64,000 bases of DNA, from positions 2,287,115-2,351,114 of the forward strand of contig NZ_LIUT01000001.1 in assembly GCF_001277345.1 (NCBI RefSeq), read 5' to 3'. Within the stretch, counting starts at the first letter, position 1, and each line of letters begins with the position of its first letter. This DNA comes from Paenibacillus solani (lineage in GTDB: Bacteria; Bacillota; Bacilli; Paenibacillales; Paenibacillaceae). Of this stretch, positions 1-64,000 are shown piece by piece. The notes under the pieces were generated by a model, which saw only the letters and a program-made list of their open reading frames with translations, was not told where the DNA came from and did no database searches. The translations under genes were made by a program, and so were the position numbers.

Positions 1-20
1 TCCTTCGTAAATTTAGTCAT
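1..20 (-). CDS. Start of IS3-family transposase OrfA (partial)
   Basis: Only the first six codons (MTKFTK) and two more bases are inside the window. The ATG at 18-20 is preceded by GGAGG 11 bases upstream. The short charged N-terminus resembles OrfA helix-turn-helix proteins of IS150-type elements. The call depends mainly on the terminal repeat directly upstream. Too little is visible to tell whether the element is intact. Confidence 0.45.
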
Positions 21-74
21 AAAAAACTGCACCTCCAACTGTTAGAGTGTGTCTAACAATTGGGGTGCAGTTCA
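1..74 (-). mobile_element. Left end of an IS3-family (IS150-like) insertion sequence, cut by the window edge
   Basis: Read on the minus strand from 74, the segment starts with TGAACTGCACCCCAATTG, i.e. with the TG dinucleotide typical of IS3-family ends. It then folds into a long imperfect hairpin (arms 25-46 and 52-72, 5-base loop). A Shine-Dalgarno GGAGG (32-36) and an ATG (18-20) follow inside the element. This order of terminal repeat, hairpin covering the ribosome site and orfA start is known for IS3 elements and is thought to block translation from outside transcripts. The hairpin followed by a T-run could also stop transcription leaving the neighbouring oxidoreductase gene. The family call is inference, because the rest of the element is outside the window. 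Confidence 0.6.
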
Positions 75-184
75 TCCTTGGCTTGTTCTTTTTTCTACCT
101 GACGATATGAGTTGTTCTTAAAGAATCAAATTTAATTACAGCATCTGGCCTCTAGTATTATTACATCAATGTCGCTGCTCGTTT

Positions 185-1528
185 TTATTTTGCTGGAGGA
201 ATGCTTTGAGGATTGTTAAATACATTCCCCGGATCGTATTTTGCTTTAATTTTCTTTAATCTTGGGTAGTTCTTTCCATAATAGACTGGACCCGAATGTT
301 TGATACCTTGGTCAGGAACGTTAATGTAGGATCCTACGATATAAGGCTGCAATTTCTTCCTCGTATTTCGAGCTAAAGCAATATTCCTGGCCGCATGCGA
401 TGGCTTCACCCATGAGCTGTTCCACTCCACGTAGAATTTAGCCTTTCTCCAGTAGAATGCAGTTTCTTTGGGAGCGATACGGCTTATAGCTCCGCCCCAA
501 TTCAGGAAGAAGAAACCGGCTGGTGTCCCTCCCTCCGCTTTTTCCAGAAACTTGCGCATAGCTTTATAGGCTTTATCCGGAAATGGGCGTCTGCCAAAAC
601 CGCTGGAGAACTGGTTGCTGAACCTTTGCGTTAGGATCGGGTCGGGAGCAAGCAAAAACTTGGTGGCTTCCGTGTACGGCAAGTTGCGGATGACTTTTTG
701 GGTCGGTGCTACGCTAAGAATAGGTTCCAGCTGGCGAAGGGCCTCGCTTTTTGAACCGAGGTAAATCCCCAACATGCTGACATTCCCGCCTTTTTTGGGA
801 CCAACATTTAATTCGCTTCCGAGCTTGGTGCTGGCATTAGGTGCCCACAACTGCCATTTCTTTACGACTTGTTCGAATTGCTCCCAAGGCCAGGTAATCC
901 GGAATACGGTGGCTTTGGCCGGGGCGCGCAGCACTTTGAATTTGTACTTGGTATATACGCCAAAGTTGCCACCGCCGCCGCCTCGGGTTGCCCACAGAAG
1001 GTCGGCGTTCTGATTTTTGTTCGCCCGAATAATTCTTCCCTTGGCGTCCACCATTTCGAGCTCGAGGAGGTTATCACTAATGAGTCCGATCGTCCTTTGC
1101 AGTGGCCCGATTCCGCCGCCAGGTGTTATTCCACCAATGCCCACTGTCGGACTATCCCCAAATGGCGCCATATAACCTTGCCGTGCAAGTGTATCCACAA
1201 TTCTCCCTACACGATTCCCTGTCTCAACTACAGCTGTGCCGCTTTTTTTGCTTAGTTTAATTTTCTTCATTTCGCTAACGTCAATTACAATGCCACCATT
1301 CACTTGTGATAGGTTGGTTTCCAAGGCGTGCCTGCCGCTTCTCGGGCGGATCGGGACATTGTTTTTGCGAGCCCAGCGGATCGCGTTTGCTACATCCTTT
1401 GTGTTCTGAGCAAAAACAAAAACCTTAGGAAATCTGTCCGTATGAGGATCCCAATTTTTTCGAGCAGCTTCATACCCAGGGTCTCCCCTGAAGATCACCC
1501 GTCCTGTAAGTTTCAAATCTGACTTCAC
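185..1528 (-). CDS. FAD-binding oxidoreductase, berberine-bridge-enzyme (BBE) type
   Basis: A two-domain flavoprotein of about 447 residues. The N-terminal PCMH-type FAD domain contains RPRSGRHALE, whose His corresponds to the histidine that carries the 8-alpha-linked FAD in BBE-like enzymes. The second covalent anchor, a cysteine, appears to be replaced in GDSPTVGIGG, so single-point attachment is likely. RGGGGGNFG is the typical Gly-rich stretch, and the C-terminus YDPGNVFNNPQSI is the BBE tail. Such enzymes oxidise sugars, alcohols or aromatic secondary metabolites, and the substrate cannot be read here. No signal peptide is seen. The frame is open to a TTG at 1540, but that codon touches the GGGAG ribosome site, so the GTG at 1528 is preferred. 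It stands alone between an IS end and a divergent gene. Confidence 0.85.
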   Translation of the reverse strand: MKSDLKLTGRVIFRGDPGYEAARKNWDPHTDRFPKVFVFAQNTKDVANAIRWARKNNVPIRPRSGRHALETNLSQVNGGIVIDVSEMKKIKLSKKSGTAVVETGNRVGRIVDTLARQGYMAPFGDSPTVGIGGITPGGGIGPLQRTIGLISDNLLELEMVDAKGRIIRANKNQNADLLWATRGGGGGNFGVYTKYKFKVLRAPAKATVFRITWPWEQFEQVVKKWQLWAPNASTKLGSELNVGPKKGGNVSMLGIYLGSKSEALRQLEPILSVAPTQKVIRNLPYTEATKFLLAPDPILTQRFSNQFSSGFGRRPFPDKAYKAMRKFLEKAEGGTPAGFFFLNWGGAISRIAPKETAFYWRKAKFYVEWNSSWVKPSHAARNIALARNTRKKLQPYIVGSYINVPDQGIKHSGPVYYGKNYPRLKKIKAKYDPGNVFNNPQSIPPAK

Positions 1529-1729
1529 GGATTTGTCCAACTCCCTAGAATTGATAAGTAATTGCTTGTTGTTAAAGAATTAGGCGGATTCCGTATAATG
1601 TATGAAGGAAATCAATGGTGCGTATGGGCTGAAGCCAATAATGTTTAATGAAGGATATATAGAAGATTGACTAGAATTATTAACATTACCTAAAATGAAA
1701 TTGGTGGAATTTACGGGAGTAGGTGAATT

Positions 1730-2227
1730 ATGAATAACAAGATTAATGAATTTATGATTTGGGCTAAAGAAAACGGTTGGACTATCACCCTAAATCAGGA
1801 TTGCAATTTGAATCTAGGTGATAGCATCAGATCCAGATATAAAGTCATCCCTAATGAATATATAAGTTTTCTAAGTGCAGTAAAACAATGCACCACACCT
1901 AATGAAAAGACCTGGTTTCTCTGTGAGGATGAATATAACAATCGTTCAGACGATGCATTTAAATGGAATGAATTTGAATTACTCAGCTTAGAAGCAGCAA
2001 TGGATAACGATATTTGGAGATCAGAGATAACAGCGTGGTGGGATAATTACCTGCCAATTGTAATCTCGGTCGATGACGGCTATTCTTTCTACGCGATTGA
2101 TTTAAACAATGATAAAGGTGCTATTGTACGCGGGCATGAACCAGAATTTGAAGAAGTTGAAAAAATAGCAAATCATCTTGAACAGTTTCTAGATTTGATT
2201 ATGACAAACTCAATAGAGTTCCAATGA
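1730..2227 (+). CDS. SMI1/KNR4 (SUKH) family protein
   Basis: A 165-residue soluble acidic protein. The middle section WWDNYLPIVISVDDGYSFYAID and the following GAIVRGHEPEFEEVE match the SUKH/SMI1-KNR4 pattern (aromatic and LPI block, DGYS strand, then E..E..A helix). In bacteria these are often immunity proteins against polymorphic or contact-dependent toxins, but many are orphans of unknown role. No toxin gene is visible next to it, so an immunity function is not shown. It is transcribed alone. Base composition is more AT-rich than the flanking oxidoreductase, which fits a mobile accessory gene. It starts at ATG 1730 after a modest GGGAGTAGGTGA. Confidence 0.7.
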   Translation: MNNKINEFMIWAKENGWTITLNQDCNLNLGDSIRSRYKVIPNEYISFLSAVKQCTTPNEKTWFLCEDEYNNRSDDAFKWNEFELLSLEAAMDNDIWRSEITAWWDNYLPIVISVDDGYSFYAIDLNNDKGAIVRGHEPEFEEVEKIANHLEQFLDLIMTNSIEFQ

Positions 2228-2350
2228 AATTAGAGATAGTACTGTATTTTCCAGTTTGGATGCCTCAGGCTGAATCACGAACCGTGAAAGTAACTTTTAC
2301 CGGATTACATCGTAACAGCCTAATCAATTTTTGATTTTTTAAAAGAGTAC

Positions 2351-3100
2351 TTATCCTAACTGTCGTTTAAATGCTTTACCAGCGAAGAAGTATGCGATGA
2401 CCATGATGCCGACACACCAGGCAAGCGCGATCCAGATATCCTTATCAACAGCTCCATCATACAAGAGTGCACGATTCGTATTCACGATTGACGTCACGGG
2501 TTGGTTCTCAGCGAACGCACGGACAATTCGAGGCATGGTTTCGGTGGGAACAAAAGCCGAACTAATAAACGGCAGGAAAATCAGCGGATACGAGTAGGCT
2601 GTCGCACCTTCCATAGACTTCGCTGTCAATCCAGGAATGACCGCCAGCCATGTCAGTGCCAACGTAAACAACCCGAGTATCCCAGCTGCCGCGAGCCAAT
2701 CTAGAATATCAGCGTCTGAACGGAAGCCCATCAAGAGCGCGACGAGGATTACCACCACGACAGTAAGAGCATTGGAAACAAGCGAGGTTAACACGTGAGC
2801 CCACAATACCGAAGATCGTTTGATGGGCATGGTAATGAAACGTGCCATCAGACCGCTTTTTACGTCCGTAAACAATCGCAGTGAGGTGTAGGCGACACCA
2901 GAGGCGATAGCCATCAGCAAAATTCCAGGTAGTAAATAATTTACGTAATTGTTAGCACCTGTGTTTATAGCACCGCCAAATACGTAGACAAACAGCAGCA
3001 TCATCATAATCGGCGTAATCGCCACCGTGATAATCGTATCCGGACTTCGCATAATGTTGCGCATTAAACGCTCTAGTAATACCCCTGTTTTGTTCTTCAT
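2351..3100 (-). CDS. ABC-2 type transporter permease (DrrB-like)
   Basis: A 249-residue membrane protein with about six hydrophobic segments (roughly 20-42, 52-75, 100-125, 133-158, 168-190 and 225-243). The mid-protein GLTAKSMEGATAYSYPLIFLPFISSAFVPTETMP is the conserved ABC-2 block of daunorubicin/multidrug exporters. Its ATG follows the ATPase stop codon directly (0 bases between), so the two are translationally coupled. It pairs with the 253-residue ATPase to form an exporter, and the PadR/DUF1048 genes upstream suggest drug- or lipid-responsive control. The substrate is unknown. No clear terminator follows. Confidence 0.88.
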   Translation of the reverse strand: MKNKTGVLLERLMRNIMRSPDTIITVAITPIMMMLLFVYVFGGAINTGANNYVNYLLPGILLMAIASGVAYTSLRLFTDVKSGLMARFITMPIKRSSVLWAHVLTSLVSNALTVVVVILVALLMGFRSDADILDWLAAAGILGLFTLALTWLAVIPGLTAKSMEGATAYSYPLIFLPFISSAFVPTETMPRIVRAFAENQPVTSIVNTNRALLYDGAVDKDIWIALAWCVGIMVIAYFFAGKAFKRQLG

Positions 3101-3862
3101 TTACATCTCCTCCTTCTTGCCGATGATCGCGAGGAAAATTTCCTCCAAAGTCGGCTGCTTCTCGATGTACTCCACTTTCGCTGGCGGGAACATCGCTTTG
3201 AGTTCGGTAAGGGTACCGGTCGTGATTATGGTTCCGCCATGCAAGATGGCGATACGGTCCGCCAATTGTTCCGCTTCCTCCAGATACTGCGTCGTCAACA
3301 AGATGGTCGTACCGCCACCGGCAAGCTCTTTGACGGTATTCCAGACCTCAATCCGCGCTTCCGGGTCAAGCCCTGTTGTCGGTTCGTCGAGAAAAATGAC
3401 GGCTGGACTGCCGATCAGACTCATCGCGATGTCAAGCCGGCGCTTCATCCCTCCGGAATACTGGTCCGCCCGGCGGCCCGCCGCATCGGTCAAGCTGAAT
3501 CTTGAAAGCAGATTATCGGCAACTTGAACGGGGTCGGAAACTCCGCGTAACTTGGCAATCATTATGAGGTTTTCCCGCCCTGTGAGCATGCCGTCAAGAG
3601 CTGCGAACTGCCCTGTCAGGCTGATGCTTTGACGAACATGATCTGCTTGACGCTGGACGTCAAAGCCGCAGATACCTACTTCGCCCCCATCGGGCTTCAT
3701 CAGCGTCGATAGGATGTTAACCGTCGTCGTCTTTCCCGCTCCATTTGATCCCAGCAGTGCGAATATTTCACCACGCCGCACTTCAAAATCCACTCCCTTA
3801 AGGACTTCCTTGTCTTTAAATGATTTTTTCAACCCTTTTACTGAGATCACTTCATGACTCAT
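3101..3862 (-). CDS. ABC transporter ATP-binding protein (DrrA-like)
   Basis: A 253-residue ATPase with Walker A GSNGAGKTTT, Q-loop in SLTGQFAALD, signature YSGGMKRRLDIA, Walker B VIFLDEPTTGLD and the switch-histidine region altered to TTQYLEEAE (Gln where His is usual). That substitution is common in the DrrA drug-resistance subfamily. It powers the ABC-2 permease encoded directly downstream. It starts at ATG 3862, 7 bases after AAGGAGGAG. A region of PadR-like palindromes (3963-4012) lies upstream, so it is probably induced together with the padR/DUF1048 pair. It acts at the cytoplasmic face of the membrane. Confidence 0.92.
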   Translation of the reverse strand: MSHEVISVKGLKKSFKDKEVLKGVDFEVRRGEIFALLGSNGAGKTTTVNILSTLMKPDGGEVGICGFDVQRQADHVRQSISLTGQFAALDGMLTGRENLIMIAKLRGVSDPVQVADNLLSRFSLTDAAGRRADQYSGGMKRRLDIAMSLIGSPAVIFLDEPTTGLDPEARIEVWNTVKELAGGGTTILLTTQYLEEAEQLADRIAILHGGTIITTGTLTELKAMFPPAKVEYIEKQPTLEEIFLAIIGKKEEM

Positions 3863-3962
3863 AGTTACTCCTCCTTAGGTAGCCCCACAAGGCCGTTTAA
3901 ACACAGAAATTACGGTCCAGCCCCAGGTGGGTCTAGATAGGTTTCACACATCTATTGAGTGC

Positions 3963-4012
3963 TACTGATAATCAGTATTACTTAGTACTGAGGTAAAAAT
4001 ATAACTGAGTAG
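3963..4012 (-). promoter_or_regulatory. Candidate PadR operators upstream of the ABC exporter genes
   Basis: This 200-base gap holds a perfect 7-1-7 palindrome TACTGATAATCAGTA (3963-3977), a near-palindrome CTTAGTACTGAG (3981-3992) and ACTGAGTAG (4004-4012). The same 9-mer ACTGAGTAG recurs at 4943-4951 in front of the padR gene. A TATATT on the minus strand (about 3998-4003) could be a -10. Shared boxes before the two transcription units suggest that one repressor, the encoded PadR, controls both. The assignment is inference. Confidence 0.5.
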
Positions 4013-4064
4013 CACGGGAGTGATTGACATACGTAGTCAGCTAATCAGTCTGTATTTATTACAT

Positions 4065-4406
4065 TTATTTGTTTTCAAATCGTTTTTTGATACTAAGATT
4101 TAAATCTTCTCGGTACTTGGCAACATAGGTTTTAGCATTTGCGACTAACTCATCGGCAAAGCCTGCTACGTCCTCCCCTGTGATATCCAGCACTTGTCTG
4201 CCCTCCGCTGCTCCTGCTTCGAATAAATCGATAAGCTCATACTGAATGTGCAGCATATCCATTCCGTTGCCTGTTGCAAAATTCCACATATAGGTTTGAA
4301 TTTTCTTAAATACAAACTTGTAGTCCTCTGGCAAGGCTTCAACACGTGCCATCATCATCTTGTACTCTTTTTTATCACCAATCAATTTTTTGAACATTTC
4401 CATCAT
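4065..4406 (-). CDS. DUF1048 family protein
   Basis: A soluble helical protein of about 113 residues with the DUF1048 layout (MFKKLIGDKKEYKMMMAR, then ALPEDYKFVFKKIQTYMW, and an acidic middle). These proteins have no known biochemical role but are nearly always encoded next to PadR regulators and ABC-2 exporters, as here. The frame is open upstream to 4457, but GGAGGAGAAA sits 9 bases before the ATG at 4406, so the shorter start is chosen. It is downstream of padR by about 70 bases and probably co-transcribed with it. Confidence 0.8.
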   Translation of the reverse strand: MMEMFKKLIGDKKEYKMMMARVEALPEDYKFVFKKIQTYMWNFATGNGMDMLHIQYELIDLFEAGAAEGRQVLDITGEDVAGFADELVANAKTYVAKYREDLNLSIKKRFENK

Positions 4407-4478
4407 ATCATTTCTCCTCCTTTGATCATAAAGCTTAACAAAACACTCCCAAATCATGGTGCGGGATATCTTATGACG

Positions 4479-4799
4479 TTAGGTTGACTTCAAGACGTTG
4501 ATTTTGGATGATACAAAATCCCATTTTTCCCAAAACAATTTAAGCTCTTGGCGGCCAGCCTCGTTAAGCGAGTAAAATTTACGGGGCGGACCCATATCGG
4601 ACGGTTTCTTTTCGATGCTCACCAGCTTTTTCTTTTCCAATCGCACAAGGATGGTGTAAACCGTCCCTTCCACGACTTCGGTAAACCCAAGTTCGTTCAA
4701 TCGGCGGGTAATCTCGTAGCCATATGTTTCATGTCGGCTAATGATTTCCATTACGCAACCTTCCAGCGAACCCTTCAGCATTTCGGTTAAATTTTCCAT
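4479..4799 (-). CDS. PadR family transcriptional regulator
   Basis: A 106-residue winged-helix regulator. LKGSLEGCVMEIISRHETYGYEI opens the family domain, TRRLNELGFTEVVEGTVYTIL is the recognition region, and GPPRKFYSLNEAGRQEL is the wing. The C-terminal dimerisation helix is short, typical of subfamily 2. PadR proteins usually repress drug exporters and are released by the drug. It is followed by DUF1048 and, 500 bases on, by the DrrAB-like exporter. It starts at ATG 4799 after AGGAGGAT. Its promoter region carries the ACTGAGTAG box that is also in front of the exporter, consistent with autoregulation. Confidence 0.92.
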   Translation of the reverse strand: MENLTEMLKGSLEGCVMEIISRHETYGYEITRRLNELGFTEVVEGTVYTILVRLEKKKLVSIEKKPSDMGPPRKFYSLNEAGRQELKLFWEKWDFVSSKINVLKST

Positions 4800-4880
4800 G
4801 TTCAGATCCTCCTTTATTTCGTCCCTCCTCTAATTAGTCTAACTTATATTCAGTATGACATAGTACCAAGGGGAATTTTT

Positions 4881-4963
4881 ACTCAATAGCTTTTGGGGAT
4901 TCAAAAGCTATTGAGTAATACTTATTACGAGTATATCGTAACACTGAGTAGTGATGAAGTCAA
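4881..4963 (-). promoter_or_regulatory. padR promoter and leader with a perfect 15-bp inverted repeat
   Basis: On the minus strand a -35 TTGACT (4958-4963) and -10 TACGAT (4935-4940) are 17 bases apart, with the ACTCAGT box between them. The putative leader RNA then contains a perfect 15-base inverted repeat (arms 4881-4895 and 4902-4916, 6-base loop). No T-run follows on either strand, so it is not a standard terminator. It could be a DNA operator or an RNA structure. Confidence 0.5.
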
Positions 4964-4976
4964 CTGCTTTTTCAAT

Positions 4977-5960
4977 TCATTTTGTTTGACCATAAAGATC
5001 CCGGAAACGCCGGCCTAACAGCTCATATCCCTCGGCTCCTGGATGCAGGCCGTCCGTCAGAAAGGCTTCATCCTCCGGTCCAAGCCAGTTCAGGCCATCC
5101 TGATAGTATAATCGGCGATCGCCCCGCTCCCTGAGCATCTCCACCGTCTCGCGGATCGCTTGGCGCATCATGGGCAGGGTGAAGCCCAGCGGATTGAGCT
5201 CCGTTTCGCGGACGGTGCCATAAATCGGGGAGATGACAAGCAGCGGAGTCTCCCTGTGTTTTTCGCGTATGGTCTCCAGCAGTCCAATCAGCTGCGGCTT
5301 GAACATGCGAGGGCTTAAGGTGCCTGCGCCATAGATGTTTACGCCCGCACATATGGAGATGAACTCGGCCGGCAGGTCGCGTATCAGCCGCCCGATCATC
5401 GGTTCCATGTGGCAGTTGCCGGAGAAGCCGAGATTGGTCAAACTGAAGCCGCAGGCTTCGGCGGCAATGGCAGGCCAAGCGCGAGAGGGGCCGGAAGCCC
5501 CGACACACTGGGTAATAGAGCTGCCGTAAGTAATCCAGCGGGGCCGGGTGTCCGGCAGCGGGACTCCGACAGCTTGGGTGCCAATCCGCAGGCCGGTGAC
5601 GGTCATTCCTATGTTTTGCGGGAGCCAAATCTCCACATCCTTAATTTCGGCGGGAAGTCCGGTAAACAAGGCTTCTGTGGCTCCGACGGGCAGGCGAATT
5701 CTCTGGAGCAGTTCTCCTTCTGCGACACAATCCATAACGGCAGCATCCGCAAGAGATGTGAAGGATACTGCCACCTCTGCGGAATCCGTGCGCAGCCGCA
5801 GGCGAACACCGGCACAAATCTCGGCCTTGCCATCAATGCCCGCAGGCGGATACAGCTCGTAATCCATGTAAGGAATACGCCAAGGCTTGATTCCCTCCTC
5901 CCGATGCTGGAGCGACACGGCGCCGTGAAACCACTCATCCGTTAAAGGAAGCTGCTTCAC
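4977..5960 (-). CDS. SGNH/GDSL-family hydrolase (carbohydrate esterase-like)
   Basis: A 327-residue two-domain protein. Residues 1-135 form a beta-rich N-terminal domain. The SGNH domain follows with block I YGSSIT (nucleophile Ser148), block II LGFSGNC (Gly181), block III GVNIYG (Asn208) and block V DGLHP (Asp303, His306), so the triad and oxyanion residues are present. No signal peptide is seen, so it acts in the cytoplasm, probably removing acetyl or similar groups from imported oligosaccharides. Its ATG overlaps the stop of the FAD oxidoreductase by 4 bases (ATGA). It is the last gene of the locus-1 run. The exact ester substrate is unknown. Confidence 0.85.
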   Translation of the reverse strand: MKQLPLTDEWFHGAVSLQHREEGIKPWRIPYMDYELYPPAGIDGKAEICAGVRLRLRTDSAEVAVSFTSLADAAVMDCVAEGELLQRIRLPVGATEALFTGLPAEIKDVEIWLPQNIGMTVTGLRIGTQAVGVPLPDTRPRWITYGSSITQCVGASGPSRAWPAIAAEACGFSLTNLGFSGNCHMEPMIGRLIRDLPAEFISICAGVNIYGAGTLSPRMFKPQLIGLLETIREKHRETPLLVISPIYGTVRETELNPLGFTLPMMRQAIRETVEMLRERGDRRLYYQDGLNWLGPEDEAFLTDGLHPGAEGYELLGRRFRDLYGQTK

Positions 5961-7333
5961 GGTGCATCCCCTTCCTTCTGTTTCTCAGCCGGTGTGAAAT
6001 CCTCTCCCAGCCATACATCCTGCTCCAGCAGCCGCTGCTGAAGCTCGGCTACGGAAATGCCGCGCGAGGCGGAACCATCCCGCAGCGCCAATGCAGCTGC
6101 CGTGCCAGAAGCCTGGCCCATGGAGAAGCAGTTCGGCATCACCCGCAGGGAGCCTTGCACCGCACGATCGGAAGAGACGCTGCGTCCGGCCACCCAAAGG
6201 TTGTCGATGCCAACAGGCAGCATGATCCGATACGGTACGCCGTGGGAAACCCCCGGCGGCAAGTGGTTGAAGGTCATGTCGCTCTTGCTGTTAGCGAGAT
6301 GAATATCGATATAATATGCATTCCGGGCAATGTCATCCGGGAAGGAACGCGCAGCAAGAAAATCATCCACTGTCAGGATATAATCCCCTTCGATACGCCG
6401 CGTCTCCCGGATGCCGAGCTGCTCCCCGCTCGCCACCATATGGGCGTGCTCAAATCCCGGCACATAGCGGCGGAAGAACTGCAGCTGGCGTTCCGCCGTA
6501 CGGCGTCCTTCAATTGCCCCGCGCGTCAGATCCTCCGCAAGGGTGCCGTCCACGCCGAATACATGGCCGAAGTTAACCCCTACCAAATAGTCGCTGACCC
6601 AAGCCAAGCCGGAGATCGACTTTCTCCCCTCCGGCAGTGCACCATCGGCAATCGCCAGTTCTACCGTCTTATGCAGTTGACCTGTATCCCCACTCTCTTC
6701 CAGGAAACGCTTGAACTTCGGACGGTCCACATTCGCAAGCAGATAACACATGCTGCCGGGCTGAAGTTCGCCTTCATCCCCGCCCTTTTGAAAAGGAACT
6801 CCCGCCAGAGCGGCAATATCCCCATCTCCCGAGCAGTCGATAATATACCGGCAAGGAATGAACGAACGTCCTGTTTTGTTGACAACAATGACACCTTCAA
6901 TCTTCCGGCGGTCCTCAGACAGCACCACATCGTAAACAAAGGTATGATACAGCGGCGTAACGCCGTTTTCCAGAATGGCATCGTCATAAACCCGCTTCAG
7001 CACCTCGGGATCGATTGGCACCCAATCCAGAAGCTCCTGATATTCCTCACGGTACTGGGGATTGCATGCCTGCTTCATCCGTTCCATCAGCTCAAGTCCG
7101 AGACCGCGGATAATCGGCTTCCGCTTATCCGTAAAGGGACAGAAGGCCGGGACAAGCGCAACAGTGCCCATGCCGCCAAGGAATCCTCTCTGCTCCACCA
7201 GCATCGTTCGCGCTCCCCCTTGCGCAGCGGCAATAGCCGCGGCGATACCGGAAGCTCCTCCGCCGATTACCAGCACATCCACCTCATCGGCAACCGGAAT
7301 GTTGACCGATGGCAGCGTCATATGTCCGTTCAT
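5957..7333 (-). CDS. FAD-dependent oxidoreductase (PF12831-type)
   Basis: A flavoprotein of about 458 residues with an N-terminal dinucleotide fold VDVLVIGGGASGIAAAIAAAQGG, then the acidic strand end MLVEQRGFLGG. A second FAD contact, YIIDCSGDGDIAALAGVPF, lies mid-protein, and RSVSSDRAVQGSLRVMPNCFSMGQASGTAAALAL is the C-terminal FAD block. PF12831 proteins occur widely in polysaccharide-use clusters, where their sugar-oxidising role is poorly defined. The open frame reaches a TTG at 7402 inside the GH130 gene, but GGGGAGA lies 7-12 bases before the ATG at 7333. It sits between GH130 and the SGNH esterase, all co-directional and tightly spaced, so a joint role in breaking down imported sugars is inferred. 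Confidence 0.85.
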   Translation of the reverse strand: MNGHMTLPSVNIPVADEVDVLVIGGGASGIAAAIAAAQGGARTMLVEQRGFLGGMGTVALVPAFCPFTDKRKPIIRGLGLELMERMKQACNPQYREEYQELLDWVPIDPEVLKRVYDDAILENGVTPLYHTFVYDVVLSEDRRKIEGVIVVNKTGRSFIPCRYIIDCSGDGDIAALAGVPFQKGGDEGELQPGSMCYLLANVDRPKFKRFLEESGDTGQLHKTVELAIADGALPEGRKSISGLAWVSDYLVGVNFGHVFGVDGTLAEDLTRGAIEGRRTAERQLQFFRRYVPGFEHAHMVASGEQLGIRETRRIEGDYILTVDDFLAARSFPDDIARNAYYIDIHLANSKSDMTFNHLPPGVSHGVPYRIMLPVGIDNLWVAGRSVSSDRAVQGSLRVMPNCFSMGQASGTAAALALRDGSASRGISVAELQQRLLEQDVWLGEDFTPAEKQKEGDAP

Positions 7334-7377
7334 AGAGATCTCCCCATTTCTGTATAGCTTTATGATGTTATCATTGC

Positions 7378-8397
7378 TTATTTGACCGTGCCTTTCAGAC
7401 AAAGATGCAGCAGCTCATCTACGTGCGCAGTAGCCAGGCATTCTACGGTATCGGCGGCGCCGTAGTAGATTTTGACTTCACCGGACTCTTCCAGAATCAT
7501 GCCCCCTGGAAAAATAACATCATTGCGGAAGCCCCCTTCGGTCTCATAAGCAGCTTCCGGCGCCAGCAGCGGCGTCTCCGCCCTGCCGATGATCCGGCTG
7601 GGATCTTCGAGATCCAACAGCATAATGCCGGAAGTGTAACGCTTCTGCCAACTGTCCTCCCAGCCGTTCTTGCCCCGGCTGCGATCAATGTCCACCGCAT
7701 GGAACAGGGTCAGCCAGCCTTTATCCGTTTTGACAGGCGGAGCGCCCGGCCCTACCTTGTCATTGGCATAGGCTACATCTTCCACCGCCAGCAGCAGCTT
7801 GGAGTTGCCCCAGTATTTCAAGTCAGGCGAGTCGCTCATCCACATGTCAAAGCGGTCTATGCCGCCCCGGCTGTATACAGGCATTGGACGTTCGAGCCGA
7901 ACATACCTACCTCCGATCCGCTCCGGGAACAACACCATGTTTCGATTGTCCGGCAGCGACAGGCTCAGCACCTTAAAGGAAGCGAAATCCTCGGTCACGG
8001 CGATGCCGCCGCGCAGCCCGTGCTTGGTATCGACCGCAAAGCACATATAACATTGTTCGCCGATTACCGTTAAACGCGGATCATACACACGGATGACCTC
8101 TTCATCATGCCAGGACCAGCACGGTGTCGGCTGCACATCCCAGGCTATGCCGTCATCACTGAAGGCCAGCCCGAGATTGGTCGTATGATGAGGGGCGACA
8201 AGGCCCTGATGTTCATCGCCGTAGTCATTGCGAAATACCATCACATATTTGCCTTTAAACTTGGCAACCCCGGCGTTAAAGACCATCGCCGGACCGTAAG
8301 GCACATCACCCGGGGACAAAATCGGGTTCGCGGCATGCCGGGTCATAACCGGGCTGGAAAACAAAGGTCCTATTGTAGAATCTCTCATTTGCATCAT
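7378..8397 (-). CDS. GH130 family glycoside phosphorylase/hydrolase
   Basis: A 339-residue five-bladed beta-propeller enzyme. NPILSPGDVPYGPAMVFNAG, then the catalytic-Asp region RVYDPRLT, DNRNMVLFPERIGGRYVRLERP, FRNDVIFPGGMI and KIYYGAADT are GH130 landmarks. Family members phosphorolyse beta-mannosides (mannosyl-glucose, mannosyl-GlcNAc, mannooligosaccharides), releasing mannose 1-phosphate; some are hydrolases. No signal peptide, so it acts on imported sugar. ATGs at 8397 and 8394 follow AAGGAG very closely, and the third in-frame ATG is another option. A 323-base repeat-containing gap separates it from the permease gene upstream. Confidence 0.9.
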   Translation of the reverse strand: MMQMRDSTIGPLFSSPVMTRHAANPILSPGDVPYGPAMVFNAGVAKFKGKYVMVFRNDYGDEHQGLVAPHHTTNLGLAFSDDGIAWDVQPTPCWSWHDEEVIRVYDPRLTVIGEQCYMCFAVDTKHGLRGGIAVTEDFASFKVLSLSLPDNRNMVLFPERIGGRYVRLERPMPVYSRGGIDRFDMWMSDSPDLKYWGNSKLLLAVEDVAYANDKVGPGAPPVKTDKGWLTLFHAVDIDRSRGKNGWEDSWQKRYTSGIMLLDLEDPSRIIGRAETPLLAPEAAYETEGGFRNDVIFPGGMILEESGEVKIYYGAADTVECLATAHVDELLHLCLKGTVK

Positions 8398-8413
8398 GCT
8401 CCTTGTAGAGGTT

Positions 8414-8696
8414 GTTCAAAAAGTCCACTTTTGATAAGAAAACCTGATCGATGTTAGTTCAAGGATGAGCGACCGCGATTCAAAGGTTGGTTTTTCTTGC
8501 GATACAGAATTTCATCAGCTCTGCTGATAACGTATAAATTCTATATCTAACACGAAGTGAATCAGGAAGTAACTCGGCATCGAATCTTGCATTCAGCCGG
8601 GCCTTCCGGTGCTCACGTACCCCAAACGTACGCTCCGCTCCTGAAGTCCCTAGCTTTATCCAACCTTCTCGGTGCTGAAAACCGGCCTTTTCGAAC
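8414..8696. repeat. MITE-like intergenic repeat with inverted ends
   Basis: The 323-base gap 8398-8720 has no gene. It holds a segment with imperfect 13-base terminal inverted repeats: GTTCAAAAAGTCC at 8414-8426 and, on the minus strand, GTTCGAAAAGGCC at 8696-8684 (11 of 13 match). Inside are short hairpins (8514-8528 ATCAGC/GCTGAT, 8616-8632 CGTAC/GTACG) and no open frame of size. From memory, closely similar stretches recur between genes in Paenibacillus genomes, but this could not be checked here. It lies inside the locus-1 gene run and may change transcript processing between the transporter and enzyme genes. Confidence 0.55.
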
Positions 8697-8720
8697 TCGC
8701 ACTTGTAGATGGAATTGAAT

Positions 8721-9626
8721 TTAACCTTTGACTGAACCTGCTGTCACCTGAATAAATGACTTGTTTGCCACAATATAAGCGAGCAGCATTGGCAGGATAG
8801 ACAGACATGCTCCCGCCATCATCAAGTGGATCTGCATCGCCGCAGAGGAGCCGTAACGGAGGTTCGCCAGACCGACGGTGAGCGTCTGCAGGTGCGGATT
8901 CGTCATCGTGAACACCAGCGGAAGAATGTATTCGTTCCAGGCATGGCGGAAGGCAAACAGCCCGGCAACGCCCAGCCCCGGTGTCAAGAGCGGCAGAATA
9001 ATTCGGAAGAAGGTGCGGGCGAACCCGGAACCGTCCACCATTGCCGCTTCATCCAGCTCGCGGGGAATCGCTTTGAAGAAACCCAGCAGCATAAAAAATG
9101 TACTGGAATGCGCGCTGATCAGAATCAGGATAACTCCCCACAGCGTGGTATTCAGGTTCAGCGCGACCATCAAATCAAATTGCGGGCGCATCACAATGGC
9201 ACCAACGGATATAAACATCATCGAAGCCTGAGTTGTCACATACAGAGATTTGCCGGGGAAATTGCGCCGATCTACCACATAAGCCGCCATCGCAGCTACC
9301 AGCAGAGTGCCTGCCGTAACCATAATGCTGACAAAAGCACTGTTCCAGGTATAACGGGCAAAATTGGCCTGCTTCCAGGCTTCCGCATAGTTGACAAACT
9401 GCAGCTTGGCTGGCAGCAGGCTACCGCCAGTCATCATTTCAGCTCCAGTCTTGAGAGAACCGGACAATGTCATCAACAAAGGAAATAATGTCAGGATCGC
9501 CGTTATTAATAGAAACAGCCACATGACCGTACGCCCCATAATTCTGCCTGCGCGACCGGTTAACGGGCGTTCGGTTTTGCCGCGTCTGGCCGGCTGTTGG
9601 GTTTGAGGTAACACCTGTTCTTTCAT
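8721..9626 (-). CDS. Carbohydrate ABC transporter permease (MalG/LplC-like)
   Basis: A permease of about 301 residues with six membrane spans and the MetI-like loop ELDEAAMVDGSGFARTF...ILPLLTPG, the site that contacts the ATPase. The conserved IVANKSFIQ..T.GSVKG C-terminus marks the MalG-type partner. A longer frame begins with a GTG at 9644, but AGGAGG lies 9 bases before the ATG at 9626. It works with the 9712-10611 permease and the binding protein at 10684-12090. No ATPase is encoded in the locus, so a shared MsmX/UgpC-type ATPase elsewhere must drive it. It imports an oligosaccharide, probably a product of the secreted beta-helix enzyme. Confidence 0.93.
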   Translation of the reverse strand: MKEQVLPQTQQPARRGKTERPLTGRAGRIMGRTVMWLFLLITAILTLFPLLMTLSGSLKTGAEMMTGGSLLPAKLQFVNYAEAWKQANFARYTWNSAFVSIMVTAGTLLVAAMAAYVVDRRNFPGKSLYVTTQASMMFISVGAIVMRPQFDLMVALNLNTTLWGVILILISAHSSTFFMLLGFFKAIPRELDEAAMVDGSGFARTFFRIILPLLTPGLGVAGLFAFRHAWNEYILPLVFTMTNPHLQTLTVGLANLRYGSSAAMQIHLMMAGACLSILPMLLAYIVANKSFIQVTAGSVKG

Positions 9627-9711
9627 TTGCTGATCCTCCTGCACGCCTGCAGCCGTTCATTCTAAACCGATCTGCGGCGTTGTCATCAAATCTTAAAGTC
9701 ATACATAATCG

Positions 9712-10611
9712 CTAATACATTTTGTTCATTTTACGGCTCAATAAGAAATACAAGCCTGTAATGGCCCCGACAATAACAGCGGTTGCGAAGCCTACCGCGC
9801 TGCCATATCCGAGCTGCTGCTCTACAGGCGAACCCGTGGATACCGGGAACAACAGTTTATACAGATAGAGATACATGACCTCGGTTTTGCCGATCGGTCC
9901 GCCCTCGGTGATAAGCATAATGCTCTCATACCCTTTCAGGGATGCGATAATGGCGAGCATAATGACCAGCTGGGCAACCGGTGCCAGCATCGGAAGCGTG
10001 ATGTTCCAGAACCGTCTTCCGGCGTTCGCCCCGTCAATGGCCGCACTCTCGTACAAATCCTGCGGAATACTTTGCAATCCGGCCAGAAACAGCAGCATAT
10101 AATTGCCGACCGCGCCCCATACGGCTACAAGAATGACCGTAAGCATCGCATGCTTCGGACCTAGCCAGTCAATCGGCTGGGAGACCAGGTGCAGCTTCAT
10201 CAAAACCGTGTTCACCATCCCGTTGTAGGAATTGAAGATCGTATAGAACACAACGGATATCACTGCGGTACTGATGATCGTTGGCATAAAATAGATCCCG
10301 CGCAGCAGATTTCCGCCGCGCAGCTTGCCATTCAGGATGACAGCCAACAGCAGGGACAATGGCAGCGTTAGCAGCAACTTGCCTCCGGCATAGATAAAGG
10401 TGTTGCCCACCGATTCCCAGAACAGCGCGTCTCGCATCAGCCGGTGGAAATTATCCAGGCCAACGAACAGCGGCTGGCCGTATCCGGCATATTCGTAGAA
10501 CATATAGCGCAGCATCCAAAACAAAGGGTAGATTCCCAGGGCCGTCGTCAAAATAATGCTTGGGGCCAGAAACAGGGAGTTCTCCCCAAGTCGTTTCCAT
10601 TTAAAACTCAC
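9712..10611 (-). CDS. Carbohydrate ABC transporter permease (MalF/LplB-like)
   Basis: A permease of about 299 residues with six membrane spans. The EAA-type loop is LYESAAIDGANAGRRFWNITLPMLAP. The frame is open to 10653, but AAGGAGGAA sits about 6 bases before the GTG at 10611 (VSFKWKRLGEN), so the GTG start is chosen. A terminator-like hairpin (10640-10671) stands between it and the upstream binding-protein gene, suggesting that permease messages are less abundant than binding-protein messages. It forms the channel with the MalG-type permease downstream. Confidence 0.93.
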   Translation of the reverse strand: MSFKWKRLGENSLFLAPSIILTTALGIYPLFWMLRYMFYEYAGYGQPLFVGLDNFHRLMRDALFWESVGNTFIYAGGKLLLTLPLSLLLAVILNGKLRGGNLLRGIYFMPTIISTAVISVVFYTIFNSYNGMVNTVLMKLHLVSQPIDWLGPKHAMLTVILVAVWGAVGNYMLLFLAGLQSIPQDLYESAAIDGANAGRRFWNITLPMLAPVAQLVIMLAIIASLKGYESIMLITEGGPIGKTEVMYLYLYKLLFPVSTGSPVEQQLGYGSAVGFATAVIVGAITGLYFLLSRKMNKMY

Positions 10612-10639
10612 GATTCGTTCCTCCTTCGGGGAAAGAAAA

Positions 10640-10671
10640 GGGGCATCCGCCAAAAAGTGCGCGGCAGCCCC
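10640..10671 (-). terminator. Intercistronic hairpin after the binding-protein gene
   Basis: On the minus strand GGGGC...GCCCC closes a GC-rich hairpin with an inner GCCGC/GGCGG-like stem, followed by TTTTCTTT. It lies 12 bases after the binding-protein stop and just before the permease ribosome site. A partial terminator here would give the usual excess of binding protein over permeases. The second sugar locus has the same arrangement at 39045-39078. Confidence 0.7.
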
Positions 10672-10683
10672 ATCCTTGGCCAG

Positions 10684-12090
10684 TTATTCTCCCTGCGGTT
10701 TGGTTGGATCAAAGGCAGGGTTCGGCGTTGCAGTGGCCTCGCCTTTCTCGACCGCTGTGGACAATGCGGCGTTATACCTGGTGTTCAAATCTTCTGTAAT
10801 CGCTTTCGTGTCTCCACCTTCGAGAATGTATTTGAAGAAAGCGTCCGCATAGTTGGAACCCTCCGGCGTGATATTTGGCGACACAGGCCAGAGCGAGTCG
10901 TGTTCTCCAACCAGGAAGCCTTCCATGCCGCCGATCTCAGGTTCTTTGGCCTGTTCCACAATACTTGGCACAATGGCGATACCGAAGCCTTTTTCATGAT
11001 AGGTCTTCAGAATCTCGTCACCGTACATATACTGTATGAATTTCCAAGCGGCTTCCTTATTGGCCGATTGGGCGCTAATGCCGAGCCATGTTCCGGCAGA
11101 CACGATTTCGGAAGTCCCTTTAATCTGTCCGTCCAATGTTGGGGCCAGGGCACCGCCCCAGTTGATTTCAGTCGGGAATTGATCCATGTACACACCCGGC
11201 TCCGTCGAGAAGGACAGATACATACCGATCTTGCCTGCGGCAAATTGAGCACGCAGCGGGTCGATGTCCAGCGCCTCCGCCCCAGGCAGAATGCTGCCGT
11301 CAGCATACATTTGCTTGAAATATTCGATGACTTGAGCGTAAGGCTCAAAATCGAATTGTCCTGTTTTCAGATCAAAGCCAAGTCCCTGATGACCGCTCAA
11401 GGAAAGAATCTCCCGGATGGAACGGTCAAATGCCTGCTTCGGATTTTTGAAGTTCAGCGCGAAGCCATAGATGCCTTCAGCTTTGCCAACTTCGGTAATT
11501 TTCTTGGCATCGTCCACCATTTCCTGAAGCGATACCGGGGGATTCTCGATGCCCGCTTTGGCAAAGAGGTCCTTGTTATAGACCAAACGCAAGGTGAGAC
11601 CAGTATTGGCGAGCGTATACACTTTGCCATCAAAACGGTTGACCTCATCGATCAGCAGGCTGCCGAATTTCGTATTCATATCATCGGTAAGATACTCGTC
11701 AATTGGCGCGAGATAACCTTTTTTGACAAATCCGGACGTATTGGCGCTCTTTAGCCGCAGCACATCCGGTGCCTGGTTGCTGGAAAATGCAATGTCGACG
11801 CTTTGTGTGTAATTCTCAGACATCACCGTCAATTCCACCTGAATATTATCCTCGTTTGTCTCGTTGAACTTGTTGATCAATTCCTTGATATACTCTTGAT
11901 CGTGACGGTCGTCGGTCCAGTATTTAAGCTGTACGGGTTGGCCCGTCTCGGCTGTGGGAGTTTCCGTGCTGCCCTCGGACTTTCCATTCGTTGAACCTCC
12001 ATTCGCATTGTTGTTATCATTCCCGCCGCAGCCTGCGATGCCGACGGCCAGAACGAGGCTCAAGCCGAGGCCTAACCATTTTTTTCGCAT
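10684..12090 (-). CDS. Extracellular sugar-binding lipoprotein of an ABC importer
   Basis: A 468-residue family-1 solute-binding protein. MRKKWLGLGLSLVLAVGIAGC is a lipoprotein signal with the lipid-anchored Cys at 21, followed by an Asn/Ser/Thr-rich linker. VQLKYWTDDRHDQEYIKELINKF starts the binding fold, and PFAKAGIENPPVSLQEM-type and AWKFIQYMYGDE segments are typical of oligosaccharide binders. ATG 12090 follows GGGGGAGAATGT. It is the first gene of the transporter unit. Its promoter at 12135-12186 shares a 30-base element with the secreted beta-helix enzyme gene, which ties the importer to that enzyme. Confidence 0.93.
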   Translation of the reverse strand: MRKKWLGLGLSLVLAVGIAGCGGNDNNNANGGSTNGKSEGSTETPTAETGQPVQLKYWTDDRHDQEYIKELINKFNETNEDNIQVELTVMSENYTQSVDIAFSSNQAPDVLRLKSANTSGFVKKGYLAPIDEYLTDDMNTKFGSLLIDEVNRFDGKVYTLANTGLTLRLVYNKDLFAKAGIENPPVSLQEMVDDAKKITEVGKAEGIYGFALNFKNPKQAFDRSIREILSLSGHQGLGFDLKTGQFDFEPYAQVIEYFKQMYADGSILPGAEALDIDPLRAQFAAGKIGMYLSFSTEPGVYMDQFPTEINWGGALAPTLDGQIKGTSEIVSAGTWLGISAQSANKEAAWKFIQYMYGDEILKTYHEKGFGIAIVPSIVEQAKEPEIGGMEGFLVGEHDSLWPVSPNITPEGSNYADAFFKYILEGGDTKAITEDLNTRYNAALSTAVEKGEATATPNPAFDPTKPQGE

Positions 12091-12134
12091 ACATTCTCCC
12101 CCTTGATTGACTCTTATATTGTGAACTCGTTGTT

Positions 12135-12186
12135 ATTATAGACCCTCGTATTCAGAAAAGGAGTGCGGCAATTTCACTCTCCAGGG
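12135..12186 (-). promoter_or_regulatory. Promoter with conserved 30-bp activator element (copy 1)
   Basis: TATAAT on the minus strand at 12135-12140 is preceded, 16 bases upstream, by a 30-base element at 12157-12186. It begins CCCTGGAGAGTG and ends TGCC-n-CACTCCTTT, and contains the dyad GAGTG-n9-CACTC. The element covers the place of the -35 box, and no TTGACA-like hexamer is present, so the promoter is probably activator-dependent. Copy 2 at 19040-19069 is 25 of 30 identical with the same 16-base spacing. The AraC-type response regulator encoded directly upstream is the obvious candidate activator. Confidence 0.75.
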
Positions 12187-12217
12187 ACAGAATTCTATGG
12201 TCTGTGCAGCATGTACC

Positions 12218-13843
12218 TTACGTCTCCGGTCGGTCCATATGATAGCCTGCCCTGAACTCCGAAGGCGTCTGCCCCGTGATTTTCTTGAACATTTCACTGA
12301 AATATCTGCGCTCCTCATACCCGACAGCCGCAGCCACCTCCTGCACCTGCGCCCCCTCCACAAGCAGTAGCCTCGCTTTTTGGATACGTTCCGAGGTCAT
12401 ATACTGTGTGACGGTCATCCCGGTCACCTGCTTAAACAAGCTGGAAAAATAGCTGGCGCTGAGATGCACGTGGGCCGCGCAATCGCCGACGGTAATATCC
12501 TCGGACAAACGGCGCTTGATATAGTCAATGGCTTTATAAATAACCTTCTGCCCTTCGGATAAGCTGTTCCGGCGCACCAGTTCGGCTCCCTCCGTGCACA
12601 AGACAAGCAGTTGACGCTGCAAAGAGGCCAGCGGTACCCCTGTCGTCCCTTGCCCTGCCCTGAATCTCTGGATCAGCGGTTGTATGTCCGAATATGGAAC
12701 CATTTCATAAAAGGTGCGGATTGCTGAAGCGGCCAGCTCATCGTACAAGCTGAGGAGATAGTCCGGATTTTGCCTGGAGATCAGCTTCTGCAGCGTTTCC
12801 GAAATTGTGGACAAAATAGTGTTCGTCCGGTCCACGTTCCCGGAACGAAGGGCAAGCAGCAACTCGTCCTTGTATTCCAGCGCCAGCGGCTCCTGACTTC
12901 CGCTCTGATGAATGTCGTTATACATAATAGCCGCATTGCCTTCGGTGAATAGATGGTGGGAGAGCGCGCGATGAGCCTGACGATAGGAATCCGGCAGCTC
13001 GCTGATCTCCTCCACTCTGCCGCCGACACCGACCGAAACCGTGAACTTGGTATAGTGTTCAATATTCCGGCAGCACTGCTCGGCAATTTCGATCGGACTG
13101 GACGGTCCTGTATCGTTCAGTACGGCCAAGTACCGGTCATGGCGGGCGCGAAAAACAACTCTGCAAGCATATTCGGCAAGTGTCTCCTGCATAATGTTCA
13201 ACAACGAGAACCGGATCAGCTCCATCTCCCGGATGGACTGCTCGGCAACCTGCTCCCGAAAACGGTCAATTTCAATCAGCATCACTACGAACCCCCGCGG
13301 CTCCAGCTCGATATTCAGAAAATCCCACCGTCCCGAGGCCTCTTCCCATGAAGTGCGGTGGCTGACAAGCAGCGCAAAATATTCCTGCCGCAGCACCGGC
13401 ATGCTCTCACGCAGCTTGTTCTCCAATTCCCTCAGGCTTAGCAGCTTGGACTTCTCTTCCATAATCTCCGCTTTGGCTCGCAGCACTGCCGACATAATAT
13501 CTTCTTCCGAGAAGGGTTTCACCACGAAATCAAATGCCCCCAGCTGCACCGCCTGCTGCGCATATTCAAAGTCCGCATACCCGCTGATCAGAATAACCTT
13601 GCAGCTGCGGTTCTCTTCCAGAACTGCGCGCAGCATACTCAGCCCGTCCATTCTCGGCATTCTTATATCGGTAATGATCAGATCCGGCTGCAATTCGTTG
13701 ATCAGCTTAAGCCCATCTTCCCCATTGCTCGATACACCCGCGACCTGAATGCCCTGTTCTTCCCAGTTCATCGCGGTCAGCCCGTCTACCACGCTTTTGA
13801 TATCATCAATAATGCAAAGACGGATCGCCTCAGGATTGCTCAT
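12218..13843 (-). CDS. Two-component response regulator with AraC-type DNA-binding domain (YesN-like)
   Basis: A regulator of about 541 residues. An N-terminal receiver domain has the phospho-acceptor Asp in LIITDIRMPRMDG (about residue 59) and Lys in VVKPFSEED. A long linker of about 300 residues follows, then two AraC helix-turn-helix units at the C-terminus (ITVGDCAAHVHLSASYFSSLFKQVTGMTV and VQEVAAAVGYEERRYFSEMFKKITGQTPSEFR). The start ATG at 13843 overlaps the kinase gene by 14 bases and follows AAGGGGGG, whereas the upstream in-frame start at 13903 lies deep in the kinase gene. It probably activates the binding-protein and beta-helix-enzyme promoters that share a 30-base element. Confidence 0.93.
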   Translation of the reverse strand: MSNPEAIRLCIIDDIKSVVDGLTAMNWEEQGIQVAGVSSNGEDGLKLINELQPDLIITDIRMPRMDGLSMLRAVLEENRSCKVILISGYADFEYAQQAVQLGAFDFVVKPFSEEDIMSAVLRAKAEIMEEKSKLLSLRELENKLRESMPVLRQEYFALLVSHRTSWEEASGRWDFLNIELEPRGFVVMLIEIDRFREQVAEQSIREMELIRFSLLNIMQETLAEYACRVVFRARHDRYLAVLNDTGPSSPIEIAEQCCRNIEHYTKFTVSVGVGGRVEEISELPDSYRQAHRALSHHLFTEGNAAIMYNDIHQSGSQEPLALEYKDELLLALRSGNVDRTNTILSTISETLQKLISRQNPDYLLSLYDELAASAIRTFYEMVPYSDIQPLIQRFRAGQGTTGVPLASLQRQLLVLCTEGAELVRRNSLSEGQKVIYKAIDYIKRRLSEDITVGDCAAHVHLSASYFSSLFKQVTGMTVTQYMTSERIQKARLLLVEGAQVQEVAAAVGYEERRYFSEMFKKITGQTPSEFRAGYHMDRPET

Positions 13844-15593
13844 CCCAATGCCCCCCTTTCCTTGGTAAAGAAATCCGTATTTCTGTTCCGCGCTCCGGCG
13901 CACTGTTCACATGCAACTCCGCATCATCCCCATAATAGAGCTGGAGCCGCCGGATCATATTGGACACGGCATACCCTTTCTTCGATTCCAGCCAAAAGAG
14001 CGCGCGTACTTGGGTCTGATCCATGCCGTTGCCGTTATCGCGCACGGCAATTGTCCAGCGCTCCCTGTCACCGGCAACGTCGATCTCGATCCGACCGCCG
14101 TCCTTCAGGTCGCGAAATCCGTGCAAAATGCTGTTCTCAACCAGCGGCTGCAGCATGATGCGCGGAATCGAAAGCGCGGACAATTCCGGTTCGCGTACAT
14201 GGATTTCATAAGAGAATAAGCCTTCATAGCAGTTTGACTGCAGCTCCATATACTGGCGCACATGCTCCAGCTCTTTGGACAATGTCGTAATTTCCCGGCC
14301 ATTGTTCAGCCCAAGTTGGAACAGACGGGAGAGCGACATAACCATCTGCTGTGACGGCTCGATCTGCTTTAATTTCAGCTTCCAGTAGATGGTGTTCAAC
14401 GTGTTGTACAGAAAATGTGGGTCCATCTGCGCCGACAGCGCTTTGATCTCCGCAGACCGCTTATGCGTCTGCGCTTCCGTGACCTCATCGATCAACACCA
14501 CAATCTGCTCCAGCATCCGGTTGAACCGAAAGCCCACCTGTCCCAGCTCATCTCCGCTGCTGCTCTCAAATCGGGCGGTCAGATCGTTATTCTCCACCCG
14601 CTTCATCACCTTCAGCAGTCCTTGCAGCGGCTTTAACAAATGGCGCGAAAACGCGCCGGAGATCAGCATGGTAACCACGAAAGCAACCAAAGCTACCCCG
14701 GCGATCAGCCATTTAACATACACCAAGTCCTGAAGAACATCGGCCTGGGACCGAATGGTGGTCATCGTCCAATCCGCAATGCCAAGCTGGGCATAATTAA
14801 GCAAATAGGTTTTACCATTCAGTTCAAAGGATTGTCTGCCCTCAGGACGGTTCATGACGCCGCTTAAGTTACCCTCATCAACCGCCTGCCGAACCAGCGG
14901 CTCCTTCACAGGGTAGACCGCCTCGCCCTCAGCGTTCAGCAGGAAGCTGGACGCTCCTTCACCGCTATCTCCCTGCACCAGCTTTCGGAAGCCGTCCTCC
15001 CGGATATTCACGACAATATAAACATCGTTTACCGGGTTGTCAAAAATCGGCACCAGAATCAGCGAAATAACGCGTTCTCTGCCCGAGAAGAGCATGTCCT
15101 CATGCCCCTCCACCCAAAGGTTCTTTTTCTCCTGTTCGATGCGCTCATACAGGAAGGTATCCTCGAATGCGGTAAGTCGGTTGCGATTCGCAGACGAGGG
15201 ATAAAACTCGCCAATTGGCGTGGATACATAGATTGACTGGATTAGCGGCTCAGCGATCCGCGCCTGTGAGAAAACGTTATCAAGATCGTTCAAATGTGTA
15301 AAATACCTGCCGGTTTCGCCGGAGGCGGCATCCCTTAGCATATCGTAGAAAGGCTGGCTGACCATGAACGTCATCATAATCAGCATCAGTTTATTCAGCT
15401 TCTCATCCACAATTTGCGCCGAGCGGACCACCGTGTCCTGCGTGAGCTTCAGCGCATTTTTCTCCAGGGTAGCGGCCGAGATGTAATAAGATAACCCGCC
15501 GGTCATCAGAACAGAGAGCACAATGACGGCCAGAAATGCGACTTTGAGTTTGTTGCGGAATGATTGCCTGTGGAAATAATCCAAGCTTTTCAC
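13830..15593 (-). CDS. Sensor histidine kinase (YesM-like)
   Basis: A 587-residue membrane kinase. An N-terminal membrane span (about 15-37), an extracellular Cache-like sensor of about 250 residues, a second span near 290-310 and a HAMP region (SRHLLKPLQGLLKVMKRVENNDL) precede the His_kinase domain, with the phospho-His in MDPHFLYNTLNTIYWK. The ATP-binding lid is RDNGNGMD. The apparent GTG start at 15593 leaves only one base to GGAAGG; the TTG three codons on has better spacing. YesM kinases sense plant-polysaccharide breakdown products and signal to the AraC-type regulator, whose gene overlaps the 3' end. Confidence 0.93.
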   Translation of the reverse strand: MKSLDYFHRQSFRNKLKVAFLAVIVLSVLMTGGLSYYISAATLEKNALKLTQDTVVRSAQIVDEKLNKLMLIMMTFMVSQPFYDMLRDAASGETGRYFTHLNDLDNVFSQARIAEPLIQSIYVSTPIGEFYPSSANRNRLTAFEDTFLYERIEQEKKNLWVEGHEDMLFSGRERVISLILVPIFDNPVNDVYIVVNIREDGFRKLVQGDSGEGASSFLLNAEGEAVYPVKEPLVRQAVDEGNLSGVMNRPEGRQSFELNGKTYLLNYAQLGIADWTMTTIRSQADVLQDLVYVKWLIAGVALVAFVVTMLISGAFSRHLLKPLQGLLKVMKRVENNDLTARFESSSGDELGQVGFRFNRMLEQIVVLIDEVTEAQTHKRSAEIKALSAQMDPHFLYNTLNTIYWKLKLKQIEPSQQMVMSLSRLFQLGLNNGREITTLSKELEHVRQYMELQSNCYEGLFSYEIHVREPELSALSIPRIMLQPLVENSILHGFRDLKDGGRIEIDVAGDRERWTIAVRDNGNGMDQTQVRALFWLESKKGYAVSNMIRRLQLYYGDDAELHVNSAPERGTEIRISLPRKGGHWDEQS

Positions 15594-15620
15594 GCCTTCC
15601 GTTAAAATCTGTATCCTTCG

Positions 15621-15650
15621 ATTATGTCACCGCAGTCCCCTGTTCGACAA
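15621..15650 (-). promoter_or_regulatory. Likely sigma-A promoter of the kinase-regulator operon
   Basis: On the minus strand TTGTCG (15645-15650) and CATAAT (15621-15626) are 18 bases apart, 28 bases upstream of the kinase start. It lies just after the terminator of the beta-helix-enzyme gene, so the two-component genes form their own unit. Confidence 0.5.
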
Positions 15651-15651
15651 T

Positions 15652-15704
15652 GTTAAAAAAGAAGCTGGCCCCAAAAGCCGTTTTTTGGGCTTTTGGGGCA
15701 GCTC
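15652..15704 (-). terminator. Rho-independent terminator of the beta-helix-enzyme gene
   Basis: Arms GCCCCAAAAGCC/GGCTTTTGGGGC with flanking AGCT pairs form a stem of about 16 base pairs (15664-15704). On the minus strand it is followed by TTCTTTTTT. It separates the secreted enzyme from the downstream kinase gene. Confidence 0.85.
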
Positions 15705-15786
15705 CTTCGCAGGATTCCATTTACGTTGGCCGATATATGACTCGATTCATATTGGACGAATACGGGCCTGCGTCATGCGGTAACCG

Positions 15787-18700
15787 TTAATTCGGGTCGG
15801 GAACCAGAACCAGAGCTTCATCAAAAGCTACGCCGGCTGAGGTTGTCCGAAATCCTATCTTCCCTTCCGTCAATTCCGTTACAGGATTGGTCCATTCCAC
15901 TTTCAATTCTCCATCCACATAACATTTCATGGTGTTCCCTTGGATGGCAGCCTTAATCGTATACCACTGCTTCTCCATCGCCGTGAACGGAGTACTGGAT
16001 ACAAGCGTCATGTTGTTATCTACGGATTTGTACAACTCCAGCTTTTTAGCTGCTGAATTGATTCGATACATATAAAAATTCTCTGCGTCCTGTACTCTGA
16101 AGAGAATGCCTGCATTGGCATTACTAATGGGCATCTTCACTTTGGCTTCATACGTATAGTCCGTCCATGCATCACCGGCGGTAATGAGTGCAGCAGCTGA
16201 ACTATGCTGAATCAAAGCATTGGTGTCGTCTGCTGCAACGCTCCAGGATCCTGAAGCCGGCGTCCATCCAGTCGTATCTCCATCTTCAAAATCGTCGCTG
16301 AATTGGATGAACGTAGGGACCGGATTAACGGGAGGTTCATTCACATCCGTGACCTGGATCGTAAACATCTTCTCGTAGTACATTCCCCCTGAGTCTATGC
16401 TCTTCACCCGGATACTGTAGCTGTCCTGCACTTCGTAATCAGGCGTCACAGCAAGAAACAATGCATTGTCCGATATGGTGAAGCTTTTGTTGTCCGCGTC
16501 CCCGGCTCCTGCTGTCAGCATGTAAGCAAATGTCTCCCCCTCATCAGGGTCGATGGTGGAGAATGTTCCGACCATACCTCCTGCCGTTGTGTTTTCAACT
16601 ACGCTGCTGTGGGAGAGCACAATATCCTCAGGCGCTTTATTGATTGAGGAAACAATGGCATCGTCAAAATGGACGCCCGCCGAGGTTGTCCGGAATCCGA
16701 TTCCCCCTGCTGTCAATTCTGTTGCAGGATTGGTCCATTCCATTAGTAATTCTCCATCCACATAACAGGAAATCGTGTTCCCTTGTACAACCGCCTTAAC
16801 CTTATACCACTGCTTCTCTCTGGCTGTGAACGGAGTGTTGGCTACAGACGTCAATTGTCCGTTTACAGATTTGAATAACTCCAGCTGTTTAGCTGCTGAA
16901 TTGATTCGATACATATAAAAATTCGCTGCATCCTGTACTCTGAAGAGAATACCTGCATTGGCATTGGTAATTGGCATTCTCACTCTGGCTTCATAAGCAT
17001 AGTCCTTCCATGAGCCACCGGCATTCGCGGTAATCAGCGATGTAGTCGTCTGGTTCCCGCTGGATAACACTTTATTTGTGCCGTCTGTCGGTACTGTCCA
17101 GCCGCCAGAAACCGGTGTCCATCCCGCCGTATTTCCGTCTTCAAAATTGTCGCTGAACAGCGGTGGCTTGGAATTGGCGAAGACGATACCATTTACATTA
17201 CTGTTAGCGGTGGCATTCAGGTCGTTCAAGTTGGTTGCGAGCTTGCCTTCAACATACACATCCGTGAACGTGACACCGTTAACCATTCCACCTTTTGTGG
17301 CATTCCCGGAAAGCCTGGATTTCTGAGATCCCGTCTCACGAACATTGATGTTCTTGAATGTAACATTGCTGACATCGCCGGAAGTACTGGTTGAAACCCC
17401 GAACCAATAATTCCCGAATTGATTGATACCGACTCGTTCGATATCGATATTCTCAAATGTAATATTCTGGGCGTATCCTTCCTCCGGAAGGGTATTCAAT
17501 TGGTAACCATGGTCAATGAGCAGTGCTCGGGCGCTCTGATACACATACGAATTTCGGATGGTTACGCCAATCTGCGGCTGAGCTACCCCCATGCCAATCT
17601 TGAAAGCCGCACATCGGGTCCATGCAAGAACGTCGTCAAAGACCACATTTTCCAAATGTTCAAGCTCTCCCGGCCATCCTTTGGACATGCCCGTCTGCAG
17701 CCAGGTTTTAGTAGAAAATGTGTCATCATCCGATATCCCGATCGCGTGCTGGACCAGCACGTCCTGACTTTCGTTTATATCGATAACGTCATTCTCGATT
17801 TTGTATAAATCCTGGAAGCCCTTCAGATTTTTTATCGTCACATTGTCGGAACGAACAACCATAAACGACCAGAAGCCGCCGTCCCGCAATATTAAACCAT
17901 CAAAATTAAAATTCGTGGTTGCGATCGGAACCAGCAGGTTATTCAGGAATCCTTCATTTTTGTTCGGTGCCGGCATCTTCCGCTCGCGCATCGCTATGCC
18001 TTTACCATCAATAGTTCCTCGTCCCCGTATCGTAATATTGCTGGAATCTGTCGCCGTACGAATAAAATACGTTCCATCCGCATTACGTGAATCCTTGCGA
18101 AAATCATTCGTGTAGTCCTCACCCTTGCCTGTGCCGACAATCACGGCACCTCCGGCGAGGTAAAAGGTCACATTGCTCTTTAAAGTCAGGTTCCCGCTTT
18201 TATAGACACCTGCCGGAACAAATACAACACCGCCGCCGGCTTGATTAGCGTCATCGATAGCCTGCTGGATACCATCCGATGCCATCCATGTCCCCGTGTT
18301 ATCCACGTTGTATGGCGACTCTGTCACATTATAAATCCCGGCACCTGTGGACGGGGGAATATCTGTCTCCAAGGGATCTGCTGCGATGACAATTTTCTTT
18401 TTCCAGTCGTTGATTTTTACGATCACATAAGTGGAGGAAGAAAGCGTAAATGTCAGCTTGTTTCCATTGACCGTACCTGCGATGTTTTTGGCCTGCGGAC
18501 TGATGGAGTAAGATGTAATCGGCTCATTCACAGTAACTTCGATCTTGACCGTGCCGGAAAAAGAAAATTGAGCGTAATCATAGTCAGCCAGATAACTGAT
18601 AACAGGAACCGCTTCGTTATCCGCTTTTAATGAAAACAGACTGGATGCGGTATAGATGGATGGCATCGGGTAGTTCTGTATCGTGGCTGGACTACTTGCG

Positions 18701-18861
18701 GCCTGTGTCAACGATGCCGGATCAATGGCATCTATCATATCCGCCGAATAAACAGAATGGCTCTCCATCTCGGTCGCATTCGCAGCTCGGGGTAAAAATC
18801 CGGTGATTATAATGGCAAGCACGACCAACAGACTCACTGCTTTTCTTGTCATGGTAAGCAT
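15787..18861 (-). CDS. Secreted right-handed beta-helix glycan-degrading enzyme (GH28/pectate-lyase-like fold) with duplicated C-terminal module
   Basis: A 1024-residue exported protein. The signal peptide covers about 1-30 (LLVVLAIIITGFLPRAANA). A beta-strand domain (about 85-165) is followed by a parallel beta-helix from about 180 to 560, opening with the Pectate_lyase_3 style GIQQAIDDANQAGGGVVFVPAGVY. Acidic sites NDVID (357-361) and SDDD (377-380) plus CAAFKIG (about 417) resemble but do not exactly match the GH28 active site. Two near-identical LamG/concanavalin-like modules (569-739 and 854-1020) flank a cadherin-like domain (740-850). It probably acts on pectin or a related plant polymer, but the exact activity is uncertain. 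Its promoter shares the 30-base element with the ABC importer. It starts at ATG 18861 after GAGGAGG. Confidence 0.8.
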   Translation of the reverse strand: MLTMTRKAVSLLVVLAIIITGFLPRAANATEMESHSVYSADMIDAIDPASLTQAASSPATIQNYPMPSIYTASSLFSLKADNEAVPVISYLADYDYAQFSFSGTVKIEVTVNEPITSYSISPQAKNIAGTVNGNKLTFTLSSSTYVIVKINDWKKKIVIAADPLETDIPPSTGAGIYNVTESPYNVDNTGTWMASDGIQQAIDDANQAGGGVVFVPAGVYKSGNLTLKSNVTFYLAGGAVIVGTGKGEDYTNDFRKDSRNADGTYFIRTATDSSNITIRGRGTIDGKGIAMRERKMPAPNKNEGFLNNLLVPIATTNFNFDGLILRDGGFWSFMVVRSDNVTIKNLKGFQDLYKIENDVIDINESQDVLVQHAIGISDDDTFSTKTWLQTGMSKGWPGELEHLENVVFDDVLAWTRCAAFKIGMGVAQPQIGVTIRNSYVYQSARALLIDHGYQLNTLPEEGYAQNITFENIDIERVGINQFGNYWFGVSTSTSGDVSNVTFKNINVRETGSQKSRLSGNATKGGMVNGVTFTDVYVEGKLATNLNDLNATANSNVNGIVFANSKPPLFSDNFEDGNTAGWTPVSGGWTVPTDGTNKVLSSGNQTTTSLITANAGGSWKDYAYEARVRMPITNANAGILFRVQDAANFYMYRINSAAKQLELFKSVNGQLTSVANTPFTAREKQWYKVKAVVQGNTISCYVDGELLMEWTNPATELTAGGIGFRTTSAGVHFDDAIVSSINKAPEDIVLSHSSVVENTTAGGMVGTFSTIDPDEGETFAYMLTAGAGDADNKSFTISDNALFLAVTPDYEVQDSYSIRVKSIDSGGMYYEKMFTIQVTDVNEPPVNPVPTFIQFSDDFEDGDTTGWTPASGSWSVAADDTNALIQHSSAAALITAGDAWTDYTYEAKVKMPISNANAGILFRVQDAENFYMYRINSAAKKLELYKSVDNNMTLVSSTPFTAMEKQWYTIKAAIQGNTMKCYVDGELKVEWTNPVTELTEGKIGFRTTSAGVAFDEALVLVPDPN
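15802..16302 (-). repeat. Second copy of the LamG-like module in the beta-helix enzyme
   Basis: Codes for residues 854-1020. The stretches ANAGILFRVQDA-NFYMYRI and IGFRTTSAGV are nearly the same as in the copy at 16645-17157. The similarity is visible in the DNA as well, which points to internal duplication or ongoing gene conversion. Confidence 0.85.
16645..17157 (-). repeat. First copy of the LamG-like module in the beta-helix enzyme
   Basis: Codes for residues 569-739, beginning FSDNFEDGNTAGWTP and ending GVHFDDAIVSS. It pairs with the copy at 15802-16302 and is separated from it by a cadherin-like domain. Modules of this kind usually bind carbohydrate. Confidence 0.85.
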
Positions 18862-19017
18862 TAATACCTCCTCAACATTATTCGTCTTCCCACCGATAAT
18901 AAGGCAGCGCAGCTCCGTTCGCCCAACCGTATTCTTGTTTATGGCGCTATGAATGCGCTACCATTTTTTCGGACGATCAAGCCCTCCCTCCGTTAAAACT
19001 TTTCACTGTCAAATTGG

Positions 19018-19069
19018 ATTATAATGCCTGTCCAAAAAGAAAGGAGTGAGGCAGGCCCACTCTCCAGGG
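19018..19069 (-). promoter_or_regulatory. Promoter with conserved 30-bp activator element (copy 2)
   Basis: TATAAT (minus strand, 19018-19023) with the 30-base element at 19040-19069, 16 bases upstream as in copy 1. It is 25 of 30 identical to 12157-12186, including CCCTGGAGAGTG and CACTCCTTT. The leader to the ATG at 18861 is about 150 bases and contains a weak cre-like GGTAGCGCATTC. The rest of the 408-base gap 18862-19269 holds a terminator (19205-19245) and nothing else recognised. Confidence 0.75.
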
Positions 19070-19204
19070 ATACATTTCAACTGTTCTCCTTACACGCGGG
19101 AAATGTGAAATCCGCAATATGTTAAAGAAGAGAAACTGAAAATTATGTATGTACTCTTTTATAGACACTTTTTCATAGCGCCTGAAGCGGGTCTGAAAAT
19201 ATGC

Positions 19205-19245
19205 CAAAAAGGCTTACTCCCTCTTCAATAAGTGGAGTAAGCCTT
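19205..19245 (-). terminator. Rho-independent terminator of the VOC gene
   Basis: A perfect 12-base stem AAGGCTTACTCC/GGAGTAAGCCTT (19209-19220 and 19234-19245) is followed on the minus strand by TTTTTGG. It lies 25 bases after the VOC gene. Confidence 0.85.
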
Positions 19246-19269
19246 CCAAGTATTTGGTCAACATTCAAT

Positions 19270-19734
19270 TTACTGTTTACTCGACATAACTCTATCAAGA
19301 AACTGTTCTGCATCACGATTAAATTTCCAGGATATGCCGAACTTATCAACCAGCATTCCAAAGCACGAAGACCAAGGAGTATTGGATAAAGGCATTAGAA
19401 TTTTGCCACCAACAGACAAATTATTAAAGTAATCTGTCAGTGTTTGTTTATCATCAATGACTAGACTTATAAGTACATTATTTCCTTGCACCAACTCACC
19501 TGTTAGCCTCTTCATGGAAGGTAAAATATCCGACATCATGAGTTTCCCGCCTGCGAAATCTATCGAGGATTCCATGATCATATTTAATTCATTCTCTGGC
19601 AATGGGTAGTTGGGATCTTGAGGAAAATCATTGAACTTTACCTTTTTTACCTCCTTTGCATTTAATGCCTCCGAATAAAATTCAATCGCTTGTTCTGCGA
19701 TTCCATCAAAATTCAAGTATGCAACAGCTGACAT
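19270..19734 (-). CDS. VOC family protein (PhnB/glyoxalase-like)
   Basis: A 154-residue protein with the vicinal-oxygen-chelate fold: AVAYLNFDGIAEQAIEFYSEALNAKE opens the first beta-alpha-beta unit, and SLVIDDKQTLTDYFNNLSVGGKILMPL with FGMLVDKFGISWKFN close the second. PhnB-like members lack a firmly known activity; some resist antibiotics and others act as dioxygenase-like enzymes. It is divergent from a WYL regulator with about 100 bases between, a layout that suggests control by that regulator. It starts at ATG 19734 after AAGGAGGT. Confidence 0.85.
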   Translation of the reverse strand: MSAVAYLNFDGIAEQAIEFYSEALNAKEVKKVKFNDFPQDPNYPLPENELNMIMESSIDFAGGKLMMSDILPSMKRLTGELVQGNNVLISLVIDDKQTLTDYFNNLSVGGKILMPLSNTPWSSCFGMLVDKFGISWKFNRDAEQFLDRVMSSKQ

Positions 19735-19833
19735 AAAGTCATACCTCCTTCTTGTGATAAATGAAGTATAATTTATGAATGGTGACAGCAGTATGTCGTC
19801 TTTTCTAAATTAATTACAAAAAAGGAGTAGCCC

Positions 19834-20745
19834 ATGGAGAAGGTCGAGAGATTAATATCTATTATTATGATTTTGCTGAGAAGAGATATTGTTTCTGCAA
19901 ATGAATTTGCACAATTATTTCATGTTTCCAAAAGAACGATTCTTCGCGATATGGAAACACTGAGTCTATCAAACATACCCATCTATTCGATCCATGGAGT
20001 TCATGGTGGTTACGGCATTATGGATGAATACAAGTTTGATAAACGACTGTTAAGCAGCTCCGACCTGGAGAATATATTGACTGCGCTCAGCGGATTGGAA
20101 CAAATTCTAATTAGTGAAGAAGTGGCAGTGACCATTAAAAAAATTGAAGCAATGGTTAGCCCATTTTCTTTGAATGGTTCAATAGAGCTGTCATTTTATG
20201 ATTGGGAGGGTCGAGCTGAGATTCTTCAAACCTTGAAGACATGCCAAGAATCCATATCAAGAAGAAGGATAATTTCATTTAATTATACGGATAAGGATGG
20301 TGTCCAAACGAATAGGAAGGTCGAGCCATATCAGCTTAATTTTAGCGAAATGAGTTGGTATTTGAAGGGTTTCTGTTTAGATCGTCAGAGTTATAGAACA
20401 TTTAAATTATCCAGAATTGATGATCTCTCCATAGATGAGCAAACATTTAACCCTCGAGATTATGTATCGGAACGAGAGCATGAAGTAGCTTATCAGCCAC
20501 CACTAGCCACGATTAAGGCCCTTATTTCGCCCAGCATAAAGGACCAAATTATAGAAAGGTATGGCCGTAAGAGTATTGCTGAGTATAGTTCTGAATTATT
20601 CTTAGCCACAATTCATGTTCCTCAAAACAGTATTGGATTTCAGTTTTTAGCGAGTTTCGGTACAAATTTAAAAATAGTTGAGCCCCTAACCTATGTAGAA
20701 GAATTTCGAAATTATTTATATGAAATGGTAGAGATATATTCTTAA
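19834..20745 (+). CDS. WYL-domain helix-turn-helix transcriptional regulator (YafY-like)
   Basis: A 303-residue regulator. The N-terminal HTH_11 domain is RRDIVSANEFAQLFHVSKRTILRDMETL, followed by a wing ending HGGYGIMDEYKFDKRLL. The WYL domain (about 140-220) contains IISFNYTDKDGVQTNRKVEPYQLNFSEMSWYLKGFCLDRQSYRTFKLSRID, and a WCX extension follows. WYL domains bind nucleotides, nucleic acid or other small ligands. It starts at ATG 19834 after AAAGGAGTAG. It is divergent from the VOC gene, which it may control. A short stem-loop follows the stop. Confidence 0.9.
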   Translation: MEKVERLISIIMILLRRDIVSANEFAQLFHVSKRTILRDMETLSLSNIPIYSIHGVHGGYGIMDEYKFDKRLLSSSDLENILTALSGLEQILISEEVAVTIKKIEAMVSPFSLNGSIELSFYDWEGRAEILQTLKTCQESISRRRIISFNYTDKDGVQTNRKVEPYQLNFSEMSWYLKGFCLDRQSYRTFKLSRIDDLSIDEQTFNPRDYVSEREHEVAYQPPLATIKALISPSIKDQIIERYGRKSIAEYSSELFLATIHVPQNSIGFQFLASFGTNLKIVEPLTYVEEFRNYLYEMVEIYS

Positions 20746-20746
20746 T

Positions 20747-20780
20747 GGGTCCCTCTTAACATAAAACGTTGTGGGGACCC
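20747..20780 (+). terminator. Stem-loop after the WYL regulator
   Basis: GGGTCCC (20747-20753) pairs with GGGACCC (20774-20780) and is followed by TTTGTT. The T-run is weak, so it may work only partly. It lies between convergent genes. Confidence 0.55.
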
Positions 20781-20797
20781 TTTGTTCCTCCATGAAA

Positions 20798-21271
20798 TTA
20801 ATAATTATAAAATTGTTTAGATGACCCAATCCGTGCTCTTGTATATTCATTATCAGTGTGTTGTCTTTTTTCAAACGCCTGAACAGCTGCATTCGCAACG
20901 TCTATATCTTGGGCGCTTGTTCCTCCACTTACACCAATGCCACCCACAACTTTGCCTTGGTCTATGAGAGGAATTCCTCCACCCAGTATTACAAGCCTGC
21001 CTTGATTCGTTGTGTTGATTCCATATGTTGCTCCTCCAGGAAGCGCTGTCTGAGCTAAATTCGCTGTCGGCATTTGCATAGCTACACTGGTCCATGCTTT
21101 TCCTTGAGCAATGTCTATACCTGCAATTCGAGCATTATCCATTCTATAGAAAGCAACCAGGTTTCCTCCTTCATCGACGATGGCGATATCAGAGCTTAGA
21201 CCTAATTGCCTGGCACGCTCTTCGGCAATTTCTAATAACTTCTTAGCTGCTGTTAAAGTAAGCTTATACAT
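20798..21271 (-). CDS. GlcG/HbpS (DUF336) family protein
   Basis: A 157-residue protein in the heme-degrading/HbpS-like family: LTLTAAKKLLEIAEERARQLG, SDIAIVDEGGNLVAFYRMDNA, then LPGGATYGINTTNQGRLVILGGGIPL and KVVGGIGVSGGTSAQDIDVANAAV. These Gly-rich blocks are diagnostic. Family members bind heme or corrinoid-like ligands or assist diol and glycolate pathways, and many have no known role. GGAGAAG lies 5 bases before the ATG at 21271, so the upstream in-frame start at 21295 is not used. It is a single gene convergent with the WYL regulator. Confidence 0.87.
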   Translation of the reverse strand: MYKLTLTAAKKLLEIAEERARQLGLSSDIAIVDEGGNLVAFYRMDNARIAGIDIAQGKAWTSVAMQMPTANLAQTALPGGATYGINTTNQGRLVILGGGIPLIDQGKVVGGIGVSGGTSAQDIDVANAAVQAFEKRQHTDNEYTRARIGSSKQFYNY

Positions 21272-21377
21272 TAAAACTTCTCCTTTACTTCTCAAGTTAT
21301 GATTAGAATATGGTCAAATGTCCTGAGTGGTGAATCCAAGACCTCGCCTTTTTATAGCTGCCAATAGTACAGAAATA

Positions 21378-21405
21378 GCCCTGCATCCTTTAAAGGACGG
21401 AGGGC
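21378..21405 (-). terminator. Hairpin overlapping the stop of the kinase gene
   Basis: GCCCT...AGGGC encloses TCCTTTAAAGGA, and the kinase stop codon lies within the stem. The following minus-strand bases are TATTTCTGT, so termination is only moderately supported. Confidence 0.4.
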
Positions 21406-22841
21406 ATTGCCTTCACGTGCGGCTGAAATCTCAGTAAAATTTCGATTTTCGTTCCTTGGTGAAGCTCGCTTTCCACATGGATTTCCCCATCATGAGCCTT
21501 CACGATATCGTGCGCGATGGCCATGCCGAGGCCCGATCCCTTGTGCAGCTCTCCCGTGTTCGTTCCGCGATAATAACGGTCGAAAATCCGTTCCAGCTCT
21601 TCTTTCTTGATCCCTTTACCATGGTCCTCGACAACGATGCGAACGAAATCCCCTTCTTTCTCGACACTGACTTCAACGGCCACACCCTCTTCATTATGGA
21701 CGACAGCGTTGTAGATCAAATTGGCGATGGCACGGCGAATCAGGATGTCGTCGGCCTCGATAAGAATCACTTCGTCACTGTACCTGTATTCGATATTTCG
21801 ATTGCCGTACCGAGCATCATTCAACGTATCGATGACAACGTTCCGGACCAGACTGACAATGTTTACGCTTTTTGAATTGAGCGCTAGTTCCTTGTTTTTC
21901 AGACGGGTGGACAGGTTCAGATCCTCGATCACGTCTTTCAAATAAAGCGACTTCCGTTCAATAATTTCCGCGTAATCCCGCATTTCCTCGAATGTAAAGT
22001 CATAATCCTTGTCCCGCATCATTTCGGCGTACCCCTGAATCGAAGCAAGCGGTGTTTTGATATCATGCGAAATGTTCGCGATCCACTCCTCTTTCATCCG
22101 GTCCAGTTTCTTTCGTTCCAATTCGCTTGCCTGCAGCTCCTCCGTCAGGACATTGACGTTGTAAAACACGTCCTTGTAGATGCCCTTCGTTTCGTAGCGC
22201 ACCCGGTAGTTTTTATGAGCCAGCTGTTTAATCCCTTCAATGAGCGAGGAAAGCGGCCTGGTTAACCTTTTGCTGAACAAATAAGCGATGCAAAGCGCGA
22301 TGAAGCCGTCGATACAAAGTACGGTAAGGATTCCGATTTGAAGGAACCGCCCGACCTTCCGTAAATCATAGGTAAGTATATTCCGCTCCAGATAAGGGTT
22401 TTGGAAACCGATCAAATAACTGTAGCGATCCCCGTTCTCAAGCTTTTCCCCGATAAAAACGGTCGACATCAATTCTTTTTCCATATATTTGTAGGTTTGG
22501 ATGATATCCATCGGCGTATATTTGATTCTCGCTTCAGACGGCACCCGATAGCCATAGACCTCTTTACCGTTTTCATCCAGAATCTGAACCCACGCGTGAT
22601 TGTGCTCTAGCGTCTCCTTCCCTTGACTGGTAATGGCGATCCCCGGCTCGGATAGAACGATTTCTTTACTGAATGAACGGGTAATGGCTTCGGCTGAAGC
22701 TTCTTCTTGTTGGATCGGGTACTGGGGAGATACACTTTGGTATATAAAAAAACCCGTTACCAATAAAATGTTAATAAAAATAACAACGACAACAATTAGA
22801 ACGACGGATGCCAAGTATCTGCCGGTCAGCCGCCATTTCAT
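21390..22841 (-). CDS. Sensor histidine kinase, HAMP/HisKA type
   Basis: A 483-residue kinase. One span at about 10-33, an extracellular domain of about 130 residues, a second span near 170-195, HAMP (SKRLTRPLSSLIEGIKQLAHKNY), phospho-His in NISHDIKTPLASIQGYAEMM, N-box NLIYNAVVHNEE, G1 VEDHGKGIKKEELERIFDRYY and G2 HKGSGLGMAIAHDIV. The large outer domain sets it apart from the short BceS-type kinases. Its start overlaps the response-regulator stop (ATGA). The neighbouring Bce-like transporter and M1 peptidase are probable targets. Confidence 0.93.
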   Translation of the reverse strand: MKWRLTGRYLASVVLIVVVVIFINILLVTGFFIYQSVSPQYPIQQEEASAEAITRSFSKEIVLSEPGIAITSQGKETLEHNHAWVQILDENGKEVYGYRVPSEARIKYTPMDIIQTYKYMEKELMSTVFIGEKLENGDRYSYLIGFQNPYLERNILTYDLRKVGRFLQIGILTVLCIDGFIALCIAYLFSKRLTRPLSSLIEGIKQLAHKNYRVRYETKGIYKDVFYNVNVLTEELQASELERKKLDRMKEEWIANISHDIKTPLASIQGYAEMMRDKDYDFTFEEMRDYAEIIERKSLYLKDVIEDLNLSTRLKNKELALNSKSVNIVSLVRNVVIDTLNDARYGNRNIEYRYSDEVILIEADDILIRRAIANLIYNAVVHNEEGVAVEVSVEKEGDFVRIVVEDHGKGIKKEELERIFDRYYRGTNTGELHKGSGLGMAIAHDIVKAHDGEIHVESELHQGTKIEILLRFQPHVKAMPSVL

Positions 22842-23551
22842 CGCTCCTGTTCTCCCAAGACTAGCTTATATCCCAGTCCCTTTACGGTCACCAGATATTG
22901 CGGGTTTGAAGGATCCTCCTCGATCTTTTCCCTCAGCCGTCGAATATGAACCATAACCGTGTTGTCATAACCGAAGGATTCTTCCCCCCACACCTGATCA
23001 TACAGGCTTTCCTTACTTATAATTCGGTTCGGATGCTTCAGCAAATAGCTAATGAGGCCAATCTCTTTCGGTTTGAGATCGATGATCTCACCGTTTTTCT
23101 TCAGTTCGAATTTGTGTTCGTCAAGCTCGAAAGGCCCAGCTTTCACGGTGTGCTCGTCCTTGTTCTCCTCCGGGGCAGCCTCCGTTCTTCTGAAACGGGC
23201 CTTGATTCGATAAGCCACTTCCTTCGGACTAAACGGCTTGGTGATGTAATCGTCACCACCGATGGCAAATCCGAGTATTTTATCGATTTCCTCATTTTTG
23301 GCTGATAAAAAGAATATCGGCACGTTCGAAACACTGCGAATCTGTTTGCATACGTCATACCCCTCGCCATCCGGTAGCATAATGTCCAAAATGACGAGGT
23401 CGGGCTGCTTATCCTGAAACCGAATCCAGCCTTCTTCAGCGGAAGAGGCAGTATACACATACTCGAAGCCTTCCTTAACCAGCACGGTTTTCAAAAGCTT
23501 AACGATATCCTCCTCATCGTCCACGATGAGTATTTTTTGACTTAGCGGCAA
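22838..23551 (-). CDS. OmpR/PhoB-family response regulator
   Basis: A 237-residue regulator. The receiver has DDEED near the N-terminus, acceptor Asp56 in LVILDIMLPDG and Lys in DYITKPFSPKE. The C-terminal winged helix has LKPKEIGLISYLLKHPNRIISKESLYDQVWG and DNTVMVHIRRLREKIEEDP with the final VKGLGYKL. It starts with TTG at 23551, 8 bases after AAGGAGGT. Its kinase is encoded directly downstream. The direct repeats at 29053-29105, in front of the ABC transporter operon, are the likely target. Confidence 0.93.
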   Translation of the reverse strand: MPLSQKILIVDDEEDIVKLLKTVLVKEGFEYVYTASSAEEGWIRFQDKQPDLVILDIMLPDGEGYDVCKQIRSVSNVPIFFLSAKNEEIDKILGFAIGGDDYITKPFSPKEVAYRIKARFRRTEAAPEENKDEHTVKAGPFELDEHKFELKKNGEIIDLKPKEIGLISYLLKHPNRIISKESLYDQVWGEESFGYDNTVMVHIRRLREKIEEDPSNPQYLVTVKGLGYKLVLGEQER

Positions 23552-23580
23552 TGGGTCGACCTCCTTTCAGCAAGCAGGGA

Positions 23581-23611
23581 AAAAGACCGACAGCTAAAAT
23601 CTGTCGAGTCT
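23581..23611 (-). terminator. Terminator between the peptidase operon and the two-component genes
   Basis: CGACAG/CTGTCG with outer GAC/GTC pairs (23586-23611), followed on the minus strand by TTTTT. It lies 70 bases after the M1 peptidase stop and 30 bases before the response-regulator start, so it could end the first operon or sit in the leader of the second. Confidence 0.75.
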
Positions 23612-23684
23612 TCAGTAATCCTCTTCCCCGCCCTTCCATTACTATAACCATATATTGAAATTGTCATATTGGCCAGAGACTCTA

Positions 23685-25883
23685 TTATTCTTCGGCAAAA
23701 TATCTCGCCATCGGGTTATCAGTCTTTTCGACGGATACTATTTTGCCTGATTGGTCTAGTACGTAATATTGATAAAAGTCGCCGCTGAAGCCAAGCGATT
23801 GCAGCATCTGCTCAGCAAAAGGCTCGACCCCGCTGTCGCTCAATGCATCACCGTTCCAGAAAAAATGAAGCAGCAGGCGGTTTTGATTGTAAGGATGCTT
23901 AATCACGTATGCGCCAGAAGATGCTTTTTGGTTCATCTTGCCTTTCCAGTCGAAGCTGATGGCCTTCGATTTCTGGATAATTCCGGGTTTAATCGCCTGG
24001 ATGAGTCCGTTCGTTTTCGCGCTGCCGATGACAATGATATTGCTGGTTCCGAGCTCCCTTTTCAGCTTTTTCTTAAGTGTTTGTCGGTCGGAAACTACCT
24101 CGTATGGAATGCCCATGATCCCAAGAGTCCCTTCAAGCTGGGCTAGGATTGTCTGCTGCTGCTTTTTCGCTTTGCTGCCAGCCTGATCGCTCAGCACGAT
24201 CGTCAGCGGTTCTCCTTGCAGTGCCTTATCCATGATACGGCTCATCATTTCCTCCGGAAGATTCGGAACTTGGGTCAGGGATGAACGGTACATGTTCTTG
24301 AACTGCTCATGCCAATATGCGGCTGCTTCTACATCAGACAACTGATATTCGGGTTTAAGGACAAAATGCGGGTCATGCAAGATCTTGTCCATTTCCTTTC
24401 TCGCTTCATCACCGAGCGTATCCTGGATTGTCTGCAAAAGACCGTGTATCGTCGCATTTTTGTATACGTGTCGCTTGAAATATTCCTGCATGAACGCATC
24501 GAAATTGTCCTCGCCCACCATGTGGTACAACTGGTAGATCGCCTGGCGACCTTTATTGTAAAAGGTTGGACTCTCCAAATCTCCCACTTCCGTATTGGTG
24601 GCGGCGATCGGCTTGTCTATCGAAGACAAATCATCGATTTGAATCGATTTGAATCCGTTAAAGTTGTCACCTTGATTTTCTGCGAAATACACCTTCGAAA
24701 AGTCGGCAAACCCTTCGTCTAAAAATGACTCTGTTTCCGAGTTGTTGCCGATCAAGGCATGGAACCATTGGTGGGCGATTTCATGCACGAACACGTAATC
24801 TTGAGCCGGATCGCTCTTCGCCCCGATTTGTCCCATTTGAATGACCCGGGCAAACTCTACCGCTACCCCCTCTACGTACGACTCCGCGATCCGGAACTCA
24901 GGGTAAGGATACTTCCCGTATTTATCGTTAAAAAACGAAATGGCCTTAAAAGCTGTATCGATGTATCCGTCCACGAGTTTTTTCTTATCCGGCATGTTGT
25001 CGAAGTAATAATATTCAACCGTCAGGCCGTCACGCGTTACACGCTCAACCTTATAATTCGGGCTGGCAAAAAAAACGAGCTCCCGGGTGTTATCAGCAAC
25101 GGCAGTCACGATTTTACGGCCGGGCTCCTTCGGTTGGGCCTTCGCCGTAATATTTCCCGGCATCAGGATTTGATAGGCTTCCGGCACGTTAAAATGCACT
25201 TCGAAATCGGATGAATCATAATAATCGGTCTCGAACGACTGGCTATAAGGCGTTTTGTCCCACTCATGTTGGTTCTCGTCGTAGACTGACATAACCGGGA
25301 ACCAATGTGCGCCGTTGATGATGTCTTTGTAGTAAGACAGGCGCTGCATGCCATAAGGGATTTTCACTTCAAAGCCGATTTCGACCGTCACCGCTTCGCC
25401 AGGTTTTAGTTCCTGCTGCAGTTTAACGGTCAAAGCCTGATTGCTGTTCGAAAAATCCAAGGATTGTCCGTCAGCAGCAGCGCTCTGGATGTAGATGCCA
25501 CCCAGATAGTCCTCCGGCTTCTTTTCGGGATTTTCCTTCCGGATCTCCTCATTGTTTCGCTCAAACATGGAAGTTTGGGTCGCTTTGGACCGGTTGGCGT
25601 CGGCAAACGTATGAAAGACGATTTCACGCAGCGTATCGTTGGACGTGTTCCGGTAAGTGACGGTCTCGCTTCCTTGAATGCGCATATTCTTCTCATCTAG
25701 CCTTGCATTGATCCGATATTGAACCTGTGCATGCGTTTGCGCCATTTCTATGGACTCCGTGGATGCGGCGGCTGGTTTTGCAAGCGCTTGGCCAGCGCCG
25801 GCGACCGGACAGGCCGCAAGCGTAAGAGCCAACGAGTAAGCCAGCGTTTTTTGTGATACTGATTTGAAGGTTGTTCGATACAT
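23685..25883 (-). CDS. Secreted M1-family (gluzincin) metallopeptidase
   Basis: A protease of about 732 residues with an N-terminal signal peptide (LAYSLALTLAACPVAGAGQALA). The zinc site HEIAHQWFHALIGNN and, after 18 residues, the Glu of DEGFADF form the HEXXH-X18-E motif of family M1. The usual GAMEN exopeptidase loop is replaced by GVAVE, so the classic aminopeptidase anchor is altered. The C-terminal 230 residues form a separate domain. The start at ATG 25883 follows GGGAGAG; the in-frame start at 25904 is less suitable. Its gene is last in an ABC-permease-YxeA-peptidase operon. A role in degrading or processing a membrane-active peptide is inferred. Confidence 0.87.
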   Translation of the reverse strand: MYRTTFKSVSQKTLAYSLALTLAACPVAGAGQALAKPAAASTESIEMAQTHAQVQYRINARLDEKNMRIQGSETVTYRNTSNDTLREIVFHTFADANRSKATQTSMFERNNEEIRKENPEKKPEDYLGGIYIQSAAADGQSLDFSNSNQALTVKLQQELKPGEAVTVEIGFEVKIPYGMQRLSYYKDIINGAHWFPVMSVYDENQHEWDKTPYSQSFETDYYDSSDFEVHFNVPEAYQILMPGNITAKAQPKEPGRKIVTAVADNTRELVFFASPNYKVERVTRDGLTVEYYYFDNMPDKKKLVDGYIDTAFKAISFFNDKYGKYPYPEFRIAESYVEGVAVEFARVIQMGQIGAKSDPAQDYVFVHEIAHQWFHALIGNNSETESFLDEGFADFSKVYFAENQGDNFNGFKSIQIDDLSSIDKPIAATNTEVGDLESPTFYNKGRQAIYQLYHMVGEDNFDAFMQEYFKRHVYKNATIHGLLQTIQDTLGDEARKEMDKILHDPHFVLKPEYQLSDVEAAAYWHEQFKNMYRSSLTQVPNLPEEMMSRIMDKALQGEPLTIVLSDQAGSKAKKQQQTILAQLEGTLGIMGIPYEVVSDRQTLKKKLKRELGTSNIIVIGSAKTNGLIQAIKPGIIQKSKAISFDWKGKMNQKASSGAYVIKHPYNQNRLLLHFFWNGDALSDSGVEPFAEQMLQSLGFSGDFYQYYVLDQSGKIVSVEKTDNPMARYFAEE

Positions 25884-25941
25884 TGAATTCTCTCCCTCTT
25901 GCATATGTTTAGTAGACTACATCTTTGTTTTCGTATAATAG

Positions 25942-26310
25942 TTATTTCTCGGCACCCTCGAGCTTTTGTTTCGCTTGCTCGGGCAGCTCGCTGACCTGTA
26001 CTTCCTGGTAAGAGCTGACGTCATTCCCCTTCACATAGACTCGAAGGTATGCGTCCTTGCGCAGTTCCTTGCCTGCTGTAAAAGTCAGGCTTTTTTCCTT
26101 ACCTTTTGCATCAAAGCCTTCCAGGGTGTATTCGTAAGAAACATGCTTTTCTCCACTGTCCGACTTATCTTCCATTCTCTTTCCGTCTTGGTTAATCTGC
26201 ACGTAATATTGCTGTGCGCCTAGGCGGTTCACATTCACATTTTGGATGAAAACAACGAATCCGACCAGTACGATCACCACAACTGCTAAAGTGATAATCC
26301 CCTTTTTCAT
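25942..26310 (-). CDS. YxeA family protein
   Basis: A 122-residue protein with one N-terminal membrane anchor or signal (about 5-24) and an OB-like extracellular domain: YYVQINQDGK, YEYTLEGFDAKGKEKSLTFTAGKELRKDAYLRVYVKGNDVSSYQEV. This matches the YxeA/DUF1093 family. In Bacillus subtilis yxeA ends the yxdLM operon, next to a Bce-type transporter, just as here. Its exact role is unknown. It is 14 bases downstream of the permease gene. Confidence 0.85.
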   Translation of the reverse strand: MKKGIITLAVVVIVLVGFVVFIQNVNVNRLGAQQYYVQINQDGKRMEDKSDSGEKHVSYEYTLEGFDAKGKEKSLTFTAGKELRKDAYLRVYVKGNDVSSYQEVQVSELPEQAKQKLEGAEK

Positions 26311-26324
26311 TTCAATTCAACTCC

Positions 26325-28256
26325 TTATTTTGTATTGGTAACGATTTTGCAGTACGCATGTACAGTAACGAAATAATAGATCAGGTAAATGCAAACATAG
26401 ACCGCCATGCAGCTCACGACGGGAACGACCAGATTGGTCATCATCAGCTTCGACAATGCAGACAGAGCGACAGCGCAGTGGGCGATGCCGAAAGCAAGCG
26501 GCAGGGCAAAAATGAACAGCACCTGTTTGGCGACAGATTTGCGAATTTCCCGTTTTTTGACGCCGATTTTATGCAAAATCACATAACGGGCTTTGTCGCT
26601 GCCTGCTTCCGTTAACTGTTTGAAGTAAATGATGCTTCCCGTTGCTGCAAGGAACACGAGGCCGAGGAATCCCCCCATAAACATCAAGAGGCCGGATGAT
26701 TCCATTCCCTGCGAATAAACGCTGTAAAAACTTGAAAGCCCGGCGTTCTCCGGTAAAATCCCTTCCAATTGCTTTGTCAGCTCTTTCGCCTTGTCCTGAT
26801 GCGTGATGCCGTATGCTTCTACAGCCATGGCCTTGGCATTCGGCTTAAGCTCCGCAAACATATCATCGCTGACGACAATGGTGGAATAGACCGTTCCAAG
26901 ATTCAGCACGTTGTAGTTTTTTAAAGTTTTGAATTGGATGGTTTTATGGATTCCGTTGCCCTTCAGCTTAATCGAAGAACCGACGTACTCCGGCGATATG
27001 CCTTCCAAATAGGCAGGTTCGAGCACTGCTGCCTCGCTGCCTTTAACACTTATGACATCATCCCGCCCCTGCAGCTTGGCCAACCGGTTAAAATCACTGC
27101 TTGATATGACGGTAAACGATTGCTCATCTGATCCTTGAGCATTGTTTAAGCCGGAGGTGTCGGCATCTACCTCGAGGAGAGGTATGGACTCATGGTACAG
27201 CACTTTATGTCCCGCAGCCTGCTCGATCGCCTGATCGGCTTTTCCTGTGGCTGTTCTGTCCACCCCGATAAACATATAGCTGTTCGGATTCGCAAGCGCC
27301 GCGTTCGTCCGCGTGTTGTAATACGTGCTGTACGCCGTTCCAACCGCTGTCAGCGTCGTTGCGCTTAGCACAGCGATGATCGTGAGCGTCCGCGCGTTGC
27401 CCTTCATCCGGTACAGCAGCTGGGAAGTCCCGATCAGGTTCAGTCCACGCCAGTAGCTTTTTTTGTGTTTGCGGGCCAGCTTCAGCAGCGTAACGGTCAA
27501 CGTGTTAAACAGCAGGTATGTGCCCAGGATGACCGATATCAAAATAACGAGCGGAGTAAGCATATACCCGATGGTCGCCCATGCCTTGGACGTAAGTATA
27601 TTTTGCAGCGCAAGCCAATAGCCGAACCCGATGAGCGCTACGGATAATAACGCAATGATCAGGGAAGATTTTGGCTCTTTCTCACGCTCTTGATCTGCCC
27701 TGAACAGCTCGATTAGCTTGAATCGATAAATCAAGCGATAGCCTTGGACCGAAGTAATCAGCGAGATGATCATGAACACCAGGAATGTATTCAGGATCGC
27801 AGCCGGGGAAATGGTGAAATCCGCCACGACGGCGTAACCCATCACTTTCATCAGAATCATCACAAAAAACCGGCTAAGCACCGCTCCAAGCGCGATTCCG
27901 ATGATCAGGGCCAGAATGCCCATCAGGAAATTTTCGTAAAACAGCATCCGCCCGATCTGTTTTTTGCGGACGCCAAGCAGCGAATACAGTCCGACCTCTT
28001 TTTTGCGTTTGCGTGTGAAAAACGAATTCGAATACCAGATGAACACGGCCACGAAAACGATCAGCACGACTGCGGCTCCGCTGAAGGCCGAGCTGATCTT
28101 CTGTGATCCTTCTGTTGCGGATGAAATAGTGCTGTCGTATTTCAAGGACACGAACGTAAAATATATGACGATGCTGAATATCATCGAGGCGAAATATAGA
28201 AAATAATTCGTGAAGTTCTTTCGGATGTTCTTCCCGGCGATCTTAAATAGTGTCAT
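26325..28256 (-). CDS. Bce-type ABC transporter permease (BceB/YxdM-like, FtsX fold)
   Basis: A permease of about 643 residues with ten membrane spans in the BceB order: one N-terminal span, three more, a group around 200-290, a large extracellular domain of about 200 residues (about 310-510), and three final spans. KNIRKNFTNYFLYFASMIFSIV at the N-terminus is characteristic. Such permeases recognise and remove antimicrobial peptides from lipid II-cycle targets. The ATG at 28256 follows GGAGGTG and overlaps the ATPase gene by 14 bases; the longer frame to 28289 is unlikely. It works with the ATPase encoded upstream. Confidence 0.92.
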   Translation of the reverse strand: MTLFKIAGKNIRKNFTNYFLYFASMIFSIVIYFTFVSLKYDSTISSATEGSQKISSAFSGAAVVLIVFVAVFIWYSNSFFTRKRKKEVGLYSLLGVRKKQIGRMLFYENFLMGILALIIGIALGAVLSRFFVMILMKVMGYAVVADFTISPAAILNTFLVFMIISLITSVQGYRLIYRFKLIELFRADQEREKEPKSSLIIALLSVALIGFGYWLALQNILTSKAWATIGYMLTPLVILISVILGTYLLFNTLTVTLLKLARKHKKSYWRGLNLIGTSQLLYRMKGNARTLTIIAVLSATTLTAVGTAYSTYYNTRTNAALANPNSYMFIGVDRTATGKADQAIEQAAGHKVLYHESIPLLEVDADTSGLNNAQGSDEQSFTVISSSDFNRLAKLQGRDDVISVKGSEAAVLEPAYLEGISPEYVGSSIKLKGNGIHKTIQFKTLKNYNVLNLGTVYSTIVVSDDMFAELKPNAKAMAVEAYGITHQDKAKELTKQLEGILPENAGLSSFYSVYSQGMESSGLLMFMGGFLGLVFLAATGSIIYFKQLTEAGSDKARYVILHKIGVKKREIRKSVAKQVLFIFALPLAFGIAHCAVALSALSKLMMTNLVVPVVSCMAVYVCIYLIYYFVTVHAYCKIVTNTK

Positions 28257-29010
28257 GATGACCACCTCCGAGCGTCGCCAAAACTTCAATAATCTGTCCG
28301 AAAAATGCTTGTCTCGTCATGCCTTCCTTATGGAGCTCTTTGAACAGCCGGCCGTCGTTGATGAAAATGACCCGCTTGCAGTAGCTCGCCGCGTAGGCGT
28401 CGTGCGTAACCATCAGAATGGTCGCTCGATTGTGAAGGTTTAGCTTGCTCAAGCTTTCCAGAAGACCGGTCGCCGATTTCGAATCGAGCGCGCCGGTCGG
28501 CTCGTCCGCCAAAATCAGGCTCGGATTCGACACGATTGCCCGCGACGCAGCCGCACGCTGTTTTTGACCGCCCGAAATGTGGTACGGGTACTTATCGAGA
28601 ATCTGACGTATGCCGAATGTATCGGCGATTTCTTCAACTCTCTTTTCGATTTCGGCTGCCGGAACTTTGGAAAGAGCCAGCGGAAGTAGAATGTTTTCCT
28701 TGACTGTCAACGTATCAAGCAGATTGTAGTCTTGAAAAATAAATCCGAGTTTATTGCGACGAAAATCAGACAGTTTCTCCTCGTTCATAGCAACAATGTT
28801 TTGCCCATCGATCGTAATTTCACCGGAGGTCGGCGTATCGATGGTCGAGAAGATGTTCAACAGCGTCGACTTCCCGGCTCCGGATGGGCCCATAATGCCG
28901 ACATACTCCCCTTCTTCAATGCTCAGATTGATGTTTTGCAGCGCCGTATATAAATTTCCTTTTGTGCCAAAGGTTTTGTTCACATTTTTTGCTTGCAGTA
29001 TGGTTTTCAT
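28243..29010 (-). CDS. Bce-type ABC transporter ATP-binding protein (BceA/YxdL-like)
   Basis: A 255-residue ATPase of the MacB/LolD-like group: Walker A GPSGAGKSTLLN, Q-loop FIFQDYNLL, signature HISGGQKQRAAASRAI, Walker B LILADEPTGALDSKS and switch His in MVTHDAYAASYC. It starts at ATG 29010 after AAGGAGAG. It is the first gene of the ABC-YxeA-M1 peptidase operon. Five TAAGAT-like repeats lie just upstream of the putative -10, so phosphorylated OmpR-type regulator probably switches it on. Confidence 0.94.
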   Translation of the reverse strand: MKTILQAKNVNKTFGTKGNLYTALQNINLSIEEGEYVGIMGPSGAGKSTLLNIFSTIDTPTSGEITIDGQNIVAMNEEKLSDFRRNKLGFIFQDYNLLDTLTVKENILLPLALSKVPAAEIEKRVEEIADTFGIRQILDKYPYHISGGQKQRAAASRAIVSNPSLILADEPTGALDSKSATGLLESLSKLNLHNRATILMVTHDAYAASYCKRVIFINDGRLFKELHKEGMTRQAFFGQIIEVLATLGGGHHDTI

Positions 29011-29040
29011 GGTGTCTCTCCTTAATCGTTGGATTTCATG

Positions 29041-29105
29041 AATGTAAATCCAATCTTAAAGGCCCTATCTTACACCGTCTTAATCCCAACCTTACAGCAA
29101 CCTTA
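29041..29105 (-). promoter_or_regulatory. Direct-repeat operator and promoter of the Bce-like/M1 operon
   Basis: On the minus strand TAAGGT, TAAGGT, TAAGAC, TAAGAT and TAAGAT start at intervals of 11, 12, 10 and 14 bases (plus-strand hexamers at 100-105, 89-94, 77-82, 67-72 and 53-58 of the 29,000 range). A -10 TACATT (29041-29046) follows the last repeat by 6 bases, so repeats occupy the -35 region. Tandem hexamers with helical spacing are typical of OmpR/PhoB-family activator sites. Confidence 0.7.
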
Positions 29106-29117
29106 AATTTATACAAA

Positions 29118-29152
29118 AACCCTCAGGGTGCCTTTGTAGCAACCTGAGGGTT
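29118..29152 (-). terminator. Rho-independent terminator upstream of the Bce-like operon
   Basis: AACCCTCAGG (29118-29127) pairs with CCTGAGGGTT (29143-29152), followed on the minus strand by TTTTTG. It insulates the ABC operon from transcription coming from the DUF4855 gene. Confidence 0.85.
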
Positions 29153-29243
29153 ATGAAATCGAAGCTATTCAAAATATAATGATATCCTGAATTTGCAGGA
29201 AAAGTTATGTAATCTTTGTAGGTAGCAAGAGAGCTATAAGCAG

Positions 29244-29288
29244 AAGCCATGGGTCACAGCGTGAAAAATCACGCTTTACCCATGGCTT
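29244..29288 (-). terminator. Long hairpin after the DUF4855 gene
   Basis: AAGCCATGGGT/ACCCATGGCTT with an inner AGCGTG/CACGCT stem, 85 bases after the DUF4855 stop. T-runs on both sides are short. It may protect the 3' end or act with the terminator at 29118-29152. The rest of the 362-base gap 29011-29372 contains the operator described above. Confidence 0.6.
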
Positions 29289-29372
29289 TTATTAGGAATC
29301 GTAAGTTATTGTACATCATGAGTACGACATAATTTGTCAGGGAATTCCCTGCAGTTACCGGATGCCCGGTAT

Positions 29373-32015
29373 TTACGGCGTCGGTGGCAAAATTACGGCT
29401 CCATTCGCCTTGCCGTCAATGCCAAGAACCTCGATTTCATCCAGGAATACCCAGCCGTTGACCGGGAACTCGATCTTGACGTAGCGGGCGTATACTTTAT
29501 CGGCTCCCGCTTTCCCTGGCACGCCGTCTGCTGACCCGCTCCATCTCACGAATTCAGCAGAGGCAGCATCTTGTGCCGGTGGCGGAGAAACGGTTGCCAG
29601 CGTGCTCCAGGTTTGGCCGTTCGTTGAAACGGAAAAAGCGACGTTCTGAGGGAAATAGATGCCGGGTCCTTGATCCTGAAGAAAATGGGCTCTGATTGAT
29701 CCGATCGATTTGTTGCGGCCCAAATCCAATGTGATGGTGCGGCTTCGTTCCTCAGGGTAGGCGCTTCCCGCATGACCCTGCCACTGTTCATTGCTGAAGT
29801 CCGTTCCGCCGAATAGGCCGTTCGTCAGTTCATTCCCGGAATCGGGATAGTTGCTGTTCGACGGTCGCGAAATGGTATAGCTTAGACCTTGAGCCAGATT
29901 GCTGAGGCCCCAGTCGTCAGACCAAGTTTCCATGAGAATTTGGGCATAGGTATCAAGCACCGTTGCTGCCGGTGCCGAAATCAACCCTTGTGCTTGCACG
30001 GCCGGGTCGTGTATGTGTGCGAGGAAATCCTGCATATACGTTACGGCGTCCTTCGGCTTATTTTGTTCCAGAAGCAGCTTGATGATCTGCAAACGATACA
30101 ACAACTCATTGCCAAAAACCGAATTGATTTCGTTCGATGCGACATAACTCCGTACAAGCTCCTCCATTGTCTCCAGCGCCGGGCTGCTGTCAATCGTGTA
30201 CGTTCCGTTCAAGAACTGGTACAGCCAGTCATACATTAAACGCAAGCTCGGGTCCTTGTTTACCCCTAAGTTATAAATGGCATTATTGCCTTGGTAATAA
30301 GCTCTAAATCCATTCTGCATCAAACCGGTTTCAACGCCGCTGTTCAAGTATTCGATATAACGATCGCGGAATACGCCCTCCGTCAGCATCCGGTCATCGA
30401 ACTCAAGCTCGATCGACATCCCATACTGCTTGGCCAGGTTCGCGGCGTCTTCCAAGCGGTCGGAATCCATTTCGCCGAAGAAATAGTTAGGCTGAAGCGC
30501 CACGGCATCAAACCCTACCTCTTTCCACATAAAGCTTTTATAAGCCAATGAGTGAGGAATCCAGAAAAATTTCAAGTTCAAGTCATGAACTTTGCCGCTT
30601 ACAGCTTTAAGTAAATCGGGGCCTGTATCGCTTGTGCTGATTTGTTCTTCCAGCCAGTACATGCCGACAAGCTCCAGATTGGAATAGTTCGCCTCTTGCC
30701 ATCTTTGGCGGACCTGATCCAGCCACCACTGCATCGCTTTTATCCGGTTTTCGAGCGCTTTCTCTTTGCCGACAACCGAGTCGTTAAAGCTATCGGATAC
30801 CCCGTCACCGTCAACGTCGCCAAAGTCATTTACGTATTCCCCCGGGTTCGGAATCATGAGCACGACCTTCATTTTATGATCAGGCTGGTTCAGCTTGGCT
30901 CCGACTTCCACTGTAGCCTCATTCAGCTGCTGCATATCCCCCGCGGCTGCGAAGGTTTTATCTAAATACCAGTTCCAGTCCTCCAAGATCGTTTGTCCGA
31001 CACCGAAGTCACGGCCGGCAGGCGAAGCCAGTCCGAGATATAATATCCCGTCAAAAAGCCAGTCGACAGGCTCGCCGTCTTTATTTACATAACTGATGTT
31101 GGGAATGATCCGTTCCTTGTTCCAATCACCCAAACCATTTGCATATTGACCGTTATACAGCAGATTCAGATTACGGATACCGGCGGTAGCTTCTCCCGGC
31201 TCCAAAAAACGAGGCTGTTCGGCAGGAACCTTTACCGCCCCTTCAGCCTTGCCGTCTGTACCAATAATTTCGATTTCATCAATGTAACTCCATTGCGAAG
31301 GATGCATCGTAAAGGTAACTTTAACATAACGGGCATAAGCCAGCTTACCGTCTGTATTCCAGCCTTTGATTCCATCCCGGCTGCCGTCCCATTCAAAGGT
31401 CTCCTGTCTTGGCGGTCCTTCCCCCCAGAGCAGCTGGGTAGCGTTATGGGAAAGCAGTCCCCAATTTTCTTTATCGTCAGAGACATACATCGATACCGTC
31501 AAAGGTACGAGGATCGAGTTCGTAGGATAATCTTGGAAGAAGTGAGCTGCAATCTTTCCGATTGATTTTTCCTCACCGAGATCAAAGACGACTTCCCGCG
31601 TTTTTCCACGCAGATGCCCTACCCATGCCGGGTCATTCATATCCAATGTGCCGTATTTTCCGTCCGTAAGCTTGTACCCGCCGTCAGGACGTGACGCTTC
31701 CGGCTCCTCGGACCATTCATAAGGGAGTTCGGCCGCAAGATTGCGGAATTGCGTCTCCTCCACTGCCGAAGATGCTGCCGCCTGGTTTGTATTCGATACT
31801 GAGGATGCCTGTTCCACAGCCGGTTCTCCGGCATCCATCGGTTGATTCAGGTCGAACTTTGGATTTTCTGCATCTTGTCCTTCCATCTGCGCTGCATTTC
31901 CTGCCTGCGCAAGAACCACTGCCGGAACAGGCGATTTCGCCTGCACCGCAGAAACCGGAGCCATCAGCAATACGGTTGCCATCAGGACGGATCCCCACTT
32001 CTTATTTGAAATCAT
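29373..32015 (-). CDS. Secreted DUF4855 glycoside-hydrolase-like protein with two discoidin-type modules
   Basis: A protein of about 880 residues. Signal peptide (VLMATVLLMAPVSAVQA), a low-complexity linker to about 90, then a discoidin/F5-8C-like module (about 95-265, closing SYIDEIEIIGTDGKAEGAV). The DUF4855 catalytic-type domain spans about 280-610 and contains MYWLEEQIS, FFWIPHS and LEFDDR, with a Ca-loop-like DVDGDGVSDS. A helical part (615-705) precedes a second discoidin module (712-880) that closes in the same way (DEIEVLGIDGKANGAV). DUF4855 proteins are TIM-barrel-like and common in Paenibacillus; activity is unproven. The TTG at 32024 touches AAAGGAG, so ATG 32015 is chosen. A cre-like site lies 114 bases upstream. 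Confidence 0.82.
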   Translation of the reverse strand: MISNKKWGSVLMATVLLMAPVSAVQAKSPVPAVVLAQAGNAAQMEGQDAENPKFDLNQPMDAGEPAVEQASSVSNTNQAAASSAVEETQFRNLAAELPYEWSEEPEASRPDGGYKLTDGKYGTLDMNDPAWVGHLRGKTREVVFDLGEEKSIGKIAAHFFQDYPTNSILVPLTVSMYVSDDKENWGLLSHNATQLLWGEGPPRQETFEWDGSRDGIKGWNTDGKLAYARYVKVTFTMHPSQWSYIDEIEIIGTDGKAEGAVKVPAEQPRFLEPGEATAGIRNLNLLYNGQYANGLGDWNKERIIPNISYVNKDGEPVDWLFDGILYLGLASPAGRDFGVGQTILEDWNWYLDKTFAAAGDMQQLNEATVEVGAKLNQPDHKMKVVLMIPNPGEYVNDFGDVDGDGVSDSFNDSVVGKEKALENRIKAMQWWLDQVRQRWQEANYSNLELVGMYWLEEQISTSDTGPDLLKAVSGKVHDLNLKFFWIPHSLAYKSFMWKEVGFDAVALQPNYFFGEMDSDRLEDAANLAKQYGMSIELEFDDRMLTEGVFRDRYIEYLNSGVETGLMQNGFRAYYQGNNAIYNLGVNKDPSLRLMYDWLYQFLNGTYTIDSSPALETMEELVRSYVASNEINSVFGNELLYRLQIIKLLLEQNKPKDAVTYMQDFLAHIHDPAVQAQGLISAPAATVLDTYAQILMETWSDDWGLSNLAQGLSYTISRPSNSNYPDSGNELTNGLFGGTDFSNEQWQGHAGSAYPEERSRTITLDLGRNKSIGSIRAHFLQDQGPGIYFPQNVAFSVSTNGQTWSTLATVSPPPAQDAASAEFVRWSGSADGVPGKAGADKVYARYVKIEFPVNGWVFLDEIEVLGIDGKANGAVILPPTP

Positions 32016-32128
32016 CTCGGTCAACTCCTTTTTTAATCTTGACTGTAGAAGTACCTGAAATCTTTATCCGCTTTGTGATGAATATATAAATGGATCCCTC
32101 CTTTCACGAAATTTGACACGCCTTAACT

Positions 32129-32142
32129 TGTAAGCGCTTACA
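32129..32142 (-). promoter_or_regulatory. cre-like site (CcpA operator)
   Basis: TGTAAGCGCTTACA is a perfect 14-base palindrome matching the CcpA cre consensus. It lies in the 296-base gap before the DUF4855 gene and after the dehydrogenase gene, which suggests carbon catabolite control of the DUF4855 gene. I see no strong promoter hexamers or terminator in the rest of the gap. Confidence 0.75.
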
Positions 32143-32311
32143 CCATTCAAGAGATCTCATTCCCCATTTCCTTCTTTGCTCACGAACTTGTGCGGCGTCC
32201 GGGGTACGAACTTCCCAAGCCCGGATGCCGCGGATGTCCGCCATGATTACTTCGCAGCACGTGATTCTGTTCTAGTTTGCCTTTGCCACATCGTCTCGCA
32301 GATTTCAACAA

Positions 32312-33586
32312 TTAAACGCCCGCTGATTCTTTCTCATACATCTCGGTCAACTTTATGCTTCTGCCTTGCTGTAAACGGGATCGTTCGGAAGCGAAGGCAA
32401 TCAAATGGCTTTGCAAGGAAGCTGTAGCCGATGTAAGGCCTTGGGACGGGTTGCGATCGAACTTATGTACATTGTTAAGGAAGGAGCTCATCATGCGCTC
32501 ATCGCCTCCGCCGTGTCCATCTCCCTGCACGCTGCATTTAATTTCAATCTCTTCGCCCGTCGCATAGCGGTACAGCGTAAATGAGCCCTTATCCATGTCG
32601 CCAATGATCTCTCCCTGCGTGCCCATAATCTGCACACGACGAGTACCGCTTTGGGTTAGACCCGACATAATAAAGTTAGCGTTGGCGCCGCTGGCAAATT
32701 CCATATTGACGACCTGATGGTCAACAACATTGTTATCGCAGCGATAGACGCAGCGGCCGAACGGTCCTTCCTTGAGCGCCCCGATAATGCCTTCCTGTGA
32801 TAAATCGTGCGTCATATAGCGCGCCCAATGATCGGCAGGTTGCTCTAAATACATTTTAATCGCTGAAAAGGCACATTCCCTCTCGGCTTCGCAGCCATCG
32901 ATGCAGCGGTCCGTTGCACCCTCCGGCGCGTTCTCGGCTTTAAAATGAAGCAAAGAACCGAATGAGCTGACCGCTGTGCACGGCTCATCCATCAGCCAGG
33001 AGATGAGGTCCAGGTCATGGCAGGATTTAGCCAAAATCATCGGGCTTGTTTCCTCGGAATTCCGCCAATTACCGCGTACGTAGCTATGAACCATATGGTG
33101 ATAGCCTACGTTCTCGGTCAGCTGAATGGTGCCGATTGCGCCCAGTTCCCCATCCTCAATGCATCTCTTGATGCCCGACCAGAACGGGGAATAGCGAAGC
33201 ACATGCGTGACCACCAGCAAACGCTTATGCTTAAGGGAAGCTTGCTCCAGTTCTATACATTCCTGCACATTCGGCGACATCGGTTTCTCCAGCATGACAT
33301 GATAGCCAAGCTCCATCGCTTTCATTGCTGGTATATAATGCATCCGATCAAGCGTGCAGATGATCATCACGTCGGCTATTTTTCCTTGCTCGAATGCTTT
33401 TTCCCACGAATTGTAAACGTGTTCTTCAGCGATTTGATGAATCTCTGCAAAACGTTGTCTGCGTTCATCATCCGGCTCGGCTACGGCAACAAACTTCAGC
33501 TCATTCGGAAATTTTTCCGCATACGGTCCATAGATGTATCTTCCTCTACTGCCTGCGCCTAATAGTACAGCTGTTAATGTCTTCAA
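32312..33586 (-). CDS. Gfo/Idh/MocA family oxidoreductase
   Basis: A dehydrogenase of about 424 residues with N-terminal NAD(P) fold LKTLTAVLLGAGSRGRYIYGPYA and VAVAEPDDERRQRF, then MLEKPMSPNVQECIEL (the EKP motif whose Lys is catalytic in the family). A long C-terminal domain contains SCHDLDLISWLM. Family members oxidise or epimerise sugars and inositols. The longer frame to 33652 is rejected because AAGGGGGAA precedes a TTG at 33586 by about 6 bases. It follows the YesN-like gene and precedes the DUF4855 enzyme, so it probably processes the imported sugar. Confidence 0.88.
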   Translation of the reverse strand: MKTLTAVLLGAGSRGRYIYGPYAEKFPNELKFVAVAEPDDERRQRFAEIHQIAEEHVYNSWEKAFEQGKIADVMIICTLDRMHYIPAMKAMELGYHVMLEKPMSPNVQECIELEQASLKHKRLLVVTHVLRYSPFWSGIKRCIEDGELGAIGTIQLTENVGYHHMVHSYVRGNWRNSEETSPMILAKSCHDLDLISWLMDEPCTAVSSFGSLLHFKAENAPEGATDRCIDGCEAERECAFSAIKMYLEQPADHWARYMTHDLSQEGIIGALKEGPFGRCVYRCDNNVVDHQVVNMEFASGANANFIMSGLTQSGTRRVQIMGTQGEIIGDMDKGSFTLYRYATGEEIEIKCSVQGDGHGGGDERMMSSFLNNVHKFDRNPSQGLTSATASLQSHLIAFASERSRLQQGRSIKLTEMYEKESAGV

Positions 33587-33682
33587 TGTTCTTCCCCCTT
33601 GCCTATACAATTGCATCATAATTTCATTGTAAGGGGTGATTCCGCGCATCAAAATAGATCATTGCTTACATTCCATATACAT

Positions 33683-35365
33683 TTATTGACCTTGCTGCAT
33701 CGTTTCGGTGCGGGCCGTCCGAAAATCCTGCGGTGTCATATCATTTTGCTTTTTAAAGAAGCGGATAAAGGCAAGCGCTGAATTGTAGCCGAGCTTGGCG
33801 GCAATTTCATTGACCTTCATGGATGTATTGAGCAGCATGTCCTTTGCAATGACATTGCGGTAATCATTTACGTATTTAGAGAGTCCAATTCCTGTTATCT
33901 GCTTGTAAAGCCTTGATAGATAGGATGGATTCAAGCTGACATAATCCCCAAGAGCGGTTAGGGAAATATCACCCGCAATATGCTCCTCTATATACCGATG
34001 CACCTTATTGACGACCTCCGCCGGCAGCTCTGTTCCCCTAATCGCATTCCATTCAAAAAAGCAGTCCGCAACTTGCCAATAGTATGGAATGAGCTCCGTC
34101 CATGAAGCCGTTTTCTCCTGGCGGAACAGCATATCCAAATTAATCTGAGTATTCATATAGTCTCGCATATCTTTACTTTTGTGCAAATGCGCCAGAAATA
34201 CCGCAGATAGAAAATGGTACAACTCAATCTTGCGCTCATAAGGAGTATCCGGATCGTTCCAGATGTCTGTCAATTCAACAAATAGATGATTAAACTGCTC
34301 ACGGTGATTATTTTCAAGACAGCTCATCAGCAGCTGTACGCGAGCGTGTAAAAAGCTGTCATGATAGCTGTTCGCCTTCTCTTTTTCTTCGGACTTCTGA
34401 ATATCTTTATCTGTCATGATGACCTCATGGAACAAGCCATGGCCTTGCATAAGACCGTATTTCATCGCATGAAAACGATCCGACAGCCGATTCCATGGGA
34501 CAGCCTCGCTGCCAATAAGAAAAGATACGGAGAGGCTCAGCAACTTTTTGCTGGTAGCTTGTATCGTCTCCAAATTGCCGCTCACATAGCGGTATGCCCT
34601 GGTCCATTCCATCGTACCGGTATCCGTCGTTAACTCCGGGCCGGCTTTAGGCTGAAAGATCCATGCCATTTTGTTCATATCAAATACGACGGAGAAGCAG
34701 CGCATATGGGCGGATAAATACTCATCGCCGATATTTTGAAGAGCGTAAGCGAGCAAAGCCTTGTCCGGCGCCGTGAACATTTCCTTCCAGGCATCGATCC
34801 GGCCAATCAGTAAATAGACAGGCAGCGATGCGTCAAGCGGAATGTCCATTTCCGCAAAAGCGTCCCGAAGCTGCTGCCCCGTCATCGTCTTGCCTTGAAA
34901 TAAGCCCCAAATATATTCCTTCTGCAAGGAAGGCATCGCTATTCTCATTTTGGACTGGGCACGTAAGATCATTTGCGCCTGATCCTGTTCCTCTTCAATT
35001 TCCTCTATGGCCCGTTCAACGGTATGAATGATCTTCTCGTCGCTTTCCACTTTCAGCAAATAATCAAAAGCGCCAAATGTAAGGGCGCTCTTCGCATAGT
35101 GAAAATCATTGAACCCTGTCAATAAAATAACTTTGCACGCCGGCCACTGCGATTTGATTTCCTGCAGCAGCTCAATGCCCTCGATGCCGGACATCTTAAT
35201 GTCCGAAATCACAATATCCATCCGATGATGGGACAGCACCTCAAGCGCCTCTTCGCCGGAATAGGCCTTCATGACTTCAAGCTCCAAATGCTCCGTCTTC
35301 TCGAACAACTCCAGAAGACCATCTACAATAATCGGCAGATCATCCACGATTAATAGCCTGTACAT
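33683..35365 (-). CDS. Two-component response regulator with AraC-type DNA-binding domain (YesN-like)
   Basis: A 560-residue regulator. The receiver has acceptor Asp55 in IVISDIKMSGIEG and the switch Thr in VILLTGFND; the usual KP motif is changed to LLKVESDEK. The middle 300 residues are a linker or regulatory region. The C-terminal AraC pair is ISLTALGDYVSLNPSYLSRLYKQITGIGLSKYV and MKVNEIAAKLGYNSALAFIRFFKKQNDMTPQDFR. It starts at ATG 35365 after AAGGAGG. It is 13 bases after the kinase gene and presumably controls the locus-2 transporter genes. Confidence 0.93.
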   Translation of the reverse strand: MYRLLIVDDLPIIVDGLLELFEKTEHLELEVMKAYSGEEALEVLSHHRMDIVISDIKMSGIEGIELLQEIKSQWPACKVILLTGFNDFHYAKSALTFGAFDYLLKVESDEKIIHTVERAIEEIEEEQDQAQMILRAQSKMRIAMPSLQKEYIWGLFQGKTMTGQQLRDAFAEMDIPLDASLPVYLLIGRIDAWKEMFTAPDKALLAYALQNIGDEYLSAHMRCFSVVFDMNKMAWIFQPKAGPELTTDTGTMEWTRAYRYVSGNLETIQATSKKLLSLSVSFLIGSEAVPWNRLSDRFHAMKYGLMQGHGLFHEVIMTDKDIQKSEEKEKANSYHDSFLHARVQLLMSCLENNHREQFNHLFVELTDIWNDPDTPYERKIELYHFLSAVFLAHLHKSKDMRDYMNTQINLDMLFRQEKTASWTELIPYYWQVADCFFEWNAIRGTELPAEVVNKVHRYIEEHIAGDISLTALGDYVSLNPSYLSRLYKQITGIGLSKYVNDYRNVIAKDMLLNTSMKVNEIAAKLGYNSALAFIRFFKKQNDMTPQDFRTARTETMQQGQ

Positions 35366-35377
35366 GGCGATTCCTCC

Positions 35378-37108
35378 TTAGCTCAAACTCAGTTTAATAA
35401 TAGCTTGAAGCCCGCCAAGCTCAGAGCGTGATACGGTAATCCCATACTCTTCTCCATAACGAAGCCGAATTCTGCGATGAACATTAAGCATGCCGGTTGT
35501 CTCCTCCATCAGGTTGGTTGAATAATGCAGCCTCTTGTCAAGCGCTTCAATCTCATCGTCCGTAATGAACTCGCCATTATCTTCTATATAAATGTAATAA
35601 GCATCATTGCGCAGCTTGCTGTGCACCCATAGCTCGCCTGTGCCGATCATATTGCCCAGGGCGTACTTGTAAGCATTTTCAATAATAGGCTGCAAAATTA
35701 ATCGGGGAACTTCTATCGACTGGGTTTCAACTTCAAACAGCACTTCGATTCGATCCCCGTAACAGATCGACTGCATCTCCACATACGTGCGGGAATGCTC
35801 AAGCTCCATCTCCAGCGGAATGTCGTCATCATGATGACGGGTAATGAACTGAAAATATTGCCCGATGTATAAACAGAACTGGTAGGCTTTTTCCCTCTGA
35901 TTATCGGATTTAATCAAGCGGCAAAGCACGAAAAAGCAATTATATAAAAAATGAGGGTTAATCTGCGATTGCAATCGTTTCAGCTCCGAACGCTGATTGC
36001 GAATTTGCTGCTCATAATTTTCCTCAATCAATGTTTTCAAAGATTTCACCGTATCGTTAAAGGCCTGGTATAGATAGCCGAACTCATCCTTTCTGCGGTC
36101 GATCAGGATCGGCTCTAGCTCGTTTTGCTGCATGCGGCGGAAGGAACGCACCAGCTTGATCAACGGACGGTATATTAACCGGATTAAAAAATAGGTAAAG
36201 AATAAAAATATAAAAACAGCAAGCGCGCAAGCCCACCAAAACAATGCTTTATATACCTCGAGCGATCCGAGAATCATCTCCTCCGGTATGCTCGTTACCA
36301 TGTATGAATTCCATAGGCTGGAATACTTGAATACGGTTAGATATCGCTTATTTTTATAATGGATGGTGTCATAGCCTTCATCCACTTTCCCTGCCTGTTT
36401 TTCAAAAGCCAGCTGCTTCATCAATTCATGCAATTCAAGATCGGAACCGCTATCGATTTCCCAGCCGCGCTCCAGATTAAATAATACAGATTGGCCTCCC
36501 CTGTTATTGCCGATTTGCGCTAATGTTTCTTTCATTTTGCCGGTTGAGAGTTCTACGCCTACCACATAGAGCGGGTCTTTTTTGCTTGCAGGGTACTGCA
36601 TCGTAATAAACAGCCGGTCCTTCCAATAAATAAAGGGCTCCGTATAAAGCTTCTTGTCTGACTGCATCGCTTCATATTCTTCCGTATTCAGCCTGGTTTC
36701 AAAGCTGTTGCTCAGCACGGTGCGCTCGATAAGCGGAATGTACGCCTTCGCCTCGCGAATGAACGGACTAGAATTTTTCATTAAATCCAGGCGGTGCTGA
36801 ATATCCAATATTTTATACGACCGCTCATAGGAGTTCATCTGCTCGCCTGTCGCCGCTACTTCCATTAAATCCCTGTCCATGACGTAGTTAGGCAAATATC
36901 GGCTGATCCGGTCTGCTTCCTGATCCAAGGAGTCTAAATAAAACCGCGTCGTATTTAATATCGAATCGGATATTTCACTACGGATATGATCGGCCCCTTG
37001 CTCATTCATCATCCAGGTAAATGCCATAAGCGGCAGTAAGGCCGCCAAAAAGGCAGCCATTATTTTTCTGAATATAGAGGAATCCTGTAAAAAGAATATA
37101 CTTTTCAT
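35378..37108 (-). CDS. Sensor histidine kinase (YesM-like)
   Basis: A 576-residue kinase. Spans at about 15-35 and 290-312 flank an extracellular sensor of about 250 residues. A HAMP-like segment (LIYRPLIKLVRSFRRMQQNEL) precedes the His_kinase domain with INPHFLYNCFFVLCRLIK, and the ATP lid YIEDNGEF is partly divergent from the usual DNG-GM. It starts at ATG 37108 after GGAGAAC. It is encoded between the permeases and its response regulator, so transporter and sensor are probably one transcription unit. Confidence 0.92.
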   Translation of the reverse strand: MKSIFFLQDSSIFRKIMAAFLAALLPLMAFTWMMNEQGADHIRSEISDSILNTTRFYLDSLDQEADRISRYLPNYVMDRDLMEVAATGEQMNSYERSYKILDIQHRLDLMKNSSPFIREAKAYIPLIERTVLSNSFETRLNTEEYEAMQSDKKLYTEPFIYWKDRLFITMQYPASKKDPLYVVGVELSTGKMKETLAQIGNNRGGQSVLFNLERGWEIDSGSDLELHELMKQLAFEKQAGKVDEGYDTIHYKNKRYLTVFKYSSLWNSYMVTSIPEEMILGSLEVYKALFWWACALAVFIFLFFTYFLIRLIYRPLIKLVRSFRRMQQNELEPILIDRRKDEFGYLYQAFNDTVKSLKTLIEENYEQQIRNQRSELKRLQSQINPHFLYNCFFVLCRLIKSDNQREKAYQFCLYIGQYFQFITRHHDDDIPLEMELEHSRTYVEMQSICYGDRIEVLFEVETQSIEVPRLILQPIIENAYKYALGNMIGTGELWVHSKLRNDAYYIYIEDNGEFITDDEIEALDKRLHYSTNLMEETTGMLNVHRRIRLRYGEEYGITVSRSELGGLQAIIKLSLS

Positions 37109-37148
37109 CGTTTGTTCTCCTGTGCCTGAGATCTACGACCTTCCTTGT

Positions 37149-38033
37149 CTATTCTTTTACACTTCCCATTACAATGCCTTTGATGAAAAACCGCTGCAAG
37201 AATGGATAGACAATAAGAATCGGGAAAGCCGCTACGAAGATTTGTGCTGCCCTGCTTGTACGGTCAGACAGCTGGAGCATGAGTTCCACATTTTCTGATT
37301 TAAGAAATCGAAAATCCATCTTAATAATAACGGTTTGCAAGAAGGTTTGCAGCGGGTAATTTTCCGGATGATTCATATAAAGCATGCCATCGAACCAGCT
37401 ATTCCAATGCCCTACCATCGTAAACAGCCCCGTTGTCGCCAGTGCGGGAAGCGATAGCGGAACATATATTTTCCAAAGTGTTGAAAAATGCCCGGCTCCG
37501 TCTATCCGTGAAGCATCCTCAAGCTCCCTGGGCAAATTGCGGTAAAAATTCAACAGCAGGATGACGTTAAACACGTTAATCGCCATAGGAAACACCAGCG
37601 CTCCGAGAGAATCAATAAGTCCCAAGCTTTTAATCGTCAAATAGGTAGGAATGAGTCCGCCGTTGAACAAAATCGTAAAAACGAAAATCCAGGCATAAAC
37701 GGTTCTTAGACGGAACGTATTGCGGTCCTTGGATAAAGGATAAGCCGTAACAATCGTTAATAGCATGCTTAATGCTGTCCCGACAACAACCCGTTGAATA
37801 GAAATGCCGAAGGCTCTTACATATTCAGGCTTGCCGAACACGTTATCATAAGCCGCCGTTGTAAACTCTACAGGCCACAGCGCAACCTTGCCGGCTGCCG
37901 CCGCTGAACCCGAGCTAAAGGAAATCGCCAAAATATGAATGATCGGCATTAAGCATAAAAAAGATATAAACGCAAGAAAGATGAGATTGCTAACGAGAAA
38001 AGCCCTTCTTCCGAATGACGGTTTAATGACCAC
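37149..38033 (-). CDS. Carbohydrate ABC transporter permease (LplC/YtcP-like)
   Basis: A 294-residue six-span permease with the EAA-type loop LEDASRIDGAGHFSTLWKIYVPLSLP and the C-terminal FIKGIVMGSVKE typical of YtcP/LplC proteins. It starts with GTG at 38033 after AAGGAGAC. It partners the LplB-like permease encoded 38 bases upstream. No ATPase is present in the locus, so a shared one elsewhere is needed. Confidence 0.93.
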   Translation of the reverse strand: MVIKPSFGRRAFLVSNLIFLAFISFLCLMPIIHILAISFSSGSAAAAGKVALWPVEFTTAAYDNVFGKPEYVRAFGISIQRVVVGTALSMLLTIVTAYPLSKDRNTFRLRTVYAWIFVFTILFNGGLIPTYLTIKSLGLIDSLGALVFPMAINVFNVILLLNFYRNLPRELEDASRIDGAGHFSTLWKIYVPLSLPALATTGLFTMVGHWNSWFDGMLYMNHPENYPLQTFLQTVIIKMDFRFLKSENVELMLQLSDRTSRAAQIFVAAFPILIVYPFLQRFFIKGIVMGSVKE

Positions 38034-38070
38034 GGTCTGTCTCCTTTCTGAATCACCGACTTTTCCGTTA

Positions 38071-38976
38071 CTAGAAAATACGGTAATTCGCTAGTCGGTA
38101 GGCGAGTACGTAGGATACGGAAATGAAAATAAAGGATACGACGGATTTCAATAAGCCGACAGCTGTGGCAAATCCAAACTGGGCTTGCTGTATCCCCATG
38201 CGGTAGACGAAAGTATCAATGATATCGGCACTTTCATAAACCGGTGCGCTGTACAGGTTAAATATTTGATCAAATCCGGCATTCAGCACATTGCCGATAT
38301 TAAGCGTCAGCATAAGAACGATGATCGGCATCATGCCCGGCAGGGTCACGTGAAGCGTTTGTTTCCAGCGGCCCGCGCCATCAATTTCAGCGGCTTCATA
38401 AAGCGTAGGATTAATTCCTGTCAGCGCCGCCAAATAAACAATGGTGCCAAATCCAAATTCTTTCCATACATCGGAGATGACCATGACATAAGGGAACCAG
38501 TTATTGTCGCCAAGAAAGAAAATCGGCTTAATGCCAAACCATCCAAGCATCTGATTGAATATGCCGGAGGATGGAGACAAAATGTCGACCAAAATACCGC
38601 TCAGCAACACCCATGATAGGAAATGGGGCAGATAGACCAGGGTTTGGAATGTTCTCTTAATCCATTCTCTACGCAATTCATTAAGCAAAATAGCAATGGT
38701 AATCGGCACGAACAAACCGGCAACGATTTTCATTACAGCAATATATACCGTGTTAAAGAAGACACGGCGGATATCCGGATAATCCATTAACAATTGGAAG
38801 TTCCTCCATCCGATAAACGGGGATCCGAACAACCCTTTATTCGGCACATATTTTTGAAAAGCCATCATGATTCCTGACATCGGAATGTAACTAAAAATAA
38901 TAATAAAAGCCAAACCCGGCAGCAGCATTAAATGAAGCGGCCATTCCTTCTTCCACATGCGCGTCAGACTATTCAT
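38071..38976 (-). CDS. Carbohydrate ABC transporter permease (LplB-like)
   Basis: A permease of about 301 residues with six spans. MWKKEWPLHLMLLPGLAFIIIFSYIPMSGIMMAFQKY is the conserved LplB N-terminus, and the EAA loop is LYEAAEIDGAGRWKQTLHVTLPGMMP. The start at ATG 38976 follows GAGGTGAATAT; the in-frame start seven codons earlier is not supported. A terminator-like hairpin separates it from the binding-protein gene upstream. Confidence 0.93.
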   Translation of the reverse strand: MNSLTRMWKKEWPLHLMLLPGLAFIIIFSYIPMSGIMMAFQKYVPNKGLFGSPFIGWRNFQLLMDYPDIRRVFFNTVYIAVMKIVAGLFVPITIAILLNELRREWIKRTFQTLVYLPHFLSWVLLSGILVDILSPSSGIFNQMLGWFGIKPIFFLGDNNWFPYVMVISDVWKEFGFGTIVYLAALTGINPTLYEAAEIDGAGRWKQTLHVTLPGMMPIIVLMLTLNIGNVLNAGFDQIFNLYSAPVYESADIIDTFVYRMGIQQAQFGFATAVGLLKSVVSFIFISVSYVLAYRLANYRIF

Positions 38977-39021
38977 ATATTCACCTCGCTGATTCACTTT
39001 TCATGCTGTTCATTCCTTACT

Positions 39022-39078
39022 CAAGAACCTGATTGTTCTTGAAAAAAGGAGGGATTGCATCGATTCAACCCCTCCTTT
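39022..39078 (-). terminator. Intercistronic hairpins after the locus-2 binding-protein gene
   Basis: AAAGGAGGGATTG (39045-39057) pairs with CAACCCCTCCTTT (39066-39078) with one mismatch and is followed on the minus strand by TTTTTTC. A second small stem CAAGAAC/GTTCTTG (39022-39041) follows. Placed 13 bases after the binding-protein stop, it probably lowers permease expression. Confidence 0.8.
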
Positions 39079-39090
39079 GCGCTACTGATC

Positions 39091-40758
39091 CTATTGAAGC
39101 GATTGATACCACTCGTTAACTTCTTTCGTGATTTCATCGCCGCCAAGCTTCTTCCACTCTTCAACGAATGTATCGAACTCGTCTACGGATACTTGGTTCA
39201 TTATAATTTTGATGAATATTTCATCACGTTTCTTCGTTAAGATTTCTTGACGGTCTGCCATCGTCGGAGTAGGCGCTCCGTAGAATTTGTTTTGCAGGTA
39301 TTGTTTGTTTTGCTGGATTTTAGGGTTATGCGATACCGCTCCGTTCGGACCCGAAATCAGGTACTCCCACCACATGTTGATATCGCTGCCGTCAACATAT
39401 TTCATTGCACGCTCATAACGCGTTTTTTGGTCTTTTGTTTCCAGAATGCTAGCATCTTTTGTTTCGATCGCTTTCGGCAAGATCTCCCCATTATTATCGA
39501 TTTGTCTACCTACACGAAGCGGGTTAAGCAACCAGTAGTTAGCTCCTTTTTCTACCCGATCTTTACCGTATTCGTAAACCTTTTGTTCTTCTGTTGGATG
39601 AGACTGCGTTACGATGTATTGGTTCAGCAATTTGATTACGCCTTCAGGATGCTTAGCTTTTTTGGAAATAACATAGTACTCGTCAACACCTAAACCGATT
39701 TGGTTCAGCGTTGGGCTAGCGTCCACAGAAGGAATCGGGTATACGCCCCATTCTTGAACAACCTTGCCGTCTTTCACAGCCCCTTTTGCAAGCTGCGCCG
39801 GTGTCCAGGAAGCGCCAAATACCATGCCAATGCTGCCGTCGTAGATGAGCTCAGCGGCTTTTTCCGAATCTTTGACCGCAAACTCAGGATCGATCAGCCC
39901 TTTTTTGAACATGTCTTGCAGCGCTGCAAGGGCCTGCTTCATCTCGGGCTGAATATCACTGTTCATCAAACCGCCGTTCCCGTCTTCCATCCAAGTGTTT
40001 TCATAAGCATGATAGCCGTTCAAGAACGCTCTCAGACCGGTAACTCCTGTCTCTGTACTAAATGGGTTCTTGCTGACCGAAATACCGTAAGCTTGTTTTG
40101 TACCACCAGGATTCTTCGCTTTAAAAGCTTCGGCAATTTCAATGAGATCATCCATTGTTTTAGGCTCAGGCAGGCCCAGTTCTTTCAGCCAGTCTGTACG
40201 AACGAACAAGAATTGATAGTTGAACGGGTTGTATGAGCTTGGAATACCCATCATTTTCCCGTCGAACATCGCTGTTTTCATTTGCATGCCGCCGTCCACG
40301 GTCAGAAACTTTTTCGTCTCTTCCGTAGCATGCTGATCATAAATCTCTGTCAAATCCATAATCATATCCGCTTCAGTCAGCTCTTTAAGTTGTGAAGCGT
40401 TTACAAGCAAGAAATCCGGAAGATCGTTGGATGCAATCGCAATTTTTACTCTCTCTTTAAATTGGCTTACATCTGCAATCCACTTGTTTGTAATTTTGAC
40501 ACCGATATCTTGTTCATAAGCGTCATAAACTGAGTTTTTGTCGAAGTCTTCACCTTCGTCAAATTTCAAGTAAGGATCGCTTGGCGAAACCGTTGAAACC
40601 TCAATGATATCATCGCTGTTTCCTGTGCCTGTTGTTTGGATCGGATCCTTGGAGTTTCCAAGCTGTTGGTTTGGCTCAGACGACGATTTGAAGCCGCAGC
40701 CTGAAATCGCCAGTGCAAGCGTCAAGGAGATCATTGCAAGTGCCTTTTTGCTCTTCAA
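39091..40758 (-). CDS. Extracellular sugar-binding lipoprotein (LplA-like)
   Basis: A 555-residue binding protein. MKSKKALAMISLTLALAISGC is a lipoprotein signal with Cys21 as anchor. YDAYEQDIGVKITNKWIADVSQFKERVKIAIASNDLPDFLLVNASQL is the typical LplA-family start, and the length (over 500) fits that group better than the shorter MalE group. It starts with TTG at 40758 after GGAGGGG. A -10 TATACT (40825-40830, minus strand) without a clear -35 suggests activated transcription. It begins the locus-2 operon of importer, two-component system, dehydrogenase and DUF4855 enzyme. Confidence 0.93.
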   Translation of the reverse strand: MKSKKALAMISLTLALAISGCGFKSSSEPNQQLGNSKDPIQTTGTGNSDDIIEVSTVSPSDPYLKFDEGEDFDKNSVYDAYEQDIGVKITNKWIADVSQFKERVKIAIASNDLPDFLLVNASQLKELTEADMIMDLTEIYDQHATEETKKFLTVDGGMQMKTAMFDGKMMGIPSSYNPFNYQFLFVRTDWLKELGLPEPKTMDDLIEIAEAFKAKNPGGTKQAYGISVSKNPFSTETGVTGLRAFLNGYHAYENTWMEDGNGGLMNSDIQPEMKQALAALQDMFKKGLIDPEFAVKDSEKAAELIYDGSIGMVFGASWTPAQLAKGAVKDGKVVQEWGVYPIPSVDASPTLNQIGLGVDEYYVISKKAKHPEGVIKLLNQYIVTQSHPTEEQKVYEYGKDRVEKGANYWLLNPLRVGRQIDNNGEILPKAIETKDASILETKDQKTRYERAMKYVDGSDINMWWEYLISGPNGAVSHNPKIQQNKQYLQNKFYGAPTPTMADRQEILTKKRDEIFIKIIMNQVSVDEFDTFVEEWKKLGGDEITKEVNEWYQSLQ

Positions 40759-40824
40759 ATTTAACCCCTCCGGTATAATTCGTTATAGTTCGCTGCAAAT
40801 GGTACTGCAGCCTTTCATAATTCC

Positions 40825-40971
40825 AGTATAGAAAGAAGCTCCCCGCTGTTCTATATACTAGTCTTTACTTTCGTATACACCTCTTGACACCAGAGAAAAT
40901 GAATAATTACGTGATTGACGTATAAAAGTAAATTACAGTATCTGGTTGAACGCATCCCTTGTCTATATACT
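40825..40971. promoter_or_regulatory. Divergent promoter region of locus 2 with a 10-bp direct repeat
   Basis: Between the LplA-like gene (minus) and the AraC gene (plus), TCTATATACT occurs at 40850-40859 and 40962-40971. The first lies about 20-30 bases upstream of the binding-protein -10 (40825-40830), and the second contains a TATACT that could serve the AraC gene. A shared regulator site is possible. Chance is not excluded, since the repeat itself is AT-rich. Confidence 0.4.
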
Positions 40972-41012
40972 TAGCACAGAAATTCATGATTGTCTGGAGG
41001 CGTTGGAACATA

Positions 41013-41861
41013 ATGAAACTTCATATTGCCTATGACCATCCCATTGCTATCAATGCTTTCGAATGGACCCCTGCCACTTATCGGCAGCCGCCTCATGTGC
41101 ACGCGAGTCTGGAGATCGGCCTCTGTTTAACAGGCAAAGGCTATTTTTTCTTTGGCAACAAACAATATGCAGCTAATCCTGGCGACTTATTTCTGGTCAA
41201 TAATGAGGAACGGCATATTGCCCAATCTGCTCCCGACGACCCGAGCCGCTATCTCTTTATTAACTTTGATCCCGCGCTGCTGCTAGCGGAGGAGCCCAGT
41301 CTGCTTCTGCCCTTCTCCTATCGCTCCACTCATTTTTGCAATCATATTATGAGCGGCTCTCCCCTCGCCAATCAGCTTACCCCATGGGTGCTGGCTATAG
41401 CGGAAGAACTGCAGGAGCAGTCACCGGGTTATTTGGTCATGGCCAAAAGCGCGCTCATTCAGCTGTGCGGCCATCTCCTTCGGCACTACAACGGTTTGCT
41501 AACCGATGATGAGCGTCATCATATGGTACATTCCGTTCGCCAGGCGCATTCGCTGGCCGCTTTGGTTGAGCATCGTTACCACGAGCCGGTTAACTTAGGG
41601 GAATTGGCTGATGAACTTGGTTTAAGCGTCTCGCGCGTGAGCCGGGCATTTCTGGAAACGACCGGTTATCGCTTCTCGGAATATGTTTCCTTGCTGCGTG
41701 TTCAGGCTGCCAAGCGAGAATTGGCGGGAACGGACAAAGCTGTTTCTGATATTGCATTCGAATGCGGCTTTCAGAGCTTGCCGACCTTTTACCGCGTGTT
41801 TAAAGAGAATGTTGGCATGTCTCCGATCCGTTATCGGCACTCTGGAGGGATGACAGAATGA
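41013..41861 (+). CDS. AraC family regulator with N-terminal cupin
   Basis: A regulator of about 283 residues. The N-terminal AraC_binding cupin has RQPPHVHASLEIGLCLTGKGYFFFGNKQYAANPGDLFLVNNEERH, whose His residues shape the ligand pocket. The C-terminal pair of helix-turn-helices is NLGELADELGLSVSRVSRAFLETTGYRFSEYV and VSDIAFECGFQSLPTFYRVFKENVGMSPIRYR. The start at ATG 41013 lies 12 bases after GGAGG; the frame is open to 40959. It precedes the ADP-ribosylglycohydrolase gene by about 100 bases and is divergent from the locus-2 operon. It probably responds to a sugar. Confidence 0.9.
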   Translation: MKLHIAYDHPIAINAFEWTPATYRQPPHVHASLEIGLCLTGKGYFFFGNKQYAANPGDLFLVNNEERHIAQSAPDDPSRYLFINFDPALLLAEEPSLLLPFSYRSTHFCNHIMSGSPLANQLTPWVLAIAEELQEQSPGYLVMAKSALIQLCGHLLRHYNGLLTDDERHHMVHSVRQAHSLAALVEHRYHEPVNLGELADELGLSVSRVSRAFLETTGYRFSEYVSLLRVQAAKRELAGTDKAVSDIAFECGFQSLPTFYRVFKENVGMSPIRYRHSGGMTE

Positions 41862-41967
41862 GCAAATAATGAGAATAATGCTTTCATTAGTTGAGAAGCC
41901 ATTGTCGTCATGGCTGGATATAATCAAGGTACATATTAATTTCACTAATTTCAGGAGGGCAACTGTG

Positions 41968-43350
41968 ATGACGAAATGGATTGGACTGAGGGAACTCGTT
42001 CGGGAAGAAATAAAACAGCGCGGAGAAGAAGGTTGTAATATTGAGGGGATGTCCGAGCGTCTGGAAGCAGCCGGCACAGACGAAGCAAAGCTAATGAAAG
42101 TATACCAGGCTTTAATGGCTCTTGAACCACGTGCGGATTTCAAGTATATCGAGCCGTCGGAATTGGAAGCCATTCGCGCCGAACGTCCGGATGGACCGAG
42201 ATTCCTGTCCGGAAACTGGGATGAGCTTAAATGGCAGGATAAATTTCATGGTGCGTGGCTTGGCCGTTCGGCTGGTTGTGCGCTCGGAAAACCTCTCGAA
42301 GCTCCTTCCTTCATGCAAGGCTCCGGCGGAAGGCCAGGCTGGCACAATATTAAATTGTGGTTCGAAGGCGCAGGGCAATGGCCAATTCGCCATTATACAC
42401 CGGGCGAATCAACTGCAGAAGCCGAGTACGGTATCGAGATAGCAAGGTGGAGCAGCTTGGCCAGCTGCCGGGAAAACATTCGCTTTATGGAAACAGACGA
42501 TGATATTCGTTATACCGTTCTCGGCCTGCTCATGCTTGAGGAGCGCGGGCTTGATTTCAACGCCTGGGATGTGGGCAAGCTGTGGCATCGTCATTTGTCA
42601 TTCGGGCAGGTATTTACGGCTGAAGCGCAGTCCTATCTTAATTTCGCTCGTGTCACTTCACATATTAGCGGCGAGCGGCCAGACGACTGGGAGAAACATA
42701 TCCATTGGGGACGCTCTTATCTAAATCCCTACCGCGAATGGATCGGCGCCCAAATCCGTGTGGACGGCTATGCATACGGCGCTGCCGGCCAGCCCCAGCT
42801 TGCAGCTGAGCTTGCTTGGCGGGACGCTTCCTTCTCCCATGTGAAGAATGGTATTTACGGCGCCATGTTTTGTTCGGCTATGATTGCCGCCGCATTCGTT
42901 GAACGTGATATGAAGCGAATTGTTGAGATCGGATTGAGTGAAATTCCGAAACGCAGCCGTCTTGCAGAAGATATCGCATTAGCGGTCAACATTGCTGAGG
43001 AAACGGAAGATTCATTAGAATTGGTGAGTACAATATGGGAAGCATTTAAGCACTATCACCCTGTTCATACCAATAACAATGCTGCATTATGCGCGGCTGC
43101 GCTCATTCATTCCGGAGGCGATTTTGAGAAAGGCATAACGACAGCCGTACTTGGTGGCTGGGACACCGATTGCAATGGCGCCACCGTCGGTTCCATTCTT
43201 GGCGCATCACTTGGAGTAGCGGCGCTCCCTGAGAAGTGGATCTCGCCGCTAAACGATACGTTGTATGCCGATGTCAGTGGCTTTCACCCCATTGCCATCT
43301 CCGAATGCGCTCAAAGAAGCTATCGTGTTTTCCGAAAATTACAGCATTAA
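41968..43350 (+). CDS. ADP-ribosylglycohydrolase family protein
   Basis: A protein of about 460 residues. After a 100-residue N-terminal extension, the DraG/ARH fold starts with WQDKFHGAWLGRSAGCALGKPLEA. METDDDIRYTVLGLLMLEE holds the first metal-binding Asp residues, and LGGWDTDCNGATVGSILGA the second set, so the two-metal site is complete. Classic members remove ADP-ribose from proteins, but many in sugar-use clusters are thought to cleave other ribosyl or glycosyl bonds. ATG 41968 (or the GTG just before) follows AGGAGGG. Its place beside a sugar importer suggests a metabolic rather than a signalling role; this is inference. Confidence 0.85.
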   Translation: MTKWIGLRELVREEIKQRGEEGCNIEGMSERLEAAGTDEAKLMKVYQALMALEPRADFKYIEPSELEAIRAERPDGPRFLSGNWDELKWQDKFHGAWLGRSAGCALGKPLEAPSFMQGSGGRPGWHNIKLWFEGAGQWPIRHYTPGESTAEAEYGIEIARWSSLASCRENIRFMETDDDIRYTVLGLLMLEERGLDFNAWDVGKLWHRHLSFGQVFTAEAQSYLNFARVTSHISGERPDDWEKHIHWGRSYLNPYREWIGAQIRVDGYAYGAAGQPQLAAELAWRDASFSHVKNGIYGAMFCSAMIAAAFVERDMKRIVEIGLSEIPKRSRLAEDIALAVNIAEETEDSLELVSTIWEAFKHYHPVHTNNNAALCAAALIHSGGDFEKGITTAVLGGWDTDCNGATVGSILGASLGVAALPEKWISPLNDTLYADVSGFHPIAISECAQRSYRVFRKLQH

Positions 43351-43369
43351 AATGATTTAGGATGAATGT

Positions 43370-43395
43370 GGAAGAGGGGCTTCTAGCCCCCTTCC
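43370..43395 (+). terminator. Hairpin after the ADP-ribosylglycohydrolase gene
   Basis: GGGGC/GCCCC with a 5-base loop and outer GGAAG/CTTCC pairs, 20 bases after the stop. The T-run is poor, and the stronger terminator is at 43445-43475. Confidence 0.5.
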
Positions 43396-43444
43396 TCTCT
43401 GTGTTAAGCTTTGCGTTAGCCATAGTGATCGGCATCGCTAAACC

Positions 43445-43475
43445 AAAAAAATCCGCGGAATCCGCGGATTTTTTT
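43445..43475. terminator. Bidirectional terminator between convergent genes
   Basis: Seven A, TCCGCGGA, one A, TCCGCGGA and seven T form a perfect 31-base palindrome. It can end both the plus-strand ADP-ribosylglycohydrolase message and the minus-strand codA message. Confidence 0.85.
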
Positions 43476-43485
43476 GCATGTTAGC

Positions 43486-44754
43486 TTATTTATTGAAGGT
43501 TACTTTCTCCAAGCTACCTTCCAGAATGATCGATGTATCACGCGGCTTCGTTTCCGCGATTTTGCGTCCTTCTCTGAAAGAATACAGCACTCCAGCCTGT
43601 TTGCGAATGGCTTCATATTCGTTCTCTGCTTCAAGAACGATAAAGTTGGCAGGCTTACCTTCTTCAATGCCGTACTTATCTTCGATATGAAGTGTTCTTG
43701 CACTATTCTTCGTAATGAGATCAATCGAATTCACGATTTGGTCGTAACCAAGCAGCTGCGAAGCATGGATGCCCATGTGCAATACTTGAAGCATGTTTCC
43801 TGTACCGAGTGGATACCACGGATCAAAGATGTCATCGTGACCAAAACACACGTTAAGACCGGCTTCCTGAAGCTCTTTAACGCGAGTTAGCCCTCTTCTC
43901 TTCGGATAGGTATCAAAGCGTCCCTGCAGATGGATGTTAACCAAAGGATTGGAGACAAAATTCAGGTCAGCCATCTTCAGCAATCTAAACAATTTGTAAG
44001 TATATGCATCATTATATGATCCCATCGCTGTCGTGTGACTTGCCGTCGTCCGGGAGCCTAGCCCGCGTTCGTAAGCTTCTTTGGCGACAACTTCCACGAA
44101 ACGGGATTGCTCATCATCGATTTCATCGCAGTGGATGTCGATGAGACGATCGTATTTTTCTGCCAGGTCAAATGCAACCTTCATCGAATCTACGCCATAC
44201 TCTCTCGTAAATTCGAAGTGAGGAATACCGCCGACGACATCAACGCCCATTTTCAAGGACTCTTCCAGCAATTCTGCACCGTTCGGGTAAGAGTGAATAC
44301 CTTCCTGTGGAAAAGCGACGAGTTGAATATCAACATATGGCGCCATTTCTTCCTTCACTTCAAGCATTGCTTTTACAGCAGTCAAGGTTGGATCAGTAAC
44401 GTCCACATGTGTACGTACATGCTGGATGCCCTGCGCGATCTGCCATTTCAATGCTGTTTTGGAACGTGTTTTGACGTCGTCATGTGTCAGAAATGCCTTG
44501 CGTTCTGACCAGCGCTGAATACCTTCGAATAGCGTACCGCTCAAATTCCATTCCGGCTCACCAGCCGTTAACGTTGTATCCAGATGAATATGCGGCTCGA
44601 TGAATGGCGGCAGTACCAGCGAGCCACCCACATCAACGACTTCCTCATTCGCAGTTGTTTCAAGTGACTTCGTAATTTGCTCAAACTTCCCGTCTTTCAC
44701 GACGATATTCCATAAACCTTCTTTACCCCGCAATTTTGCGTTCTGTATAATCAT
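43486..44754 (-). CDS. codA: Cytosine deaminase
   Basis: A 422-residue amidohydrolase close to the Escherichia coli CodA type. EPHIHLD provides metal ligands His55 and His57, [14 protein letters not shown] the next His and catalytic Glu, [11 protein letters not shown] a further His, and [19 protein letters not shown] the metal Asp and pocket. It converts cytosine to uracil and ammonia for pyrimidine salvage. Its start lies inside the codB gene (32-base overlap), so the two are coupled. A PyrR-type attenuator before codB would shut both down when UMP/UTP is plentiful. Confidence 0.93.
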
Positions 44755-46000
44755 TGTTTTTCCCCTTTTCTGTAGATTCTTTGGCAGGAATGATCAGCAT
44801 CAAGACGATGTAGGTCACTGCCGTACCGATGAGTGCGTTCAACGGCGTGATTCCCGGTGCCAGTTGAGCGAAAGCAACGCCGATAGCCCAAGCAGCCATC
44901 GCTATCCAGTTTACATTCTTAAATGTCATTTCTGCAAACGGTTTGTAGTTTCTGCGCTTCACGAAGAAGTAATCCGCGATGATAATGGCACCGATGGACG
45001 GGATCGCTGCGCCCAGTACATTCAGGAAACCGACGAAATTGTTGTACATCCACATGGCGAATACGGTACCCACGATGCCGTTTATGACGACAAAGAACTT
45101 TTTCGAAATCTTAGTGATGTTGGCGAAACCTAGCCCGGAAGCGTAAAGTGCGTTATCGTTGGTCGTCCAGATATTCAGTCCCAGAACGATGATCGCAGGA
45201 ACGATCAATCCTTGCAAGAACATAACCTCTGAAATATCGGACAGATTATATGCCATTGCGCCGACTGCACCGAACAGGAACATGAGTGAGTTCCCCAAAA
45301 AGAATGAAATGACGGTTGCGGTAACTGCTTGCTTGGACGTCTGAGCGAATCGGGCAAAATCGGGCGTCAGTGTTCCGCCGCTAATGAAGGACCCAATACA
45401 AATGGTCAATGCTGCTGCCGCGGTGAGTGACTGTGTTGGCGTGTAATCGAGCAAACCTTGCAAGCCGTCCAGTGTGTTAACTCCTTTGAATACGGAGTAG
45501 CCACCGAGAATCGCTATGGCCGGAACCGCTACATAGCCCAGTATAACGAGCGACTTCATACCGAAGATAGCGGATGCTGTCATCGCGAGACCAAACAAGA
45601 AGATCAGCAAGTACACGTTCCACCCCATCGCTTTGGCAACCGGAACTGCGAACATGGCTACACCGACGCCAAACCATCCGACCTGTGTGAAGCCGAGCAG
45701 GAATGAAGGCAAGTACGAACCTTTATTACCAAACGAATATTTCGCCAGCAAATGTGTGGAAAGGCCTGTTTTGGCCGCGATATGTGCGAGTGCTCCCGTA
45801 TAAATACCAAGTACCAAATTACCACCAAGCACAATTGCCATAAACTCCATGAACGTCAAGCTGACTCCGAGCGTCCCTCCCGCCAGCATGCTTGCCGAGA
45901 AGAAAGTGAACGCCAACATGACGGAGAACGTCTTTCCAAAGTGATTTCTCTGCGTTTTCGGTACCGCTTGCCACGAAAACTCCTTATCTAGTTTGCTCAT
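44723..46000 (-). CDS. codB: Cytosine permease
   Basis: A 425-residue NCS1-family transporter with about 12 spans: [58 protein letters not shown] forms the conserved opening (broken helix 1 and the Gly-rich segment), and [14 protein letters not shown] is the NCS1 helix-6 region. It imports cytosine for CodA, encoded downstream. It starts at ATG 46000 after GGAGG. Length fits the family. Confidence 0.93.
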
Positions 46001-46047
46001 CAGAATACCTCCAGTTTAAGTGTCCTGATACCAAAAAAGCAGAAAAA

Positions 46048-46205
46048 AGAGGCTACTCGTCAAGTCTCAAACTGACAAGTAGCCTCTTCTTTGCATCATA
46101 ACCCGCGCGAAGACGCAGAACATTCCCTGACGGGATATGCCCTGAGTTACGCGTGATCATAAAAATCCGCTGCCCTTGCCAGCCTCTCTGGACTGATTTA
46201 AAGGT
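46048..46205 (-). promoter_or_regulatory. PyrR-type pyrimidine attenuator in the codBA leader
   Basis: The leader contains, on the minus strand, AATCAGTCCAGAGAGGCTGG (around 46179-46198), which matches the PyrR binding-loop consensus (UCCAGAGAGGCU). About 90 bases on is a terminator: AGAGGCTACT pairs with AGTAGCCTCT (46048-46087, extended inward to about 15 pairs) and runs into TTTTTT. The middle has sequences able to form an antiterminator. PyrR with UMP should favour the terminator and so repress codBA. The other 260 bases up to the GMC gene contain nothing recognised. Confidence 0.85.
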
Positions 46206-46467
46206 ACCAGTATTCAATTACTTTCTATTATTTTGGAAAAGCCTTCTCTTGTCAATGTCAGTATTATCCAACGGTTAATTCTCTACATCAACGATCCCCG
46301 GTTTTTAAGGCTTGGAGCCACTCAAAACTAATAAACAAGCAGTATGTTTCACGGTTTATGAATATAAACACAAAACTGTGCGTCACCCTTTGACCACAGC
46401 AGAATTAGGCACCTTTGTCAGAATACATTAATATCCTGAACTAGTTGATTTCTAAAGGAGTGTGTTA

Positions 46468-48075
46468 ATGGACAAAAAAACAACTTACGATTACATTATC
46501 GTAGGCACAGGTCCAGCTGGGGCTGTACTCGCAGAGACACTAACTGATGACTTACAGACTTCCGTGCTTGTTTTGGAATCGGGCGGTAATCATGACAAAG
46601 ACAAACCAATCAAGGATTCATCCATGGCACTTGAACTTGAGGAAAGTTTCTTTCCGAATTACTTTTGGCAGGGAGAAGGGACACCCCAGGAAGGACTTGA
46701 TGGACGCGCTTTTGAATGGACAACAGGGCGGTTGTCAGGGGGCGGCTCTTCCATAAACGGAGAACAATATGTACGACCAACAGCGGCTGTGCTGGAAAAG
46801 TGGGAACGACTGCTTGGACCTCAGTGGTCACCTGATAAAGCCACAAGACGATTCAAAGCTCTGGAGAATTATAATGGTGAAACCACAGATCCTGCTGCTC
46901 GCGGGTATCATGGAAGAATTAACATTAGGCAAGCACCGGACACGCCAACTCCGATGGCTCACAAGCTGACAACTGCGATCGAGCGTGCAACAGGTTATCC
47001 TGCCATTCTTGATTATAATGATCCGGATACACCTCTAGGACCGTTCACTCGTTGGCAGTTATACCAACAGCCTGATGGCCGCAGGGAAAGCTCTTCCACA
47101 GCCTTCCTCTCTTCGGATATTATGACACCAACAGGTCGTGGAGTTCATAACCGAAAATTAACTGTTAAATTTCGGACAACGGTTCTCCGAATCCTATTTT
47201 CCGGCAAGCGTGCCATAGGTGTTGAATATTTGAAGGATGGTAAGTGTCGGCGTGCGTATTCGAGCAAAAAAGTTATCATATCGGCTGGAATCAACAGTCC
47301 TCAGTTATTGATGCTATCTGGAATCGGACCTGCAAAAATCTTGAAAAAGTCGGGAATCCCGGTTATCTTCAATAATCCAAACGTCGGACAAAGATTAAAA
47401 AACCATACTTTAAATACTGCTGTATTTGCTACCAATTCTAAAGATCATCCCCGCCCTGCCCTGGATCCGAATGCTCTTTATACAGGAGGAGCTTTCCTGC
47501 CAGATCCATCGGGTATTAATGATCAACGGGCGGTTCAGCTTGTTGGCATCGGATCGGAAGAACATTTGACATTAGCAATTTTATACTTGCAGCCGAAGAG
47601 TAAGGGTTCCATCCGTATTCAGAGCAAAGATCCGCTAAACATCGTACTTGCAGACGAAGGATTTCTCTCTGATCCGGACGACATGGAAGCAATAAAAAGA
47701 ATTTATCGAACGTATATCAAAGATATTGCGCAAGAATTGGAAAGAATTGATTCCTCTTATCAGCTCGTATCACCCTCATTTGACATCATTGAAGATGAGA
47801 ACTTGCTTGAAGAATTTATTAAGGAAAACTTCGATCACAATCACCATCAGCAGGGCTTTCTGCGTATGGCCCCTTTATCTAAAGGAGGAGTCGTTGATCG
47901 TAAAGGACATGTCCATGGAGTTAAAGATCTGATTGTTGCAGATGCATCCATCGTACCTTTTACAGTGGATGGAAACACCTCCTCTGCTGCATATCTTATC
48001 GGGTACACTATAGCGAAGCAGCTCTGTAAGCACAAGAGTAATAAACGAACACGATTCGAAGTTGGTGAAGAATGA
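46468..48075 (+). CDS. GMC family oxidoreductase
   Basis: A flavoenzyme of about 535 residues. YDYIIVGTGPAGAVLAETL is the N-terminal FAD fold, GRLSGGGSSINGEQYVRPT the GMC signature 1 region, and ISAGINSPQLLMLSGIGPAKIL signature 2. The C-terminal active-site His lies in FDHNHHQQGFLRM, and VADASIVPFTVDGNTSSAAYLIGYTIA is the final FAD block. GMC enzymes oxidise alcohols, choline or sugars; the substrate is unknown. ATG 46468 follows AAAGGAG by 7 bases. It is transcribed alone and ends at a strong hairpin. Confidence 0.9.
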   Translation: MDKKTTYDYIIVGTGPAGAVLAETLTDDLQTSVLVLESGGNHDKDKPIKDSSMALELEESFFPNYFWQGEGTPQEGLDGRAFEWTTGRLSGGGSSINGEQYVRPTAAVLEKWERLLGPQWSPDKATRRFKALENYNGETTDPAARGYHGRINIRQAPDTPTPMAHKLTTAIERATGYPAILDYNDPDTPLGPFTRWQLYQQPDGRRESSSTAFLSSDIMTPTGRGVHNRKLTVKFRTTVLRILFSGKRAIGVEYLKDGKCRRAYSSKKVIISAGINSPQLLMLSGIGPAKILKKSGIPVIFNNPNVGQRLKNHTLNTAVFATNSKDHPRPALDPNALYTGGAFLPDPSGINDQRAVQLVGIGSEEHLTLAILYLQPKSKGSIRIQSKDPLNIVLADEGFLSDPDDMEAIKRIYRTYIKDIAQELERIDSSYQLVSPSFDIIEDENLLEEFIKENFDHNHHQQGFLRMAPLSKGGVVDRKGHVHGVKDLIVADASIVPFTVDGNTSSAAYLIGYTIAKQLCKHKSNKRTRFEVGEE

Positions 48076-48078
48076 GTA

Positions 48079-48104
48079 CTGCAGGGGTTAGATAGCCCCT
48101 GCAG
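48079..48104 (+). terminator. Hairpin after the GMC gene
   Basis: CTGCAGGGG (48079-48087) pairs with CCCCTGCAG (48096-48104), four bases after the stop. No T-run follows, so 3'-end protection is as likely as termination. Confidence 0.6.
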
Positions 48105-48188
48105 CCGATCTACTTTAATGACTACCTAGTAGTATAAGATTTGAAACGAAAAGCAGTATAAATAATACTGCATCCAAAGGGTTCACAG

Positions 48189-48221
48189 CATGAAAAGCCG
48201 CCATATAGGCGGCTTTTCATG
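48189..48221. terminator. Bidirectional terminator between GMC and gpmA genes
   Basis: A perfect 14-base stem CATGAAAAGCCGCC/GGCGGCTTTTCATG with a 5-base loop between convergent genes. The A- and T-rich parts of the stem are short, so efficiency is uncertain. Confidence 0.7.
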
Positions 48222-48286
48222 GAACGGACTCTCTGATTGAGTATCCAGGTGATCACTAATGGACAAACCATAACCAGCTAACACAC

Positions 48287-49036
48287 TTATTCCATAATAT
48301 TGTCTGGCTCGGCAACCTGCTTGATCTTTCTCTCTATATGCTTCTCGCTTCCCAGATAATATTTCTCAATCGGATATAATTGGTCATCAAGATTATATAC
48401 AAGTGGAATCCCCGTTGGCAGATTCAAATCAATGATTTCTTTTGGACTCAGATTGTCCAGAAACATAATTAAGGATCGCAAACTATTGCCATGTGCAGCA
48501 ATAATTACATTTTTACCAGACATGATTTGCGGTGCAATTTCCCGATCCCAATAATCCTTTACTCGAACAATGGTTTCCTTCAGGCTTTCCGATAACGGGA
48601 TAAGCTTCTCATCCATGTTGCGATATTTAAGATCATGCTTTGGATAGCGTTCATCATCTTTTGTCAAAGCAGGAGGCAGTACATCATAGCTTCTGCGCCA
48701 TAATTTAACCTGCTCTTCTCCATATAACTCAGCTGTGGTTTTTTTGCTTAAACCTTGAAGCGAACCATAATGCCGCTCATTCAGCTGCCAAGTCTTATAC
48801 ACAGGGATCCACAGCAAATCCATTTCTTCAAGTACATAATCCAATGTTTTGATCGCTCGCTTCAAATAAGAGGTGTACGCTATATCAAATACGAACTGTT
48901 CTTCCTGAAGTAAACTGCCAGCATGCTGAGCCTCTTGAATACCTTTATCCGTTAAGTCTACATCCGTCCAGCCTGTAAATAAATTTGCTTTGTTCCACTC
49001 ACTTTCCCCATGTCTAATCAAAACCAGCTTATGCAT
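48287..49036 (-). CDS. gpmA: 2,3-bisphosphoglycerate-dependent phosphoglycerate mutase
   Basis: A 249-residue histidine phosphatase-fold enzyme. [10 protein letters not shown] holds the phospho-His (residue 9), [15 protein letters not shown] is the dPGM-specific insertion, [14 protein letters not shown] supplies the catalytic Glu, and [11 protein letters not shown] the second His. It interconverts 3- and 2-phosphoglycerate in glycolysis. Length equals that of the E. coli enzyme. It starts at ATG 49036 just after GGGAGAT and is transcribed alone. Confidence 0.95.
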
Positions 49037-49202
49037 ATCTCCCGTCCCTTCATAATTCCATAAATAGGTTGCCCCTTGCTCACTGATTAATGCGGAAACA
49101 TGCCTGCAAAGGCCTCTCCCTTATTATATAAACATGAATCCATTTATAATTTCGATCCCAGGAAAGAAAGGCAGTGTCTGAATTGAAACTTTAGCTAAGA
49201 TG

Positions 49203-49261
49203 ATGTAATCTTGTATTTATGGTAACAAATGTAATATCTTTTTTTTAGAAATAAATGTAAT
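49203..49261. promoter_or_regulatory. Three ATGTAAT repeats at 26-base steps between gpmA and an SRPBCC gene
   Basis: ATGTAAT occurs at 49203-49209, 49229-49235 and 49255-49261, exactly 26 bases apart. The last two are extended to AAATGTAATA. The 320-base gap 49037-49356 otherwise shows only AT-rich sequence that must hold the promoters of the two divergent genes. The repeats could be operator sites. Confidence 0.35.
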
Positions 49262-49356
49262 AACTGCAACATAGCAATCCAAAAGAAAATATTATATTCA
49301 TCATATGTTAGCATAAGCATTAAACATTAATTTTTACAGTTAGAAAGGAGTAGGAA

Positions 49357-49785
49357 ATGGCAAATATCGAGCACTTGCAAACTGTACATGTCCCAGCGTC
49401 GAAGGTGTATGAATCTTTAACCACCGCTGAAGGGCTGTCGGAAATATGGACCAATGAACTCATTATTAATAATCAGATTGGCTTTATTAATGAATTTCGT
49501 TTTGGCAGCAATGACATAACTAAGATGAGAATAGAAGAATTGATCCCTAATAAAAAAGTTGTTTGGCAGTGTATAGATTCAGATCCAGAATGGATTGGTA
49601 CGATTATTTCCTTTGATATTCAAGAGAAGATCGGGAAGTCTTTTATTACTTTACGTCATATGAACTGGAAAGAAGTAACGCCATTTTATCGCTCATGTAA
49701 CTACAACTGGGCTATTTTACTTTATAGTCTCAAATCCTATTGCGAAGATGGCGAAGGTATCCCCTATCATAAGCGTAAGTTTTAA
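49357..49785 (+). CDS. SRPBCC (START/AHSA1-like) domain protein
   Basis: A 142-residue single-domain protein: HLQTVHVPASKVYESLTTAEGLSEIWTNEL is the first strand-helix of the AHSA1-like fold, ELIPNKKVVWQCIDSDPEWIGTIISFDI the central sheet, and YNWAILLYSLKSYCEDGEG the long C-terminal helix. Such proteins form a hydrophobic pocket and are usually of unknown ligand. It starts at ATG 49357 after AAAGGAGTAGG and is followed by a terminator. It is not close in sequence to the other SRPBCC protein at 55384-55806. Confidence 0.82.
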   Translation: MANIEHLQTVHVPASKVYESLTTAEGLSEIWTNELIINNQIGFINEFRFGSNDITKMRIEELIPNKKVVWQCIDSDPEWIGTIISFDIQEKIGKSFITLRHMNWKEVTPFYRSCNYNWAILLYSLKSYCEDGEGIPYHKRKF

Positions 49786-49838
49786 TAATTTTAGTTATAC
49801 TGATATTCCACTAAGGGGAATGATCAGTACTACTTAAT

Positions 49839-49865
49839 AAACCGCCTTTTCACCAAGGCGGTTTT
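49839..49865 (+). terminator. Rho-independent terminator of the SRPBCC gene
   Basis: AAACCGCCTT (49839-49848) pairs with AAGGCGGTTT (49855-49864), followed by TCTT. Located 54 bases after the stop. Confidence 0.8.
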
Positions 49866-49901
49866 CTTATGTGGAAATTTCTCTTTTAGGGATATTATGC
49901 A

Positions 49902-49925
49902 AAAACGCAGGGAAATGTCCCTGCG
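49902..49925 (-). terminator. Rho-independent terminator of the sigma/anti-sigma operon
   Basis: CGCAGGGA (49906-49913) pairs with TCCCTGCG (49918-49925), followed on the minus strand by TTTTTG. It lies 55 bases after the anti-sigma stop. Confidence 0.8.
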
Positions 49926-49979
49926 CCTAGTTTAATCATATCTGTATGTTATCGTACGATCCAACTGAATCTTTGTTCC

Positions 49980-50954
49980 CTACAGACTTTGTGCGGCTTC
50001 CATCAGTTTCTCTTTAGTCATAGAAGGCGAATCGGTTCCAATTCGATAAATAATCGCCCGCCCCTCTCGTTCGGTCATCCAGCTGATTTCTTGGTAGAAA
50101 TTGTTATCGGTATAGATATAGGAATCGTTTTTAAAATAATGGGCCGAATATCCATTCAGATCCATTTTTTCATATTTCGTTGACGGTGGAGTAACCAATT
50201 GTACTTTAATTTTGGAATCAAGGGCGGTTTCCATAACCAAGTACAAGGTTTCCTGTTCTGAGTTTCGGTATGTGGTGGTGTAAGACAACATTGGTAATGA
50301 ACTCGGCGCCTGCGTAATACGCCATACCATGTCTTTTCCACTCGCTTCACTCTCATCCTTCATTTCCTTCTTAAGTGTTGTCATGTCCGTTTCAGATCCC
50401 CAAAAAACGCCGAAAGGAGACAATTCCATACCTCCTGCAAAACTATACGATCCAAGCAGGGAATCCGGAGGCAGAACATTGAATTGATGAGCCATTGCCT
50501 TGCTCCAGTTATCCAGATCCTCATTCACTTCCGGCTTAGAAACAGTAATAAACGGTAGGTCCGTGATTTTATCCAATTCGGTTAAATAGACGACAGCGGA
50601 CTCTCCGGGATTCAACTGTGCTTTCACTTCTTTTCGAGCCTCGCGAATGCTTTCAATCTGGGTGTTACTTAACTTGAACTCCTCTAACTTAGCGGCAGAC
50701 ATCGTCATATTACCTTTCGTCTCTTCGAACAGCAGTGTCCGACCCGCATAAGCAAAGCCACTTACGACAGCGATCACTAAGATGAACATTATAGATTTAT
50801 ACAATTTTCCTCTTCTTCTCATTGGTTGTACTCCCTTCTTTTCCAGCATCTGCTCTCTGCAGGCGTTCATTACACGCAGATCTATAGTAGGAGGACACAC
50901 AATATTTTTAGCGTTATGTTTAAACTCTTCTTTCAATTGTTCTTCAATAGACAT
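49980..50954 (-). CDS. Probable membrane anti-sigma factor
   Basis: A 324-residue protein with a cytoplasmic N-terminus of about 48 residues, one membrane span (LYKSIMFILVIAVVSGFAYAG) and a large extracellular domain of about 255 residues. No zinc-binding HxxxCxxC motif is seen. Its start overlaps the sigma-factor gene by 11 bases, the layout of sigma/anti-sigma pairs, and the single-span topology fits. The outer domain may sense an envelope signal. The assignment rests on context and topology rather than on a recognised domain. Confidence 0.72.
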   Translation of the reverse strand: MSIEEQLKEEFKHNAKNIVCPPTIDLRVMNACREQMLEKKGVQPMRRRGKLYKSIMFILVIAVVSGFAYAGRTLLFEETKGNMTMSAAKLEEFKLSNTQIESIREARKEVKAQLNPGESAVVYLTELDKITDLPFITVSKPEVNEDLDNWSKAMAHQFNVLPPDSLLGSYSFAGGMELSPFGVFWGSETDMTTLKKEMKDESEASGKDMVWRITQAPSSLPMLSYTTTYRNSEQETLYLVMETALDSKIKVQLVTPPSTKYEKMDLNGYSAHYFKNDSYIYTDNNFYQEISWMTEREGRAIIYRIGTDSPSMTKEKLMEAAQSL

Positions 50955-51522
50955 AGCCGTCCTGCTCCTTTCTGTGGTCCCGCTGACTATACATAGAGCG
51001 CAGTCGCTTCAGGGCATGATGGTGCCTGGATTTAACGGTACCTAACGGAATCTTTAACAATTGGGCGATTTCTTCAAGTGTGCAGTCCTCATAGTATCTG
51101 AGCACGACAACCTCTCTGAGCTTCAAAGGCAGATCTTCTAGCATCGGAAGTAGCTCAAGACGGTCGCTAAGAAGAGAGGCGCGATCTTCCATCACCATAT
51201 GGAGCGGTTCAAAAGACATCCCTTTCATTCTTTCCATTATGCGAATTCTACGCCAGCTCTTTCGCTTCCAGTTTCGAACTTGCCGAATAATCAAGCCATT
51301 GAACCAAGAACTGAATTTCTGCTCCTGCTGATAATTGTCCAGACTCTTGAATAATTCGATATACACCTCACTCATAATATCTGGGACATCGTGCTTGTTG
51401 GGAGCAAGGTAATAGATCAAACCGTAAGCCTGATCACGCGTTAGATCATAAACTGCCTGGAATGCTTCTTCATCTCCCTGGCTCATCCGGATGAGCCAAG
51501 GTTTTACATCCATTTCATTCAT
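50944..51522 (-). CDS. ECF-type RNA polymerase sigma factor
   Basis: A sigma factor of about 192 residues. Region 2 is DEEAFQAVYDLTRDQAYGLIYYLAPNKHDVPDIMSEVYIELFKSLDNYQQEQKFSSWFNGLIIRQVRNWKRK; region 4 is LPLKLREVVVLRYYEDCTLEEIAQLLKIPLGTVKSRHHHALKRLR with the usual helix-turn-helix. ATG 51522 follows GGAGG by 8 bases; the upstream ATG at 51537 overlaps that site and is rejected. It is held inactive, presumably, by the membrane protein encoded downstream. The regulon is unknown. Confidence 0.92.
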   Translation of the reverse strand: MNEMDVKPWLIRMSQGDEEAFQAVYDLTRDQAYGLIYYLAPNKHDVPDIMSEVYIELFKSLDNYQQEQKFSSWFNGLIIRQVRNWKRKSWRRIRIMERMKGMSFEPLHMVMEDRASLLSDRLELLPMLEDLPLKLREVVVLRYYEDCTLEEIAQLLKIPLGTVKSRHHHALKRLRSMYSQRDHRKEQDGYVY

Positions 51523-51670
51523 AGGGCCGGCCTCCATTTAAGACTTACACCTGATATTGGCCCGATAGCCCAATAAGGTTCATTAAAATGTTAAAAAATA
51601 GATTTATAATAAGGATTTTCCCCTGATTGTAATCGTAACCTTGAACATGATCTTCCTCAAGATACTAAAA

Positions 51671-51694
51671 AAACGCAGCCTTTCGGCTGCGTTT
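51671..51694 (-). terminator. Rho-independent terminator of the vat-like gene
   Basis: AAACGCAGCC/GGCTGCGTTT with a 4-base loop, followed on the minus strand by a T-run. It ends the rph-vat unit 50 bases after the vat stop and insulates the sigma operon. Confidence 0.88.
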
Positions 51695-51745
51695 CATGTT
51701 ATATTGCTAGACTCTTGATATTCACTTACCAATTTACTTTTATAG

Positions 51746-52381
51746 TTAGGAAATACCCTTAATTTTTGTCAGATCACCGCTGCATAGAGTCTCAAGATTA
51801 TCGAAAACTTTACGAGCAGGCCATTCCCACCATTTAATGTTGAGGAGATGAGCGATGAGTTCGTCATCAAATCTTTTCTTAATTATTTTGGAGGGATTCC
51901 CGCCTGCAATATGGTACGGCGGAACATCTTTTACAACGACAGAATTAGCTGCAATGATTGCTCCATCACCAATATGCACACCGGGCATTACAGTGACATT
52001 TTGACCGATCCATACATCGTTTCCAACTACAGTGTCACCCTTAAGAGGTAAGTCATCCAGTGTTGGAGTCGATTTCTCCCAACCATTGCCCATAATGTTA
52101 AATGGATAGGTAGTGACACTGTTCATTCTATGGTTAGCACCATTCATTACAAATTCAATACCCTTTGCTATTGCGCAAAATTTACCGATAATCAGCTTAT
52201 CTCCAATAAATTCATAATGATGTGTGACATGCTCTTCGAACTTTTCTGGACCGTTAATGTCGTCATAATAGGTGTAGTCACCGACAATAATGTTTGAGCG
52301 TGTTACAACATTTTTAATATAACATATACTTTTGATTGCCTCATTAGGATAGATTGCATTAGGATCAGGTCCATATTGCAT
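51746..52381 (-). CDS. Vat-family streptogramin A O-acetyltransferase-like protein
   Basis: A left-handed beta-helix acetyltransferase of about 211 residues: GPDPNAIYP at the N-terminus, YDDINGPEKFEEHVTHHYEFIGDKLIIGKFCAIA, VMNGANHRM with catalytic His84, then hexapeptide repeats VVGNDVWIGQNVTVMPGVHIGDGAIIAANSVV and GGNPSKIIKKRF. The order and the NGANHRM site match Vat enzymes that acetylate virginiamycin M/dalfopristin; related CatB-type xenobiotic acetyltransferases are the alternative. AAGGAGGG precedes ATG 52381, so the upstream in-frame start at 52417 is rejected. It is 74 bases downstream of the rifampin phosphotransferase gene with no terminator between. Confidence 0.87.
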   Translation of the reverse strand: MQYGPDPNAIYPNEAIKSICYIKNVVTRSNIIVGDYTYYDDINGPEKFEEHVTHHYEFIGDKLIIGKFCAIAKGIEFVMNGANHRMNSVTTYPFNIMGNGWEKSTPTLDDLPLKGDTVVGNDVWIGQNVTVMPGVHIGDGAIIAANSVVVKDVPPYHIAGGNPSKIIKKRFDDELIAHLLNIKWWEWPARKVFDNLETLCSGDLTKIKGIS

Positions 52382-52455
52382 ATGATAATCCCTCCTTCGT
52401 GTGGTAATTGAGTTCACCTACTATGATACTATGAAAAACTTCGATGCAGTCGTTA

Positions 52456-55176
<2,721 letters not shown>

Positions 55177-55237
55177 TTATTCTTGATATATAAGATGAAA
55201 TTCTCATGTCTAAATGTAAGATACGATTTGCTTTCTG

Positions 55238-55266
55238 ATTGTATCATTGACTCTGTACATAAGCAA
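55238..55266 (-). promoter_or_regulatory. Likely promoter of the rph gene
   Basis: TTGCTT (55261-55266) and TACAAT (55238-55243) on the minus strand are 17 bases apart, leaving a leader of about 115 bases. The leader has an AT-rich stretch without an obvious terminator. Confidence 0.5.
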
Positions 55267-55331
55267 TAACAAAGAATCTGATGATTTTGCACAGGTTCTT
55301 TTTTTGTTGGACTTTTTTCTGATTTAGAGAT

Positions 55332-55360
55332 AGAAAAAGCGCGTACCGCAGTCGGCACGC
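55332..55360 (-). terminator. Terminator of the SRPBCC gene at 55384-55806
   Basis: GCGTACCG/CGGCACGC (one wobble pair) with a 4-base loop (55341-55360), followed on the minus strand by TTTTT. It also separates the rph promoter from upstream transcription. Confidence 0.75.
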
Positions 55361-55383
55361 ACCTATGAAATCCATATGATCTT

Positions 55384-55806
55384 TTATTTATGTATAGACG
55401 ACTCCACATACTTCTTAAAATTGTCCAGTATCGCTTGCCATCCGGCTCGCTGCATTTCAATTTCGTTGCTATCTTCTGCATCGAACGATTCGACGACCCG
55501 TGTGTCGTTATCTTGACTGAAAAACTCAACTTTTACTTTTCTGCCGTCAGGGATCGTATACGATATTCTTTCGTTCTTATTCACTTCGTCATAGACTCCG
55601 GTAAAATCAAACCCAAAACTCCCGTCTTTCGCTTCCATTCTCGAGACAAACGTACCGCCAACCTTTAAATCATTCTCCGCATATGGGGTGTGCCAATCTT
55701 CCGAAGCAGCATTCCACCCTGTAATATGCTTCGGCTCTGTCCAATATTCCCACACCTTTTCAATAGGGGAATGAACAACGGTTTCCACTGTAATCGTTGA
55801 TGCCAT
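55384..55806 (-). CDS. SRPBCC (AHSA1-type) family protein
   Basis: A 140-residue protein: TITVETVVHSPIEKVWEYWTEPKHITGWNAASEDWHTPYAENDLKVGGTFVSRMEAKDG is the typical AHSA1/YndB start; FDFTGVYDEVNKNERISYTIPDGRKVKVEFF and ESFDAEDSNEIEMQRAGWQAILDNFKKYVE complete the helix-grip fold. It is probably a small-molecule-binding protein of unknown ligand. AAAGGAGG precedes ATG 55806 by 9 bases, so the longer frame to 55959 is rejected. It is transcribed alone. Confidence 0.88.
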   Translation of the reverse strand: MASTITVETVVHSPIEKVWEYWTEPKHITGWNAASEDWHTPYAENDLKVGGTFVSRMEAKDGSFGFDFTGVYDEVNKNERISYTIPDGRKVKVEFFSQDNDTRVVESFDAEDSNEIEMQRAGWQAILDNFKKYVESSIHK

Positions 55807-55944
55807 AATACAGCCTCCTTTAAATTTAGTACGATTGATTACACTTTTTAAAATAAGATTCAAAGAATGATTTGCCTGCTTACATTTTACCAGAAAATTG
55901 CATCTGTGATTTGTTTTTTTGATTGCTATGTATATATAAAAAAA

Positions 55945-55982
55945 GCTTTTCATAGCCACCCCTAAGGATGATTATGAAAAGC
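55945..55982 (-). terminator. Terminator downstream of the broken ORF
   Basis: GCTTTTCATA (55945-55954) pairs with TATGAAAAGC (55973-55982), followed on the minus strand by TTTTTTTATA. It probably ends the MerR-thioredoxin message, including the broken ORF. Confidence 0.75.
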
Positions 55983-56005
55983 GTATCTGCTATGCAACTT
56001 CTATC

Positions 56006-56224
56006 TTAAAACTTTTCAGGAAACTGTTTGATAATCCCTTCTGTGAGGATATCCGCTAAATGAATCATATGGATCTCGTTTTTGTCGGTTGCAGCAATAT
56101 CCGCTTTCTAGTCACCTTTCAAGCAGTTAACAACGATCTCCATAATCCTTTTGCTACGTACATTTATCTGCTCCTCTGTATGTCTGAAGGTACCAGTTTT
56201 ATACAGAGAATGTTCTTTAATTGT
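56006..56224 (-). pseudogene. Broken ORF remnant after the thioredoxin gene
   Basis: The 283-base gap 55960-56242 is not empty. On the minus strand an open run of 38 codons (56111-56224, with EQINVRSKRIMEIVVNCLKG) is interrupted by an in-frame TAG at 56108-56110 and continues for 33 codons (KADIAATDKNEIHMIHLADI...KQFPEKF) to TAA at 56006. There is no start codon or ribosome site. The protein-like composition on both sides of one stop suggests a decayed gene. I do not recognise the family. A terminator follows directly. Confidence 0.45.
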
Positions 56225-56242
56225 TCAACCTGATACATAGTG

Positions 56243-56563
56243 TCAGGATTTAAAACTAGAGGCCGCTGCTTGGTATACGATTTTCGGTCTAAGTCCTATA
56301 ATTTTATCTTGAGGCTCTCCATGATGATATACAATCACTGTCGGCATCGACATGATCCCGAACTCAGCTGCAAGCTCTGGTGACAGGTCACAATCCACCT
56401 GAAGGACTTCCAGATACTCTTCTTCATTTCTCAGCTCTTCAAGAATTGGCTTAAGCACTTTACAAGGCGGGCACCAGCTCGCACCGAACTCAACTAAAGT
56501 GATGGACTTTTCATTAATTGCACTTTGAAAACTTACTTGATCAATCATAGGTAAACTCATCAT
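56243..56563 (-). CDS. Thioredoxin family protein
   Basis: A 106-residue thioredoxin-fold protein with active site FGASWCPPCKVLKPIL (Cys31 and Cys34) and cis-Pro in GIMSMPTVIVYHHGE. The CPPC motif in place of CGPC suggests a more oxidising or specialised role than housekeeping TrxA. No signal peptide. Its ATG overlaps the merR stop by one base (TAATG), so both are made together from a MerR-type promoter. It probably repairs or senses thiols under the stress recognised by that regulator. Confidence 0.9.
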   Translation of the reverse strand: MMSLPMIDQVSFQSAINEKSITLVEFGASWCPPCKVLKPILEELRNEEEYLEVLQVDCDLSPELAAEFGIMSMPTVIVYHHGEPQDKIIGLRPKIVYQAAASSFKS

Positions 56564-56934
56564 TAAAACTCCCCTTCAATTGTATTTTGTTCATCCAGAA
56601 TGGACTGGATACGTTCTTCTAAATTAGACTTGATGTTATTTAACAACTGAATTTGTGTCTCAATTTCATCAAGCTTTTGGCGATAAATAGGAAGCACCTC
56701 TTGGCAGAAAGCTTCTTTGTTCTTTAAAACACACTGTAAAAAGCCAGCAATTTGTTCTGTCGATAATCCAAGATTAAGGTACAATTTGATACTCTTGACC
56801 TGCTCCTCCGCAAAAGGAGAATATTCACGATAACCGTTCTCACTTCGTACCGGTGTAATTAATCCTTGCTGTTCGTAATATCGGAGAGATCGAATGCTGA
56901 CACCGGTGCGGAGGGATAATTCCCCGATCTTCAT
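56563..56934 (-). CDS. MerR family transcriptional regulator
   Basis: A 123-residue regulator. KIGELSLRTGVSIRSLRYYEQQGLITPVRSENGYREYSPF is the winged helix-turn-helix, and a coiled-coil dimerisation helix (about 75-118) follows. One Cys at the end of the DNA-binding domain (LQCVLKNKEAFCQEV, two Cys in all) could sense thiols or metals. It starts at ATG 56934 after AAGGAGGTG. Its own promoter has the long spacer and dyad expected for MerR control. Confidence 0.92.
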   Translation of the reverse strand: MKIGELSLRTGVSIRSLRYYEQQGLITPVRSENGYREYSPFAEEQVKSIKLYLNLGLSTEQIAGFLQCVLKNKEAFCQEVLPIYRQKLDEIETQIQLLNNIKSNLEERIQSILDEQNTIEGEF

Positions 56935-56968
56935 ACTTCAACACCTCCTTAGTGAACGATTCGTAATC

Positions 56969-57000
56969 ATTGTAAACCCTGACATTAGTGTCAGAGTCAA
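56969..57000 (-). promoter_or_regulatory. MerR-type promoter with 20-bp spacer and dyad operator
   Basis: TTGACT (56995-57000) and TACAAT (56969-56974) on the minus strand are 20 bases apart, longer than the normal 17. The spacer holds the dyad CTGACA-4-TGTCAG (56979-56994). This is the architecture of promoters twisted into activity by MerR proteins, so autoregulation is likely. Confidence 0.85.
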
Positions 57001-57046
57001 GTTATTTTTAATGAATACGTTTGGTAACAAACTTTCCTGTTTGTAA

Positions 57047-57072
57047 GTAAAAAAAGAGCCGTGACCGGCTCT
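57047..57072 (-). terminator. Rho-independent terminator of the metal ATPase gene
   Basis: AGAGCCG (57055-57061) pairs with CGGCTCT (57066-57072), followed on the minus strand by a long T-run. Confidence 0.85.
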
Positions 57073-57082
57073 CTCTTATTAT

Positions 57083-59248
57083 TTAGCTTCTAAGAATACG
57101 TACCGCGTTCAAAACGGCTAACAGTGTTACACCAACATCTGAGAATACAGCTTCCCACATGGTCGCAATTCCGAATGCCCCAAGGATCAAGAATATCGAT
57201 TTTACTCCTAATGCGAAGATAATATTTTGCCATACGATTCTTCTTGTACGCTTTGCAATATGAATGGCAGTCGATATCTTGGAGGGTTCATCTGTCATGA
57301 TCACGATATCTGCTGCTTCAATAGCTGCATCGGAACCAAGTCCGCCCATGGCAATCCCGACATCCGCTCTGGCCAATACCGGCGTATCATTGATACCATC
57401 ACCGACAAAGGCGATTTTCTCTTTCGGGTTCTTTTCACGATCCAATTTTTCAATCTCTTCGACTTTATGTTGTGGGAGAAGTTCAGCATGAACTTGGTCC
57501 AGACCAAGCTGACGTCCGACTGCTTCACCTACCGTTTTCGAATCACCTGTTAACATAACCGTCTTTTTGATGCCCAGTTTCTTCAAAGCTCGAATGGCTT
57601 CGGCCGAGTCCTCTTTCACTTCATCGGAAATGACAATGTAGCCTGCATATTCCCCATCCATACTAACGTGTACGATGGTACCCAGATCTTCCGGCTGCTC
57701 AAAAGGAATGTTCTCTTTGATCATTAACTTGGCATTTCCAGCGAGAACTTCCCTGCCGCTTACTTTTACTTGAATACCATGACCTGATATCTCATTATAA
57801 TCCTCTAATTCTTGCTCATGTATTTCTTGTCCATACGCAGCTCTTATGGACTCAGCAATGGGATGGGTAGAATGCATTTCAGCATAAGCCGCAAACTTAA
57901 GCAATTCCGCTTGTGTCATTGTTCCTTTTGGCTGAATTTTTGTTACTTTAAATGCACCTTTCGTAAGCGTTCCCGTCTTATCAAACACAACATATTTCAC
58001 ATCGTTCAGTGCCTCAAGATAATTGCTGCCCTTCACCAGCACACCCTTCTTGGAAGCTGCTCCAATACCGCCAAAGAATCCAAGGGGGATTGAAACCACT
58101 AAAGCACAAGGACACGAGATAACAAGGAATATAAGAGCACGATATACCCATTCAGAGAATGTAGCCCCATTAATAACCAAAGGCGGGATTACGGCAAGGA
58201 GAACCGCAACAATCACAACCACCGGTGTATAATAACGTGCAAACTTTGTAATGAAATTCTCCGTTGGAGCTTTCTTATTGCTAGCATTCTGAACCAGGTC
58301 TAGAATTTTGGAGACCGTTGATTCGCCAAACTCTTTGGCGACCTCGATCGTCAACACACCGTTTTTGTTAATAAAACCACTCAATACTTCAATGCCGGGC
58401 TCCACTTCTCGCGGTACGGATTCCCCGGTTAGAGCTGAAGTATCCATAGCGGATTTACCTTCGATAACCTTCCCATCAAGCGGTACTCTTTCACCAGGTC
58501 TTACGACTATATAGTCGCCAACTTTGACTTCCTCGGGAGAAACACGCTTGGTGTCATTCCCCACTTTTAAATTCGCATGATCCGGACGTATATCCATTAG
58601 GGCACTGATTGACTTCCGAGAGCGGTTAACCGCAATCCCCTGAAACATCTCCCCGATTTGATAAAACAACATAACAGCTACACCCTCAGGGTATTGTTGA
58701 ATTGCAAAAGCACCCAGTGTCGCAATTGTCATGAGGAAATTCTCATCAAATACCTGTCCACGAACGATGTTCTTCACAGCTCGAAGGACAACATCTCCAC
58801 CGATAATGATATATGCCGCTGCAAAAAGTGCGAATTCGACATAGCCTGAGAATGATGTGAGGAAACCAATTACTGTAAGGATCGAACCGATCACTAATCG
58901 AATAATGATACGTTTTATATTTTCATTTCCGTGATCATGTGAATGGCCATGCTCATGATCATGCTGATCCTCTTCCGATCGCACAGTGCCAGTTCCGGCA
59001 TTCCCTTTTTCGATCACACGAATATGAGGTTCCAGAATGTTTACTTTCGCCTTGGCTTTGGTTACGGCACTTTCCTCGTGCCCCGCCGCCGTTTCCAAGG
59101 TTAGCGTTTTGGTTACGAAATTGACGGAGCAGGTTGTAATTCCATCAATTTTCTTTACGCCATTCTCAATCTTCATTGCACAATTTGCGCAATCTAATCC
59201 TTCCAGGATCAATTCTTTTTTCGCTTTTGATGTAGTTTGAGCATTCAT
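57083..59248 (-). CDS. Zn2+/Cd2+-exporting P1B-type ATPase (CadA/ZntA-like)
   Basis: A 721-residue pump. An N-terminal heavy-metal domain has GLDCANC (Cys20, Cys23). A His-rich stretch at 96-106 is a further metal-binding site. The transport site SCPCAL (Cys380, Cys382) selects Zn/Cd/Pb-type ions, TGES is at 275-278, and the phosphorylated Asp424 is in FDKTGT. The hinge FVGDGINDTPVLARADVGIAMG and the final helix pair complete the enzyme. It starts at ATG 59248 after AAGGAG. An ArsR-type operator lies 38-51 bases upstream, and the ArsR gene is next door. Confidence 0.94.
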   Translation of the reverse strand: MNAQTTSKAKKELILEGLDCANCAMKIENGVKKIDGITTCSVNFVTKTLTLETAAGHEESAVTKAKAKVNILEPHIRVIEKGNAGTGTVRSEEDQHDHEHGHSHDHGNENIKRIIIRLVIGSILTVIGFLTSFSGYVEFALFAAAYIIIGGDVVLRAVKNIVRGQVFDENFLMTIATLGAFAIQQYPEGVAVMLFYQIGEMFQGIAVNRSRKSISALMDIRPDHANLKVGNDTKRVSPEEVKVGDYIVVRPGERVPLDGKVIEGKSAMDTSALTGESVPREVEPGIEVLSGFINKNGVLTIEVAKEFGESTVSKILDLVQNASNKKAPTENFITKFARYYTPVVVIVAVLLAVIPPLVINGATFSEWVYRALIFLVISCPCALVVSIPLGFFGGIGAASKKGVLVKGSNYLEALNDVKYVVFDKTGTLTKGAFKVTKIQPKGTMTQAELLKFAAYAEMHSTHPIAESIRAAYGQEIHEQELEDYNEISGHGIQVKVSGREVLAGNAKLMIKENIPFEQPEDLGTIVHVSMDGEYAGYIVISDEVKEDSAEAIRALKKLGIKKTVMLTGDSKTVGEAVGRQLGLDQVHAELLPQHKVEEIEKLDREKNPKEKIAFVGDGINDTPVLARADVGIAMGGLGSDAAIEAADIVIMTDEPSKISTAIHIAKRTRRIVWQNIIFALGVKSIFLILGAFGIATMWEAVFSDVGVTLLAVLNAVRILRS

Positions 59249-59285
59249 TCCTTATTCTCCTTCCATCAGCACTCCCGATAACACT

Positions 59286-59299
59286 TGAACACTTATTCA
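59286..59299 (-). promoter_or_regulatory. ArsR-type operator before the metal ATPase gene
   Basis: TGAACACTTATTCA on the plus strand has the TGAA-n6-TTCA pattern of Zn/Cd-sensing ArsR repressors. The almost identical TGAGCACTTATTCA occurs at 61018-61031 before the CzcO-like gene. Repression by the adjacent ArsR protein and release by metal is inferred. Confidence 0.7.
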
Positions 59300-59395
59300 T
59301 ATATTATTAAACCCATTATATTCAAATGAAAAGTCAGATGTCAATGATTTCGCATATTCTTAACAAATGAAATGAGAAATAGTCTCACTGACATA

Positions 59396-59428
59396 AAAAA
59401 ACACCAGCAGTCGCCTGCCGGTGCTTTT
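59396..59428 (-). terminator. Rho-independent terminator of the arsR-type gene
   Basis: CACCAGCAG pairs with CTGCCGGTG across a 4-base loop (59402-59423; one wobble), followed on the minus strand by TTTTTT. It separates the ArsR gene from the ATPase gene. Confidence 0.8.
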
Positions 59429-59435
59429 AATAGTA

Positions 59436-59807
59436 TTATGCATGCATGGTATGTTCTAGGGTTTGTGTGAAGATTTGCTCGATATGCGTATCATCCAAAG
59501 AATAAAACACAGTCTTACCAACTTTACGACGTTTCACAATTCTCATATTGCGCAGATACCGCAGCTGATGCGAGATCGCGGACTGTCCCATCTCAAGTAG
59601 TACAGAAAGATCATGGACACATAATTCTTTCTGTAATAGAGCATTGATTAATTTAATTCGAGTTGGATCACTGAAAGCTTTAAACCAGTCTGCCACTTTA
59701 ATAGCTGCCTGCTCATCGATCATGCCTGATCTAACTTGCTGCAAATCAGCATCAGTGCCAAAGCATGATCCATCACAATCTTCAACCAAGGGATTTTTAT
59801 GCTCCAT
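59436..59807 (-). CDS. ArsR/SmtB family metal-sensing repressor (CadC/CzrA-like)
   Basis: A 123-residue winged-helix repressor. ADWFKAFSDPTRIKLINAL and KELCVHDLSVLLEMGQSAISHQLRYLRNMRIVKRRKVGKTVFYSLDD form the DNA-binding core (ELCVxDL is the alpha-3 site region). DDTHIEQIFTQTLEHTMH offers the alpha-5 Asp/His/Glu/His zinc site, and Cys residues at the N-terminus (DCDGSC) could add a CadC-type alpha-3N site. It should release the operators at 59286 and 61018 when Zn or Cd rises. A weak GGTGG precedes the ATG. Confidence 0.9.
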   Translation of the reverse strand: MEHKNPLVEDCDGSCFGTDADLQQVRSGMIDEQAAIKVADWFKAFSDPTRIKLINALLQKELCVHDLSVLLEMGQSAISHQLRYLRNMRIVKRRKVGKTVFYSLDDTHIEQIFTQTLEHTMHA

Positions 59808-59932
59808 TTATGTTCCACCATCCTATTTACCATTACTACTTATTGTATAGCAAAGGCAAGAAAAACGGAAGGATTACGATTAAGAAACCCGAATTGATTG
59901 AAAATATACATAATCTCATTATCGTTATCTCT

Positions 59933-60976
59933 TCAAGGCTGGTTCACTAAATGATCAACAATTCTCTTGGCATCGTACTTTACCCATCCCAGTAATGCAG
60001 AACCTCTGCTTGTTTGCCATGGAAATCCTACAAAATAAAGACCGTTCACGACAGACACACCTTCCTGGTGTGCAATATGTCCATTATGAAATGCTTCCTT
60101 AATTTCGATCCACTCATGATCTTGCCTGAAACCTGTAGCCCAGATCAAGTTATCGATATGTATAGGTGCTGCCTCATTCTGAAAATATGCCTCATGGTTC
60201 GACATCTTCACGGTTCGTGAATGAAGTTTTATGCTTCCTCTTTTGATGAGATGTTTTAATTCTTTTCCATATATTTGTTCAGGTTGTTTATACAACCAAC
60301 GACCCAGCGTACTATTCCTATTCGCCGTTAAGAAGCCCATTTTATTGAAGTACCAAAAAATACTTTTACCGAAAATATGTAATGGTTTATATCTAATTTC
60401 ACCGCTCGCGGATAGATGTACTTCATGGGTCTTTGCCAGTTCACAGGCAATCTGTGCTCCCGAATTGCCTGCACCGACTACAAGAACTACCCCTTTCTTA
60501 AGCTGCTTACGGTTACGATAATGTGATGAATGCAATTGGATTATGTTACTCCCCAATTGTTCTTGAATGGAAGGTATGAATGGTTTCTGAAAAGGTCCTG
60601 TCGCTACGATGACATTCTTCGAGGTAAACAGTCCATGGGATGTAGCTGCTTCAAATACCCCGGATCTCTTTATTAATGAAAATACTTGAGTATTTCCTTG
60701 TACTGAAAGCTCCATTCGCCTAACATAATTCTTCAGATAATCAGCAACCTCATCTTTATGAGGTAGGCCCTGAGGATCTCCGCTAAAGGGGACAGCCGGT
60801 AAGCTATTGTACATTCTTGGTGTAAACAGATGAAGTGAATCATATCGGTTTCTCCAAGAATCACCTACCTCCTTATGTTGATCCAGAATAATAAAATCCC
60901 GCGAATTTTGTTTGAGATAATAAGCAGCCGCTAGCCCAGCTTGTCCACCGCCGATAATGATCGTATCCAACATCAA
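59933..60976 (-). CDS. CzcO-like flavin-dependent NAD(P)H oxidoreductase
   Basis: A 347-residue protein with two dinucleotide folds: DTIIIGGGQAGLAAAYYLKQ (FAD) and GVVLVVGAGNSGAQIACELAK (NAD(P)H), plus WATGFRQDHEW as the FMO-type ATG motif. It matches the CzcO/YwrO-adjacent flavin monooxygenase group often linked to Zn/K transport. The TTG at 60976 and the ATG at 60973 are both possible starts after AGGAGG. A near-copy of the metal ATPase operator lies 42 bases upstream, so it is probably part of the same metal regulon. Confidence 0.85.
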   Translation of the reverse strand: MMLDTIIIGGGQAGLAAAYYLKQNSRDFIILDQHKEVGDSWRNRYDSLHLFTPRMYNSLPAVPFSGDPQGLPHKDEVADYLKNYVRRMELSVQGNTQVFSLIKRSGVFEAATSHGLFTSKNVIVATGPFQKPFIPSIQEQLGSNIIQLHSSHYRNRKQLKKGVVLVVGAGNSGAQIACELAKTHEVHLSASGEIRYKPLHIFGKSIFWYFNKMGFLTANRNSTLGRWLYKQPEQIYGKELKHLIKRGSIKLHSRTVKMSNHEAYFQNEAAPIHIDNLIWATGFRQDHEWIEIKEAFHNGHIAHQEGVSVVNGLYFVGFPWQTSRGSALLGWVKYDAKRIVDHLVNQP

Positions 60977-61017
60977 AGTATGCAGCCTCCTGCAATTTTA
61001 GATGCTATATTAACATA

Positions 61018-61031
61018 TGAGCACTTATTCA
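61018..61031 (-). promoter_or_regulatory. ArsR-type operator before the CzcO-like gene
   Basis: TGAGCACTTATTCA differs by one base from the operator at 59286-59299. It lies 42-55 bases before the CzcO-like start, almost the same distance as in front of the ATPase gene. Confidence 0.65.
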
Positions 61032-61062
61032 TCAATTGATTTAATTAGTAATACTCCCAGTA

Positions 61063-61608
61063 TTACTTTTCAGATGCCAGCATAAGATCATATATTTTGC
61101 GAGTTGTATTTACATTTCTTGCTGTTATTTTGCGATATATATTAGATCCGATAATTTTGGTCATGCCACTTCTTGTGAGATTCTGCTTATCAACGGACCA
61201 GATGATTGCTCCTGCAACATATATCACCGTATCAATATCGGGTTTGATGACCAAGCTGTCCAGAACAGTTTTATTATTGATTTCGTCCCATAAAAAAAGC
61301 ACATCGCATTTCATATTAGCGTCGTTTGTCCACGTTTCCGGAAGCACGGACATGATTGTTTTCATATCATCAAAATTAAGAACCAGTACTTTGATTTGTA
61401 ATCCAAAGTTTTCTTGAATAGATAATTCCAAAATGCGGGATATTTCCGCCTTAGTTCCGGTATGGCATGTGAAAACAATATTGCCTGAATTGATATACGT
61501 AACGACATTGTTCATACCGGCCTGCTCGAAAGATATTTTTAGCTGCTTCATATCGATTTTATTATTTCCGCCTACATTGATCCCGCGGAGTAATGCGACA
61601 TAGACCAT
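61063..61608 (-). CDS. DUF1697 family protein
   Basis: A 181-residue protein: VYVALLRGINVGGNNKIDMKQLKISFEQAGMNNVVTYINSGNIVF is the highly conserved DUF1697 opening, and VIYVAGAIIWSVDKQNLTRSGMTKI the second block. The function is unknown; no active site is recognised. It starts at ATG 61608 after AGGAGGT and stands alone. Confidence 0.9.
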   Translation of the reverse strand: MVYVALLRGINVGGNNKIDMKQLKISFEQAGMNNVVTYINSGNIVFTCHTGTKAEISRILELSIQENFGLQIKVLVLNFDDMKTIMSVLPETWTNDANMKCDVLFLWDEINNKTVLDSLVIKPDIDTVIYVAGAIIWSVDKQNLTRSGMTKIIGSNIYRKITARNVNTTRKIYDLMLASEK

Positions 61609-61714
61609 AGTTACCTCCTAAATTGATATTGTTCGATACTCGGGTGTATCTGCCTCTCCTTAATTATTCACTCGGGAGGGAAAATTTCCTTTTATAATGT
61701 GCATTATACTAAAA

Positions 61715-61746
61715 TAAAAAAAGGTCTCATATTATGCGACCCTTAG
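61715..61746 (-). terminator. Terminator of the quinone-oxidoreductase-type gene
   Basis: AAGGTC pairs with GACCCTT (one bulge) around 61720-61745, followed on the minus strand by TTTTTTTATTTTA. Confidence 0.65.
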
Positions 61747-61798
61747 ATTTATATATGAATGAACATGTGATGATAGGCTTTTAGGGTGTGCGCATGCA

Positions 61799-62800
61799 TT
61801 ATCTGCTCAAACTAGTCAGATCCAACCCAATATTGCCAAACTGTTCGCCAGCCCTCATCCGGCGGAATGCTTCCACTGTCTCATCTAGCGGGTACATCTG
61901 GTCGATCAGCGGCCGAATGGCGTGCTCTTCCATAAACCTTAACATATCTCCGAACTCCTCCCGACTTCCCATCGATGTTCCGATCCAGGAAAGCTGCGGA
62001 TAAAACAAAGCCCTTAGCGGAACCTCTACCGCATCGCCAGAGCTGGCCCCAAAGCTGACGATCCGCCCATTCGGTTTGATCACTTCCAAGTATTTAGAGA
62101 AGGTAGCCGGACCGATGCTATCCAGGATCACATCCACCTTCTCTCCTTTCAGTTCTTCATTCCAATCCCCTCCGCTGAGCACAGCATGTTGCACAGAAAA
62201 GCGGCGTGCTTGTTCAAGCTTGGTTTCGTTCCGTGAAGTGACGCTCACGACAGCTCCTACAGCTTGCGCCATAAGCATGGCGTAGGTAGCGACCCCGCCT
62301 CCAATTCCAGGGATGAGCACATGCTCGCCTGCCTTGAGCTTCGCTCTTGTGAACAGCGCACGATAGGCTGTTAATGCTGATAGTGGCAGCACTCCTGCTT
62401 CCTCCCAGCTTAGGTTCTCCGGTTTGCTGAAGGCATTTTCCGCTGGAATAATGACGTTCTCTGCAAATGTTCCATTTGTGGGTCCTCCAAGGATCTGCGG
62501 CACGGTCGGTACTTCTTCGATTTTATCCCAACCGATTGTTGGATGAATGATCACGCTTGCGCCAACATCCCATCCATTCACTCCTTCACCCACAGCATCA
62601 ATGATGCCTGCGCCGTCGGAACCCGGAATGAGCGGACCATCCGATGAACTTCTTCCCTTCATGATAAATAGATCACGGTGATTTAGTCCGGCCGTCTTTA
62701 AACGGACCCTGATCTCACCGGGACCCGGTTGCTCCGATATCATATCGCCGACCCGAAGTCCATCCAGCCCACTGCGACCATGATGAATAGCTGCTTTCAA
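61799..62800 (-). CDS. Zinc-type alcohol dehydrogenase / quinone oxidoreductase-like protein
   Basis: A medium-chain dehydrogenase of about 334 residues. [14 protein letters not shown] and [18 protein letters not shown] form the catalytic domain, and [31 protein letters not shown] the NADP fold (GxGGGVA). The structural-zinc cysteines of true alcohol dehydrogenases are absent, so it is closer to quinone oxidoreductases. The frame is open to 62866, but GGGGAGG lies about 8 bases before a TTG at 62800, which is chosen. Substrate unknown. Confidence 0.85.
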
Positions 62801-62993
62801 ATGAATTCCTCCCCTTCTTTTAAACTGTAGGCTGTTTTGTTCATTGTATAGTAGGCCTCGAAGCATGTAAAATTATAAATCTGCTTTTTAGCGATGATAA
62901 TATCCCAGTCGATAGAGCAAGATGCTAACCAAAATCATGGGGGGAATCCCTTACTTTTTCTCCTCAATAATTTCCATATGAATGTTGACCATT

Positions 62994-63022
62994 AAAAAAC
63001 CTTCTGACAATTAATCAGAAGG
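62994..63022 (-). terminator. Rho-independent terminator of the YetF-like gene
   Basis: CCTTCTGA (63000-63007) pairs with TCAGAAGG (63015-63022), followed on the minus strand by TTTTTTAA. The rest of the 330-base gap 62801-63130 shows no gene beyond very short frames. Confidence 0.85.
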
Positions 63023-63130
63023 CGTAATACAGTAATAGGTATGTAAATAGAAATTGTGTGTACATGGTCCCGCGGCGTTATATTTTTGTTCAGCGGGCTC
63101 CCTGAATTAGCATTACAGATATGCTGGAGA

Positions 63131-63745
63131 TTACTGAAGCTGTTTGTTTGTCACGTGTTGATCTCCTTTTCTTATCTCGTTAAATAAGGTTGTCTCTTGG
63201 TTAGGTAAGTTCGAGATTGCAACATCACTCCCATCTTCTGTACCGTTGAAGTATTTAGATAAGAGGCTTTCCAATTGCGAAACAGTTACCGGTTTGGCCG
63301 AATCCTTCAGTTCGTAACCGAGTTGGCCGTTTGGTTCGATCGTTGCTGTCTTAACATCGCTTATTTTTGATATTCCCTGCAGCCGCAGCTTCATTTCCAA
63401 AGCATCCACGGTTAATCTCAGTTTTTTTAAATTACGCTCATCCAATTGTCCGCCCTCAATAACAATAATGGCTGGCCCTTTAATCCACTTCTCAAACCGA
63501 TTGAAGCGAACCTGCAAAATCTCAACAGATATTAATACTAATATAAACACGATTGCGGCAAGGCCGGTAAGGAGTATACTTTCTTCAGCAATGGGTTGAA
63601 CAATGATAGTGCCAATTGAAATCATGGTAATCGTTGTAGGAATGGTCATCTGTGATATGGACTTTCTTCCCGAAATACGAAGCAGCAACATTCCAAATAT
63701 AATTAATACAAGCGATTTCCAAAACTCATCCCAATATTGATTCAT
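63131..63745 (-). CDS. DUF421 (YetF-like) membrane protein
   Basis: A 204-residue protein with three N-terminal spans (about 10-27, 36-53, 57-77) and a cytoplasmic part starting QVRFNRFEKWIKGPAIIVIEGGQLDERNLKKLRLTVDALEMKLRLQGISKISDVKTATIEPNGQLGYEL. RISGRKSISQMTIPTTITMISIGTI is the family motif. YetF/YdfS-type proteins are linked to spore or stress biology without a clear activity. It starts at ATG 63745 after AAAGGAAATATG-type spacing. Confidence 0.9.
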   Translation of the reverse strand: MNQYWDEFWKSLVLIIFGMLLLRISGRKSISQMTIPTTITMISIGTIIVQPIAEESILLTGLAAIVFILVLISVEILQVRFNRFEKWIKGPAIIVIEGGQLDERNLKKLRLTVDALEMKLRLQGISKISDVKTATIEPNGQLGYELKDSAKPVTVSQLESLLSKYFNGTEDGSDVAISNLPNQETTLFNEIRKGDQHVTNKQLQ

Positions 63746-63961
63746 AAGAACATATTTCCTTTCTCTTCAAGTCCCCCCTTACTCTGTACATTTTATACAG
63801 CAATTATTCGTCAAAATCTTCCGACTGTACATTAAAAGAATCGGATGTGTAAACCGAGCTGGCGTAATAAATATGATATAACATCGAGCTACAAAGGTAG
63901 CACGGGTGAACGTAAATCATTCGAGGAATAATGTGTAAACAACCCGGCTTTTTTCTTTGGT

Positions 63962-64000
63962 ATGAATAAAGTTACTGCTTCTTTACTGGCTTGTTTGTTG
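63962..64000 (+). CDS. Start of an exported-protein ORF at the right edge (partial)
   Basis: Thirteen codons MNKVTASLLACLL are open to the window end and look like the beginning of a signal peptide. No good ribosome site is seen upstream. The 216 bases before it (63746-63961) contain only a possible TATAAC box and otherwise nothing recognised. Confidence 0.3.
   Translation, partial: MNKVTASLLACLL

Follow-up and report, generated by a model that had tools for sequence, protein, structure and literature searches.

A 30-bp element before an importer gene and a beta-helix enzyme gene of Paenibacillus solani as the predicted core of an operator for a YesN-type response regulator

Why should the promoters of a sugar-type ABC importer and of a beta-helix enzyme carry nearly the same 30 bp? 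In the window (the whole stretch of 64,000 nucleotides analysed here) the two copies, E1 (12157-12186) and E2 (19040-19069), both lie on the minus strand and read CCCTGGAGAGTGAAATTGCCGCACTCCTTT (12186-12157) and CCCTGGAGAGTGGGCCTGCCTCACTCCTTT (19069-19040). Comparison of their letters bears out the original prediction that they agree at 25 of 30 bases, that both contain a GAGTG-n9-CACTC dyad, and that exactly 16 nt separate each from a TATAAT hexamer (minus strand, 12135-12140 at the importer promoter and 19018-19023 at the beta-helix promoter), a spacing that is kept in relatives, as are E1 before the importer gene and E2 before the beta-helix orthologs. The search pattern CCCTGGAGAGTG-n9-CACTCCTTT, with up to three mismatches allowed, matched twice in the window as against no match in 100 dinucleotide shuffles, and E1 and E2 were also its only matches in the whole 6.2-Mb genome, which holds no third copy within three mismatches. 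The best element-like stretch in the 300 nt upstream of the window's kinase gene, where a site for autoregulation was sought, has 12 mismatches, and the best one before its GH130 gene has 13.

All genes concerned are encoded on the minus strand. Directly behind E1 stands the gene of the importer's solute-binding protein (10684-12090, Pfam SBP_bac_1), and two permease genes (9712-10653 and 8721-9644, both BPD_transp_1) come next, in a gene order that is the same in relatives. Probable later genes of the importer operon, by Pfam and by their places in relatives, encode a GH130-type phosphorylase (7378-8397; behind the permeases in most relatives), an FAD-dependent oxidoreductase (5957-7402) and a GDSL/SGNH-type hydrolase (4977-5960; behind the FAD gene in eight of the 19 loci with the importer gene among the named loci L280-L299). 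Directly behind E2 is the gene of a beta-helix protein (15787-18861) with GH28-type and 3-keto-disaccharide-hydrolase-type regions (Pfam), which is probably secreted, judging by its N-terminal sequence. The response regulator (12218-13843) has a receiver, a GGDEF_2-like middle part and an AraC-type double HTH, all above the Pfam cut-off, and the adjoining membrane kinase (13830-15593) has His_kinase, HAMP and HATPase_c domains and a dCache_1 match below cut-off, so that the pair has the make-up of the YesM/YesN type. One sub-threshold Rfam miRNA match was seen, at the terminator at 15661-15705. As NCBIfam matches fell well short of the cut-off and those to the PDB were weak, we name no substrate for the system.

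The original prediction had named the regulator as the likely binder, and the distribution of the element across genomes supports this. In the genus, where the element pattern was derived from the in-genus copies themselves, the regulator was found in 26 of 100 genomes and the element in the same 26 and in three more. Among 394 genomes of the family, 44 had both, four the regulator only, seven the element only and 339 neither (Fisher p ~4e-46, a value that is uncorrected for relatedness and inflated by it). The four regulator-only genomes have diverged copies of the element at the same place, and none of the seven genomes with the element only has an intact target behind it. Genomes that lack the regulator have targets that are broken or absent, or that have no element in front; the sole regulator-less genome of the genus with the enzyme gene (G002) lacks the element. 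Five genomes that do have the regulator (G118, G121, G114, G108 and G126) show five to eight mismatches in the right half of their importer-side element, so that part of the sequence either is not strictly needed or has coevolved.

In relatives the element mostly stands before genes of the same kinds. Of 34 pattern matches outside the genus, 31 precede the importer gene, a homolog of the beta-helix gene (one of them broken) or the kinase gene, and within the genus it precedes the beta-helix ortholog in all 18 genomes that have both this gene and the regulator. Since the element tracks the regulator and precedes the beta-helix gene even where this gene is distant from the regulator, shared control, as originally proposed, is the best reading. 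The description as a two-promoter regulon is true of the window's genome and fails for the group as a whole, because the number of sites rises to three or four in some relatives; G276 has an element, with three mismatches, before its own kinase gene. Spare elements without a target were observed in four genomes of the genus in which the regulator is present, and in two genomes (G009 and G059) about 820 nt, free of long reading frames, separate the element from the start of the beta-helix gene.

One may also consider that the element is the operator of another protein, encoded elsewhere, and that the YesN-type regulator is a mere neighbour. In part of the genus an extra gene, AraC-like by eye, indeed separates the regulator from the importer gene; however, neither the window nor the close relatives that bear the element have this gene, and it is the YesN-type regulator that the element follows across genomes. 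Paralogous regulators, moreover, have sequences of their own in the same frame, and we regard this alternative as unlikely.

These paralogs fall into three further regulator subgroups, 40-44% identical, with the same frame and different inner sequences (44 of 68 paralogous regulator places were examined). All four subgroups share an outer block made up of CCCT (46 nt upstream of the -10 hexamer) and the bases immediately preceding it. It is possible, if rather doubtful, that this reflects a modular operator code in this branch of YesN-type regulators, in which a constant outer block is combined with a subgroup-specific inner sequence. If so, the regulators would have diverged by exchanging the inner half of an operator of fixed frame, and pairs of operator and regulator would be predictable across Paenibacillus and Cohnella. 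The recognition helices give mixed support: compared with group A, groups B and D differ mainly in the first helix and group C more in the second. The window's genome has 19 GGDEF_2 matches, 17 of them over the cut-off, and at the 18 other GGDEF_2 loci, which were also read downstream by eye, the frame CC[C/A]T-n42-TATAAT-like was found on neither strand; thus it is limited to one branch rather than being a property of all YesN regulators.

The conserved sequence is longer than first drawn. It extends by about 17 bp on the upstream side (12187-12203 at E1, about -63 to -47 from the -10 hexamer, and 19070-19086 at E2, both minus strand), with 1.64 bits per column at E1 as against 0.35 further upstream, and 1.60 as against 0.39 at E2 (22 distinct copies each), which gives a block of about 47 bp; at the beta-helix promoters the spacer is likewise well conserved (1.50 bits). 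A -10 hexamer with at most one mismatch lies exactly 16 nt from the element in 70 of 79 distinct copies, and of the remainder three have it at 15 nt, two have TATTGT at 16 nt and four have none. The best match to TTGACA at the usual -35 position reaches only one or two of six bases in 69 of those 70 copies. The element had been placed at the -35 region, which holds for about its last seven bases, while the rest lies further upstream. A fixed distance from site to -10 hexamer and a weak or absent -35 hexamer are both traits of AraC-type activators with a site at the -35 region, and because a conserved block of about 47 bp is found here without a -35 box, the element is best read as an activator site. 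We therefore propose that the 30-bp element is very probably the core of an operator of about 47 bp for the YesN-type regulator, which, as its joint conservation with the element in relatives suggests, very probably switches on both genes. The kinase would probably sense a carbohydrate signal and phosphorylate the regulator. The regulator would then occupy the operator, between about -63 and -17 counted from the first base of the -10 hexamer, and recruit RNA polymerase to both promoters, in which the -10 hexamer is good and the -35 hexamer missing. The importer operon and the beta-helix enzyme would then be turned on jointly, so that extracellular digestion and uptake of the products could begin simultaneously.

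The overlap of the element's end with the usual -35 place might instead suggest a repressor that blocks RNA polymerase there, but these promoters have no -35 hexamer that it could block, and where the regulator is missing the targets are broken or gone. In addition, the sites of AraC-type two-component regulators of Caldicellulosiruptor, upstream of mapped transcription starts, are read as activator sites in the accessible part of PMC8579813, and repression thus appears quite improbable.

The dyad in the core of the proposed operator, a putative binding feature, stood out in only some of the permutation tests; the regulator may bind in either direct or inverted orientation. No permutation out of 60 reached the 7-bp dyad in A1, nor in A2, and windows of 10 and 14 bp were not significant in either. 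Group B has a dyad in the 10-bp window (0.02) and not in the 7-bp window (0.42), group C has no significant one, and in group D, with two sequences only, it lies at another place. A tandem direct-repeat operator with a period of about 21 bp, as in published AraC-type predictions, was also considered and rejected, since no significant repeat was found in groups A or B (fractions 0.28 to 0.93); group C shows a weak direct repeat at offset 23 (0.05).

A dyad followed by a T-rich tail could also be a terminator of the upstream gene, the likeness between the two places being a coincidence or an RNA feature, and E2 is in fact among the listed terminator-like sites, with seven pairs. E1, however, is not; the conserved block extends 17 bp upstream of the hairpin, and a terminator would not account for the fixed distance to the -10 hexamer seen in the 70 copies. 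Among 44 distinct copies in group A, 18 have one arm of the dyad changed, without compensation, and none has both changed; moreover, no Rfam family reached the gathering score in 11500-19500, so an RNA element was rejected and we consider a terminator highly improbable. That 25 of 30 bases are alike because of a recent duplication or a functionless mobile repeat is scarcely credible, given that the likeness is limited to operator and -10 hexamer, that each copy has been retained on its own, amid variable flanks, in many genomes, and that 31 of the 34 blind matches stand before the same kinds of genes.

The kinase-regulator-importer system is of a known kind. Regulators of the YesN type have reportedly been studied in Geobacillus stearothermophilus. 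In line with the original prediction, which knew of no published operator of this form for YesN-type regulators, none was found in the literature searched, which covered few subscription journals, and no regulator of this type with a precisely mapped operator appeared in the accessible portions of those sources; the titles listed for three motif strings concern humans, animals or viruses. What the proposed operator offers is a single conserved site of fixed promoter geometry that is linked to a single regulator and has three sister sites sharing its frame, and binding, symmetry and specificity can therefore be tested with short DNA probes. The element also links an uncharacterised importer to the beta-helix enzyme, which would tie both to one substrate.

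Among the systems compared, E. coli RhaS at rhaBAD has two half-sites that face each other, with the promoter-proximal one at the -35 region, according to the accessible parts of PMC9722767, PMC3870299 and PMC12858550; the putative dyad of the proposed operator would be similar. As described there, the far RhaS half-site begins with ATCTTTCCCTGG, 12 bases that match the far block at 10 of 12 positions in both E1 and E2. This was reached by 21 (E1) and 16 (E2) of 5000 shuffles with a 12-base cut chosen afterwards, whereas for the whole 17-base half-site the agreement does not exceed chance (754 and 828 of 5000), and we do not retain the likeness. Unlike the YesN-type regulator, RhaS is not known to have a receiver domain. 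The predicted AraC-type rhamnose regulators of Bacillales are likewise carbohydrate regulators with sites derived by comparative genomics, but the available part of PMC3870299 describes their sites as direct repeats of 21-bp periodicity, of which none is significant in group A here.

XydS/XydR of Clostridium cellulolyticum similarly combines a kinase with an AraC-type response regulator for secreted plant cell wall enzymes, and the DNA-binding part of XydR shifts two upstream regions; in the text at hand, unlike here, binding is localised only within a few hundred bases, and its authors state that no consensus site can be identified for the AraC/XylS family (PMC3572039). Caldicellulosiruptor bescii, of a different genus, offers a further parallel in its AraC-type two-component regulons (AviRS, BxgRS and others). 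There, as far as the accessible part of PMC8579813 tells, a local kinase/regulator pair also lies beside a sugar importer, AviRS is also predicted to control importer genes jointly with a secreted glucanase, and the sites also lie upstream of the promoter and are read as activator sites. For those sites the description is of tandem repeats set apart by large spacers, whereas the sites reported here have a dyad core at a fixed spacing of 16 nt.

We observed that the two 30-bp elements, E1 at the importer promoter (12186-12157, minus strand) and E2 at the beta-helix promoter (19069-19040, minus strand), share 25 of 30 bases and each lie 16 nt before TATAAT, as the original prediction had it. They are the only copies in the 6.2-Mb genome, no third being found there at ≤3 mismatches over 21 fixed positions, and 100 shuffles of the window gave no match to the pattern. 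E1 precedes the gene for the solute-binding protein of an ABC importer (12090-10684) and E2 that for a large beta-helix protein of GH28 type (18861-15787); both genes are on the minus strand, as are the sensor histidine kinase (15593-13830) and the response regulator (13843-12218; receiver, GGDEF_2 and AraC-type double HTH) encoded between these targets. The GH28 match of the beta-helix protein is confined to residues 215-384, two of its regions are of 3-keto-disaccharide-hydrolase type, and matches to NCBIfam rhamnogalacturonidase models are far below cut-off; its activity may be unusual. A strong terminator-like hairpin (15668-15699) separates the beta-helix and kinase genes, and a second, recognised by eye at ~19198-19235, lies behind the gene at 19734-19270, so that E2 would have no terminator role.

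Within the genus, the regulator ortholog is present in 26 of 100 genomes, that of P. solani included (78-90% identity to the window regulator in other species), and the element, scanned at ≤3 mismatches with a degenerate pattern derived from in-genus copies, in 29, i.e. all 26 regulator genomes and three others. In 23 of these 26 genomes (G050 among them) the element is immediately followed by the importer gene; for G082, G083 and G086 the evidence is a pattern match near the regulator only. A beta-helix ortholog was found in 19 of the 100 genomes, and all 18 that also have the regulator carry the element upstream of it; in G046 the element is still there with the gene at 6.97 Mb and the regulator at 1.45 Mb of a 7.54-Mb contig. 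The nineteenth genome, G002, lacks both the element and a regulator ortholog at ≥78% identity, and its region upstream of the beta-helix ortholog is different. In G009 (L075) and G059 (L074) ~820 nt free of any long reading frame separate the element from the start of the beta-helix gene, either a long leader or an insertion. Some members of the genus (L018-L030) have an extra gene, by eye AraC-like with a cupin-like start, between the regulator and the importer promoter, and the element remains at the importer gene.

Across 394 genomes of the family, with regulators accepted at ≥56% identity and E ≤1e-180, 48 have the regulator and 51 the element: 44 both, four the regulator only, seven the element only and 339 neither (Fisher p ~4e-46, relatedness ignored). 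Outside the genus, each of the 22 genomes with the regulator has the element in the same frame before the importer gene, with the -10 one base nearer in G138 and G141; in the four regulator-only genomes it is diverged, with 0-2 mismatches in the left 12 bases and 2-7 in the right half. The 34 pattern matches outside the genus precede the importer gene (14), a beta-helix homolog (16, one homolog broken), the kinase gene (one, G276) or no recognised target (three; G156, G175, G330). At least three sites and multiple beta-helix genes occur in some relatives (G276, G278, G324, G363). In G276 (L191, ~4930-5070) one element precedes the kinase gene and an opposite-facing, weaker one (five mismatches) a further beta-helix-like gene, possibly autoregulation plus a divergent promoter pair.

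Named genomes, many of which are identical with numbered ones and were counted once, carry the cluster in Paenibacillus (e.g. P. macerans, P. camerounensis, P. montaniterrae, P. daejeonensis) and in Cohnella fermenti and C. panacarvi. The importer gene is present in 19 of 20 loci (L280-L299; in the other the contig ends inside the regulator), and all 19 have the element before it (≤4 mismatches) and the order importer gene, permease, permease, then GH130 and/or FAD oxidoreductase, with an SGNH gene next in eight within the fetched stretch. In C. panacarvi (L301, the same as G118) no element was found at ≤5 mismatches, and one with nine is present. In Paenibacillus cellulositrophicus (L283) the whole cluster and both elements are carried by an 897-kb replicon (NZ_CP045296.1) that is designated a plasmid and predicted to be non-mobilizable.

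None of the seven genomes that have the element without the regulator (at E 1e-180) shows an intact target behind it: in six (G026, G030, G055, G156, G175, G330) no target was recognised, and the beta-helix gene of G122 is split over three reading frames. No regulator relatives were found within ~5 kb of the elements of G122, G156, G175 and G330. Four regulator genomes of the genus, G008 (L079), G052 (L073), G058 (L067) and G086 (L077), likewise have a spare element with no intact beta-helix gene behind it; at these loci and those of five regulator-less genomes (L080, G026; L081, G030; L082, G055; L185, G156; L186, G175) the -10 is present in most. Such target-less elements look like promoters remaining after loss of the target gene, and elements lacking an intact target, regulator-less or spare, were counted as relics and not taken as evidence of function.

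The 16-base spacing recurs in relatives: 70 of 79 distinct copies from the fetched loci have TATAAT (≤1 mismatch) at exactly 16 nt, three have TATAAT at 15 nt, two TATTGT at 16 nt, and four no -10 (G026, G055, G052, G330), every one a target-less place. Mean information per column for 22 distinct importer copies is 0.35 bits at -86 to -64, 1.64 at -63 to -47, 1.73 in the element, 0.90 in the spacer and 1.93 in the -10; for 22 distinct beta-helix-type copies the values are 0.39, 1.60, 1.76, 1.50 and 1.85, so that the greater freedom of the spacer is clear at the importer promoter and weaker at the beta-helix promoter. The best TTGACA match at 16-18 nt spacing reaches one or two of six bases in 69 of 70 copies, and an operator with a -10 and no -35 is the layout expected of an activator-dependent promoter.

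Paralogous regulators occupy 68 places in the genus. Downstream of 35 of the 44 examined (39-44% identical) lies the same frame, CCCT (or CCAT) 46 nt before the -10, with inner sequences of three types other than that of the regulator studied here (group A): B (23 loci, e.g. CCCTTAATGTGGGTTTACCCGCATTAT), C (10 loci, e.g. CCCTGAATAGTTGTTTTCTCCTTCACT) and D (two loci). In two of the nine loci lacking the frame (L122 in G052, L144 in G030) a group B site lies farther on, past extra DNA inserted behind the regulator, which in L122 contains, by eye, ~50-bp repeated units around GGAAACAACGGCAGAAATGCCGTTGTTGGG; in the other seven, by eye, another gene follows the regulator immediately. The first HTH reads mostly SASYFSSLF in A (V, P or T in place of A), QGYFSNLF or PGYFSNLF in B, PSYFSNLF in C and GG-Y/H-FASQF in D, and the second is near-identical in A, B and D (GY-E/H-ERRYFS) and GYDEPRYFT in C. 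Thus, B and D fit a first-helix swap, whereas C departs from A more in the second helix, and these sequences lend mixed support to what may be a modular operator code.

Column permutations (several tests, uncorrected) never reached the 7-bp dyad in either group A set (0/60 in each) and reached the 10-bp dyad of group B in a fraction of 0.02. At the 0.05 level no significance was attained by the longer A windows, by the 7-bp window of B or by any window of C, where 10 bp was borderline (0.05). Direct repeats were not significant, except weakly in C (0.05); the two D sequences have a dyad at another position. Among 44 distinct group A copies the right arm is changed in 15, all beta-helix-type, the left in three, all importer, and both in none. 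The dyad may represent half-sites of a dimer.

Most likely, the kinase would sense an external carbohydrate cue, and the regulator, once active, would bind the operators and recruit RNA polymerase to promoters that lack a -35, switching on importer operon and beta-helix enzyme together. The proposed shared control as a regulon is supported. The conservation, genomic targets and fixed geometry of the element are shown directly; binding and activation by the regulator, secretion of the beta-helix protein and the substrate are inferred. What makes the system valuable is a defined candidate operator for a type of regulator about whose operators little is known, together with sister sites that share its frame. 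Predicted sites of comparable regulators are described as tandem repeats in one study (PMC8579813) and as 21-bp direct repeats in another (PMC3870299); the system itself belongs to a known kind.
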